A stretch of 47,524 bases of DNA from Deltaproteobacteria bacterium (GTDB lineage: Bacteria > Myxococcota_A > Polyangia > Polyangiales > JADJMO01), in contig JANYDK010000113.1 in the NCBI GenBank assembly GCA_025363655.1, positions 1 through 47,524 of the forward strand, written 5' to 3'. Positions 1 to 47,524 of the stretch are shown one piece after another. Numbering within the stretch: the first letter of the stretch is position 1; each line of letters begins with the position of its first letter. The notes under the pieces were generated by a model, which worked only from the letters and a program-made list of their open reading frames with translations, was not told the origin of the DNA and did no database searches. The position numbers and the translations under genes were made by a program.

Positions 1-133
1 CCCCGGAGCTTCGCTCCTACGCCGCCACGGGGCCCAACAGGCGCAGCCTTGCTGGGACCCTCCGAGAGACGTCGCAACAGAGACCAACCGATGGGGAAGT
101 GTAGTTGTCGTCGAGGGGGAGATGTTGTTGACG

Positions 134-595
134 TCAGGCACCAGCGCACGTGGGGCCCGATGCCGAAGCGGTCGCTGTGCCCGAACCGAGGACCCACGAG
201 ACGTTGCCCTCGGGCATCCGGACGGCGAAGTAGCCTACGTTCTTACCCCTCGAGAAAGTGGTCGGCTGGCCGCGGCCAAGCGGCGCAGGGAACATCAGGT
301 TCGCGGGGCCGATCGGAACTGCCACCGGCGCAGAGCCGGTGTTGTCGTACGAAAAGACGGCATGGCGGTCGCCGTTGCCGTCGCTCGCCGTGCACACGAA
401 GTGCGGAGTGAGCACTGATGAGTCCGACGAGGGCAGCGCGCACGACGTTCGGATGCGCGGGTCGTCCGCCACCCGACCTCCACATGCACCTCCAGCGGCG
501 AGCAGCACGACCAAGGCGAGCAGCGCCAAGAAGGCTCGACGGCGAAGACCGAGCGTGAACTGACGCCTCACGACCGTGCGAACATCGACCGTCAT
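134..595 (-). CDS. Predicted lipoprotein, unknown function
   Basis: A 153-residue protein. The start is the ATG at 595 because an AGGAGC motif lies about 8 bases upstream; an in-frame start at 640 would add 15 residues with no such site. An Arg-rich n-region and a Leu/Ala/Val-rich stretch end in a lipobox (LAAGGAC), so the Cys would be lipidated and the protein anchored on the outer side of the inner membrane or on the outer membrane. The mature part is about 115 residues and Gly/Ser/Thr-rich, with two Cys (in TSCALP and FVCTASD) that could form a disulphide. I recognise no domain. It could be a small beta-sandwich, but that is a guess. It is transcribed leftward and stands alone; bases 1-133 beyond it show no gene. 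Confidence 0.6.
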   Translation of the reverse strand: MTVDVRTVVRRQFTLGLRRRAFLALLALVVLLAAGGACGGRVADDPRIRTSCALPSSDSSVLTPHFVCTASDGNGDRHAVFSYDNTGSAPVAVPIGPANLMFPAPLGRGQPTTFSRGKNVGYFAVRMPEGNVSWVLGSGTATASASGPTCAGA

Positions 596-682
596 CTCGA
601 AGTGCTCCTTGCCGCTGCAGAGTCGACCTCCACTCTGCACGGCAGCGAAGCCTCGTCAAATGAGGCAAAGTTCATCCCTTAG

Positions 683-699
683 GGTGATTCTCATTCACC
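683..699. promoter_or_regulatory. Small inverted repeat upstream of the lipoprotein gene
   Basis: GGTGA and TCACC are separated by 7 bases, about 90 bases upstream of the lipoprotein start at 595. Read leftward it contains TGAATGAGAATCA, loosely like a Fur-type site. Only the symmetry is seen; an operator role is a weak inference. Confidence 0.2.
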
Positions 700-907
700 T
701 GGGGCGGCAGCCACAGCCGTGCGTGCGCCGTTTGCTGCGACGTTTCGCAGATGCAAGTGACTCGCGAAGGCAACCGGGCGGCGGGGCGAGCATCGCGGAA
801 ATTCTTCGCGACAGGTGTGTCTCCGCAACAATCCTGACCCTCCCCGTGGGGACATGTGGGGCTTGCTCAGGAAGGGGAGCGGAGCGGCCGCGCAATAGCC
901 AGATGGC

Positions 908-1108
908 CTAGCGCGCAGTCTGCGCCGCGCGCTTCCGCGAGCTCGTTCCCCCACTGGTCGACCGTGCTTGCACCAGTAGTTCGCGCAACTCCCTGCTCTC
1001 ACCGTCCAACACCACAGCCGCCTCGCGACGCAGCTTCGCCACCGTCTGCGCCAAGACCGCCAGCAAGCGATCGCGCTCAATCCTCGTGCCCTTCGCCGGC
1101 GCCGTCAG
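908..1108 (-). CDS. Short in-frame continuation or small hypothetical gene
   Basis: An open frame of 66 codons follows directly, in the same frame, after the TGA at 1109-1111 that ends the frameshifted gene upstream. It begins with CTG and also has internal TTG and GTG codons, but no ATG and no convincing ribosome site. The predicted protein is helical and charged (residues such as ERDRLLAVLAQ and SRELRELLVQ) and ends in a basic tail. The amphipathic composition looks coding rather than random. Either it is the former C-terminus of the upstream gene, cut off by an in-frame stop, or a small separate gene. I recognise no family. Confidence 0.25.
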   Translation of the reverse strand: MTAPAKGTRIERDRLLAVLAQTVAKLRREAAVVLDGESRELRELLVQARSTSGGTSSRKRAAQTAR

Positions 1109-1776
1109 TCAATTTCCGGGCGCCCGTAGCAACCGCAGCGCATCGGCAACCTCGTGCGCCTCACGCAAAAACCCCTCGTCGACCACGCCACCCAACCACA
1201 TCCCAGCGCCGTACGTCTCGACCGCGTGAGCCATCGACGAGATCTGCTGCGCCATCTCCGATTCGCCCGCGCGCGGATGCGGACGACGCACGACGAGCGC
1301 GGCGAAGTCCGCTCACGCTCCGCTCGCTGACCGACGTACCACCGAATCATTGCCACGAGCCGATCGGCGATGATCTTCGCGCGCTCGCGGACGGGCTTGG
1401 TATCGACCGGACCACGCGCCGCGAGGTAGCTCCGCTGCACCGCTTGAATCGCCGCGACCAGATCCAGAATGCGCGCCGACTGGGCTGTCGAGATGAGTTC
1501 GCTCTTCACCTCGCCAGCGTGGCGCTCACAGAAGGCCGCCACGGCCACGCCCTCGTCGAGCAAGGCGGCGAGCGATTTGCGAGGCACGTATTGCCCGCTC
1601 TCCGCGCTCTCTGCCTCTGCTTTCCACCAGTCTACGCTCGCAGGTTTCGGGGACATGGTTCCAGGTTTCATGGAGTGTTTGGGAGTGTTGGAGTTTGCCT
1701 TCAACGTGACCGCTTTGACCCGACGTACCGCGTTGCGGCTTGCAAGAGAAATCGGCGAGTCGCCCTTGCGCTGCAC
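1109..1776 (-). pseudogene. Hypothetical gene broken by a frameshift near 1312
   Basis: From 1776 (GTG) leftward the frame encodes a plausible helical, acidic protein; better starts may be the ATGs at 1671 or 1656 (product beginning MSPKPASVDWW). After about codon 155 the same frame turns into Arg-rich nonsense. A neighbouring frame, open from 1312 to the TGA at 1109, carries sensible sequence (SSMAHAVETYGAGMWLGG, then FLREAHEVADALRLLR). The two parts meet within a few bases around 1310-1320, which is what a one-base indel in a single gene of roughly 180-220 residues would give. It could instead be a sequencing or assembly error. I do not recognise the family. An in-frame downstream extension (908-1108) adds to the impression of decay. 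Confidence 0.5.
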
Positions 1777-1958
1777 GGGCGATCAGCTAGTGTGGCCGAT
1801 AGGGTCCGCCGTTGGACCTACCCTCACGTGAGTCCCCCGCACCGGACTCTTCGAGTGAGGCGAACGAGCTAACGCTCTTCGACGGCGTGAACGTGTTCTC
1901 GGGAAGCGTGGCGTTGGGCGGGCAGCGGACGCTTTTCCCTTGAGAGCAGGTTCCGGGC

Positions 1959-2900
1959 ATGGCCAGCAACGAAAAACAACGCATTCGGGCGCTCCGCGAA
2001 AAGGGCTTCTCGCACCAAGGCGCCGTCCAACACCTTCGCGCCGCGAAACAAGCGGCTCTTGCTGCCAAGACCAAGACGGCAAGTGAACAACCCATTGTCG
2101 CACCGGCGAAGCAGGAGAACATCATCATGTCGGAAACGATCACTACGACCGAACAGCCTTTGATCGCCGGTCAACGCACCGCCGAGGCCGTCGTCACCCA
2201 GCTCCAGCCGATGGACATGTCGTCGATTCGCATCGGCCGCGTCTTCAAAGGCGGACGGTCCGCAACGCTCCAGACCGCCATCGAGCAGGCTCAACGCCCG
2301 GCCATGTGGTTCGCCGAGACGCGAACCATGCAGATGAACGTCAGCGAAGCGGAGTTCCACCTGCTCAAGAACGCCGGTGCAACGGAGCGTGGAGACGATC
2401 AAGTCGTTCACATCCGCCCGGGTCCGCATGCGTACCTGATGTTGTCGTTCGAGTGCGTGAGCTGTCGTCGCTTCATCGGCTCGGGGCAGCAGGACAACAG
2501 CGGCACCTGCGTCTGCGGCCAGCACTACAAGGTCCGCTTCGACGCTTCCGACGACGCGCTCAACAAGATGCTCCTCGGCTGGTGCTGCATGGACTGCGGC
2601 TTCAAGCACGCCATGACGCAGCCGCACGAGGGTCGTAACCCGTGGCGTGCCTACGCGTCGATGCAGCAACAGTGCAACCGCTGCTTCCACGAGAAGGGGA
2701 AGCCGGGGATGCCGATGGCGTCCTTCGAGAACACCGGCGACGGCACGGTCTGCATGCACTGTCGCGCTCCAGTGGGGAACGACCAGCGCGCCCTCCCGGC
2801 CTTCCTTCGTGCTCACACGCCATGCGAGACGATCGATCGTGAGCACCAGGCATCGCTGAAGGGCAGCGTCACCTATCGCTCGGTTCGCCCGAGCAACTAG
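1959..2900 (+). CDS. Cys-rich protein with several predicted zinc sites
   Basis: A 313-residue protein of unknown function. Residues 1-60 are basic and helical (RIRALREKGF, then Ala/Lys-rich). A central region of about 90 residues has no motif I know. From residue 165 on there are five close Cys pairs: CVSC (166-169), CVC (184-186), CMDC (210-213), CNRC (239-242) and CMHC (265-268), plus C209 and C289. That is enough for two or more zinc ribbons or a treble-clef array, so nucleic-acid or protein binding is a fair inference, and no more. There is no signal peptide, so it is cytoplasmic. A second ATG in the same frame at 2127 follows an AGGAGAA motif and could start a shorter form of 257 residues. 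A strong hairpin follows the stop. It belongs to the accessory-looking left end. Confidence 0.6.
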   Translation: MASNEKQRIRALREKGFSHQGAVQHLRAAKQAALAAKTKTASEQPIVAPAKQENIIMSETITTTEQPLIAGQRTAEAVVTQLQPMDMSSIRIGRVFKGGRSATLQTAIEQAQRPAMWFAETRTMQMNVSEAEFHLLKNAGATERGDDQVVHIRPGPHAYLMLSFECVSCRRFIGSGQQDNSGTCVCGQHYKVRFDASDDALNKMLLGWCCMDCGFKHAMTQPHEGRNPWRAYASMQQQCNRCFHEKGKPGMPMASFENTGDGTVCMHCRAPVGNDQRALPAFLRAHTPCETIDREHQASLKGSVTYRSVRPSN

Positions 2901-2915
2901 TCGTCGGTCTGAGAA

Positions 2916-2956
2916 AAGCCCGTGATCGTCGCCGTGTCGGTGATGGTCACGGGCTT
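2916..2956 (+). terminator. Hairpin terminator after the Cys-rich gene
   Basis: A perfect 10-bp inverted repeat (AAGCCCGTGA at 2916-2925, TCACGGGCTT at 2947-2956) has a 21-base loop and is followed by CTTCTTCT. It starts 15 bases after the stop codon at 2900. The 3' U run is imperfect, so efficiency is uncertain. Confidence 0.55.
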
Positions 2957-3397
2957 CTTCTCGCCGATTGCGTGGAGTCACATCCACCGCAACCAGTCGG
3001 GTATTTCGATCGAGGACGAAGGCCAGAAAAATCAGGATCGCCGCTACCAAAAGCGATGTGTCACGAGAGCAACCAAGACGACGAAAGCCATCGTTGAAAG
3101 TTTCGCAGGCAATCCCACTGCGGTGAACGCGAACGAACCGACACGGATCGAGATACTCGACCCGTCGGAGACCGACTTGGCGATCATGCGACTTCTCCCT
3201 GGCGTGAACGAGCCTCCGGGAAAAGTGCCGAGGTGCCAACCGCGAAGACGCTCGCGTGGGCGTGGGGCAGCAACGACTAGGCGCCCGGACGGCGCTTCCA
3301 CCAAGTACAGGTATACTCTGAATTACGCCTCAGAGTGGCGATTGACCCGAACCGGATATCGTGAGGATACGGCTGCACTCCCACGGATGCAAGCGCG
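2957..3397. other. 441 bases with no gene I can support
   Basis: Both strands have open frames but none has clear coding character. On the minus strand one frame ends in a hydrophobic stretch (MAFVVLVALVTHRFW, stop at 3044), and an overlapping frame continues with another (SLLVAAILIFLAFVLDRN, about 3010-3060). Joined by a one-base shift they would make a normal transmembrane segment, so this could be a decayed small membrane-protein gene. No ribosome site supports it. Confidence 0.3.
3315..3336. other. Perfect 7-bp stem-loop
   Basis: ACTCTGA and TCAGAGT are separated by 8 bases in an AT-richer patch of the gene-poor stretch. It could be an operator, a weak terminator for the leftward gene ending at 3398, or chance. 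Confidence 0.2.
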
Positions 3398-3538
3398 TTA
3401 ACCGACGAGCAACGTCGTCGGTTCGCCCGTTACGAGTCGAAAGCAGAGAATCCCATTCACCTTCTCGAACCGAGGGCACCGACTACGACGCCTCCGACCA
3501 AGCCGACAGGTCAGTCCGAAGAGTCCCGCCAACACCAT
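3398..3538 (-). CDS. Possible 46-residue protein overlapping the upstream stop
   Basis: The ATG shares its A with the TGA stop of the upstream gene (TGATG), the arrangement of translational coupling. The product starts with a hydrophobic stretch (MVLAGLFGLTC), then a run of Arg, then a short basic tail. It is too short to assign and may be a chance frame; the coupling is the only positive argument. Confidence 0.25.
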   Translation of the reverse strand: MVLAGLFGLTCRLGRRRRSRCPRFEKVNGILCFRLVTGEPTTLLVG

Positions 3539-3882
3539 CAGGCCGTCATCAGACCCTCGGTGACGGCTCGCTCGGACCAACGGGGAGACGGGCGGTTCAC
3601 CGTCTCGTGCGCCTCGCGCCCAACGCCGCACTCGAACAGCTTCTCGACGAAGCCATCGCTCAGCCCGACGACCTCGTCCGATCCCACGAGGCCGTTTCTG
3701 TACGCATCGTCGTTCAGCCGAGTCAGCCAATCCTCCGGAGCCACGCGCCACGAACTGTCATCGAGGCGCCGGCGAAGACGGTGCAGAGCGACCTCGGCTG
3801 GCAACGTCGCCAAGTACATCAGGTGCGCGCGAACGTTCGCCCCGAAGCTCTCATGCGACAGCGTGCGATTTTTCTCCCACAA
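3538..3882 (-). CDS. Hypothetical protein, 114 residues
   Basis: A soluble, Arg/Glu/Leu-rich protein with predicted helices (for example AEVALHRLRRRLDD and SDGFVEKLFECG). There is no signal peptide, membrane segment or motif I can name. Codon third positions are less GC-biased than in the core genes to the right, in keeping with an accessory region. It might form a two-gene unit with the tiny frame at 3398-3538. The opposite strand also has long open frames, but they are Ser/Arg-rich and look like shadows. Confidence 0.4.
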   Translation of the reverse strand: MWEKNRTLSHESFGANVRAHLMYLATLPAEVALHRLRRRLDDSSWRVAPEDWLTRLNDDAYRNGLVGSDEVVGLSDGFVEKLFECGVGREAHETVNRPSPRWSERAVTEGLMTA

Positions 3883-4006
3883 ATCAGGTCGCCCCAGCCT
3901 CTAGTGCAACTCGACCAGACCATGCAGAATCCATGACGGTTCTGCCCTCCCGCAGCAATCCCCTGGGGTCGACCCAACGATCACCTCAGGAAGGCCCCAC
4001 GCGCGC

Positions 4007-4945
4007 ATGAGCACCCCCCCCGCCAAACCCGAGCTCAGCCGCCGCATGATCCTCCGCGCCGTCGGCCTCGGCGTGGTCGCAGCCCCCATGGCACGCATGC
4101 TCACCGCCTGCGGAAGCTCCAGCTCCGACACCTCCAACACTGACTCGGGCACCGGAGGCGACACCAACTCCGCGAGCGACTCGGCAACGACGGACACTGG
4201 AACGGCCACCGATACCGGCACCGCGGACGACACTTCGGCAATTGCCTGGGCCACCGGCGGCACCGCATCGATGACCGCGAAAGCGAGCTATCCGAATCCG
4301 TTCGTGGCCGGCTCGCCAGCCACGTGCGCGCTCACCTGCGGGCTCACCCTCGGCCCCTGCTACGACACCAAGGCCGAGGTGAAGCAGGACATCAGCTACG
4401 GCCTCCCCGGGCTGCCGACGCGCATGGTGCTGCAGGTCGTCGACGACGCGTGCAAGCCCGTCGCCGGTGCGGTCGTCGACGTCTGGCACGTCGCGCCGAA
4501 CGGCAAGTACTCGGGCAACGACAGCCCGACCGAGAACGTCGCCTTCTGCACCGGCGGCGACGCCGACTACACCGCGCACCTGTATTTCCGCGGTAAACAG
4601 ACGACCGACGAGAAGGGCCTCGTCAGCTTCGACACTTGCTTTCCCGGTTGGTACGCGAGCCGCACCATCCACATCCACTTCACCATCACCGTCGGAGCCG
4701 CCGCCTACGTGACGTCGCAGCTGGTCTTCGAGGACACGCTCGACGACGAGATCGTCTCGACGCAGCCCCTCTACAAAGATCGCGGCAAACGCGACACCAC
4801 CAACTCCAGCGACAGCGTGGTCTCGGGGACGACTTACAAGAACTTCGTCTTCGAAACCGCGAAGATGTCGGACGGAGCGATGCTAGCGTGGAAGTCCATC
4901 ACGATCCGCTCTTCGCTCGCGACCGCCCTCTGCGGGAGCAAGTAG
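4007..4945 (+). CDS. Intradiol ring-cleavage dioxygenase-like lipoprotein
   Basis: A 312-residue exported protein. Residues 12-35 hold a twin-Arg start (SRRMILRA), a hydrophobic core and a lipobox ending at C35 (LTAC), suggesting Tat export and lipidation. A Ser/Thr/Asp/Gly-rich spacer (36-90) is followed by a catalytic domain. Motifs match the Fe(III) intradiol dioxygenases (catechol 1,2- and protocatechuate 3,4-type): LGPCY (115-119), DVWHVAPNGKYSG (158-170), GWYASR (214-219) and HIHF (222-225). By family analogy the iron ligands are Y168, Y216, H222 and H224. Extra Cys (107, 111, 118, 181, 211) suggest disulphides. Members with a secretion signal have no settled substrate, so I do not claim catechol cleavage. 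The gene appears monocistronic; the next gene starts 22 bases downstream and could be co-transcribed. Confidence 0.85.
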   Translation: MSTPPAKPELSRRMILRAVGLGVVAAPMARMLTACGSSSSDTSNTDSGTGGDTNSASDSATTDTGTATDTGTADDTSAIAWATGGTASMTAKASYPNPFVAGSPATCALTCGLTLGPCYDTKAEVKQDISYGLPGLPTRMVLQVVDDACKPVAGAVVDVWHVAPNGKYSGNDSPTENVAFCTGGDADYTAHLYFRGKQTTDEKGLVSFDTCFPGWYASRTIHIHFTITVGAAAYVTSQLVFEDTLDDEIVSTQPLYKDRGKRDTTNSSDSVVSGTTYKNFVFETAKMSDGAMLAWKSITIRSSLATALCGSK

Positions 4946-4967
4946 ATCGGACGACCCAGGGCTCGAC

Positions 4968-5156
4968 ATGACGACCGATGCGCAGATGGAGGCCTTGCAG
5001 AAGAGCCGTGACGCGGTGACTTTGGTCACGCGTACGCAGGGCGCCGTCCACGGCACGGTCGTGGGCCGCGCCGATGCCGACGACACCTGGAAGATCAAGA
5101 CGCAGGAGGGTCCGATCGAGGTCCTCCTCGACGACATCTTCACGGTGATTCGCTGA
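4968..5156 (+). CDS. Small acidic hypothetical protein, 62 residues
   Basis: A helical start (MTTDAQMEALQKSRDAV) is followed by alternating hydrophobic residues with a Gly turn (HGTVVGRADADDTWKIKT, then GPIEVLLDDIFTVI), the look of a small SH3-like or Sm-like beta barrel. It lies between the dioxygenase gene and the kinase gene, 22 bases from each, in the same direction, so it may be co-expressed with the kinase. There is no signal sequence. Function unknown. Confidence 0.6.
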   Translation: MTTDAQMEALQKSRDAVTLVTRTQGAVHGTVVGRADADDTWKIKTQEGPIEVLLDDIFTVIR

Positions 5157-5178
5157 CGGGTGATAGATTGTCCGGGCG

Positions 5179-6261
5179 ATGGCCGACGAGAAGGACGACC
5201 CGTTCATCGGGCGCACGATCGCCCGAAAATACGTGGTCGAGTCGCTGATCGGCCGAGGTGGCATCGCCACCGTGTATCGCGCCCGGCAGAACCCGCTCAA
5301 CCGGCCGGTCGCGATCAAGTTCCTCCATCGCAACTTCCTCGACGACCCGACCTTCGCGGCGCGTTTCAAGCGTGAGGCCAAGGCGGTGTCGGCGGTGGTG
5401 CACCCGAACCTCGTCCAGGTCTACGACTTCGGCGAAGAGTCCGACGGGCACCTCTACATCGCGATGGAGCACATCGACGGCGAGAACCTTCGCCAGCTCC
5501 TTGCCCGCGAAGATCCGCTCTCCGACACCGTCATCGTCGACATCCTCTCACAGGCGCTCGCCGGCCTCGCGGTCGCGCACGAGCACGGCGCCGTGCACCG
5601 CGACATCAAGCCCGACAACATCGTCCTCGCTCACGGCCGCGACGATGAAGGGGTCGAGAAGACGGTCGTGAAAATCTGCGACTTCGGCTTCGTCAAGATG
5701 GTGACCATCTCCGACGAGCAGATGCAGAACCCCGGTCGCAAATCGACCACCCTGACCACGCGCGGCACGCTCGTGGGAACGCCGCCGTACATGTCGCCCG
5801 AGCAGGCCAACGACAGCGAGCTCGACGCGCGCAGCGACCTCTACTCGATGGGCATCGTCCTCTACCAGATGCTCACCGGGCGCGTGCCGTTCGAGTCGAA
5901 GAACCTCGTCAACTTGCTGATGCAACACCTCGAGGACGCGCCGACGCCGCCTTCGAAATTGCGCAAGGGCGTGCATCCTGCGCTCGAGGCCGTGTGCCTC
6001 CGCGCGCTGCAAAAGAAGCCCGACGATCGCTTCGCCTCGGCGCGCGAAATGCGTAACGAGTTGCGCGCCGCGCTGCAGTTGAAAGACGTCTCGTCGCGTC
6101 CCCCGCCGGGGCCGCAGAACGACATCGTGACGGCGCCTCCGTCGCGTGCCAGGACGAGCACCACCATCGCTCCGGTCGCTGCCGCGAGCTACTTGCCCAT
6201 CGTCGTCGGCGTCATCATCGCGCTCGTCGGCATCGTCGCCGCGCTCTATCTGCGGAAGTAG
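5179..6261 (+). CDS. Membrane-anchored Ser/Thr protein kinase
   Basis: A 360-residue Hanks-type kinase that phosphorylates proteins on Ser/Thr. The kinase domain spans about residues 18-290: Gly-rich loop GRGGIATVY (25-33), ATP-anchoring K47 (VAIK), catalytic HRDIKPDN (D142), metal-binding DFG (168-170), and GTPPYMSPEQ in place of the APE motif. A short Pro-rich linker leads to one C-terminal membrane helix (SYLPIVVGVIIALVGIV) and a three-residue tail ending in K. Kinase and membrane anchor are therefore present but there is no external sensor domain, so input must come from a partner. It is preceded at 22 bases by the small barrel-like protein. Targets are not evident; icd lies about 2 kb downstream, beyond two opposite genes. 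Confidence 0.92.
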   Translation: MADEKDDPFIGRTIARKYVVESLIGRGGIATVYRARQNPLNRPVAIKFLHRNFLDDPTFAARFKREAKAVSAVVHPNLVQVYDFGEESDGHLYIAMEHIDGENLRQLLAREDPLSDTVIVDILSQALAGLAVAHEHGAVHRDIKPDNIVLAHGRDDEGVEKTVVKICDFGFVKMVTISDEQMQNPGRKSTTLTTRGTLVGTPPYMSPEQANDSELDARSDLYSMGIVLYQMLTGRVPFESKNLVNLLMQHLEDAPTPPSKLRKGVHPALEAVCLRALQKKPDDRFASAREMRNELRAALQLKDVSSRPPPGPQNDIVTAPPSRARTSTTIAPVAAASYLPIVVGVIIALVGIVAALYLRK

Positions 6262-6289
6262 GTCGGTCGCGTACCGGCGACGAGATCGC

Positions 6290-7702
6290 CTATTTTTTCC
6301 CGGCGATTCGATAGACCTCGCCGCCGGAGTCGCTGGCGACGTAGAGGGCGCCGTCGACGGGTGAGACGGCGACGCCGACCGGGCGCGGGCTCTCGCTGAC
6401 TTTGCCCGACGACCACGTCCACGGTCCATCGACTGCGCCCGCTGCGTTGCCGCCGCCGAAGACCGTTTGGTAGGGGAAGCTCGACGCTTCTTTCGTCGCC
6501 GTCGGCATCGGCGCGTTGCCCGAGGCGTCGAACGGAATCCACACCACCTTGTAGCCGGTCGCCGGTCCGCGATCCCACGAGCCGTGGAAGGAGACGAACG
6601 CGCCGCCGCGGTAGTGATCGGGCAAGCCGCCGCGGACGACGTCTCCATCGAAGAAGGTGAGGTCGAGCGGCGCGGAATGGGCTTGAAAGAAGCTCGTCGG
6701 ACGTTCGGCGTTGGCGGCGCACCAAGCGTCGTCGTGATCGGCCCCGAAGCCTTCGTACCGAAGCTGCGTGCCCGGCGTGACGAGCGTGCCGTCGCTCTTC
6801 ACCAGCCGTTGCGCGACGAAGCAGAACGGATAGCCGTACTGCTTTCCCTTCGCGAGCTCGACGAGGAGCTCGCCGGGGTTGTCGGCGTGGACGTCGACGC
6901 CTTGGTAGCTCACGTCGTCGAGCCCGTTGACGACGCCGTAGATTTTGCCCGTCGCCGCGCGGCCGTAGCCGACCATGTTGCGCAAACCGACCGAGACGAC
7001 CTCGCCGTCGGCCCACTTGTAAGGTGGCGGCTTCGTCAGCGAGAAGCGCTTGAGAAGGGCGCGATTCGTGTCGTACGCAGGCGACATCGGATCGGTCGCG
7101 TTGCTCTCGGATCCGGAGTGCACGTAGAGAAAGCCATCCCACACGTGCACCGTGTGCAGCGGATGGGAGCCGCCGGCCGGAGCATCGGTGAGGACGTCGG
7201 TCGCCGTAGCTCCCGTCTTCGCGCCGACGACGAAGGGAATGCGCACGACTCCCCGCGTGGTGCCGGCGTAGAGGAAGCCGCCCGCGACGTCGACGTGGAC
7301 GTTGTTGGTGCCGCCTTCGAGCGTCGCGAAGGTGCTGGTCTCGCTCTCCGAGAAGGCGCCGTCGTGATCGTCGTCCTTCATGCGGACGAGCTTCCCGTCG
7401 CTGCTCGCGCCGTAGAGGGCGCCGTCGGGCGAGAAGGTGATTTGCCGAAGGTGCGGGAAATTGCCGACCGCGCGCGCGCAGAGATCGCCCGCGACGTAGG
7501 TCGTGTCGCTCGGGAGGGGGACGCCGCCGACACATGGGTCGATGCCGGCCTCGACGACCGGAGCATCGGTGGTGGTGTCGGGCGGGACGAAGGCGTCGGA
7601 CACGGAGCCATCGGACTCGATGGGCGGGAGCCCGGAGTCGGAGGACGTGGAGCACCCGAGGGACGTCGAGAGGAGGGCGAGCCCCATCGCGAGGCGCTTC
7701 AC
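6290..7702 (-). CDS. PQQ-type sugar dehydrogenase-like lipoprotein (glucose/sorbosone dehydrogenase family)
   Basis: About 470 residues from the GTG at 7702, which lies two bases past the stop of the Uma2-like gene; an ATG at 7687 is an alternative. A longer frame from 7771 would put about 23 Ser/Pro-rich residues before the signal. The signal runs KRLAMGLALL to the lipobox STSLGC. Then a Ser/Asp/Thr-rich spacer leads to a six-bladed propeller-like domain with GSDH-family features: LRQITFSPDGALYG, GTNNVHVD, HTVHVWDGFLYVHSGS, WADGEVVSVGLRNM, YGYPFC and an EVYRI ending. Such enzymes oxidise sugars in the periplasm using PQQ and calcium. Whether this one binds PQQ cannot be told by eye; many relatives are uncharacterised. 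It may be translated with the Uma2-like gene. Confidence 0.78.
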   Translation of the reverse strand: MKRLAMGLALLSTSLGCSTSSDSGLPPIESDGSVSDAFVPPDTTTDAPVVEAGIDPCVGGVPLPSDTTYVAGDLCARAVGNFPHLRQITFSPDGALYGASSDGKLVRMKDDDHDGAFSESETSTFATLEGGTNNVHVDVAGGFLYAGTTRGVVRIPFVVGAKTGATATDVLTDAPAGGSHPLHTVHVWDGFLYVHSGSESNATDPMSPAYDTNRALLKRFSLTKPPPYKWADGEVVSVGLRNMVGYGRAATGKIYGVVNGLDDVSYQGVDVHADNPGELLVELAKGKQYGYPFCFVAQRLVKSDGTLVTPGTQLRYEGFGADHDDAWCAANAERPTSFFQAHSAPLDLTFFDGDVVRGGLPDHYRGGAFVSFHGSWDRGPATGYKVVWIPFDASGNAPMPTATKEASSFPYQTVFGGGNAAGAVDGPWTWSSGKVSESPRPVGVAVSPVDGALYVASDSGGEVYRIAGKK

Positions 7703-7703
7703 T

Positions 7704-8264
7704 TCAAGTGCTCCAAAGAGCACCGAGCTCGAGCTCGATGGCGTCGAAGGGCTCGGCGCGCACGATTGCATCGTCGCGATGGGTCGCGACGCGCATCCAC
7801 TTGCCTTCGAGGCGATAGACCTCGAGCGTGCGGCTCTTCGGATCGACGAGCCAGAGGTGCGCTACGCCTTCACGGGCGTAGACGTCCATTTTCTCGGTGC
7901 GATCGAGCGCTTGCGTCGACGGCGAGAGGACCTCGCACACCCAGTCGGGCGCGAGTGAGATGGCCGCGTCATCGATGGGCAGCGTCGGCATGCGCGTCCG
8001 TCGCCAGCCGGCGAGATCGGGAACGACGACGTCTTCGCCGAGGTGCGACTCCGGCTCGTCGAGAATGATCCACCCGCCGGGGCCTCCGCGACCGCGGTCG
8101 AACGGCCCGTCGAGATCTCCACCGAGCCGCGACGCCGCGCGCGAGTGGCGCACGGCTGGACGCGGGTGCGTGTGGAGGACGCCGTCGACGATCTCGGCCA
8201 CCATGTTGGCGGGCGCATCGAGGATGTCTTGGTAGGTGGCTCGCTTTCGCGCCGCGGTCGCCAT
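7704..8264 (-). CDS. Uma2-family (DUF820) nuclease-fold protein
   Basis: A 186-residue protein; the start is the ATG at 8264 (MATAARKRATYQDIL), which fits family N-termini, while upstream in-frame codons overlap the icd leader. Conserved features are the helical start, EIVDGVLH, VVPDLAGWRR, DWVCEVLSPST, K in DRTEKMDVYA, and HLWLVDP. The spaced D, E and K residues match the PD-(D/E)xK nuclease-like core of Uma2 proteins, which occur in many copies in cyanobacteria, actinobacteria and myxobacteria. Biological role is unknown. The gene is read leftward, away from icd, and two bases separate it from the sugar-dehydrogenase gene, suggesting one transcript. Confidence 0.82.
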   Translation of the reverse strand: MATAARKRATYQDILDAPANMVAEIVDGVLHTHPRPAVRHSRAASRLGGDLDGPFDRGRGGPGGWIILDEPESHLGEDVVVPDLAGWRRTRMPTLPIDDAAISLAPDWVCEVLSPSTQALDRTEKMDVYAREGVAHLWLVDPKSRTLEVYRLEGKWMRVATHRDDAIVRAEPFDAIELELGALWST

Positions 8265-8376
8265 GTGAGGAATGGATCCTAGCAACATTTCCGGACCGGG
8301 CTTTCCCGCGCCGCGCGGCCCTGCTAACTCGCACGGCTCACACCAAGCACCTGAAGTACGTGAAGGAGAACTGCAG

Positions 8377-9768
<1,392 letters not shown>

Positions 9769-9786
9769 AGAGCGTGCGGCGGCGTG

Positions 9787-9825
9787 ACTGCCAACGTTGG
9801 CAGTGATCGTTGCCGATGTTGGCAG
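9787..9825. repeat. Palindromic repeat, copy 1
   Basis: A perfect 18-bp palindrome (ACTGCCAACGTTGGCAGT, 9787-9804) is followed 23 bases on by a degenerate second unit (TTGCCGATGTTGGCAG, 9810-9825). Copy 2 at 12885-12923 has the same two-part structure, spacing and orientation and differs at three positions. This copy lies 18 bases after the icd stop codon. It could be a REP-like element, a recombination site, a terminator hairpin or an operator. Confidence 0.8.
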
Positions 9826-9929
9826 TGACGAGAGTGACGGACGACCTCGGAGGGCGACTTCCGGGGTCGTCTCCATTTAGTCGCCCAGCCGGCAACGCAG
9901 ACACCCGACCAACGACCAACGAGCGACGC

Positions 9930-10577
9930 TCAGAAGCTGTTCTCGTTGAGCGCCCTGCAGACCTGCACCGCCCTTCGCGTGACGAAGCGATACTGACCGT
10001 CGGTCAGCATCTGCTGCACGCGCTCCGCATCGCCGGCCGTGTACGCGTTCTTGAGCTCGCGTTCGGTATTCTTTCGAGCCTGCTGCCGATCAAGCCGATT
10101 CAGTCCCAGCACTCGAATGGTCAAACGCACGCGTGCCCTCACGGCACGCGGGAGTCCGTATGCGGCTTCGAGTCTGCCGGTCGAAGGATCGAAATCGAAA
10201 AATTCCTCGACCGGCTCAAGGTCAGGGCGAACAATCAAACATGACCAACGGCCGCGTTTCTCACCGCTATTGCATTGATCGCAGGTTGGGAACAGATTCC
10301 ACCACGACATCGCGAGGCATGGAGCCGCGCTACGCGGAATGAAGTGATCGATGGTCCGACGCGACGTAGGTCCAAGCGAGCCGTCGCAGTACGCACAATT
10401 TTGTGGTTCTCCTGCGTGACGGACCGTTTCGTGAAACCACTTGCTGAGCTTCTTGCGTTCGCGTTGCCGATCATTGAGAGGATCCTTGCGTCGCTGATCG
10501 ACCTCCGGCTCCAACCACCAAGCTGCATCCATCTCGAGCCAGAACGCGGGTGGCTCGCGTCGTCGAAACGGCGTCAC
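9930..10577 (-). CDS. ptuB: HNH endonuclease, PtuB-like partner of the upstream ATPase
   Basis: A 215-residue HNH nuclease. The zinc-finger HNH core is CAYC (61-64), IDHFIP (D77, H78), NLFP (N94) and CDQCN (99-103), then basic residues. The N-terminus (MTPFRRREPPAFW) and the spacing resemble the TIGR02646 group, to which Septu PtuB and some retron-associated nucleases belong. Its ATG overlaps the ATPase stop (ATGA), so the two are coupled and probably act as one complex. In Septu systems the ATPase and HNH nuclease together block phage growth, with the nuclease cutting nucleic acid when activated. The symbol is given by analogy; defence activity here is inference. The C-terminal half is Arg-rich and helical and may bind DNA or the ATPase. 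Confidence 0.72.
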   Translation of the reverse strand: MTPFRRREPPAFWLEMDAAWWLEPEVDQRRKDPLNDRQRERKKLSKWFHETVRHAGEPQNCAYCDGSLGPTSRRTIDHFIPRSAAPCLAMSWWNLFPTCDQCNSGEKRGRWSCLIVRPDLEPVEEFFDFDPSTGRLEAAYGLPRAVRARVRLTIRVLGLNRLDRQQARKNTERELKNAYTAGDAERVQQMLTDGQYRFVTRRAVQVCRALNENSF

Positions 10578-12037
10578 GGAACCTTCGCCTCGCCGTCTGG
10601 GGCCTGCGATGCTCTCCGCTCGATCTCTGTTCGAATTGGCAGCTCCTGCATGGCCACGATCGCTCTGATCTCGTCGTTGAGCCCGTAGAGCCGCTCACGT
10701 AGCGCAAGTAGACCTGGCCAGTCGCCGTTCGCGGCGACGCCGCGTCGAACCTTCGTCACCAGACTCTTGTGGTCGGCAAGATCCGTCCGCGTCTGGCGGT
10801 CGATCACTCCGGCATCGGCATCGAAGATCTTTCGCACTACGAGCTCCAGAGACTGCCCGGGCTCCAACGGCAAAGTGGCGATGTTGCCCCGGACCCGATG
10901 GGACTTCGGCTCTGGTCGAATGGGAACAACAACACCCTTTCCAAGTGAAGCAACGACGAATGGCGAATGGGTCGAGGCAAAAATGTGTGCCTTCGGAAAC
11001 AGCTCGAGGAGGGCTGGGTACAGCCGGGCCTGCATCTTGGGATGAAGGCTCTCATCAACCTCATCGAGGATGAGCCAGAAGTGTTGATCCAAGGGCGACG
11101 GCGTCGGGTCTTTCCAATGCGTGCGCTCGAGACGCACGAGCAAGTCACCGAGCCACGCGATCGAGCTTCGCAGACCCTCGCCCAAGGCCTCGAGAGGGAT
11201 CACCTCGCCGTCGAAACGAATGATCGGCGACTGTTGGTCGACGACGAATGAGATCGACACGTCGCGATCGAGAAGCGACGAAATCGCCCGCTCGAAGCGA
11301 TGGATACTTTGCTTTCGCTGCTGCGCGATAGACTCGTTCTTCGTCGCGTCGGCCCCCGCCTCCCGCGCATACGTGGATGCCTTCGTGCGCTCGTTCTCCA
11401 GGTTCGTCAGCAGCTGACCGAGGTCTGACGCCATTGGGAATGCGTCCCCAAATCCTAGCGCGCCGCGCAACGGAGGCGTTGTGAGCTGGCGCGGTCCGGC
11501 CGTTCGGATTTCGGGCGTACTTTGGTGGGCACGGTACCCAAATGCTGCCCACGATACCGCCGCGCCTTCATCGCGGCAGGCTCTCTCGAAATCGTCGCGC
11601 GCTCGGTTCGCCTCAAGGCTCGGTTCGACCATCACGAAATAGGGATCCGTCTGCTCGCGCTGTTCGACTCGGTTCAGCGATGTCCAATAGGGCGAGACAT
11701 TGCCACGCGGCGTCTTCCAAGTTCGGACGCGGAGTCCTTCCATGGCCACGACGGCACCTGCCGGATCGAAGGCTTGCAGATAGAGTGCCTCCTGGTCATC
11801 GGCACCGAGACCACCGAAGCGGAAGAATCGACGCTTATCGGACGAGACGTAGTAGAGCGGATCGCTCGCTTCAGCACACGAAGCTGCAATCGTTTGGATG
11901 ATCGTGCTCTTCCCGGATCCATTCGGTCCCTCGAACAGGACGATCCGGCCTTCGGCACCATCGAGATCAATCGTCGCGTCCTCGAACGGCCCGACTCCGT
12001 CCAGCTGGATCTTCTTAATGGTCAGCGCGGACATCAT
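10574..12037 (-). CDS. ptuA: AAA/ABC-type ATPase, PtuA-like
   Basis: A 487-residue SMC/RecF-like ATPase of the OLD/AAA_21 type. Visible parts are the N-terminal strand pair (LTIKKIQLDGVGPFED), Walker A FEGPNGSGKST (about 36-45), a long helical insert with the charged ENERTK and RKQSIHRFE stretches, an ABC-signature-like LGEGLRSSI (286-294), Walker B FWLILDEVDESLHP (about 321-334) and the switch HSPFVV after IFAST. No DNA-binding or TOPRIM domain is seen, so it is not OLD proper. The HNH gene follows with a four-base overlap. Length, fold and partner fit Septu PtuA, a defence ATPase. The start has two adjacent ATGs and no strong ribosome site. A retron Eco8-like ATPase is another option, but I saw no reverse transcriptase nearby. 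Confidence 0.72.
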   Translation of the reverse strand: MMSALTIKKIQLDGVGPFEDATIDLDGAEGRIVLFEGPNGSGKSTIIQTIAASCAEASDPLYYVSSDKRRFFRFGGLGADDQEALYLQAFDPAGAVVAMEGLRVRTWKTPRGNVSPYWTSLNRVEQREQTDPYFVMVEPSLEANRARDDFERACRDEGAAVSWAAFGYRAHQSTPEIRTAGPRQLTTPPLRGALGFGDAFPMASDLGQLLTNLENERTKASTYAREAGADATKNESIAQQRKQSIHRFERAISSLLDRDVSISFVVDQQSPIIRFDGEVIPLEALGEGLRSSIAWLGDLLVRLERTHWKDPTPSPLDQHFWLILDEVDESLHPKMQARLYPALLELFPKAHIFASTHSPFVVASLGKGVVVPIRPEPKSHRVRGNIATLPLEPGQSLELVVRKIFDADAGVIDRQTRTDLADHKSLVTKVRRGVAANGDWPGLLALRERLYGLNDEIRAIVAMQELPIRTEIERRASQAPDGEAKVP

Positions 12038-12130
12038 TTGATTCTAGCTGATGCGCCCGCGCGCCGCGCCCCACCTGAGCGCGAATCACGGAGGCTACCG
12101 TCAGCGTCAACCTTCGCTATCCTCCCAACC

Positions 12131-12868
12131 ATGCCCCGCCGCCTCCCTCGTGGCGACGTCGTCGCCCCCGTCTCCCCCAAACTCAGATCCCTCTGGGCCG
12201 CTCACGCCCGCACCATCGCGGCAGCAATGAAGCGCGACGCCCAAGCGTTCGACGAGCGTTGGGAGGCGGCCGGCGCCATCGTCACGCACGACCCGCCGCT
12301 CTTCTTCGCCGGCGGCTTTCGCAACGCCGAGCAATTCTTCCGCGACGTCCTCCGCGAGGCGCCGCGCACGGCGTTCCGCAACATTCGCGTCGCCAAGTTC
12401 GCGTCGCCGAAAGAGGAGGCGCAGTGGGGCGCCTCGAAGATCGACGTCGGCCTCAGCTACCTCGAGGCGAAGAGCGGCAAGCCCCTCGGCGCGAGGCTCC
12501 CGGAGGCGCTCGGGAAGTTGCGCATTCCGCTCGCTCGCAAGGGAAAGACGGACGGCTACGTGGCGTTCGACGAGGCCACGGTGGCGCAGGTCGCGGAGGC
12601 GACGAAGAGGCTCCTCGAGCGTGATGGGCGGTCGAAGAAGAAGAAGGCCAAAGGCCACGCGCGCGTCGTTTTGGAGGAGGTGCTCTCGGCGCACGACGCG
12701 CTCGCGTCGGTCGAGGTTCGGGAGAAGGACGGGCTCGTCTCGCTGCGCAACGTGCCGCTGGCGGCGTGGGCTGCGTTCATCACGGCGTTGCGCTCGGCGC
12801 ATTGGCCGGTGACGACGCTGGAGGTGCCGGCAGCCGAGAAGAGGAAGAAAAGGAAGAAGAAGAAATAA
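12131..12868 (+). CDS. Hypothetical protein with Lys-rich tail, inside the repeat-bracketed module
   Basis: A 245-residue protein from the ATG at 12131; upstream in-frame sequence only overlaps the ATPase gene. The N-terminal half is helical (KLRSLWAAHARTIAAAMKRD) with a conserved-looking middle (FFAGGFRNAEQFFRDVL), then a Lys cluster (RSKKKKAKG, about 170) and a C-terminus of KRKKRKKKK. The tail is encoded by an A-rich run unusual for this genome. No signal peptide or family is recognised. The basic tail suggests nucleic-acid or acidic-surface binding. It is divergent from the ATPase gene, sharing a 93-base intergenic region, and lies within the same pair of palindromic repeats, so it may be a cargo gene or accessory factor. 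Confidence 0.6.
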   Translation: MPRRLPRGDVVAPVSPKLRSLWAAHARTIAAAMKRDAQAFDERWEAAGAIVTHDPPLFFAGGFRNAEQFFRDVLREAPRTAFRNIRVAKFASPKEEAQWGASKIDVGLSYLEAKSGKPLGARLPEALGKLRIPLARKGKTDGYVAFDEATVAQVAEATKRLLERDGRSKKKKAKGHARVVLEEVLSAHDALASVEVREKDGLVSLRNVPLAAWAAFITALRSAHWPVTTLEVPAAEKRKKRKKKK

Positions 12869-12884
12869 AGCGTGTCGTCGACTC

Positions 12885-12923
12885 ACTGCCAACGTTGGCA
12901 GTGATTGCTGCCGACGTTGGCAG
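12885..12923. repeat. Palindromic repeat, copy 2
   Basis: The same 18-bp palindrome as copy 1 (12885-12902) and a second unit CTGCCGACGTTGGCAG (12908-12923), again offset by 23 bases and in the same orientation. It lies 17 bases after a stop codon and 43 bases before the GyrB-like gene, so it could also be an operator for that gene. Confidence 0.8.
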
Positions 12924-12965
12924 CCGAGCCACGCGAAAGTTCACGACCCGACACGGAGCGACCTC

Positions 12966-14120
12966 GTGCCCATGAACATCGACGCGCAGCTCACGCAGCG
13001 CGAGTTGATCCGCAAGCGCCCGGCGATGTACGTCGGCGACGTCTACGATGGGTCCGGCCTTTCGCACATGGTCTGGGAGATCGTGGGCAACTCGGTGGAC
13101 GAATGGCTGGCCGGGCACTGTACGAAGGTCGCCGTGACCCTCGAGCCCGACGGCGCAATCACCGTCGCCGACGACGGGCGAGGCATCCCGGTCGAGGAGT
13201 GGAACGGCGAGCCGTTCGCATACGCAGCGCTGACGCGCATGCACGATGCGCCCACCATGGACGGGCACGCTCCTCACGATCACTTGGGATCGCGCGGGCT
13301 CGGTCTCTTCGTCGTCAACGCCCTTTCGGAGCGCCTCGACCTCCACGTTCGCCGTGCGGGTGGCCACTACACGCAGCGATATGCGCGTGGCGAGCCCGTC
13401 TCCGCGTTCGAGCGCGTCGGGCCGAGCAATGAGACGGGCACGCGCATCACCTTCTTGCCCGATCCGACGATCTTCGCCGACACGTGGATGAACGCGGGAG
13501 TCATCGCGGCGCGATTGCGCGAGCTCGCGTGTCTGAATCCGTCTCTGGAGCTGGTCTTCAGTGACACGCGGCACCATCGCTTTCACGAGCCGACCGGGCT
13601 TCGTGCGCTTCTGTCCCGACTGCGTGGACCGGGAGGCGCGACGCTCGGGACGTCGCTCCATCTCGACGCCACCGTCGACACCATCCGCGTGGAAGTGGCC
13701 GCCGAGTGGGTCTCTGCTGCTTGGCCACGACGCGTGGAGAGCTTCGCCAACTCCAACCGAACGACCTTGGACGGCGCTCATGTCGACGGCCTCTTCGACG
13801 GCCTCGTGGCCGAGCTGTGCAGCCGCTTTCCCGACCTCTGCAGCGAACAGCCCGCGTCGATACTCCGTGACGTCGTCGCGGCAGGCATGCATGGGGTCGT
13901 CTGCGTCCGCCTCGTCGACGCGAGCTTCGATGGGCCGACGCGGGAGAAGCTCGTCAGTCCCGAGGCCAAGGCTGCCGTTGCCGCGGCCGTTCGTCCCGCA
14001 TTTGCAAAGCTTCTCGACGCCGAGGCTGCGCTCGAAGCGCTGTTTCGAGAACGACTCGGCGTACCGCTCGGTCCACTACCGTCCTCGGGGAATTCCCAGG
14101 CCACCTCCGTCGGCACGTAG
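12966..14120 (+). CDS. GyrB/ParE-like ATPase-transducer protein lacking TOPRIM
   Basis: A 384-residue protein matching the N-terminal 43-kDa fragment of GyrB. GHKL ATPase motifs are present: RKRPAMYVG (17-24), EIVGNSVDE (E38 and N42), DDGRGIP (69-75), GSRGLGLFVVNALS (108-121) and TGTRITF. The transducer domain follows (FANSNRTTLDGAHVDGL, then SFDGPTREKLVSPEAK). The QTK loop that contacts the gamma-phosphate in GyrB reads PTR (324-326). The protein ends where TOPRIM would begin, so it cannot do gyrase catalysis alone. A GGAG motif precedes the GTG at 12966; the ATG at 12972 is an alternative. It may be an ATPase module recruited for another role, a gyrase-binding modulator, or part of the adjacent defence-like module. 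No gyrA-like gene is nearby. Confidence 0.85.
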   Translation: MPMNIDAQLTQRELIRKRPAMYVGDVYDGSGLSHMVWEIVGNSVDEWLAGHCTKVAVTLEPDGAITVADDGRGIPVEEWNGEPFAYAALTRMHDAPTMDGHAPHDHLGSRGLGLFVVNALSERLDLHVRRAGGHYTQRYARGEPVSAFERVGPSNETGTRITFLPDPTIFADTWMNAGVIAARLRELACLNPSLELVFSDTRHHRFHEPTGLRALLSRLRGPGGATLGTSLHLDATVDTIRVEVAAEWVSAAWPRRVESFANSNRTTLDGAHVDGLFDGLVAELCSRFPDLCSEQPASILRDVVAAGMHGVVCVRLVDASFDGPTREKLVSPEAKAAVAAAVRPAFAKLLDAEAALEALFRERLGVPLGPLPSSGNSQATSVGT

Positions 14121-14138
14121 TCCTTCGCACTCGCGTCA

Positions 14139-15038
14139 TCAAAGCTTCGTCGGGGCGCACGTCGAAACGCCCGCGCCGGTGATGACGAACCCGACGTCGT
14201 CGAAGATTCGTTCTTCCTGACCCGTGCTCCAGTCGAATCGCGTGACGCGCGAGTTCCCGGAAGCGGCGGCGAAAACGTAGAAGCTGCCCCAGTAGTGGGC
14301 GATCGCCCAGGCATACATGTCGGGGAGCTCGATGAGCTTCTTTTCGACGAGGATGCGCGCGGTCTTCGGCTCGAGCTCGACGATGCGGGCGGGCTCCGGG
14401 CCGATGCCGAAGACCCGCCCGTCACCGGTGCCCGTGAGATCGTACGCGCCGACGGTGCCACCCTGCGGCTGGTAGCGGACGACCGGACTCATCCTCAGCG
14501 TGGTGAGGTCGAGAGTCGCGAGGCCTGGCTCGGCTTCGTCGGTAGCGAGGAAGAGCGTGTCGTGGGTGCTCGCGGGCCCGTCGGTGACGAAGGCCATCCC
14601 GAAGCTCTTGGGTCCCTGCTGGACCGGCTCGAACTTCGTCTCGGTGCACTGCGCGTCACGCGTGCTGGCGCGATAGATTCGCCCGTCGTTGTAGAGAATC
14701 CAGGCCACGCCCCGACGATCGACAGCCATCGACTGTGGGCCGCTGAACGACGGACAGTCGAGGTGACCGATCTTCGTGAACCGCTTGGTGAGCGGGGGAA
14801 AGCGGTAGAGGTCTTTGGCGGTACTGACCACGTAGACCTGACGGTTGTCCTCCTCGCATTCCGACGACATCGTCGGCGCGCTGGGCTCTCCGGCGACGGC
14901 GGACGGCTTCTGTGGCGCTCCGTGGTCCTCGGTGGCGCGTTTGCAGCCAGTGCCGGATGCGAAGAGCGCGGTGAGGAAGAGCGACCACCAAGTCACCTCG
15001 TGCACGCCGAGGGAATTGCGACGAGCGAGCGCTGCCAT
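14139..15038 (-). CDS. Lipoprotein with propeller-like repeats, unknown function
   Basis: A 299-residue predicted lipoprotein. The signal WWSLFLTALFASGTGC gives the lipidated Cys at about residue 32; the start could be the ATG at 15038 or an internal GTG. After a short Pro/Ser/Ala spacer come repeated beta-rich segments (QVYVVSTAKDLYRFPP, QSMAVDRRGVAWILYNDGRI, DTLFLATDEAEPGLATLDL, YDLTGTGDGRVFGIG, WAIAHYWGSFYVFAA), the look of a YncE/SMP-30-like beta-propeller. Cys pairs near both ends may be disulphides. No catalytic residues can be named. It converges on the GyrB-like gene and lies downstream of the TetR gene on the same strand, 57 bases apart. Confidence 0.7.
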   Translation of the reverse strand: MAALARRNSLGVHEVTWWSLFLTALFASGTGCKRATEDHGAPQKPSAVAGEPSAPTMSSECEEDNRQVYVVSTAKDLYRFPPLTKRFTKIGHLDCPSFSGPQSMAVDRRGVAWILYNDGRIYRASTRDAQCTETKFEPVQQGPKSFGMAFVTDGPASTHDTLFLATDEAEPGLATLDLTTLRMSPVVRYQPQGGTVGAYDLTGTGDGRVFGIGPEPARIVELEPKTARILVEKKLIELPDMYAWAIAHYWGSFYVFAAASGNSRVTRFDWSTGQEERIFDDVGFVITGAGVSTCAPTKL

Positions 15039-15095
15039 TCGCGAGCAGTGTCCCCGGTCATCCGGCCGGCGGCAATTCTGCAGATGGTTGCGGAC

Positions 15096-15815
15096 TCAAT
15101 CACCTCGACGTTGGCTGCGAGGGTGTCGGGCCGCGCCTCCGCGCTGCTTGACGTAGCCGACGACCAACGCGACCAGCTCGTCTGCGAGAGCCCTCGACGA
15201 GAGCTCTTGCGGTCGCTCTTGGATGACGGCGGCGATCACGCCTTCGACCGAAGAAATGACGACCCGCGCCGCCTGCTCGCTCTCGCGTATGCCGGGCATC
15301 GACGCTTCGATCACCGCGCGCGTGACGGCGACGAGCTGACCGGTCGCCTCCCGGACCAGCGCTTCCCCGCCCAGCTCGGCCATCGGCTCGCGCAGCGCCA
15401 GGGTGAGCGCGAGGTTCTTTCGCTTCGTCGCGAGGAGCGTCTCGATCATCGCGCGTGCGACGAGCTCGATCGGCGCGCCGATTTTCGTCGCAGCGACGGC
15501 GCCGACTTCGCGAAAGAGCAGCTCGAAGTAGTGCACCTTGAGCGCGGTCACGAGCGAGCGCTTGTCGGGAAAGTACTGATAGAGCGTCCCTACGGAGACG
15601 CCGGCGCGCTCGGCGACCCGCGTGGTGGTCAGCTTCTGGTAGCCGTCGCGGACGAGAACCTGAAGGGTGGCCGCCACGATTGCCTCGACCGTCTCCTTGG
15701 CGCGAACCTGAATGGGCTCTTTTCTCTGGCGAATTCGTCGCGAGAGTCGGCCGGTCGCGGATGCGAATGGCGAACCTGAAGAATCCTTCATATTTTGAGG
15801 GTAGCCGCTGCGCAT
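15096..15815 (-). CDS. TetR-family transcriptional regulator
   Basis: A 239-residue repressor-type protein; an internal ATG at 15791 would remove eight residues and neither start has a strong ribosome site. The DNA-binding domain is at about 37-85: helical AKETVEAIVAATLQVL, then the helix-turn-helix TTTRVAERAGVSVGTLYQYF. The remaining helical ligand and dimer domain has an Arg-rich end. It is divergent from the SDR gene with only 29 bases between, the usual layout of a TetR protein controlling its neighbour and itself. The operator probably lies in or beside this gap, but I see no clear palindrome there. The ligand is unknown. Confidence 0.93.
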   Translation of the reverse strand: MRSGYPQNMKDSSGSPFASATGRLSRRIRQRKEPIQVRAKETVEAIVAATLQVLVRDGYQKLTTTRVAERAGVSVGTLYQYFPDKRSLVTALKVHYFELLFREVGAVAATKIGAPIELVARAMIETLLATKRKNLALTLALREPMAELGGEALVREATGQLVAVTRAVIEASMPGIRESEQAARVVISSVEGVIAAVIQERPQELSSRALADELVALVVGYVKQRGGAARHPRSQRRGD

Positions 15816-15844
15816 CGACGAGCAAGCGACTGACAGGAGAAAAC

Positions 15845-16735
15845 ATGAAGACGTTCATCGTGACCGGGGCGACCCAGGGTCTGGGGCTCGCCATTGCCGA
15901 AGAGCTGGCCAAGGTGCCGGAGAGCCGCGTGGTGATCGCGGTGCGCGACGTGGTGAAGGGAGCAAAGGTGGCGGCATCGCTGGGGGCCAATGTGGAGGTG
16001 GCGCGGCTCGACTGCGCATCGCTAGCCGATGTCCGTCGCTTCGTCGGCGAATGGCGCGGCAAGATCGCCGGCCTGGTCAACAACGCCGGCGTCCAGCTGG
16101 TCGGCGAGACGCAGCGGACCGTCGATGGCTACGAAGAGACGATCGCGGTGAATCATCTCGCCGCCCTCGAGCTGACGCAGGGGCTCATCGCGAACCTCGA
16201 CGGCGGGCGCGTCGTCTTCATCGGCAGCGGCACGCACGATCCGCACAGTCGCATGGCCAGGCTCTTCGGCTTCCGTGGCGCGCGCTACACCGACGTCCGT
16301 GCGCTCGCTCGCGGTGACGGCGACGCCGCGTCGGCACGTCAGCTCGGCATGGATCGCTACGCCACGAGCAAGTTCCTCAACATGGTGACCGCCATCGAGC
16401 TGGCGCGCCGCGCGTCTGGCACGACCTCGTTCTTCACGCTCGATCCGGGACTGATGGCTGGCACCGGCCTCGCGCGCGGCTCACCGCCGCTACTTCGACT
16501 CCTCTGGCGCACGGTCTTGCGTTGGGTCGCGCCGCTTCTGCCCGACACCAGCACCCCGCAAAGGTCGGCGCGTGCCGTCGCATGGCTCCTCACCGAGCCG
16601 AGCGTGACGGCGCAAAACGGCGCGGTCTTCTCGTTCGATCGCCGCCCTGCCCGCCGCGTCTGGGAGCTCGCCCGCGACGCCTCGATCGGCCGCGCCATCG
16701 TCGACGACAGCCTCGCTCTCTTGGCGGGGCTGTGA
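15845..16735 (+). CDS. Short-chain dehydrogenase/reductase
   Basis: A 296-residue NAD(P)-dependent oxidoreductase with an AGGAG ribosome site 5 bases before the ATG. Rossmann motif TGATQGLG (7-14), the cofactor loop LDCASLADV, NNAGVQ, and the active site with S (FIGSGTHD) and YATSK (Tyr and Lys in the usual spacing). The C-terminal part LDPGLMAGTGLAR resembles light-dependent protochlorophyllide reductase/retinol dehydrogenase-like SDRs. Substrate not predictable. It is divergent from the TetR gene and likely its target. The gene ends with a Pro/Arg-rich helix region. Confidence 0.9.
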   Translation: MKTFIVTGATQGLGLAIAEELAKVPESRVVIAVRDVVKGAKVAASLGANVEVARLDCASLADVRRFVGEWRGKIAGLVNNAGVQLVGETQRTVDGYEETIAVNHLAALELTQGLIANLDGGRVVFIGSGTHDPHSRMARLFGFRGARYTDVRALARGDGDAASARQLGMDRYATSKFLNMVTAIELARRASGTTSFFTLDPGLMAGTGLARGSPPLLRLLWRTVLRWVAPLLPDTSTPQRSARAVAWLLTEPSVTAQNGAVFSFDRRPARRVWELARDASIGRAIVDDSLALLAGL

Positions 16736-16795
16736 GCGAGTCGACGATTCGGCAAAGCAGGCTCCCGTGCGCATCGATCGGCGTAGACTCGAGCG

Positions 16796-17905
16796 ATGCG
16801 CCGGGCGCTCGCCGCCACCTTCGTCACCGCCCTCCTCGCCTGCACGTTCGCACCCGCGTGCAAGCGCTCTGCCCCACCGTCGCCGACTGCGGTGGCTTCG
16901 GAGATCACCTCGTCTTCGGCCCCTCCTCCCTCGTCGACCTTGATGACCCCGCTCGAGGTCGTGGCCACGGACGGTTGGTGGTTCCAACTGCACTCGCTCG
17001 GCGAGGTGACGTTGGTGGAGAAGCGGAAGAGCAAGCTACTCGCTCGCATCGACGGAGGTCGCTTCGAGCTGCTACCGCTGACGCCGAGCGAGGGAATCAG
17101 TCACCTCGTCGGTCACTGGCCCGATTGGGCTTTCGCCACCCACGCCGGCGGCGGCTGCCGGACGGTCAGCTTCGCGTACGTTTATCGATGGACCGGCAAC
17201 GGTTGGGAGCCGAGTAAGGGCGTGGTCGGCGCCTACGATGCGGCCTGGGGCGACGGGCGCATCCTGCGGATGGACGCGAAGAAGCTCGCTTGGGTGACGC
17301 GCGACGGGCTCGTCGAAACGGACGTGCCTCGCGTCGACGCGAGCGCGGTCCCTTCGTGCACCGTGCTCCCCGGCATCGACTCGATCAAGGTCAGCGGCAC
17401 CTCGACCTTCGGGCGCGTGACCCTTCGCTGCGGCACCGTGGAAACCAACCGCGCGGTGATCTGGCGCCCGGGCGAGCTGCTCGGTCGATTGCTGCCCGAG
17501 CCGGCGACCACGGCAGAAGTTGCTTGGGTCGAGCCGGTGATGGTCGACGCGGCGGGGCGCGTCTTCGGTACGGGTTACTCGAAGGGCGACGGGCAACGGG
17601 TGCTCATGGTGACGGAGGGGCGCTGGCAAGTCGTCGACCTGCCGCGACCCGGGCAGCCAATGCACGATCCGACGCCCGCGGGAGACGGATGGATGGTCTT
17701 GATGCACGACGAGTCGCGTTCGCAGCCGTGGAGACGCGACGCTGCCGGGCGATTGACGAAGGTGCCGATCGCCGATCCGGAGATCGCGAGCAAGCTCTCG
17801 ATCGACCAGCTCGTGGTGAACGGCAACGACGTCTGGGCGGTCGGCTCGATCAGCGGTGGAAAATACGTCCTCCTCCACAACGGCAAGACGAAGAGCTTCG
17901 AGTAG
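16796..17905 (+). CDS. Predicted lipoprotein, unknown function
   Basis: A 369-residue protein with a signal peptide (MRRALAATFVTALLACTFAPAC), the mature Cys at about residue 22, and a Pro/Ser/Ala linker. The rest is beta-rich with repeated Gly-Trp/Asp-Gly turns (DGWWFQLHSLGEVTLV, YVYRWTGNGWEP, AAWGDGRILRMD, GDGWMVLMHDE, NGNDVWAVGS), suggesting a beta-propeller. Three Cys in the middle may pair. The cytochrome gene starts four bases downstream, so the two are probably co-transcribed and act in the same compartment. No catalytic motif is seen. Confidence 0.7.
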   Translation: MRRALAATFVTALLACTFAPACKRSAPPSPTAVASEITSSSAPPPSSTLMTPLEVVATDGWWFQLHSLGEVTLVEKRKSKLLARIDGGRFELLPLTPSEGISHLVGHWPDWAFATHAGGGCRTVSFAYVYRWTGNGWEPSKGVVGAYDAAWGDGRILRMDAKKLAWVTRDGLVETDVPRVDASAVPSCTVLPGIDSIKVSGTSTFGRVTLRCGTVETNRAVIWRPGELLGRLLPEPATTAEVAWVEPVMVDAAGRVFGTGYSKGDGQRVLMVTEGRWQVVDLPRPGQPMHDPTPAGDGWMVLMHDESRSQPWRRDAAGRLTKVPIADPEIASKLSIDQLVVNGNDVWAVGSISGGKYVLLHNGKTKSFE

Positions 17906-17908
17906 GTC

Positions 17909-18976
17909 GTGCAAGCGACTGGACGCACGGTGCGGGCCCTGCTGCCGCTCTTCGTTGCGATCTCACTCCTCGGATGTCGGGCGCGCCATCGTGCGCCGCG
18001 GCCCAAGCGCATCACCGTCGAGTCGCGCGTCACGTCGTCGCACCTTCGACCGCCTGCTTCGATCGACGCTCAGGGCATGCCAGGGCCCAAGCCGCCGCGC
18101 CCCAGCACCTTCGTCGCTGCTGCGGAGAACGCGGCGTGCGAAGGGTGCCACGTCGAGATCGCGCGCGAGTGGCAGACCTCGATGCATCGCGAGGCCGCGC
18201 ACGATCCCATCTACCTCCGCGCCCTCGCACGAGAGCCGCTGACCTTCTGCCGCGATTGTCACGAGCCGGAGGTCGATCGCGAAGTCGGCGTCGGCTGCGT
18301 GACCTGTCATGTTCCGACCGAAGCGAACGAGACGAAGGGCGTGCTCGCTGGGACGAGCGGCGGCTCTGGTGCCCCGCATGCCGTGCTGAGAGATGCGCGC
18401 TTCTCCACCGACGTGGCCTGTGCTCGCTGTCACGAGTTTCGCTTTCCCAAGCAACGCGACGACTGGGCACGCATGCAGTCGACGATCTCGGAGCACCTCC
18501 GCTCGCGCGCCAAGGAACGTCCCTGCCAGAGCTGCCACATGCCGCTCGTCGCCGGACATCGTTCGCATCGCTTCGACGCGCTCGTCGAAGGTTCGGTGGC
18601 GGTGACGGCGCGGCGTCTCGATGATGAACGAGTGTCGCTCACGCTCACCCCACGCGACGTCGGGCATGCCTTCCCGACGGGCGATTTGTTTCGGCGCGTG
18701 GCGGTCACGCTCGACGCGGTGATCGACGGTCGCGTGCTTCGCTCGTCGACGCGCTGGCTCGGGCGGCACGACACGGGGAACGAACCGTTCGGCATCGCCG
18801 ACGACGATCGCCTCCTCGACGCGCCGATCGACGTGATTTTTCACCTCTCCGGCGTTCCTCGACGCGCCACGCTCGTGTACCGCGTCGTCCTCGAGCGCGT
18901 CGAGCATCCCGGCGAACACGACGAGCACGACGCGGTGATCGGCGGAACGACTCTCGTGACCTCGGGTCACCTCTGA
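17909..18976 (+). CDS. Pentahaem c-type cytochrome lipoprotein
   Basis: A 355-residue protein starting at GTG 17909. A signal peptide ends in the lipobox SLLGC (C23). Five CxxCH haem sites follow: CEGCH (77), CRDCH (114), CVTCH (130), CARCH (171) and CQSCH (206). Spacing and surrounding His resemble cytochrome c554/NrfB-like electron carriers. The C-terminal 130 residues have no haem site and read as a beta-sandwich (SVAVTARRLDDERVSLTLTPRDVGHAFPTGD). It is likely an electron-transfer protein at the outer face of a membrane. The partner may be the lipoprotein encoded immediately upstream. No cytochrome maturation genes are in view. Confidence 0.88.
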   Translation: MQATGRTVRALLPLFVAISLLGCRARHRAPRPKRITVESRVTSSHLRPPASIDAQGMPGPKPPRPSTFVAAAENAACEGCHVEIAREWQTSMHREAAHDPIYLRALAREPLTFCRDCHEPEVDREVGVGCVTCHVPTEANETKGVLAGTSGGSGAPHAVLRDARFSTDVACARCHEFRFPKQRDDWARMQSTISEHLRSRAKERPCQSCHMPLVAGHRSHRFDALVEGSVAVTARRLDDERVSLTLTPRDVGHAFPTGDLFRRVAVTLDAVIDGRVLRSSTRWLGRHDTGNEPFGIADDDRLLDAPIDVIFHLSGVPRRATLVYRVVLERVEHPGEHDEHDAVIGGTTLVTSGHL

Positions 18977-19010
18977 GAGTTCGCGTCCGCGAGCTCATCC
19001 GCTCATTCGC

Positions 19011-20150
19011 TCATTCCGATGCCGGAGCAGAGGCCACGTCCCACGCCGACGCCGGCGGCCGTGCGAGCGACGCGAACGGCGCGAGGGGTTGCACGAAGGT
19101 GGCGGTGGCGTGCCCATGGACTTGCCGTGGATGTCGCGGCGTTCGGGGCGGCACCCCGAGCCAGCTACGAACGAACACGCTGCCGTCGTCGTGAGGAAGC
19201 CCGCGCACGTTGGCCATCCACTGCGGCCAATCACCCTCGACGAGGAACTGCTCGACGTTCGAAGCGTAGAGGACCCCGACCTTCAAGCGCTCGGCGACGA
19301 GGACGCGGGCGATCTCCGCGAAGGCCCAATGACCGGCGAAGTCGCCGACCACCGGGATGACTCGACCTCGCGCGTGCAACGCTGCGACGTAGCGATAGCT
19401 CGCCTCGCGCGCGAGGAACGATCGCCTGGCACGGTGGCCATCGCGAGCGAGAAATAACGCACGCAACGGGGGCGCACGCGGCTCGTCGGGCGAGAGCGAC
19501 CTCGGGCTCAAGTCGAGCTGGCGCGCGAAGAGCGTCTCACGGATGCGAGCGAGCGCAGCCTTGTCGCCCTCGGTGAGGAAGTACCCCTCGGCCGCGAGCT
19601 TCGCCTCCACCTCCACGCCAATCTCGACGAAGACCGCGCGATCGGGCGGCCCCTGCGTCGCCGCGGCGAGGACTCGATCGATGTCGGCGCTGGGGTCGTC
19701 GTGCGCGGGGCGCCTTCGACCGAGCAGCATGGTGAGGAAGTCGGTGCGCCTGCGCGCCGAGAGGAACAGCGCATGATGAAAGAGGTGCAAGAGCGCGTTG
19801 TCGCGACGGTGATCGACGATGAACGCGACGTCGGGCCGCGCGAGGCCGATGTAGCTGAAATTCTGCTCCGGCCCGACGCCGATGTACGCGCGACCGGGCG
19901 CACGCCGTCGAACGAGCGCGTCGGCGACGTGCAGATACGACGTCTCGTTGGAGATCACGTTGTCGGCCTCGACCTGCACGGACTCGCCATGCTCCTCGAG
20001 GAAGTGACGCGGATGCCAAGCTTGGCCTTTGGGAAACGGCGGCAGAGCGATCGCGACGGGCGCTTCGCTCAGCGAGTGGCCACGGTGCTTGCGACAGGCA
20101 GCGAGCCCCGAAATCTGCGCGAGCGCGGCGAGGAACGTTCGACGATGCAC
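19011..20150 (-). CDS. LIC_10091-like family protein, predicted lipoprotein
   Basis: A 379-residue protein with a short signal (MHRRTFLAALAQISGLAAC) giving a lipidated Cys at 19. The middle contains the family-like stretch GVGPEQNFSYIGLARPDVAFIVDHRRDN, then a helical LLHLFHHALFLSA with Arg, and later a region with GRVIPVVGDFAGHWAFAEI and SNVEQFL. These motifs are shared by uncharacterised proteins once described in Leptospira (LIC10091); some relatives look methyltransferase-like. Enzymatic role is not established. The C-terminus is Pro/Ala-rich and extra to the domain. It is followed by no obvious partner and lies 33 bases downstream of the hydrolase gene on the same strand. Confidence 0.65.
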   Translation of the reverse strand: MHRRTFLAALAQISGLAACRKHRGHSLSEAPVAIALPPFPKGQAWHPRHFLEEHGESVQVEADNVISNETSYLHVADALVRRRAPGRAYIGVGPEQNFSYIGLARPDVAFIVDHRRDNALLHLFHHALFLSARRRTDFLTMLLGRRRPAHDDPSADIDRVLAAATQGPPDRAVFVEIGVEVEAKLAAEGYFLTEGDKAALARIRETLFARQLDLSPRSLSPDEPRAPPLRALFLARDGHRARRSFLAREASYRYVAALHARGRVIPVVGDFAGHWAFAEIARVLVAERLKVGVLYASNVEQFLVEGDWPQWMANVRGLPHDDGSVFVRSWLGVPPRTPRHPRQVHGHATATFVQPLAPFASLARPPASAWDVASAPASE

Positions 20151-20183
20151 GGAGCGCCGATGGTAGATCGCCGCGAACTCGAG

Positions 20184-20792
20184 CTACACCCCGACGAATT
20201 CGCACGACTGACACCACGCACCCACCGCCGCGCCCACCTCGTCCGGCCCATCGCGCAGCAAATCGTGACCAATCCGCTCGAAGGTCCGCGTCTCGGCGTG
20301 GGGGACGCGCGCGACGAACTTCGCCAAGAGCTCTGCCTTGCGCTCGGCATCGTCCGTCGCCCCGACGACTGCCAACGTTGGCAGCTTCTCCTGAGCCATC
20401 ACCGGCCATGCCATCGAGCTTCGCGTCGCGAAGAGCGCTTCGAGCGCGGCTGCGTGGTGTGGATTCGTCGGCGCACCTCGGCGCGGAAGATCGACGCGAT
20501 CGAACCAACCTCCCTCGAGGAGAACGAGCGCCGAAATTCGCGCGGGCACGATCGACGCGAGGTGCACCGCGATCGCCGCGCCCCACGAGTGACCGACGAG
20601 CACGCACGTCTCCGACGGCAACTCCGCGACGAGTGAGCTCGCGATCGCGCGCGGTGACCAATCGTCGACGGGCGGAGCCTCGTGACCGGGGAGCGGAACC
20701 GCGCGAACCGAGTACGACGGCAGCGCACGCGAGAGCACCGCAGCGTCGCGTCCGTCGATGGTGAGGCCGTGGAGGAAGAGCAGTGGGCGCAC
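20184..20792 (-). CDS. Alpha/beta hydrolase
   Basis: A 202-residue alpha/beta-hydrolase fold enzyme without a signal peptide. LLFLHGLTIDG gives the oxyanion region; the nucleophile is S69 in GHSWG; VVGATDD supplies an acid; GHDLL near residue 175 carries the His. At 202 residues it is short for the fold, with a small cap. Substrate unknown; esterase or lactonase is possible. It sits between the CxxC-domain membrane gene (three bases away) and the LIC_10091-like gene, all leftward, so probably one operon. The stretch encoding PTLAVV contains a perfect 16-bp copy of the repeat palindrome found elsewhere in the window. Confidence 0.85.
   Translation of the reverse strand: MRPLLFLHGLTIDGRDAAVLSRALPSYSVRAVPLPGHEAPPVDDWSPRAIASSLVAELPSETCVLVGHSWGAAIAVHLASIVPARISALVLLEGGWFDRVDLPRRGAPTNPHHAAALEALFATRSSMAWPVMAQEKLPTLAVVGATDDAERKAELLAKFVARVPHAETRTFERIGHDLLRDGPDEVGAAVGAWCQSCEFVGV
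20369..20384. repeat. Palindrome copy inside the hydrolase gene
   Basis: CTGCCAACGTTGGCAG is identical to the core of the two intergenic repeats. Here it encodes Leu-Pro-Thr-Leu-Ala of the hydrolase with the codons CCA, TTG and GCA, which are uncommon in this GC-rich window. The second degenerate unit is absent. Confidence 0.7.
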
Positions 20793-20795
20793 GTC

Positions 20796-21452
20796 CTACT
20801 TCTTCGCCCCCACGTCGTGGGGCGTCGAGCTGGGCGGCGGGCTCGGCACCATCGGCGCGGCGATCGTACCCATCACCGCCGGCGGCGGCGGCGGCTCGCC
20901 CTGCATCGTCTGTCCCTGTGTCGCCTCGATCGAGCCCATCGTGTCCCGCGCTACGCGACGGCTCACCGCTGCACGGAAAACCAAGGTCGTGAGCATGGTC
21001 GCCCCGGCAGCGAGCCCCACGAGCCCCGCCACGCGACGACGGCGGCGACGACGAACGCCCTCGGGACAGTCGGCGGTGAGCACGGTGCCATCGAAGCGTT
21101 TGTAGAAGCGCACGCACACGCGACCTTCGGCGACGGAGAGAAATTTCTCCGCCTCGGAGCGGGTCATCGCCGAGAGGTCGTAGACCTGCTGCTCGCAACG
21201 ATCGCAGTGACGGGCGCGATCGTCGCCCTTCATCGCGCTCCACGGCTCTTGGCAGGGGCTCGCGATCTGCAACTGATCGAGCACCGGCAGGCTGCGGCGC
21301 GCACCGAGCGAGCGATCGATCGCGTCACGTTCGGCGCGCAGGCGATCGGCTTCGGCGGCGAGCTCGGCGGCGGTGCGCTCGTTACCTTCGAGCTCACGTT
21401 CGACGTCGCGGAGGCGGGATCGACTGGCTTCGGCTTCGTCTCGGTAGGTCAT
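20796..21452 (-). CDS. Coiled-coil/CxxC-domain membrane protein
   Basis: A 218-residue protein; the ATG at 21452 (MTYRDEAEASRS) is preferred since the upstream frame overlaps divergent leader sequence. Residues 1-50 form a charged coiled coil. Then comes a small domain with C in ASPCQEPW, CDRC and two further Cys (GRVCVRFY, TADC), with the pattern PW..M.GDDRARHC..C...VYDLS; this uncharacterised module recurs in myxobacterial proteins and probably binds metal. Arg-rich RRRRRRVAG precedes one membrane helix (LVGLAAGATMLTTLVF), and a Pro-rich tail ends the protein. The N-terminus is likely cytoplasmic by the positive-inside rule. Three bases separate it from the hydrolase gene. Confidence 0.7.
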   Translation of the reverse strand: MTYRDEAEASRSRLRDVERELEGNERTAAELAAEADRLRAERDAIDRSLGARRSLPVLDQLQIASPCQEPWSAMKGDDRARHCDRCEQQVYDLSAMTRSEAEKFLSVAEGRVCVRFYKRFDGTVLTADCPEGVRRRRRRRVAGLVGLAAGATMLTTLVFRAAVSRRVARDTMGSIEATQGQTMQGEPPPPPAVMGTIAAPMVPSPPPSSTPHDVGAKK

Positions 21453-21675
21453 CGTCTCCTTCGGACACGAGGTCGCCCGCCCGCCTTGGCCACGAAAGCG
21501 AAGAAATCGACGCGATTTTCTCGAAGAACGTTCCGAATCCGAAGTTCGCGCTTCGACGTACCGGCTGGCGTCGAGACCTACGACGAGATCATGAATCCGG
21601 CGGAGTCGTTCCTCGCGCGGCAACGGTCCACCGATCGCCCGCCGAGGTGCCGCGGCCAGCGATACCATCTGGCAC

Positions 21676-22455
21676 GTGAACGAAATCACCGCCCAAGGCA
21701 ATGCCACTTTGACCGTTCGTGAGCGCGTCTCCGCTGCCGAATGGCGCGCGCGCGTCGATCTCGCAGCTGCCTATCGACTCGTCGCCCTCTTCGGTTGGGA
21801 CGATCTCGTCTTCACGCACATCTCGGCGCGCGTACCCGACGACGGTCACCACTTTCTCATCAATCCCTACGGGTGGATGTTCGACGAGATCACCGCCAGC
21901 AGCCTCGTCAAAGTCGATCTCGAGGGGAAGAAGGTCGACAGCTCGCCCCACGACGTCAACCCGGCCGGCTTCACCATCCACTCGGCGATCCACGCGGCGC
22001 GCGAGGACGCGAAGTGCGTGATGCACGTCCACTCGGTCAACGGCGTGGCGGTCTCGGCGCAGAAGAACGGCGTCCTTCCCATTTCGCAGCAGTCGCTCTT
22101 CGTCCTCAGCTCGCTCGGCCTACACGATTACGAAGGCGTGGCGCTGAACGAAGACGAGAAGCCGCGGCTCGTGCGCGACCTCGGAAAGAGCACGTTTCTC
22201 CTGCTCAAGAACCACGGCCTGCTCACCGTCGGTGCGAGCCCGGCCGACGCCTTCCTGGCGATGTATCTCTTCGAGGCGAGCTGCACGATTCAAGTGCGCG
22301 CCCAAGCGGGCGGCGAGCTCGTGCACATCGGGCGTCCCATTCTCGAGGGCATCCAGAAGCAGATGCAGCAGGTCACGCGCGGCCTCGGCGGCGCCATCGC
22401 GTGGCCGGGGCTCTTGCGCAAGCTCGACCGCGTGAACCCGGGATACGCCGATTGA
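21676..22455 (+). CDS. Class II aldolase/adducin-family protein
   Basis: A 259-residue protein from GTG 21676. Typical features are FGWDDLVFTHISAR (39-52), FLINPYGWMFDEIT (60-73), FTIHSAIHAARED, and the metal-binding MHVHS (H117, H119) with a third His in LLLKNHGLLTVG. The family includes fuculose- and rhamnulose-phosphate aldolases, ribulose-5-phosphate 4-epimerase and adducin-like proteins; this version resembles the group annotated only as class II aldolase. It probably binds zinc and acts on a sugar phosphate or hydroxy-ketone, but the substrate is not evident. It is divergent from the CxxC-domain gene across 223 bases, which probably hold both promoters. Confidence 0.88.
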   Translation: MNEITAQGNATLTVRERVSAAEWRARVDLAAAYRLVALFGWDDLVFTHISARVPDDGHHFLINPYGWMFDEITASSLVKVDLEGKKVDSSPHDVNPAGFTIHSAIHAAREDAKCVMHVHSVNGVAVSAQKNGVLPISQQSLFVLSSLGLHDYEGVALNEDEKPRLVRDLGKSTFLLLKNHGLLTVGASPADAFLAMYLFEASCTIQVRAQAGGELVHIGRPILEGIQKQMQQVTRGLGGAIAWPGLLRKLDRVNPGYAD

Positions 22456-22539
22456 CTCGAAGAGAGACGCCGCCGTCGCACGCATACCGCGAAGAGCACA
22501 GATGGACGGCGGCTTCGGCGACTGACATCATGATCGGCG

Positions 22540-25269
22540 ATGGCCGAGCGCAAGACGCGCGCCGAGAACGAGGCCCTCGCGATGCTCGTCGCCGCTGCGA
22601 CGCGTGGGATCGTCGATGCGCGCGCGGTGGTCGAGGCGGCGGCCGAGGTCGGTCTTCGCGCCGCGCAGCTCGGAGACGCGGCGACGACGGAGGTCCTGCT
22701 CGAGGGCCTCCTTCCAGCCGATCAAATCGGCGGGGCGCTGGCGCACGGGAGCATCGTTCTCCAGACGATCGAGGCGCCGCCCTCGTCGCGCGGGCGGAGG
22801 TCGTTGCCACCCGCGCGCACCGTCGCACCGCCACCGCCGACGCCTCGCTTCGATGCTCGCTACGACGTGGCGATGGAGATCGGACGAGGTGGCGCCGGCA
22901 TCGTCGCCTCGGCGCACGACGGCGAAATCGGACGCACGGTGGCGATGAAGACGTTGCGCGTCGGAATCAACGCCGAACGCCATGAAATAGGGCGATTTCT
23001 CGATGAAGCTCGGGTCACCGGGCAGCTCGAGCATCCCGGCATCGTCCCCATCTACGACCTCGGACAGATGCCCGACGGACAGCCCTTCTACACGATGCGC
23101 ATCGTCGAGCGGCGCACGCTCCGCGAGGTCATCGGTGGGCTCGCCGAGCCGACGCGTCACGATTGGCCGCTCGCGCGCCTTTGTCACGTGATGGTGCAGG
23201 TGAGCCGCGCGCTCGACTACGCGCACAGGCGCGGCGTCGTCCATCGCGACATCAAACCGGAGAACATCTTGCTCGGGCACTTCGGCGAGGTCTACGTCGC
23301 CGATTGGGGAATCGCCAAGCGCGCCGACGCCGCACCAGGCTCGGCCCGCATGACCTCTGCCGGACACGTCGACAACGCGACGCTGATCGAGACGCACCAC
23401 GGCTCGCTCCTCGGCACGGTCGGCTACATGTCGCCCGAGCAAATCCTCGGTCGCGTCGTCGACGGCCGCTCCGACTTGTTCTCGCTCGGGGTCGTGCTCT
23501 ACGAGGTGCTGACCCACGGGCGCTCCCGTCCCTTCGTCGCGACGACGCCGATTCAAACGCTGCTCGCGACGGTCGAACGGCCTCCGCCGCGTCCGCGAGA
23601 GCTCGCCGCCGACTGTCCGCTGGTCCTCGAAGAGCTGTGCATGCGCCTCCTCGCGAAGGAACCGGACGATCGGCCGGCGAGCGGCGAGGCGGTGGCCGAA
23701 GAGATCGAGTCGTACCTCGAAGGTGACAAGGAGCGCGCGCGTCGAGAGGCCGAGGCGCTTCGCTTGGTCGCTGCCGCGCGCGCGCAAGTCGAGCGGCACG
23801 CGAGGCTCGATCTCGATCGCGAACGCCACCTCGCCGAATCGCGCACACTGCTCCGCGACTGCAAACCGCACGATCCGATCGACGGCAAGCGCGCCGGTTG
23901 GATCGCCGAAGATCGCGCCGGCGACGTCGCCATCGCCCAGGCCGATGCCCTCGCCCGCGCGCTCCACGCGTACTCGCAGGCGATCGGCCTCGCGCCGCAT
24001 GCCAAAGAGGTTCGCGGGGGCCTCGCCGATCTCTATTGGATGCGTTTCGAGCGTGCGACACGCGAGAACGACGCGGCGGCGCAGGCGTACCACGAGGCCC
24101 TGGTCCGCGAATGGGACGCGCCGGAGAATCGCTACGCGCCTCGACTCTCAGCCGACTCGTTTCTTTCGCTGCGCTCACACCCTGGCGGCGCCGAGGTCGT
24201 CGCCTTTCGCTTCGTCTCGCGCGATCGCGTGCTCGTCGCCGAAGATCCGTTCTCGCTCGGTCAGACGCCGATCGTGGAAGCCAGGCTGCCGCCGGGGAGC
24301 TATCTCCTGGTGCTGAAGCGCGAAGGCCATCGCGACACGCCGCTGCCCGTCGCCTGCCTTCGCGGTGAGCACCACCAGCTCGACGTCAACCTCTACACCG
24401 ACGCAGAAATCGGCGACGAGTTCGTCTACGTGCCAGGCGGGACGTGCATCGTCGGTGGCGATGCGGATGCCTTCGATGCTCTCCCGCGACGCGAGCTCGA
24501 CGTCCCCGACTTCACCATCGCGCGCCATCCCGTCACCTACGCCGAGTACCTCGCGTTCATCGACGATTTGTCGACGCGCGATCCGAAGGAGGCCGAGAAA
24601 CGCGTGCCTCGCGACGAATCGGGCGACGGGCTCTATGCCATGCGCGATCCAGACACCGGGAAATGGGTGCCTCGTTACGATCGCCTGATCGAAGGCGAAG
24701 GCCGTAAATTCTCGCCGATCGAGCGCGCGGGCGAGCTGCCGGTGATGGCCGTCGATTGGTTCGACGCGATGGCCTACGTGCGTTGGCGCGCTGCACGTGA
24801 CGCACGTGACGGACGCGACGGCGAAGTACGACTCCCGAGTGAAATCGAGTTCGAGAAGTGCGCCCGTGGAGTCGACGGGCGACGATTTCCTTGGGGCGAT
24901 CGGTTCGACGCGAGCTTCTGCAAGATGCGCGAGTCACGACGCGGCTTTCCGCAGCCCGAGCCCGTCGGCGCCTTCGCGGTCGATCGAGGTCCCTATGGGG
25001 TCGCCGATTTGTCGGGCGGCATGCGCGAGTGGGTGGCCGACATCTTCGTCGATGGCGTCGACGACGAGCTCTCCGTCGCAACTGCGCTCGCTGCCGAAGA
25101 GCCCGGTCCAAATCGGCCGCGCGACGAAGCAGGCATGCGCATGTCGCGCGGAGGTGCCTGGTGCGACGCCGCCATCAACACCCGCGCAGCCTCGCGCGTC
25201 CGCTATTTCACCATGTTCCGCACGACGCGCATCGGCTTCCGACGTCGGGGAACGTTGCCGCCGCGCTGA
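22540..25269 (+). CDS. Ser/Thr kinase fused to PEGA and FGE/SUMF1-like domains
   Basis: A 909-residue protein. An N-terminal helical region (1-70) and linker are followed by a kinase domain (about 108-400): GRGGAGIVAS loop, K137 (VAMK), HRDIKPENILL, DWG instead of DFG, and GTVGYMSPEQ. A helical section (about 410-560) leads to a PEGA-like beta segment (LPPGSYLLVLKREGHRD). The C-terminal quarter is an FGE/sulfatase-modifying-factor-like domain: FVYVPGGTCIVGG, ARHPVTYAEYLAF, EVRLPSEIEFEKCAR, RFPWGD, GVADLSGGMREW and SRGGAWCDA. The second copper-binding Cys of true FGE is absent after AWCDAAINTR, so formylglycine formation is doubtful. Such fusions are common in myxobacteria and planctomycetes. 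There is no membrane helix, so it is cytoplasmic. Confidence 0.93.
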   Translation: MAERKTRAENEALAMLVAAATRGIVDARAVVEAAAEVGLRAAQLGDAATTEVLLEGLLPADQIGGALAHGSIVLQTIEAPPSSRGRRSLPPARTVAPPPPTPRFDARYDVAMEIGRGGAGIVASAHDGEIGRTVAMKTLRVGINAERHEIGRFLDEARVTGQLEHPGIVPIYDLGQMPDGQPFYTMRIVERRTLREVIGGLAEPTRHDWPLARLCHVMVQVSRALDYAHRRGVVHRDIKPENILLGHFGEVYVADWGIAKRADAAPGSARMTSAGHVDNATLIETHHGSLLGTVGYMSPEQILGRVVDGRSDLFSLGVVLYEVLTHGRSRPFVATTPIQTLLATVERPPPRPRELAADCPLVLEELCMRLLAKEPDDRPASGEAVAEEIESYLEGDKERARREAEALRLVAAARAQVERHARLDLDRERHLAESRTLLRDCKPHDPIDGKRAGWIAEDRAGDVAIAQADALARALHAYSQAIGLAPHAKEVRGGLADLYWMRFERATRENDAAAQAYHEALVREWDAPENRYAPRLSADSFLSLRSHPGGAEVVAFRFVSRDRVLVAEDPFSLGQTPIVEARLPPGSYLLVLKREGHRDTPLPVACLRGEHHQLDVNLYTDAEIGDEFVYVPGGTCIVGGDADAFDALPRRELDVPDFTIARHPVTYAEYLAFIDDLSTRDPKEAEKRVPRDESGDGLYAMRDPDTGKWVPRYDRLIEGEGRKFSPIERAGELPVMAVDWFDAMAYVRWRAARDARDGRDGEVRLPSEIEFEKCARGVDGRRFPWGDRFDASFCKMRESRRGFPQPEPVGAFAVDRGPYGVADLSGGMREWVADIFVDGVDDELSVATALAAEEPGPNRPRDEAGMRMSRGGAWCDAAINTRAASRVRYFTMFRTTRIGFRRRGTLPPR

Positions 25270-25288
25270 GCTCGGTCGCCGAAGGTAC

Positions 25289-25768
25289 TCAGAGCGAGCC
25301 GGAGATGCGAAACACGCGCTTCGGCACCCCGATCGCGCGATCGGCGCAGTAGACCGTGAGCCCGCCAGCGACGCGCGTGTTCGTTCCTCGTTGCGAGAGG
25401 GAGAGCGCGATCGACATCGGTTGTGCGCCGCACGGGCTCGCCGGACGGGCCGGCAAGGAGATGAGCCCGGTGTAGAGCGTGAGGTTCGACTCGGGAAATT
25501 TCTCGACCCGTCCGACGGCATGAAGCTTCTCTTCGGCAGAGAAAAAGCCTGCGAAATCCATGTCGCGTCCGACCAGATCGACGGTCAGCGTATCTCCCGT
25601 GATCTGCATCGTGACGTCGATCGAGCCGCGGATGTCGATGGCCAAGGTGCTCGTCTTCGGGCCCGCGTCGCCGGCATCACCGGACGGCTGCGAAGGTGCG
25701 TCGTCTTTCTTCGAGCATGCGGCGGTCATCACCAGCACCAGACCGAGCGTCGCCAAGAGAGCCTTCAT
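25289..25768 (-). CDS. Predicted lipoprotein
   Basis: A 159-residue protein: the ATG at 25768 overlaps the upstream stop as ATGA, and the signal MKALLATLGLVLVMTAAC ends at C18. A Lys/Asp/Ala-rich spacer with DAGDAG precedes a beta-rich domain (TLAIDIRGSIDVTMQITGD, VDLVGRDMDFAGFFS, RVAGGLTVYCADR). Two Cys may pair. Function unknown. The overlap with the glycosidase-like gene argues for a joint role at the cell surface. Confidence 0.7.
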   Translation of the reverse strand: MKALLATLGLVLVMTAACSKKDDAPSQPSGDAGDAGPKTSTLAIDIRGSIDVTMQITGDTLTVDLVGRDMDFAGFFSAEEKLHAVGRVEKFPESNLTLYTGLISLPARPASPCGAQPMSIALSLSQRGTNTRVAGGLTVYCADRAIGVPKRVFRISGSL

Positions 25769-27564
25769 CGGAACACCGTCGGCATGACGTTGAGGACCCG
25801 CGCGAAGTCGGACGCCGTCACGTCGGTGCCCTCGAGGAGATGAAACACCCACGTCCGCGGCTCGGACGTATCGCCCGTCGCGTCGCGAAAGGTGACGTTG
25901 CCGGACGTGCGCTCGACGCGTGCAGCCATGTGGACGAACGCCTGATCTTCGACGACGAAACGACCACCGCCGAGACCGACGAACCCATCGGGCAGCGCGA
26001 GGTGGAAATGATCGAAGGTGAAGGCCTCGCGCGGCAAGTGCGCCGGTACGTCGGTGAGCGCGCGCGTGAAGGAGAGCTCGCCCATCACGCCGGGGAAGGT
26101 CACCGAGAGGAGCGCCTCCTCGGTGCCTGGCCCGAAGACGACGTTGACCACCCAATGTCCGTCGGCGACCTTCGTCCACTGCGTCTTGCTCGGTCGATCG
26201 TGCGACTCGATCGCCAACGTCAGCGGCGCGTCCGAGACGGGTGGTGGGCCGCTCGGTGCGATCGCGGCCGACGTCATCGTCCCGGCCGAGGTATCGATGA
26301 GCACGCTCGATTTTCCGCTCGAAGTCTTCGCGCGGGTGATGATGTCGCGGGCGATGCGCAGCGCCTCCGACAGATGCGCGAGGCCGTACTCGACCTCTCC
26401 GCGAAAGGGATTGATGCCCGTGGCGTCGGAGACTTCGCCGAGCGCCAGCAACCGAAACGCGGCGTCGAGATCGGCGGTGGCATCGAGTCCCGCGACCTTC
26501 GCCGCCGCCACTGCCGCGACGAGCTCGCGATGCGCGATGGTGGCGAGGGAACGCACGTCGTCGTCACGCTCGTCGACGCTGCGGCCCGAGCCACCGAGCC
26601 ACTTCGCAGCGCCATCGGTGGTGCTTGGTTGCCAAGTGCCATCGAGGAGCGGCGGCGGTTCGGCGAGGGGAGCGACCGCCTTCGCCGCCTCGATGTAGCC
26701 GTGCACCGTCGAGATGCGAAAGCCCTTGGACTCCAGATCGGCCAGCTCGGCTTCGTACTTGGCGATGGCTGCGGGCTTCTTCAGGAATACATCAGGAAAA
26801 TATGGATCGAGCCCGCCGGTGGCGAGCAGCTCCCCGTCGTCGACGAAGGTCCACGTCAGCTCGAGCGCGTTGCCGGTGGTCGCGTCGGACCACGTGAGCC
26901 CGTTCGAGGTCAGCATGGTGACGTCGCCGAAGCGGTAAATCGGCTGCGGCGCGAGACCGTCGTGTTGGTACGAGAAGAGATTCTTCGGCCACACCAGCGT
27001 CTCGTAGCCCTTCTCTTTCATCGCCGCGGCCATGCCGACGCCTGCCTGCCCCTCCTGACAGAACACCGTCGGCCCGAGACGCACGCCGTGCTTCTCGAAC
27101 GTCTTGCGCGTGAGATCGGCCGAGCGCGACCAGTCTTCGCGCGGATGGGCGATGAAGAACTGATCGGAGTAATGAAAGCTGGCGACGTCGATGCGGCCGG
27201 CCTTTGTGAGCGTCTGCAGCTTCACGAGCACGCCCGGATGCCGCTCGGCGATGACGTCGAGCATGTAGCCCTGCATCTCGATGTCGGTGGCCCACGTCGG
27301 GTGCGCGAGGAAGAGATCGAGCACCGGCTCGAACGACTGGACGATGATCTGGTCTTCGATCTCCTCGGCCGTCTTGTCGAGGCGCGGATCGGGCGTCGGC
27401 CAGAAGCCGATCATCCCGCCGGCGACGTACTGCACGTTGAAGTGCATCATCGCGAGCGCGAATTTTTGCGTGTCGGCGCGCGCCTCGGGCTCTGGCATCG
27501 AGAGCACGGCGGCGAGCGAGAGCGACGGGATGAGCAGCGCATGCCGGAGGCGCATGCTGCTCAT
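25765..27564 (-). CDS. Secreted glycoside hydrolase/deacetylase-fold protein
   Basis: A 599-residue protein with an N-terminal signal (LRHALLIPSLSLAAVLSM, cleavage near ARA). The mature N-terminus (FALAMMHFNVQYVAGGMIGF) has the His-containing first strand seen in GH57/GH38-type barrels; further features are FEPVLDLFLAHPTW, ASFHYSDQF, a Glu in VFCQEGQAGVG that could be catalytic, and YETLVWPKNLF. The C-terminal third is beta-rich. The overall length and order suggest an alpha-mannosidase or GH57-like carbohydrate-active enzyme, but the family cannot be fixed by eye, and activity is unproven. It is followed by the small lipoprotein in a four-base overlap. Confidence 0.55.
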   Translation of the reverse strand: MSSMRLRHALLIPSLSLAAVLSMPEPEARADTQKFALAMMHFNVQYVAGGMIGFWPTPDPRLDKTAEEIEDQIIVQSFEPVLDLFLAHPTWATDIEMQGYMLDVIAERHPGVLVKLQTLTKAGRIDVASFHYSDQFFIAHPREDWSRSADLTRKTFEKHGVRLGPTVFCQEGQAGVGMAAAMKEKGYETLVWPKNLFSYQHDGLAPQPIYRFGDVTMLTSNGLTWSDATTGNALELTWTFVDDGELLATGGLDPYFPDVFLKKPAAIAKYEAELADLESKGFRISTVHGYIEAAKAVAPLAEPPPLLDGTWQPSTTDGAAKWLGGSGRSVDERDDDVRSLATIAHRELVAAVAAAKVAGLDATADLDAAFRLLALGEVSDATGINPFRGEVEYGLAHLSEALRIARDIITRAKTSSGKSSVLIDTSAGTMTSAAIAPSGPPPVSDAPLTLAIESHDRPSKTQWTKVADGHWVVNVVFGPGTEEALLSVTFPGVMGELSFTRALTDVPAHLPREAFTFDHFHLALPDGFVGLGGGRFVVEDQAFVHMAARVERTSGNVTFRDATGDTSEPRTWVFHLLEGTDVTASDFARVLNVMPTVFR

Positions 27565-27601
27565 CGTACGTCAATCGATGACGTTCGCTCGATGGGGCCC
27601 C

Positions 27602-28318
27602 TCAGAAACGAACGCACCGGCCAGCAAAGCTCCCACGACGCAGGTTGGCGTCTTGCCCAAAGAACGCGAGGAAGCCGACGCCGACCCCCACCGCGGCGAG
27701 GTCGACTTGAACGACGAGGCGCGTGTCGCCGTCTTGCACTTCTTTTTCGTCGCCGGCGTGCACGTACCCGAGCAGCTGATGACGCGGCGGTTTCTGCTCA
27801 CGATCGAGATCGGCGAGCAGCTCTGCGTATCGCGGGCGTTCAGCGCGCACCAACGCATCGACGTCGACGAACGGCGTCGGAGGTCGCGGAAAGCTCGGCG
27901 CGGCAATCAACGTCAGGGGCTGCTCGTCGACGAGTCGAACATCGTCTCCCGGCGTCGCACGCTCGAGATGCGCGAGGCCTTCCGTCACGTGAAGGAGCCG
28001 ACCGCTCGAACCATCGGCAGCGACGAAGACGTAGAGGATGCCCTCGTGGGGCAGGAGCGCATCGACGTCGAGCTCGACGATTTCTTCCAGACGAACCTGG
28101 AGCACGAACGTCAGCGGCTTCTCGTCTCCTTCGGGCCAACGCACGGAACGCGGCAAATCGGGGGCGCCGCCGAGCTTGGTGACGCCGACCGCGAGCTCGT
28201 CGTGGCCCTCACCGCCGTTGCCGCCGACCAGACGAATCGCCTGTTTGCGCACGCTCGCCACGTAGCCGAAGGAGTCGGGAAATCGCCTTTGCAACTCGCC
28301 GTCGTCGCCGCTGTTCAT
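27602..28318 (-). CDS. DUF1963 (YwqG-like) protein
   Basis: A 238-residue cytoplasmic protein. The family signature is recognisable: VTKLGGAPDLPRSVRWPEG, FVLQVRLEEI, LLPHEGILYVFVA, and a later QLLGYVH near the C-terminus. In YwqG-like proteins this forms a two-lobed beta fold with no known enzymatic activity. No metal-binding or catalytic pattern is obvious. It lies leftward between the cytochrome-like lipoprotein genes and the glycosidase-like gene, with 37- and 49-base gaps. Co-transcription is possible. Confidence 0.8.
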   Translation of the reverse strand: MNSGDDGELQRRFPDSFGYVASVRKQAIRLVGGNGGEGHDELAVGVTKLGGAPDLPRSVRWPEGDEKPLTFVLQVRLEEIVELDVDALLPHEGILYVFVAADGSSGRLLHVTEGLAHLERATPGDDVRLVDEQPLTLIAAPSFPRPPTPFVDVDALVRAERPRYAELLADLDREQKPPRHQLLGYVHAGDEKEVQDGDTRLVVQVDLAAVGVGVGFLAFFGQDANLRRGSFAGRCVRF

Positions 28319-28367
28319 CGTTCCGAGCTTAGCGACGTCGGCGCCGCGCGCTCGTCCTATCGCCCGC

Positions 28368-28928
28368 TCACTTCGCGCAGGCGCCGTCGTCGATCCATTT
28401 GCGAAGAATCGCGAGGTCGGCCGCAGAGAGCGAATGTCCCGGAGAAGAGCCCGCGACCTTGAGATAGAGCGCGCTGTGCAAGGCGTCGCCGGGCGTCACC
28501 CGGTCCATCGACGGGGTCTCGGGGCTCTTCACGCCGACGATGTTTTTGTAGGAAAATCCCGCAGTGAGCGGCATCGGCCCCCCGCCACCGACGACGTGAC
28601 AACCGCTCAAGGCGCAGTTGCGATCGAAGATTTCCTGCACGAGCGGGAACGTGCACGCCGAGACGTCGCTACGCGCATCGGTGGCCGACCCATCGGGAGG
28701 AGCGCCGGTGTCGACGCCGACCTCCGACGTCGCCGTGTCTTCCTTCGCGACATCTTTCGCCGCATCGCCGCTCGCCGCCGTGTCCGAGGTCGAAGTCGAG
28801 GTATCGAGCGTCGCGGTGTCGGTCGACGCATCGCCACCGTGACCATCGTCGCCGAGCCCGATGTCGGAGCCGCAACCGGCGAGCCCAGCGAGAAGCGCAA
28901 AGACGACGAGAGCAGAAATACGCGTCAC
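28368..28928 (-). CDS. Cytochrome c-like lipoprotein with Cx4CH site
   Basis: A 186-residue protein; the GTG at 28928 overlaps the upstream gene's stop as GTGA. The lipobox follows a hydrophobic stretch (SALVVFALLAGLAGC). A long Asp/Thr/Ser-rich linker leads to a C-terminal domain of about 90 residues: FPLVQEIFDRNCALSGCHVV has a Cx4CH motif, like the unusual haem sites of some class III cytochromes; then a Gly-rich loop, and the helical ending LSAADLAILRKWIDDGAC. The MPP axial-Met motif present in the upstream paralogue is missing, and SPGHSLS takes its place, so haem binding may be altered or lost. It is paralogous to the gene immediately upstream. Confidence 0.75.
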   Translation of the reverse strand: MTRISALVVFALLAGLAGCGSDIGLGDDGHGGDASTDTATLDTSTSTSDTAASGDAAKDVAKEDTATSEVGVDTGAPPDGSATDARSDVSACTFPLVQEIFDRNCALSGCHVVGGGGPMPLTAGFSYKNIVGVKSPETPSMDRVTPGDALHSALYLKVAGSSPGHSLSAADLAILRKWIDDGACAK

Positions 28929-29854
28929 TTCTCGCACGCTCCGCGATCGATCCATTGCTTGATGGTCGCGACTTCTTCGGCCGACAGCGGATCGACGCCG
29001 GCACCCGAGGGCGGCATGATGCTTCCCGTGATCGACACCTCGGGCGCGTCTCCTGCGTCGCCCGCGTCTCCTCCCCCGCCGCTGCCGCCGACAATCTTCC
29101 AATAGAGGTAGCTCTTCGACGAGTCGCCCGGGGTGATGCGCGGCATCGACGGAACCTCGCTGCTCGGCACGTTGACGATCTGCTTGTAGGCGGCGCCGGC
29201 GATGAGTGGAAAGGGCGCGGCGCCGCCGATGACGTGGCAACCCGACTTCGCGCAGTGAAGGTCGAAGATTTTCTCGACGAGCGGAAAGGTGCAGTCGCTG
29301 GTGGTGGTGCCCGACTTGATCACCGTGTTGACGTCCATCGTGCCGCACCCGTTGCTCGCGCGCACCACGACGAAATACGTGGTGCCTTGCAACAACCCGC
29401 CGACGACCACCTCGGTCGAACCAACGACGGCGAGCACCGGCGCCGTGAAGTCGACCGAGGACGGCGACGTGCTCATGAAGACCTCGTAGTGCATCGCGGC
29501 CGCCGACGTGCAGGCGTCGGCCGCAGGATTCCAGGTCAAGTGAAGGGAGGTCGTCGTCGGCGCGTCGACCGATTTCACACCGGCAAACGTCGGCGGCACC
29601 GTGCAGCAACCGGCCTCCGAGAGCACGTCGGGGCCTGCATCCACGCTCGACTCTGCGCCCCCGTCGCCCTTGCCGTCTTTGCCGGACGAGCTGTCCGAGC
29701 TCGTATCCGTCGTCGATTCGTGGGCGTCGTAGGCCGACGAGTCCTCGTCACCTCCATCGTGCACGTCGTTGCCGAGATCGATGTCGCCACCGCACGCGAC
29801 GAGCAAGGACGACGACGTGACGACGGCACCGAAGAGCGAGCGAAAGCGTTTCAT
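28925..29854 (-). CDS. Fn3- and cytochrome c-like lipoprotein with Cx4CH site
   Basis: A 309-residue protein from ATG 29854; the signal MKRFRSLFGAVVTSSSLLVAC ends in a lipobox. An Asp/Ser/Gly-rich linker leads to a fibronectin-III-like domain (SLHLTWNPAADAC, YEVFMSTS, TYFVVVRASNGCG), then a C-terminal cytochrome-like domain: CTFPLVEKIFDLHCAKSGCHVI (Cx4CH) and GSIMPPSGAG, with M as the likely second haem ligand, and LSAEEVATIKQWIDRGAC at the end. Its stop overlaps the next gene (GTGA). It could transfer electrons in the periplasm or be a structural relative. It is downstream of the sigma operon's membrane-protein gene. Confidence 0.78.
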   Translation of the reverse strand: MKRFRSLFGAVVTSSSLLVACGGDIDLGNDVHDGGDEDSSAYDAHESTTDTSSDSSSGKDGKGDGGAESSVDAGPDVLSEAGCCTVPPTFAGVKSVDAPTTTSLHLTWNPAADACTSAAAMHYEVFMSTSPSSVDFTAPVLAVVGSTEVVVGGLLQGTTYFVVVRASNGCGTMDVNTVIKSGTTTSDCTFPLVEKIFDLHCAKSGCHVIGGAAPFPLIAGAAYKQIVNVPSSEVPSMPRITPGDSSKSYLYWKIVGGSGGGGDAGDAGDAPEVSITGSIMPPSGAGVDPLSAEEVATIKQWIDRGACEK

Positions 29855-29916
29855 GATGAGGGGAGTGGCTGCGCGCATCGAGCTCCGTGATCGAATCGTC
29901 ACCCGTTCCTCGAGGC

Positions 29917-30690
29917 TCACGGCAGCCCGCACGCCGAACGAACCCGCACCGCGATCGGCGACTCCCCGTGCGACGCCAAGAACTTCTCGGCCCGCGCCAC
30001 CGCGCCGGCGTCTCCGAGCATGCAGTGCGCCACGAGCCGCGCACCCTCACGCTCTTCGGCCATCGCGCCGTGGGGAAATCGAGCTGCGTGCTCGTCGAGC
30101 TCGACCAACGCCGCCGCGGCATCGCCCGCCGCGAGGTGTTGTTGCGCAGAACGAATCAAGGCGATTTCATCGGCGATCGAGGTACTTCCCGTGGCCCCGG
30201 GGGGCGCGATGACGGGCGCGCTCTTCACTGCCACGGGCGCCGAGGAAGCAGCCACCGGCAAGGGCATCGGCACCACTGGAGCCGTCGTCTCGCTGCTCGT
30301 CGAAGGCGACGGCGCGACGAGTTTCGCAGCCGCGGTCGAATCGACGACCGAGGGCGAGCTCGACGTGCTCGAGACGCTCGAGATGCTCGCGACTGGTGGC
30401 GCGCTCGATGGATGGGTCCCGGCGCGCAGGCCGAAATAGCCTTCGATTCCCAGCGTGGCGACGACGAGGCCGATCTTGACGAGCGTCGCTCCACCGAGTG
30501 CTCCACTGGCAACGACCGGCGCCGCCTTCGCCCCCTTGGCGATCAACGCCGCCCCCGCGCCTGCTCCCGCCGTCACGCCGATCTTGGCGAACAACGCAGC
30601 GCGGACGCGACGAGCATCGGCGACGCCGGGATCGTCGGCGTCGCGCGTCTCGTCGAGGAGCTTGCGTGCGGCCGGACCGAGCTCGTTCAT
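29917..30690 (-). CDS. Membrane protein partner of the ECF sigma factor
   Basis: A 257-residue protein overlapping the sigma gene by ATGA (30687-30690). The first 60 residues are charged then Ala/Gly-rich and may be cytoplasmic; one membrane helix is at about 67-90 (LVKIGLVVATLGIEGYF). A Ser/Pro/Val-rich linker of about 75 residues follows, and a C-terminal helical repeat-like domain (IRSAQQHLAAGDAAAALVELDEHAARFP) reads like a TPR. Such gene pairs after ECF sigma genes often encode an anti-sigma or sensor. No ZAS zinc motif (HxxxCxxC) is visible, so anti-sigma function is only inferred from position. Confidence 0.7.
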   Translation of the reverse strand: MNELGPAARKLLDETRDADDPGVADARRVRAALFAKIGVTAGAGAGAALIAKGAKAAPVVASGALGGATLVKIGLVVATLGIEGYFGLRAGTHPSSAPPVASISSVSSTSSSPSVVDSTAAAKLVAPSPSTSSETTAPVVPMPLPVAASSAPVAVKSAPVIAPPGATGSTSIADEIALIRSAQQHLAAGDAAAALVELDEHAARFPHGAMAEEREGARLVAHCMLGDAGAVARAEKFLASHGESPIAVRVRSACGLP

Positions 30691-31292
30691 GACGCGCCCC
30701 CTTCCCCCGACGAAGAGGCTTTCGACGGCCTTACGAAGCGTTCCCGCGCCTGATGACGAGCGACGGCCTCGTCGAACTCCTTCCGCGCCGAGCGGAGCCG
30801 GGCGTAGATGGTGTTGACGTTGATCCCGCAGACCTCGGCGATCTCCGGCGCGGTCAACTGTTCGAGCTCGGCCATCACGAACACCTCCCGCTTCTCGTCG
30901 TCGAGCCCGTCGAGGATGGCATGGAGCAGCCGAACGCCCTCGGCGCGCTCGACCGCCTCGGCGGGATTCGCCCGCGGATCGGCGTGAATTTCCAGCCCAT
31001 CGTCACCATCGGTGGGTTTGCGACGGAGCGTCCGTCGATGATCGCGGACCACGCGCAAGGCGATCCCGAAGATCCACGTCTTCAGCGTAGAGCGCCCCTC
31101 GAAGCTGTCCAGCCGCCGATGCACGACGAGGAAGACGTCCTGCACGACGTCGTCGAGGGAGGCCGGCGCGACCCCCAGTCGACGTGCGCTGCGCCAGACG
31201 AAGGGAAAGTGCGCGTCGTAGACCCCCGCGAAGTCGAGCGGCGCCGCAGCGGCCGGTTCGACGACGGGGAGGGGCTCGGCGTGAGGAGACAT
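30687..31292 (-). CDS. ECF-family RNA polymerase sigma factor
   Basis: A 201-residue sigma-70-family factor of the ECF type. Region 2 is at about 20-85 (VYDAHFPFVWRSARRLGV, DDVVQDVFLVVHRRLDSF, TLKTWIFGIALRVVRDHRR). Region 4 is at about 125-180 (LLHAILDGLDDEKREVFVM, APEIAEVCGINVNTIYARL), the helix-turn-helix that reads the -35 element. There is no extra C-terminal regulatory domain, only a Ser-rich tail. Its stop overlaps the downstream membrane-protein gene (ATGA), the common layout for a sigma and its regulator. The upstream gene (31371-32450) is on the same strand, with a 78-base gap that could hold the autoregulated promoter. Confidence 0.94.
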   Translation of the reverse strand: MSPHAEPLPVVEPAAAAPLDFAGVYDAHFPFVWRSARRLGVAPASLDDVVQDVFLVVHRRLDSFEGRSTLKTWIFGIALRVVRDHRRTLRRKPTDGDDGLEIHADPRANPAEAVERAEGVRLLHAILDGLDDEKREVFVMAELEQLTAPEIAEVCGINVNTIYARLRSARKEFDEAVARHQARERFVRPSKASSSGEGGAS

Positions 31293-31370
31293 CGGTGGAG
31301 ATCGGTCGGTGGCCGGGCGCTGCCGGTTCCGTGAAAAAATCGTGGCAGCTCGAAAAGGGGCGAAAAACTC

Positions 31371-32450
31371 TCAGAACGCGAAGCCGACGCCGAGGTGAAC
31401 GCGCGCGAGGACGGCCGGTTCTCGATACAACGTCGCGAGCCCGTCGAAGGCGAGCTCGACGCGGCGTGTGGGGACGATGCCATCGATTTCACCGCGAAAC
31501 GACACGCGCGGCGCGACGCGAAGCGAGGCCGCGAGCCCGAGCGCCACTCCGAGCCGGAGCGTGCTGCCGCTGCTCGGGTTGACGACGCCGTGCCCATCGG
31601 CCGAAACGCTCGCCAGCTCGAGACCGATCAGCGGCGCGAGCGTGAAAAGGCGCGATTCGTAGACGACGAGACCGCCACGCATCATCGCCGAACGCATGCG
31701 CGCGTCGCCGTAGGCACTCGGTCGCTCGTCGAGCCGACGCCGCACCGTCGCGAAGAGCTGCGCGGCGAGCGTCGCGAACACTCGCTGACGACGAGCGCCG
31801 ATCGAGAGCTCCCACCCGGGCGCGACGGAAGGAAGCGAGCCGACGTCGACGAGTGGCCCGGTGCCGAGCAAGAGCTCGATCTTGGGCGCACGCTCCGTCG
31901 GAGACCCGAGGGGCGCCATCGATGTGCTCGCACTCGCGCTCGTGCTCGCGACACTCGGCAAGACCGGCGGCGCAGCAGATGCGGAGCTCGAGGCCGCCGC
32001 GCTGACCGATGGCATCACCGACGCGATCACCGGCGCAACCAGCGCCTTCGATCCCGAAACGACGCGCGCCGGATCGATCATCAGCGCCAGAATCAGCGCC
32101 GTCGCATCGGCAGCTTCCTTGCAATTCGAGGCTTCGAACGTGCGCGTTCCAGTGGCCCCGCCGGCCGTCGTCGCGAGGAGCACCTTCACACCTGCGCCCG
32201 AGGCCGTGACCTGCGCGCGCGCCGTCACGTGCATCGTCGGCGCGGGGGCGTCCGAGCCGCCCAGCAGACGCACGACCTCTTCACGCACCTCACCCCCGGT
32301 CGGGCAAGCTTCGATCGAGGTCGACCAGCTGAGCGTGATCGCCTCACCGGGATCGGCCGAGGCCGACATCACCAGCGCCAAGGTGAACGCGGTCGGCACG
32401 AGCAGACGCAAGCGCCGAAAATTCAGCCCCTTCGCGCGCACGGCGCCCAT
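31371..32450 (-). CDS. Secreted protein with variable linker and barrel-like end
   Basis: A 359-residue protein, with ATG 32450 chosen because it puts [20 protein letters not shown] as a signal peptide. The mature N-terminal part ([29 protein letters not shown]) with one Cys pair is followed by a Ser/Ala-rich linker, then an Arg-rich, beta-alternating C-terminal half ([40 protein letters not shown]) that ends in Phe, as outer-membrane barrels often do. Similar proteins stand beside ECF sigma genes in myxobacteria. Function unknown; outer-membrane sensor or pore are guesses. Confidence 0.6.
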
Positions 32451-32547
32451 GCTAGCCCGCGCAATTCCTTCGCGTCGCGCTTTCCGGGTTGCACCGGGCG
32501 CACGATCGCGCGAAACGGTGCTCAACGTCTTGCTCAGGAGATCTCCC

Positions 32548-33489
32548 ATGCACCACCATCGCCCCAAGATCGCGCTCATCGGCTCCGGCAACATCGGCGG
32601 CGAGCTCGCTGCCCTCTGCGCCCGGGAAGAGCTCGGTGACATCGTCCTCTTCGACATCCCCGAGAAGGAAGGCTTCGCCAAGGGCAAGGCGCTCGATCTC
32701 GAACAGAACGGCGCGGTCCTCGGCTACGACGTCAACATCACCGGCACCTCGAACCCGGAAGATCTGAAAGACGCCGACGTCGCCATCGTCACCGCCGGCG
32801 TGCCGCGCAAGCCGGGCATGAGCCGCGACGACTTGGTCGCGATCAACCTCAAGATTACCCGCGCGGTCGGCGAGAACCTGAAGAAGCACGCGCCGAACGC
32901 CTTCGTCATCGTCATCACCAACCCGCTCGACGCGATGGTCTACGAGATGAAGAAGGTCACCGGCTTCCCGCGCGAGCGCGTGGTCGGCATGGCCGGCGTG
33001 CTCGATTCCGCTCGTTTTCAGCTATTTCTCGCGCGTGAGGCGAAGGTCAGCACCAAAGACGTCCGCGCGATGGTGCTCGGCGGCCACGGCGACACGATGG
33101 TCCCGGTGCTCTCGTACGCGACCATCAACGGCGTCGGCGTCACGCAGCTGATCTCGAAAGAGAAGATCGACGCCATCGTCGCCCGCACCGCCAACGGCGG
33201 CGGCGAAATCGTCAAGCTGATGGGCACCAGCGCCTACTACGCGCCGGCGACCGCCGCCGTGCACATGGCCCGCGCGTACCTCGGCGACGAGAAGCGCATG
33301 CTCGCCTGTGCCGCGTACCTCGACGGCGAGTACGGCTACAAGGACATCTACATGGGCGTGCCCACCGTCATCGGAAAGGGCGGCGTCGAGAAAATCGTCG
33401 AAGTCGCGCTCACCGCCGAAGAGCGCGCGATGCTCGACAAGAGCGCCGCCGCGGTGAAAGAGCTCATCGGCGTCGCGCAGAAGCTCTAA
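32548..33489 (+). CDS. mdh: Malate dehydrogenase (LDH-like type)
   Basis: A 313-residue TCA-cycle enzyme oxidising malate to oxaloacetate with NAD. AGGAG lies 7 bases before the ATG. The Rossmann start [13 protein letters not shown] in IVLFDIPE (NAD selectivity), [15 protein letters not shown] (substrate-binding Arg), [10 protein letters not shown], the catalytic [10 protein letters not shown] (His) and the C-terminal [14 protein letters not shown] are all in place. It belongs to the LDH-like MDH3 group found in many bacteria. It is transcribed from a 97-base gap facing the divergent secreted-protein gene and ends in a hairpin. mdh and sucCD are separated by two opposite genes. Confidence 0.97.
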
Positions 33490-33508
33490 CGCAACTCGTG
33501 ACTCGGTG

Positions 33509-33546
33509 AGGTGCTCGTCGCGCAGGCGGCGGGCACTTCTACTTTT
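33509..33546 (+). terminator. Rho-independent terminator after mdh
   Basis: A 9-bp stem (33509-33517 with 33530-33538, two G-U pairs) and a 12-base loop are followed by CTACTTTTT. It begins 20 bases after the mdh stop, and its T run overlaps the end of the converging coiled-coil gene. Confidence 0.6.
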
Positions 33547-35116
33547 TGTCGCCTGACTCCCAGCCCTGACCCTCGGCGTCGGACGTCTCGTTCGGATCGA
33601 TGAGCTCGGCGTCGCTCGTGAGATCGATGGCCCCCGAGCTCGGCGGCGCCCTCGTCTTCGTCTTCGGCATCGGCGGCAGCGAGCGCTTGGCGTTGTCGAG
33701 CACGCCGATGAGCACACGGATTTCGCCGTCGTTCTTGTCACGCAGCGCGGCGAGCTCGTCGTCCCGCGACTTCAAATCGTCGAGGAGCGCGCCGATGCGC
33801 CTGCCGACGTTGACCGCACCGTCGAGCTGACCGGCGAGCGATCGCTCACGTGTCTCGAGATCGGCGAGCCGCGCGCTCAGCGACGAGAGCGCATTCGAGA
33901 GCCGATCGCGCTCACCGGTGACCGCCGCGAGCGAGGCGATTCGCGTCTGGTTCTCTTCACGGAGATCGGCGAGCGCCGCGTCGGCCTTCTCGAGGTTCCG
34001 ACGCGCCTCGAGCAGCTTGCTCTCGAGGCCGGTCGCGCGCGTGTCGGTGGCGTGCCGCAGCTCCGCGAGAATGCGCTCCTGCTCCTTGAGGAGAGAGGTC
34101 TGCGCCTGCTCGGCCTTCTCTTCCTGCGCCACCAGCGCGCTCTCGAGGGCCTTGAGCTTGGTCTTCGTTTCTTCGAGCGCGGCGGCTCCGGCGCGTGCTG
34201 CGGCGTCGGCTTCTTTCAGCTTCTTGTCGAGCGCGGCTTTCTCGGCACGGGCGCGATCGCGCTCTTGCACCAGCGTGCCGCGCGCAGACTCGGCGGCGGC
34301 GAGCTGCGTTCCCACCTGCGTCGCGTGCTCGTCGGCGGCGTTGATGCGCTCATCGAGCTCTCGCTCTTTCTTCTTCAGCGACGAGAGCTCGGCATCGGCA
34401 GCCGCTTGGCGATCGAGCAGCTCGAGGTTCCGCTCCTCGGCCGCGCGCGCACGTTCGGCGGCCTGCTCGGCGGCGCGCAGCTTGATGCGAGCCTCGTCGC
34501 GACTGGCTTCGATTTCCTCGTTGCGACGCGCGAGCGCACCGACCCTCGCCTCCGCCTCGACCGCGCGCACCGTCGCCTGTTGCAGCTCGGCGACCTTCTC
34601 TTGCTCGGCCTCGAGCTCGGTCGCCAGCTCGGCGATGGTGGTGTCGGAGGTCTCGAGCTTGGCGGCCATGTCGCGCCGGCCCTTCTCGCGAAGCTCGATT
34701 TCGGCAGCGCTGTCGGCGAGCGACTGCTCGGCCCGCTTGGCGCGCGACTCGAGCGAGGCAAGTCGCAAGAGCATCTGCGCGATGGTGTCGGCGTCGCCCG
34801 CGCGCTCCTGGCGCTCGCGCTCGAGCTCGATCGCCAGCTTGTCCATGTTGGGAACGGTGCGCTTGTCGCGCAGGGCCTTGGCCGCTGCCGGCTGCGGACG
34901 CACCGACTCGGGCGCGAGGCGCGGCGGATCGTCGATCGGCCGAGTGCGCTTCCCAGCCGGCGTCGTCACTGCCGCGCGCGTGGGAACCGAGAGGTCTTCG
35001 GCGGCGGGCGGCGCATCGGAGTCGGAGCGCGGATCTCGACGACGTGGTGCCGGCTGACTCGCCGCCATCCGCGACTTGGAGGCGCGCGTACGCGGTAGCT
35101 CCTTGGACTTGCCCAT
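33539..35116 (-). CDS. Long coiled-coil protein
   Basis: A 525-residue protein. The first 90 residues are Pro/Arg/Ala-rich and disordered. Residues about 95-440 form an almost unbroken coiled coil with heptads rich in Glu, Ala, Leu, Arg and Lys (for example ELATELEAEQEKVAELQQ and AAEQAAERARAAEERN). The C-terminal 80 residues end in an acidic tail (SDAELIDPNETSDAEGQ). There is no signal peptide or membrane helix. It could be a scaffold, cytoskeletal or chromosome-organising protein; the composition permits no more. The kinase-parvulin gene lies 29 bases upstream on the same strand, so co-transcription is likely and this protein may be a kinase client or scaffold. Confidence 0.75.
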   Translation of the reverse strand: MGKSKELPRTRASKSRMAASQPAPRRRDPRSDSDAPPAAEDLSVPTRAAVTTPAGKRTRPIDDPPRLAPESVRPQPAAAKALRDKRTVPNMDKLAIELERERQERAGDADTIAQMLLRLASLESRAKRAEQSLADSAAEIELREKGRRDMAAKLETSDTTIAELATELEAEQEKVAELQQATVRAVEAEARVGALARRNEEIEASRDEARIKLRAAEQAAERARAAEERNLELLDRQAAADAELSSLKKKERELDERINAADEHATQVGTQLAAAESARGTLVQERDRARAEKAALDKKLKEADAAARAGAAALEETKTKLKALESALVAQEEKAEQAQTSLLKEQERILAELRHATDTRATGLESKLLEARRNLEKADAALADLREENQTRIASLAAVTGERDRLSNALSSLSARLADLETRERSLAGQLDGAVNVGRRIGALLDDLKSRDDELAALRDKNDGEIRVLIGVLDNAKRSLPPMPKTKTRAPPSSGAIDLTSDAELIDPNETSDAEGQGWESGDKK

Positions 35117-35145
35117 CTCGCTCGCTCCCTCCGTCGGGACTCAGG

Positions 35146-36873
35146 TTACTCGGTACGCTTGATCAGGTGGTAGCCGAACTCGGTCTCCACGACCGGCGAC
35201 ACCGCGCCCACCGCAAGCAAGAAGGCCGCGTCCTCGAACGGCTTGACCATCGAACCCTTGCCGAAATGGCCTAAATCACCGCCCTTCACGTTGGTGGCGT
35301 CTTCGCTGTAGGTCCGCGCGAGGGTCGCGAAATCGGCGCCGGCTTTCACCTTCGCCGCGCACTCGTCGATGAGCTTGCGCGCGTCCGCCTTCGATCGTGA
35401 AGACGTCGAGCGCTTCGCCCCCTTCCAAGTGACGAAAATGTGGCTGGCGGCGATCTTGGCTTCGGCCGTCGCGGTCGGCGGCGGCACGGGCGGCACGGGC
35501 GGGACGGGCGCGACGCACGGGACCGCCGTGACGGTGGTGCCGAGTGGATCGCTCGCCGGCTTGGTCACCGTCTCGCCCGTCGGCCGCCGCTCGGTCGGCA
35601 AGTCGTCTTTCTTCTGCCGCGCGAGCTTGTCACGAACGATCCAGATCCCAATCGCCAACGTCACGATCACGGTGATGACGATCAGCCACTTCGGAGTCGG
35701 CGCCGGCGCCTTCGACTCGGCCTCGAGCAGCGGCTTCCTCGCACTCGACGTCGGCGCGACCATCACCGCCGCGGCCACGCGCTCGTCGGCCTTGGTGATC
35801 GCAGCGGGCGGCGTCAGCATCGGCATCGTCGCTTGCGCACTCATGTACGAGGGCGATGAGGGGGGTGCCTGTGATGGTGGCGGTGCCGGTGACGGAGGTG
35901 GCGGAGGTGGCGGAGGCGCGACCACGGTCGCAGCCATCGGCGACCAGGGAGGCACGACGGCAGGAATCTGGGTCGGCACCACCATCAGCGCGTGGACGTA
36001 CGTCTGGAACGCGACCTGCGCCTCGCGCGCGCTGGCGAATCGCTTCGTCGGATCACGATCGACACAGCGCGCGAACCATCGATCGAAGTCGACGTGCGGG
36101 ATCACTTGCGCCGCGAGCGCCTTCGCCCGCACCGTGGCGAGCGCAAGCGGCTCGAGAAGAATCTCCCGGAAAATTTGGGCAGAAGTGGCCCTCCCGACCG
36201 CCGACTCCCAGTAAATTTTTCCCGTGTGGAGATGAAACGCGAGGAGCCCGAGCGCCCAGACGTCGGTCGCCGGGGAGATCAACGCGCCGACCTCGCTCTG
36301 CTCCGGCGCCATCCAGAACGGCGTCCCGAGGAGGGCGGTGTTGGCGCCTCGCGACTCGGCCACCAGCTTGGCGATGCCGAAATCGAGCACCTTCACGTCC
36401 CAAAGGTCGTCGGTCCGTCGCGGCGTCGCCAGGAAGACGTTCTCCGGCTTGAGATCACGATGCACGATCCCGACGGCGTGCGCAGCGGCGATCGCGTGAC
36501 AGATGCCGGTGAAGATGGTCCCCAGCTCCTCGATCGGCAACGGCCCGCGTCGCTCGACGTAGGCGCGCAGCGTCTCGCCACGGAGCAGCTCCATCAGCAC
36601 CCACGGACGCTCGTCGTCGACGCCAGCGCCGATCACCTGCACCACGTGGTCGCTCTGGATCTGCGCGCCGACCTTCGCCTCGAGCACGAAGCGCTCACGC
36701 ATCCGAGGATCGGCCGCGAACGCCTCGTTCATCACCTTGAGCGCCCGCGTATGGCCGGTGGTGAGCTGCTTCACCTCGTAGACGGCGCCCATCCCACCGA
36801 CCGCGAGGCGTCGCACGATCTCGAGCTCGCCCGCGAACTTGCTCCCCGGCAGCAGCGCGCCCCCATCGCCCAT
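35146..36873 (-). CDS. Ser/Thr kinase - membrane helix - parvulin PPIase fusion
   Basis: A 575-residue protein. The kinase domain (about 13-290) has AVGGMGAVYEV, ALKVM (K46), HRDLKPENVFL, LDFGIAKL and GTPFWMAPEQ. A Pro-rich stretch (about 305-345) and a spacer lead to one membrane helix (WLIVITVIVTLAIGIWIV, 396-413), then a Lys/Arg-rich linker, Pro repeats (PVPPVPPVPPP) and a parvulin domain (473-575): ASHIFVTW, DFATLARTYSEDA, GGDLGHFGKGSMVKPFEDAAF and VVETEFGYHLIKR. Parvulins isomerise peptidyl-Pro bonds. If the kinase is inside, the PPIase is in the periplasm; the basic cluster after the helix, however, disagrees with the positive-inside rule. The PPIase may act as sensor or as an enzyme. 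Confidence 0.9.
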   Translation of the reverse strand: MGDGGALLPGSKFAGELEIVRRLAVGGMGAVYEVKQLTTGHTRALKVMNEAFAADPRMRERFVLEAKVGAQIQSDHVVQVIGAGVDDERPWVLMELLRGETLRAYVERRGPLPIEELGTIFTGICHAIAAAHAVGIVHRDLKPENVFLATPRRTDDLWDVKVLDFGIAKLVAESRGANTALLGTPFWMAPEQSEVGALISPATDVWALGLLAFHLHTGKIYWESAVGRATSAQIFREILLEPLALATVRAKALAAQVIPHVDFDRWFARCVDRDPTKRFASAREAQVAFQTYVHALMVVPTQIPAVVPPWSPMAATVVAPPPPPPPPSPAPPPSQAPPSSPSYMSAQATMPMLTPPAAITKADERVAAAVMVAPTSSARKPLLEAESKAPAPTPKWLIVITVIVTLAIGIWIVRDKLARQKKDDLPTERRPTGETVTKPASDPLGTTVTAVPCVAPVPPVPPVPPPTATAEAKIAASHIFVTWKGAKRSTSSRSKADARKLIDECAAKVKAGADFATLARTYSEDATNVKGGDLGHFGKGSMVKPFEDAAFLLAVGAVSPVVETEFGYHLIKRTE

Positions 36874-36989
36874 GATCGACGACGTTATCGCAAGGCGGGC
36901 GGCGCGAGCGCTGGCGCCGCGAAAAAACCGGCCCCCACAGCCTGCCGATGCAACGCCTCGGAGGCCGTGATACGCCGCCCGGCACCTCG

Positions 36990-38162
36990 ATGAAGATCCA
37001 CGAGTACCAGGGAAAACTGCTGCTTGCGAAGTATGGCGTGCCGATCCCGAAGGGGTATCCGGCGTTCACCGTCGACGAGGCAGAAGCCGCCGGCAAGCGC
37101 CTCCTCGACGAGACCAAAGGAGCGGTCGTCGTCGTCAAGGCGCAGATCCACGCCGGTGGTCGCGGCAAGGGCGGCGGCGTCAAGGTCGTCAAAGGCCCCG
37201 ACGTACGCGCCACCGCCGAGAAGATCCTCGGCATGCAGCTCGTCACCCACCAGACGGGGCCGGTCGGGCAGAAGGTCCGCCGCCTCTACATCGAGCAAGG
37301 CCTCGACATCGCGCGCGAGCTCTACCTCGGCATGCTCACCGATCGCGACACCCGTCGCGTAGCCGTCATCGCCTCCACCGAAGGCGGGATGGAGATCGAG
37401 AAGGTCGCCGAAGAGCACCCCGAGAAAATCCTCACCTTCCACGTCGATCCGACGGTCGGCCTCGCCGCGCACCAAGCGCGCGAGCTCGGGTTCGCACTCG
37501 GCCTCGGCAAGGAGTCGATCGGCAAGTTCGTGAAGCTCCTCTCGTCGCTCTACGAGATGTTCATGAAAGAGGACTGCTCGATGGCGGAAGTGAACCCGCT
37601 GGTCGTCCTCAAGAACGGCGACGTCGCCGCACTCGACGCCAAGATCACCTTCGACGACAACGCCGACTTCCGTCACCCCGAGTGGAAGACGTTGCGCGAC
37701 GCCGACGAAGAAGATCCCGTCGAGCTCGAGGCGAAGGACGCCGGCCTCAACTACGTCTCGCTCGACGGCAACATCGGGTGTCTCGTCAACGGCGCCGGCC
37801 TCGCGATGGCGACGATGGACGTCATCCAGCTCGAAGGCGGCAAGCCCGCCAACTTCCTCGACGTCGGCGGCGGCGCGACGAAAGATCAGGTCGAGAAGGC
37901 CTTCAAGATGATCCTCCAGTCACCCAAGGTGAAGGGCATCTTCGTCAACATCTTCGGCGGCATCATGCGCTGCGACGTCATCGCCGAGGGCGTCGTCGCC
38001 GCGGCCAAGGGCCTCGACATCAAGGTCCCGATCGTCGTCCGCCTCGAGGGCACCAACGTCGAGCTCGGCAAGCAGATCCTGCGCGACAGCGGGCTCGCCA
38101 TCACGCCGGCCGACACCATGGCCGACGGCGCGAAGAAGCTCGTCTCCTCGATCTCCAAGTAG
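36990..38162 (+). CDS. sucC: Succinyl-CoA synthetase subunit beta
   Basis: A 390-residue ADP- or GDP-forming ligase subunit. The ATG at 36990 starts the family-typical [22 protein letters not shown]. The ATP-grasp domain has [12 protein letters not shown] (nucleotide-binding loop) and a metal-binding MAEVNPLVV; the C-terminal half has [28 protein letters not shown] and [14 protein letters not shown]. With SucD it converts succinyl-CoA and phosphate to succinate and nucleoside triphosphate. It is 18 bases upstream of sucD, one operon. The start lies about 115 bases from the divergent kinase-parvulin start, so the two promoters share that gap. Nucleotide preference is not predictable by eye. 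Confidence 0.97.
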
Positions 38163-38180
38163 CGCGACCAAGGAACGATC

Positions 38181-39113
38181 ATGTCCATCCTCATCGACAA
38201 GAACACCAAGGTCGTCGTCCAAGGCATCACCGGCAACACCGGCGCCTTTCACGCCAAGGGCTGCAACGCCTACGGCACGCAAATCGTCGCCGGCGTCACG
38301 CCTGGTCGCGGCGGCGAGACCTTCGACTGCGGCCCGCGTCCGAAAGACGTCGGCGGCAAGCCCGAAGGCGCGTCGGTCACGGTGCCCGTCTACAACACGG
38401 TGCGCGAATCGGTCGAGAAGTCCGGGGCCGACACCTCGTGCATCTTCGTCCCCCCGCCGGGCGCGGCCGACGCCATCCTCGAGGCCTTCGACGCCGGCAT
38501 CAAGCTCGTCATCTGCATCACGGAAGGCGTCCCCGTCGCCGACATGATCAAGGTGCGCAGCGTCCTCGAGCAGCGACGCGCGCGCGGCGAAAACGTCCGC
38601 CTCGTCGGCCCCAACTGCCCGGGCGTCATCACTCCCGGCGCTTGCAAAATCGGCATCATGCCTGGCCACATCCACTTGGCCGGTCGCATCGGCGTCGTCT
38701 CGCGCTCGGGCACGCTCACCTACGAAGCGGTCGGTCAGCTCACGCGCCTCGGCATCGGTCAGTCGACCTGCGTCGGCATCGGTGGCGACCCGGTGAACGG
38801 CATGGACTTCGTCGACGTCCTCGAGATGTTCAACGCCGACAAGGACACCGACGGTCTCATCCTCATCGGTGAGATCGGCGGCGGCGCCGAAGAGCGCGCG
38901 GCCGAATACATCAAGAAGCACATGAAGAAGCCGATCGCCGGTTTCATCGCTGGAGCGAGCGCACCTCCGGGCAAGCGCATGGGTCACGCCGGCGCCATCA
39001 TCAGCGGCGGCAAGGGCACCGCCGAGGCGAAGTTCAAAGCCCTCGAGAACGCCGGCGTGAAGATTTCACGCTCGCCCGCGACGATGGCCGAGACCCTCGC
39101 GACCATGCTCTGA
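38181..39113 (+). CDS. sucD: Succinyl-CoA synthetase subunit alpha
   Basis: A 310-residue subunit that binds CoA and carries the phosphohistidine. AAGGA precedes the ATG. Motifs: [73 protein letters not shown], and [10 protein letters not shown] with H269 as the phosphorylated residue. It is slightly longer than the usual 290 residues, with extra residues in [12 protein letters not shown] and at the end. It forms the enzyme with the upstream SucC. Confidence 0.97.
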
Positions 39114-39120
39114 TTCGACC

Positions 39121-39567
39121 GTGACCCTTTCGACGAGGAGCCGACGCGTGACCTTCGCGTGGCTCCTCGTCGCATTTTGTCTTCCCACCTCGTGCCGCTC
39201 GAAAGAGGAAGAGCGCCACGCGCCTCGAAGGCCGAGTGATTCGAATGGCAATGGCGGCGGCGTGAAGCCGATCTTCGGCAACTGTCCCTTCGGCATCTGC
39301 GGCGGCGGCGGCGGCAGCTCGGGCAGCGACGACCCGACGACGATCTGCGAGCGCATGCGCGACCTCTCGAAGACCGCCGGCGGCACCGCGATCAAGCCCG
39401 GTGAGCTGGAAAAATGCGAGGAAGAGCTGACGAAGATGCAGAAGAAGGAGCCCGCGCAGTACGCCGCGATGGCCAGCTGCGCGAATTCGTCGGAGACGAT
39501 GGACAAGTTCATGAGCTGCTTCATGGCCGCGCTCATGCCCGACGCCGGCGCGCCGCTGAAGAAGTGA
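39121..39567 (+). CDS. Small Cys-rich lipoprotein
   Basis: A 148-residue protein. The GTG at 39121 gives an Arg-containing n-region before FAWLLVAFCLPTSC, with C25 as the lipidated residue; a GTG at 39148, preceded by GAGGAG, is an alternative start lacking that charged end. A Gly-rich stretch contains CPFGIC, then CERMRDL, CEEELTKMQKKEP, SCANSS and CFMAALM: helical segments with six Cys in the mature part, the look of a disulphide-linked helical bundle. Function unknown. It begins seven bases after sucD, so it may be on the sucCD transcript. Confidence 0.6.
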   Translation: MTLSTRSRRVTFAWLLVAFCLPTSCRSKEEERHAPRRPSDSNGNGGGVKPIFGNCPFGICGGGGGSSGSDDPTTICERMRDLSKTAGGTAIKPGELEKCEEELTKMQKKEPAQYAAMASCANSSETMDKFMSCFMAALMPDAGAPLKK

Positions 39568-39695
39568 TCAGCGTCTCGAGTCTCCGCTAGGAAATCGCGG
39601 GTCGTGCGGGCGTTCAGGCTTGCGCAGAAGACGGCAACGTGGGAAATGCCGCGCGCCGCTCGCCCCCGGGCGGCCTACCACGAGGACTTGTACCC

Positions 39696-40115
39696 ATGGC
39701 CGTCGAGCGCACGTTCAGCATCCTGAAGCCGGACACCGTCGAGAAGCACAAGATCGGCGAAGTCGTCGCCCTGCTCGAGGCCTCGGGCCTCCGCGTGGTC
39801 GCGATGAAGATGATGCACATGAGCCGCAAAGTGGCCGAGGGCTTCTATCACGTGCACGCCGAGCGGAAGTTCTTCGGCGAGCTCGTCGAGTTCATGACGC
39901 GCGGCCCGGTCGTGGCGATGGTGCTCGAGGGTGAGAACGCCATCGCTCGCTACCGCGAGGTCATGGGCGCGACCGATCCGGCGAAGGCCGCCGACGGCAC
40001 CGTCCGCAAGAAGTTCGGCGCCAACGTCGGCGAGAACGCCATCCACGGCTCGGACGCCCCGGAAACGGCCCGTTTCGAGATCGGTTACTTCTTCCCCGGC
40101 TACGAAGTCGGCTGA
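39696..40115 (+). CDS. ndk: Nucleoside diphosphate kinase
   Basis: A 139-residue enzyme that moves the gamma-phosphate between nucleoside di- and triphosphates. [13 protein letters not shown] starts the family; GAVR/FMTRGP-type features appear as [14 protein letters not shown], and the active-site His is H117 in NAIHGSD, followed by FEIGYFF. The ATG at 39696 has a GAGGA motif upstream. It lies close to sucCD, consistent with use of the GTP or ATP that succinyl-CoA synthetase makes; this link is known in other bacteria, inferred here. Confidence 0.97.
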
Positions 40116-40224
40116 TTCGGCGGCGGCGAGCCTTCCTACCGGACAAGGTGGAGGGCTCGCGCTATACCGGGGACGGGCAAGCGGGCTGCGTCGCGAGGCG
40201 CAGTCCAGGGGAGCGAAGGGGGAA

Positions 40225-41076
40225 ATGGCCGTATCCGCCGTACCGCGCGTCGAAGAATCCGGATCTCATCCGGTCGTCGCGATCGAAGTAGGCGACCTGC
40301 GACAGGTCATCGCTGCCTTCGGCGGCGTGGCCACGCTCGCTCGTGCACAAGGCGTCGGCCCGCGCGCCCTCCGTGAAGCGCTCCCCGAGCTGCGCACCGC
40401 ATGTCTGGCGGCCCCGGCCATCGTCGCCGGCGCGCTGCTCGCCTCGTGTGACGTCGTCGCGTTGTCGACGGGTCTCACGCAAGAAGCTCACGCAGCGCTC
40501 GACGGCCTCGTCATCATCGCCCGCGAAGGCGTCGCCGGGGTTCGCTCGTCGATCGACGCCTGCGAGCGCAAGGGTGTAGGTGCCAAGACGCGCCTGTCGC
40601 TGCAAGCCGCCTGCGATCACGCCGTCGAAACCCTCACGCGCGTGCGCTGGGCCGTCGAGCTCCTCCAGCGCGCTTCGGTCGGCGAGCCGGTCCCCGTCGC
40701 CATCGACGATCTCCTCCGTGAGGTCGATCGCGGCGAAGTCGGCGGGCCGATCGTCGAACTGGCGATGGAAGGCGACCTCGACGTCGTCGTCGCGGTGCAG
40801 CCCTGGGTCGCCACTGCGGTCCTGGCCGGCATGCTCGGCCGCGTCGTCGCCGCCGATCCCTCCGTGATGCTCGTCGTCACCGTCACCTCCGTCGGCGATC
40901 GAGTGCGGGTCGCCTGCCGCCGTGGTCCACCTCCTGCGGGCGCCGCCACGCTGCGATTGACGGTCGCCGACCCGTGCGCCGTCGACGACCTCGTCCTCCA
41001 GCTCGCGGCCGCGACCATCGCCGCGCCGCTCGTCCTCTCCGGCGCCGATTCCTCGGTCGAACTTCTGCGCGTTTGA
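40225..41076 (+). CDS. Hypothetical protein with histidine-kinase-like layout
   Basis: A 283-residue cytoplasmic protein; ATG 40225 has a GAAGGGGGA ribosome site. Ala/Val-rich N-terminal helices are followed by AVETLTRVRWAVELLQ (about 133-148), then a beta-alpha region (LDVVVAVQPWVATAVLAGMLGRVVAADPSVMLVVTVTSVGDRVRVACRRG) and a final sheet-like segment. The order is reminiscent of a histidine-kinase dimerisation helix plus ATPase fold, but no phospho-acceptor His or N and G boxes can be seen. It may be a degenerate relative or something else. It follows ndk by 109 bases. Confidence 0.5.
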   Translation: MAVSAVPRVEESGSHPVVAIEVGDLRQVIAAFGGVATLARAQGVGPRALREALPELRTACLAAPAIVAGALLASCDVVALSTGLTQEAHAALDGLVIIAREGVAGVRSSIDACERKGVGAKTRLSLQAACDHAVETLTRVRWAVELLQRASVGEPVPVAIDDLLREVDRGEVGGPIVELAMEGDLDVVVAVQPWVATAVLAGMLGRVVAADPSVMLVVTVTSVGDRVRVACRRGPPPAGAATLRLTVADPCAVDDLVLQLAAATIAAPLVLSGADSSVELLRV

Positions 41077-41219
41077 GCAGGTAGTTGCGCGGCGGGTCCC
41101 GAGCTGGTAGGCACTGACCCTAGGCTGGCGCCTCGCAGGCTCCGCCCAAATCGATTTTTTCGCCTATAGCCCAGCTCCACGAGCAGGAGTGCGCCGCGAA
41201 AGCCGCGCCTGGCGAGCAA

Positions 41220-42623
41220 GTGAACCCGAAAATGGCCCTTCGCGCCGTCCCTGATCTCCCCCCGGCCCATGCCCCGGAGATCGCCCCTGACGCCCTCCCC
41301 TTGGAGGCCGACCCTCCGCCGGCCCCCACCCGTCACCCCCACCGCTTCGACGAGAGCCGCGTCGACCCCGAAGCCATTCGGGTCGTCCGTCGCCTCCAGC
41401 AGGCCGGTTTCGAGGCCTACATCGTCGGCGGCGCCGTCCGCGACCTCCTCTGCGGTCGCAAGGCCAAAGACTTCGACATCGCCACCAACGCCCGCCCCGA
41501 GGACGTGAAGCGCGTCTTCCGCAGCAACTGCCGCATCATCGGCCGGCGCTTCCGCCTCGCACACGTCTTCTTCTCCTACGGCGGCAAAACCTTCGAGGTC
41601 GCCACCTTCCGTCGCAAGCCGGTCGGCGTCGGCGACGACGCGACCGAAGGCGAGACCGACGCCAAGGCCGACATCCTCATCCGCTCCGACAACGTCTTCG
41701 GGCTCGCCCACGAAGACGCCACGCGCCGCGACTTCACCATCAACGCGCTCTTCTACGATCACGACGCCGGCGAGATCCTCGACTGGGTCGGCGGGATGCG
41801 CGACATCGAAGCGTGCATGGTGCGCACCATCGGCGATCCCGACGTGCGCTTCCGCGAAGATCCGGTCCGCATCCTCCGCGCCATCAAGTTCGCAGCCCGC
41901 CTCGACTTCGGCATCGGGCCCGACGTCTACGACGCCATCGTCGCCCACCGCGAAGAGCTCGCCCGTGCCGCACGACCGCGTATTTTCGAGGAGATCCTTC
42001 GTCTCCTGCGAGGCGGCGCCGCGCGCAAGTCCTTCTATCTGGCGTGGGACACGGGAGCACTCTCGGTGATTCTTCCCGAGCTCTCGACGTACCTCGACGA
42101 CTCCGTCTCCGATCCGAAGCTCGTGGCCGAAGGCGACGTCACCGGTGGCGCAGCGGGTCGGGTGTTCCGCGCGCTCGCGGCCATCGACGAGCTCACCGCC
42201 GAGCGAGGCGCTCCTCCCGACGACACCGTCCTCCTCGCGACGCTCTTGCGCGAGCCGATCCGCGAGTGGTCCGATTCGGCGCGTTCGCGAGAAGAGTGGC
42301 GCTCCGCAGTCGACGAGAAAATCGCCGACATCGGCGAGCGGCTGGCCATCACCCGCCGCATCGCCGAAGGGCTGTCCCGAATCTACGCCGCCGAAATGCG
42401 CCTTCGCGCCGGGCGGAGTGGTGGGTTCCTTGCCACGCCGCTGGGCCCTCTCGCCCGTGACCTTGCGCTCGTGTCGCTCCACGCCGATGGGGCACCGCAA
42501 GCACAAATCGACCGCATTCGCGCGCTCGAGCTGCCTGCTTCCTCGGGCGCTCCCGCCCCGCGACGCGATCAGCCCCGACACCTACACCGCCGCCCCACCC
42601 GCGATCGCGCGCCCCGATTCTGA
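41220..42623 (+). CDS. pcnB: Poly(A) polymerase / tRNA nucleotidyltransferase-family protein
   Basis: A 467-residue class II nucleotidyltransferase. The start is GTG 41220; ATG 41232 is an alternative. Core motifs: VRRLQQAGFEAYIVGGAVRDLLCG, DFDIATNA (catalytic carboxylates), RSNCRIIGRRFRLAHV, EVATFRRKP, HEDATRRDFTINALFYD, DPVRILRAIKFAARLDF. The layout resembles bacterial PcnB, which adds poly(A) tails to RNA, more than the CCA-adding enzyme, since the N-terminal domain starts with a Pro-rich extension and the helical C-terminal part is long. The choice between the two is not certain from sequence alone. There is no close partner gene. Confidence 0.85.
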   Translation: MNPKMALRAVPDLPPAHAPEIAPDALPLEADPPPAPTRHPHRFDESRVDPEAIRVVRRLQQAGFEAYIVGGAVRDLLCGRKAKDFDIATNARPEDVKRVFRSNCRIIGRRFRLAHVFFSYGGKTFEVATFRRKPVGVGDDATEGETDAKADILIRSDNVFGLAHEDATRRDFTINALFYDHDAGEILDWVGGMRDIEACMVRTIGDPDVRFREDPVRILRAIKFAARLDFGIGPDVYDAIVAHREELARAARPRIFEEILRLLRGGAARKSFYLAWDTGALSVILPELSTYLDDSVSDPKLVAEGDVTGGAAGRVFRALAAIDELTAERGAPPDDTVLLATLLREPIREWSDSARSREEWRSAVDEKIADIGERLAITRRIAEGLSRIYAAEMRLRAGRSGGFLATPLGPLARDLALVSLHADGAPQAQIDRIRALELPASSGAPAPRRDQPRHLHRRPTRDRAPRF

Positions 42624-42764
42624 GCTTTCGGGCGACGCTCCTCGCTGTTGCCCCTCGCGGGACGCTCCTTTACTTTTAGGGCCCGTGCTTCGCGCGCCCA
42701 CGCACAGCTCGTGCTCGGCACGCCGCGTCTTCGTGGCGAGGCCTCGTCGTATGCTGGAGGGCGC

Positions 42765-44996
42765 GTGAGCCAGCGGTTCCTTCGCTGTCCGCATTGCGGC
42801 CTCCCGCACGCGATCGACGACGTCGCTTGTGGAGTGACGGGCCGCCCGCTCGAACCACGCAAAGGCGCGCGCGTCGCCCCGATGCCGGCGCCTTCGCCGG
42901 CCGAGAGCGTCGGCCGCTTGCAGGTGGCGATGCCGGTAGCGATCCCGGTCTCGAAACATCCTTCGCAGCAGCGCCTGAGCCCGCCCTCGGCGCCGGCGAT
43001 CCCTGCGCAGAAGTCACTAGCGCCCTTCGACACCGGACCGCCGCCGCCCGACTCGTCCATCCTCGGTCAGACGCTGGGCGGGAAATATCGGGCGATTCGC
43101 GTCCTCGGCGAAGGCGGAATGGGCACCGTCTACGAGTGCGAGCACATCCAGCTGCATCGCAAGGTCGCGGTGAAGGTGCTCCACCCGGCGCAGGTCCGGA
43201 AGAAGGCCTCGGTGCAACGCTTCCACCACGAAGCGCAGGTCGCCGGCGCCATCGGTCACCCGAACATCTGCGAAATCTACGACATCGGTGAGGGCGACGG
43301 CGGCGCGCCGTTCCTCGTCATGGAGCTCCTCACCGGCGAGACGCTCGCCGATCGCATCGCCAGCGAGGGTGCGCTGCCCTTCGACGATTTGGTCGAGGTC
43401 ATCTCGCAGGTGCTCTCCGGTCTCATCGCCGCGCACGACAAAGGCATCATCCATCGCGACATCAAGCCGGAGAACATCTTCCTCTCGTCGCGGCCAGGCA
43501 TCGGTCCGCTCGCGAAGATCCTCGACTTCGGCATCTCCAAGGTCGCCGGCGCCGACGATTTGCACCTCACGCGCACCGGCATGGTGATGGGCACGCCGTT
43601 CTACATGTCGCCCGAACAGGCGCGCGGCGATCGCACGCTCGATCACCGCGTCGACATCTACGCCACCGGCGTCATGACCTACGAGTGCCTCACCGGTCGT
43701 CGACCCTTCACCGCCGCCAACTACAACGCGCTCTTGGTGCAAATCCTCACCACCAACGCGCGTCCGCCGCACGAGATACGTCCGGCGGTTCCCGAGGCGT
43801 TCGAAGAGTTCGTCGCCAAGGCGATGCACCGCGAACGCGACAAGCGCTACGCCAACACCATCGAAATGCAGCGCGCGCTCGTGCAGCTGCGTGACCCGGC
43901 GGCGATCCAGCAGCGTCGCATCGCCTCCATCCCGCCCGAGCCGGTGCCGCTGGTGACGACCAAGCGCGCGGGCGATCCGACGCCTCCGCGGAAGATGAAC
44001 GAACCGGTCGAGGCGCGTCGCGAGCTCGAGCTGCCTGCGGTCTCGGTCAACATCGAAGGGCACGATCTGCTCGACAGCGGGCAGCAGAACGTGGCCGATT
44101 CGGTCGAGGTACCGGTCGCGGTCGAGCCTCGTCGTGACGAGCGACGTCATCTGGCGCAACCGGTGGCCCGACCCGCGCCGCAACCTGCACAAAAACCGGT
44201 CGAAGCGCGACGACCGGCACCGGCAGCTCCACCGATCGAACGACGTGCGGCTCCGGCGCCTCCGCCGATTCCCCGGCCTGCCGCGACCGCGCCGCTGCGT
44301 TCACCGAGCGTGCCTCCCGCGGCGCCGAGGGCGGGGATCCCTGCGCGCGTGATCAACCCGAGGGCGCCGATTCCTCCAAGGCCGGTCGCGACCGCGCCGA
44401 CGAGCGCGAACCGCCCGTCGATTCCTCCGCCGCTGCCGAGTCAGCGCAAAGCACGAATGATCACGCCGACGCCGACGCCGGTCGATCCGCGCCTCTTGCA
44501 CGCGTTCGCAGCACGACAGAACGCGCCCCCCGCGCTCGATGCTCCGTGGCTCAACGATGGCGACGATCCCACGGAAATCGGGGAGATTCCGCGTCACGAG
44601 CCGAGCGACGTGACCCCCTACCCGACGGAAGGTCGACGCATCGATCCCGACTCCACCGAGCGCATCGATCCTCCGCGCCTCGGCAAGCTCGGGCGTCGTC
44701 CCCGCGCGGCGTTGCGTGAGCCGGGTCTCCCCGAGCCGCGTCGCGAGCTCGGAGGTGTCCGTGCGCCGACCCCGGAACAGCTCCATCGCCCGGCTGAAGA
44801 ACCGTCGCACGCCGATCGCTGGGAAGACGAGGCGCCGACCACGCTCTTCGATCGCAAGCAGCTGAAGTCGACGCCAGGAGGAGGCGCCGTGCGGGCGTCG
44901 ACCACCGAGCGGGCTCCGGCACCGACGGGCCTCGGACGCACGCCGGCACCCGACGAGCCGAGGCCGCCGGCGATTCCGCGCGCACCGCGGCGTTAG
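42765..44996 (+). CDS. Ser/Thr kinase with N-terminal Cys motif and disordered tail
   Basis: A 743-residue kinase from GTG 42765, preceded by GGAGG. The N-terminus has a Cys motif (CPHC at 8-11, C22), perhaps half of a zinc ribbon, then a Pro-rich linker. The kinase domain (about 108-370) has LGEGGMGTVYEC, VAVKVL (K137), HRDIKPENIFL (D232), LDFGISKV and GTPFYMSPEQARGD. The last 370 residues are Pro/Arg/Ala/Glu-rich and disordered, with repeated Pro-Ala-Pro patterns. There is no membrane helix, so this is a cytoplasmic kinase whose tail may bind partners or carry phosphosites. It follows pcnB by about 140 bases. Confidence 0.92.
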   Translation: MSQRFLRCPHCGLPHAIDDVACGVTGRPLEPRKGARVAPMPAPSPAESVGRLQVAMPVAIPVSKHPSQQRLSPPSAPAIPAQKSLAPFDTGPPPPDSSILGQTLGGKYRAIRVLGEGGMGTVYECEHIQLHRKVAVKVLHPAQVRKKASVQRFHHEAQVAGAIGHPNICEIYDIGEGDGGAPFLVMELLTGETLADRIASEGALPFDDLVEVISQVLSGLIAAHDKGIIHRDIKPENIFLSSRPGIGPLAKILDFGISKVAGADDLHLTRTGMVMGTPFYMSPEQARGDRTLDHRVDIYATGVMTYECLTGRRPFTAANYNALLVQILTTNARPPHEIRPAVPEAFEEFVAKAMHRERDKRYANTIEMQRALVQLRDPAAIQQRRIASIPPEPVPLVTTKRAGDPTPPRKMNEPVEARRELELPAVSVNIEGHDLLDSGQQNVADSVEVPVAVEPRRDERRHLAQPVARPAPQPAQKPVEARRPAPAAPPIERRAAPAPPPIPRPAATAPLRSPSVPPAAPRAGIPARVINPRAPIPPRPVATAPTSANRPSIPPPLPSQRKARMITPTPTPVDPRLLHAFAARQNAPPALDAPWLNDGDDPTEIGEIPRHEPSDVTPYPTEGRRIDPDSTERIDPPRLGKLGRRPRAALREPGLPEPRRELGGVRAPTPEQLHRPAEEPSHADRWEDEAPTTLFDRKQLKSTPGGGAVRASTTERAPAPTGLGRTPAPDEPRPPAIPRAPRR

Positions 44997-45030
44997 GCTC
45001 AGTTCACAGCCGATTTCGCCTGCTCCTCGC

Positions 45031-47524
45031 TCACTGCCACGTCGGCGGGGTGCACGTCAGCGTCGTTCGTTCGCCGTGGGCGACGATCTTTCCGACCATC
45101 GGCACGAGCCGAAGCATCTGCGCGGTGCCCGTCGCGGCATCGTAGGAGAGCGTGAGCGGCTCGGTAGCCATCGTGAACCGCTCGATGCACGCGCCCTTGC
45201 TCGAGGCTCGCGTCCGCAGCACCGGATCGAACGTCGGCGGCGACTCGACCGGCATGCCGTCAATCACCAGGCGCGCGCGCGACGGCACCTGCAGCTCGGC
45301 GATGTCCCACGACGACGAACCGACGTCGCACGCAGCCGTCGGTCTCGCCAAATCGGCACTGGAAACGCCTATTTTTTGGAACGCGCCGCTCGCGCGTCCG
45401 TCGGCTTCGAGGGGGAGGACGAAGGTGCTCCCTCCGAGCCAACTCGCTTGTTGGGTGCGCAAGAGGAGACCAAAGAGCCCGAGCGCCGCGTTGGTGGTCG
45501 CCGCCGGATCACCCGCCGTTCGATCGAGGAACGTGACCGTCGTCCCCGACGCCGACACCACCGCGAAGAAGGGACGCTCTTCGGGATGCATCGCTCCCGC
45601 GCCAGACTTCTCGCGCGGCGTCGCACGTCCGGTGACGAGCAACGTGCCGCCGAGCTCACGCGCGTTGATGACCACGGAGATGTCGCCGACGGCGGAGAGA
45701 TCGACCTTCTCGAGCGGCAATCCAGGCCGCGCGCGATAGATGGTGTCGTTGCAGCGACCGAGATCGCAGAGCACGAGGAGCACGCGGCCAGCCGCGAGGG
45801 GAAAGGAGCGAAGGGGCTGAGAAAGCACGCGCGCCGCCGCCGGGCGATCGGCGAAGGGGAGCGGAATCGGCACCGTGTGATGGACCGTGCCGGGGACGTC
45901 GAGATCGGTCGTGTACTGAAACGAGAGACGACCGAACTCGGCCCAGGACGGCGACGGGCTGCCGGCGATCACCCATCCACGCGTCGCCCCACGCACGCGA
46001 CCGATCACCGGCTGCTCTCCGGGCGCCCACGAAGGAATCGGTGCCCCGAGATAGGCATCGACGAGCGCCTTCGCCGGAAGCACCACGGGCGGCGCTTTCG
46101 ACGGGTTCGTGGTGCACGTGAGCTCGAGCGTGGTGCGCTTCTCGGGCAGCGGCGGCGGCGGTGGCAGTTGCGGCGCTGCGGAGGTGTCGACGAGCTCGTC
46201 GATGGAGGCGACGTCGTGTTGCCAGCCGAAGCGCGACCATCCGAAGACCGAGCAGCCGAGCGCCGCGCATTCGAACTTCGTCGCGTTGATGGGCGCGGAG
46301 GGGGCGACGAGGGGTGATGCCGCCGGCTCGGGCCAATCGACGGAGCGGAAACTGCCGCCGGCGTCGGTGGAGACGAGCGCCTCGTCGATGCGCGATCGAC
46401 CGTCTTTTTTCGAAGCGGAAAAGCGAATGACGAGCGCTTTGGCGCCGGTGATGCCGTACGCGGTGTGCGCACCGAGTGGCAACGCCTGGCTGCGCTCGAA
46501 GCGGAGACCTCCGCTGGCATCGATCGTCACGCGCAAGGCCTCGAGCGACGACTCGACGCGCCGCCACACCACCAACTTGCCGGGCTCGACCTCGTCGAGA
46601 TCGAGGAGCTCGCGCTTTTGCGCGACGCCTTGCGCGTCGACCGCGAGGAGCTTGGGAAACTGCGCGGCCTTCGGGCCGAGGCCGTAGAGCATGAGGCCGC
46701 TGCCGCCGGAATCCTTGGCGACGATGACGCCACCATCGAGACGCGGCGCCACCAACAGCCGTGAAGAGACGGCGAGGGTGATGTCGTGAAAGGCGCCCTC
46801 GCCATCGCGCACGCAGGCCTTCGCGGCGTACTGGAAGTCGATGTTGCAGTTGTCGCCGCCGCAACCGCAGGAGACGGCGACGGCACCGTCACTCGAGAGT
46901 CGCGCGGAGCTGGGGAAGGGAAATGAGCGTTCGACCGCAAAATGAGGGCCGGAGGGGCCGATCGAGACCGTGCCGACGACCTGCTGGAGGCCGAGGTTCG
47001 CGTCGTGATGTCGACACGTGGCTACGGCGACGGCGCCGGTCGCGTTCTTCGGCGCAGGGCGCAGACGACAGTCGCTCAACTCTTGCTCGCGGACGACGCG
47101 GAGGATGCGCGGAGGATCGAGCGTGGCGATGGCGAAGCGGCCTTGATCGGCGAAGAGAATTTTTCCGTCGTCGAGCGGCACGCCACCGAGCCCTTCGGTC
47201 TCGAAGTGCATCGTGAGCACGTCGGGGGTCTCACGCACCTTCTCCGCTTTGAGCGGCGCGCCGAGCATGCCGGTGGGTGAGAGCGGCGCGAGGGTCGTCG
47301 GTGACGCGAGGGCGAGCCCGTTGTGCAGTCGCGAGAGCGCGTTGGGCCCCGCGATGCCGGGAAATACCGAGGAAATGTCGCCGGCATCGAGCGCGCTCCA
47401 AGTGGCACCCCCATCGTCGGTACGCACCGGACCGAGCAAGTCGACGAGCGCGTAGCCGACCTTCGGCGAGAGGAACTCGGGCCCCGCCGTGAGCGTGCCG
47501 CCCTCGACGCCGAGGACGCCGAAG
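45031..47524 (-). CDS. Long Asp-box protein, 5' end beyond the window
   Basis: A leftward gene that is still open at the right edge, so the N-terminus and any signal peptide are missing; at least 830 residues are visible. Near the start of the visible part an Asp-box turn (TDDGGATW) appears, and another near STDAGGSF, so a BNR/sialidase- or sortilin-type beta-propeller is likely. Other notable parts are SCGCGGDNC, several paired Cys (TCTTNPS, LCDLGRCND) and a Pro-rich PPPPPLPEKR. Catalytic residues cannot be named. It converges on the kinase gene with a 34-base gap. Confidence 0.65.
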   Translation of the reverse strand, partial: FGVLGVEGGTLTAGPEFLSPKVGYALVDLLGPVRTDDGGATWSALDAGDISSVFPGIAGPNALSRLHNGLALASPTTLAPLSPTGMLGAPLKAEKVRETPDVLTMHFETEGLGGVPLDDGKILFADQGRFAIATLDPPRILRVVREQELSDCRLRPAPKNATGAVAVATCRHHDANLGLQQVVGTVSIGPSGPHFAVERSFPFPSSARLSSDGAVAVSCGCGGDNCNIDFQYAAKACVRDGEGAFHDITLAVSSRLLVAPRLDGGVIVAKDSGGSGLMLYGLGPKAAQFPKLLAVDAQGVAQKRELLDLDEVEPGKLVVWRRVESSLEALRVTIDASGGLRFERSQALPLGAHTAYGITGAKALVIRFSASKKDGRSRIDEALVSTDAGGSFRSVDWPEPAASPLVAPSAPINATKFECAALGCSVFGWSRFGWQHDVASIDELVDTSAAPQLPPPPPLPEKRTTLELTCTTNPSKAPPVVLPAKALVDAYLGAPIPSWAPGEQPVIGRVRGATRGWVIAGSPSPSWAEFGRLSFQYTTDLDVPGTVHHTVPIPLPFADRPAAARVLSQPLRSFPLAAGRVLLVLCDLGRCNDTIYRARPGLPLEKVDLSAVGDISVVINARELGGTLLVTGRATPREKSGAGAMHPEERPFFAVVSASGTTVTFLDRTAGDPAATTNAALGLFGLLLRTQQASWLGGSTFVLPLEADGRASGAFQKIGVSSADLARPTAACDVGSSSWDIAELQVPSRARLVIDGMPVESPPTFDPVLRTRASSKGACIERFTMATEPLTLSYDAATGTAQMLRLVPMVGKIVAHGERTTLTCTPPTWQ

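What the first reader, a model, noticed from the sequence alone, without database searches (positions are those of the whole stretch)
35146..36873. Kinase - transmembrane - parvulin fusion
Seen: complete Hanks-kinase motifs, one membrane helix, and a full-looking parvulin PPIase domain at the C-terminus. Kinases usually carry PASTA, WD or similar sensor domains; a PPIase tail is unusual. Inference: the PPIase may sense or fold exported proteins and report to the kinase. The coiled-coil gene 29 bases downstream is a candidate client.
Basis: partly seen in the sequence, partly recalled or inferred. Interest (0 to 1): 0.65.

Follow-up and report, generated by a model that had tools for sequence, protein, structure and literature searches.

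The report
Membrane kinase with parvulin isomerase tail
A myxobacterium-type genome encodes one protein that joins a signalling kinase, a membrane helix and a complete prolyl-isomerase (protein-folding) domain; it looks like a typical modular receptor kinase that took its outside part from a lipoprotein foldase, and no second example was found in the relatives searched.

Summary
One uninterrupted 575-codon ORF (minus strand, 35146-36873) encodes a Hanks kinase (19-280), a proline-rich juxtamembrane stretch, one membrane helix (395-413) and a complete parvulin (470-574) with its catalytic residues. Both stated refutations fail: no frameshift and no lost active-site residue. The parvulin models confidently (pLDDT 91) and matches human Pin1's catalytic domain best.

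What it is: a bitopic receptor-type Ser/Thr kinase from a clade whose tails are swapped. The closest kinases in the same taxonomic family share the layout but carry FGE-sulfatase-like or other tails. The tail's nearest relative is a stand-alone lipoprotein parvulin in the same genome (66%); all five same-family relatives examined have lipoprotein signals. So the tail is most likely periplasmic and probably arose when a kinase-helix module replaced a lipoprotein signal.

No second kinase-parvulin fusion turned up among 189 parvulin loci tested, drawn from several hundred Myxococcota genomes and a wider collection. Independent fusions elsewhere are not excluded. The downstream coiled-coil gene is a lineage orphan; its role as kinase substrate is conjecture. 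Best mechanism: the parvulin binds exported proline-containing chains and tunes kinase dimerisation.

The parts
35146..36873 (-). Complete fusion gene, 575 aa: kinase - juxtamembrane - helix - linker - parvulin
36034..36819 (-). Hanks-type Ser/Thr kinase domain (residues 19-280), all catalytic motifs present
   Evidence: Pfam PF00069 E 8.7e-41; motif positions; best solved relatives StkP, PknA, PknB kinase domains
35692..36027 (-). Juxtamembrane segment (residues 283-394), 28 Pro in 112 residues, five Ser/Thr-Pro sites
35635..35691 (-). Single transmembrane helix (residues 395-413)
   Evidence: hydropathy scan, mean KD 2.41; same position in sister kinases
35467..35634 (-). Basic then Pro/Ala/Val-rich linker (residues 414-469); from residue 435 it aligns with the linker of the own-genome lipoprotein parvulin
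35152..35466 (-). Parvulin PPIase domain (residues 470-574), catalytic residues intact
   Evidence: PF13616 E 4.9e-29; alignment of 162 domains; model pLDDT 90.8; Pin1 TM-score 0.90
33539..35116 (-). Co-directional coiled-coil protein, 525 aa, 29 bases downstream; orphan, no signal peptide apparent
32548..33489 (+). Malate dehydrogenase (mdh), convergent neighbour; directly before sucC in 8 of 20 relatives read
36990..38162 (+). Succinyl-CoA synthetase beta (sucC), divergent neighbour, 116 bases from the kinase start

Best explanation
It is a bitopic receptor-like Hanks kinase: kinase domain in the cytoplasm, one helix in the inner membrane, parvulin in the periplasm. The parvulin tail was probably acquired from a periplasmic lipoprotein parvulin of the same lineage (signal peptide replaced by kinase plus helix). 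Most likely the parvulin binds proline-containing segments of exported or unfolded envelope proteins, and occupancy changes the dimerisation or spacing of the kinases, so that envelope folding load is reported to cytoplasmic substrates. Shown: continuous gene, intact motifs of both enzymes, helix, parvulin fold, lipoprotein signals of the tail's relatives, tail swapping among sister kinases. Inferred: topology, catalytic activity, sensing, dimerisation, substrates.
For: Intact kinase and parvulin motifs and parvulin fold. Nearest relative of the tail is the own-genome 182-aa lipoprotein parvulin, 66%, with similarity starting in the linker at residue 435 (58%). All five same-family relatives of this parvulin that were read (L001, L017, L169, L170, L176) show a lipobox-like signal and a Pro/Ala/Ser linker. 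The closest kinases in the family share kinase-juxtamembrane-helix and carry FGE-sulfatase (two tested, E 2e-29 and 2e-30) or other tails of 179-265 aa after the helix, so the tail position is a sensor slot; another kinase in the window (22540-25269) carries FGE-sulfatase.
Against: The flank after the helix is strongly basic (7 K/R, 4 D/E in 20 residues, against 3 and 2 before it), which runs against the positive-inside rule for a C-outside tail; most sister kinases show no clear charge bias either way. Nothing ties PPIase occupancy to kinase activity. The fusion is a single case, so there is no comparative evidence that the two parts evolve together.
Confidence: 0.5

Rival explanations
1. Anchored foldase: the parvulin does ordinary periplasmic folding work, held at the inner membrane like PpiD, and the kinase merely anchors it or regulates something unrelated; no sensing through the parvulin.
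For: The tail is catalytically intact rather than degenerate, and its relatives are stand-alone foldase-like lipoproteins. A pure binding sensor would not need the full catalytic set.
Against: An intact kinase with full motifs is a costly anchor, and sister kinases put varied domains in the same slot.
Confidence: 0.25
2. Kinase-Pin1 in one chain: the parvulin is phospho-specific and isomerises Ser/Thr-Pro sites made by its own kinase, such as the five in the juxtamembrane segment; both enzymes would have to meet on one side of the membrane.
For: Best structural matches are Pin1-type catalytic domains. The loop carries Lys487-Arg488 where Pin1 has Arg68-Arg69; a basic pair there occurs in 5 of 60 relatives with this kind of loop. 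Juxtamembrane Ser/Thr-Pro sites; basic flank after the helix.
Against: One membrane helix separates the two domains; the nearest parvulins are exported lipoproteins; Pin1 Lys63 is Thr here, no WW domain, loop about six residues shorter than Pin1's. Alignment in the loop is gapped and uncertain.
Confidence: 0.07
3. Recent neutral domain shuffling in a very large kinome: the fusion is expressed weakly or has no special role.
For: Single case in the genomes searched; the own genome gives at least 151 matches to the query, most of them kinases, and its relatives recombine tails freely.
Against: All catalytic residues of both enzymes are kept, and the parvulin has diverged to 66% from its nearest relative without losing one, which suggests selection.
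Confidence: 0.15
4. Artefact: mis-assembly or a frameshift joining a kinase gene and a parvulin gene.
For: Draft assembly of 150 contigs; no orthologue of the joined gene found.
Against: No frameshift; one frame; uniform third-position GC; a plausible linker and helix lie between the domains; the own-genome parvulin relative is on another contig and only 66% identical, so it is not a collapsed copy.
Confidence: 0.03

Closest known systems
PknB/StkP/PrkC family receptor kinases
   Same: Hanks kinase, juxtamembrane segment, one helix, C-terminal domain beyond it; the kinase domain's best solved relatives are StkP, PknA, PknB
   Different: No PASTA repeats; the tail is an enzyme-type parvulin; NCBIfam PknB_PASTA score 187.8 against a cut-off of 450
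Sister kinases of the same taxonomic family with FGE-sulfatase-like tails (L057, L059 tested; L058, L060, L063, L064 by eye)
   Same: Kinase domain up to 54% identical, same juxtamembrane-helix-tail layout
   Different: Tail is FGE-sulfatase-like or another domain, never parvulin in those read
Lipoprotein parvulin of the own genome (L001, 182 aa)
   Same: 66% identical parvulin domain, Pro-rich linker, same catalytic set
   Different: Has a lipobox signal peptide instead of kinase and helix; the gene stands alone
PpiD and PrsA (membrane-attached parvulins; anchors described in PMC4922055)
   Same: Membrane-attached parvulin facing outward (inferred here)
   Different: No kinase; PpiD's helix is N-terminal and PrsA is a lipoprotein
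Pin1 / Ess1 parvulins
   Same: Closest fold match (TM-score 0.90, 37-40% identity over the domain), Pin1-like catalytic residues
   Different: No WW domain, shorter loop, Lys63 not conserved, Phe in place of Ser154

Membership tests
Hanks-type Ser/Thr kinase | Gly loop, Lys, alphaC Glu, HRDxKxxN, DFG, APE | tested here: met
   Pfam E 8.7e-41
Hanks-type Ser/Thr kinase | Phosphotransfer activity on Ser/Thr | not testable with these tools
   needs an assay
PASTA receptor kinase (PknB/StkP) | Extracellular PASTA repeats | tested here: not met
   No PASTA hit in Pfam; NCBIfam PknB_PASTA far below cut-off
Bitopic receptor kinase | One helix between kinase and C-terminal domain | tested here: met
Bitopic receptor kinase | C-terminal domain outside the cytoplasm | tested here: inconclusive
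   Lipoprotein relatives favour it; basic flank after the helix does not
Parvulin PPIase | Parvulin fold | tested here: met
   Rotamase_3 E 4.9e-29; model pLDDT 90.8; TM-score 0.90 to Pin1
Parvulin PPIase | Active-site residues (His59, Cys/Asp113, Leu122, Met130, Phe134, Thr152, His157 of Pin1) | tested here: met
Parvulin PPIase | Prolyl cis-trans isomerase activity | not testable with these tools
   needs an assay
Pin1-type phospho-specific parvulin | WW domain | tested here: not met
   no WW hit in Pfam
Pin1-type phospho-specific parvulin | Phosphate-binding Lys63, Arg68, Arg69 | tested here: inconclusive
   Thr, Lys, Arg here; loop alignment gapped
PpiD / SurA foldase | N-terminal helix or SurA-N-like chaperone domain joined to parvulin | tested here: not met
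   N-terminus is a kinase; no such domain

The most novel reading that the evidence does not exclude
A single-chain writer-and-isomerase: a Ser/Thr kinase carrying its own Pin1-like phospho-specific parvulin, which isomerises the Ser/Thr-Pro sites the kinase has phosphorylated, in cis or on the coiled-coil partner.
Probability: 0.06. Interest if true: 0.8.

Novelty: new variant of a known kind. Interest (0 to 1): 0.38.

Why it matters
If the parvulin gates the kinase, this would be a one-protein route from periplasmic protein folding to Ser/Thr phosphorylation in the cytoplasm, with an enzyme of folding as the receptor. More generally, the gene shows how the very large kinomes of myxobacterium-type genomes grow: a constant kinase-helix module is joined to tails that can also exist as stand-alone exported proteins, so a tail's free-standing relative may point to the signal.

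Tried and rejected
Frameshift or gene-joining artefact: rejected on the continuous frame and uniform codon-position GC. Other kinase-parvulin fusions: long open frames around parvulin matches in the order, class and phylum were fetched and the genome-contig scan added 80 loci; of 197 parvulin-bearing frames in 189 loci only copies of the window gene also held a kinase. Many long open frames in these G+C-rich genomes are chance extensions upstream of short lipoprotein genes. Plasmid records: no place covering 80% of the query. A kinase gene seemed to neighbour a parvulin gene in two genomes (L245, L246), but the parvulin there is a short lipoprotein gene more than 1 kb away, so this was dropped. 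Conservation of the coiled-coil partner: none in the family or among 115 genomes of the order with its C-terminal segment; a first order-wide search failed. The tree of parvulin domains does not resolve where the fused domain branches, so descent from the own-genome relative rests on identity only. A scan of Planctomycetota was not possible. Literature searches for kinase-PPIase fusions found none in the papers held; the main myxobacterial kinome paper was not held.

Full report
OBSERVATION. The finding gives no strand; the gene is on the minus strand, 35146-36873, one ORF of 575 codons. Pfam places Pkinase at 19-280 (E 8.7e-41) and Rotamase_3 at 470-574 (E 4.9e-29) in the same frame. The kinase motifs are complete: GGMGAVYEV (26-34), the Lys of ALKV, a Glu in the alphaC region, HRDLKPEN, DFG, APE and the subdomain XI Arg. 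The start fits the sister kinases, which begin with a similar short lead. A helix of mean Kyte-Doolittle 2.41 lies at 395-413 and is the strongest after the kinase. Third-position GC is even across the ORF apart from a proline run, so nothing suggests a frameshift or a foreign join.

PARVULIN DOMAIN. In an alignment of 162 relatives, the positions of Pin1 H59, C113, L122, M130, F134, T152 and H157 read H478, D525, L, M542, F546, T564, H569 (the Pin1 chain used as ruler is the C113D mutant 2rud, so native Cys113 is compared from general knowledge). AlphaFold2 on a 20-row alignment gives pLDDT 90.8, with the expected order of strands and helices. The best solved matches are Pin1 catalytic domains (TM-score 0.90, 37-40% identity), followed by Ess1, TbPin1, PrsA and NmPin. 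Sequence search alone ranks archaeal parvulins and PrsA next to Pin1. So the domain is a full parvulin. It has a Pin1-like loop with Lys487-Arg488 at the place of Pin1 Arg68-Arg69, but Thr at Lys63 and a shorter loop; a basic pair there is found in 5 of 60 relatives with this kind of loop. This is a hint, not a test, of phospho-specificity.

WHERE THE TAIL COMES FROM. The closest parvulin among the genomes of the order, class and phylum searched is in the same genome: a 182-aa protein with a lipobox (MRGLRSTLAVVTSLFLLSGC), a Pro/Ala-rich linker and a parvulin of 66% identity. With the whole fusion as query the similarity begins at residue 435, inside the linker (58%). The same-family relatives read (L017, L169, L170, L176) also show lipoprotein-type signals. 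A second group of relatives, about 110 aa, starts almost at the parvulin and has Cys at the 113 position; the fused domain has Asp, as the lipoprotein group has Asp or Glu there. The tree is too short of columns to place the fused domain. The reading that a kinase-helix module took the place of a lipoprotein signal is therefore an inference from identity, linker and residue type.

WHERE THE KINASE COMES FROM. Sister kinases in the same taxonomic family are up to 54% identical over the kinase and share juxtamembrane segment and helix. Their tails differ: FGE-sulfatase in several (two tested by Pfam, E 2e-29 and 2e-30), and tails without a Pfam match in others. Another kinase in this window, at 22540-25269, carries FGE-sulfatase, and 42648-44996 encodes a third kinase. 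The fusion is thus one product of tail swapping in a large kinome.

HOW RARE. Parvulin matches were listed for 183 genomes of the order, 289 of the class and 377 of the phylum (overlapping sets), and all Rotamase_3 matches of the family were listed and fetched. Long open frames with a parvulin were fetched and tested for a kinase, together with 80 loci from genome contigs. Of 197 parvulin frames in 189 loci, only copies of the window gene held a kinase. Limits: only the best-scoring part of each match list is shown, so a fusion with a more distant parvulin could have been missed, and other kinase-rich phyla were not searched as whole genomes. The literature held shows no such fusion, but the key kinome paper is not in it.

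NEIGHBOURHOOD. In 8 of 20 relatives read, mdh directly precedes sucC. Here the kinase-parvulin gene and the coiled-coil gene lie between them on the other strand, convergent to mdh and divergent from sucC. Neither gene was found near sucC in the four same-family genomes, though some of those stretches are short. The coiled-coil protein has no homologue above threshold in the family or, by its C-terminal 93 residues, in 115 genomes of the order. Close spacing and a GGAGGG stretch before its ATG suggest co-expression. It has only one Ser/Thr-Pro site. It may be a kinase substrate in the cytoplasm; it cannot be a client of a periplasmic parvulin if it stays in the cytoplasm.

MECHANISM. Shown: gene, motifs, helix, fold, relatives. 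Inferred: cytoplasmic kinase, periplasmic parvulin, binding of proline-containing exported chains, change of kinase dimerisation, phosphorylation of cytoplasmic targets. The basic stretch after the helix (RDKLARQKKDDLPTERR) is the main structural doubt about the topology. If the tail were cytoplasmic after all, the kinase-Pin1 reading would become serious, since the juxtamembrane segment holds five Ser/Thr-Pro sites.

VERDICT. Real, unusual, well-formed; a new variant of the receptor-kinase plan, not a new kind of system. Interest is moderate because it is a single case and the coupling of the two enzymes is untested.

Noticed in passing
22540-25269 (+): A second Ser/Thr kinase in the window ends in an FGE-sulfatase (formylglycine-generating enzyme-like) domain.
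   Followed up: partly
42648-44996 (+): A third Ser/Thr kinase gene in the same window, with no other Pfam domain found besides kinase-like ones.
   Followed up: no
33539-35116 (-): Long coiled-coil orphan protein with weak SMC-like similarity only; no homologue in the family or in 115 genomes of the order.
   Followed up: partly
L061 (G000:C7, kinase match at 96696-97904): A sister kinase of the same genome has a Gly-rich tail ending in a Cys-containing domain without Pfam match that resembles, from memory, AgmX/TonB-like C-termini of myxobacterial proteins.
   Followed up: no
L007-L034 and similar loci: Many genomes of the order carry parvulins of about 110 aa with no signal peptide apparent and Cys at the Pin1 113 position ('SDCPS'), close to a bare Pin1 catalytic domain.
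   Followed up: partly
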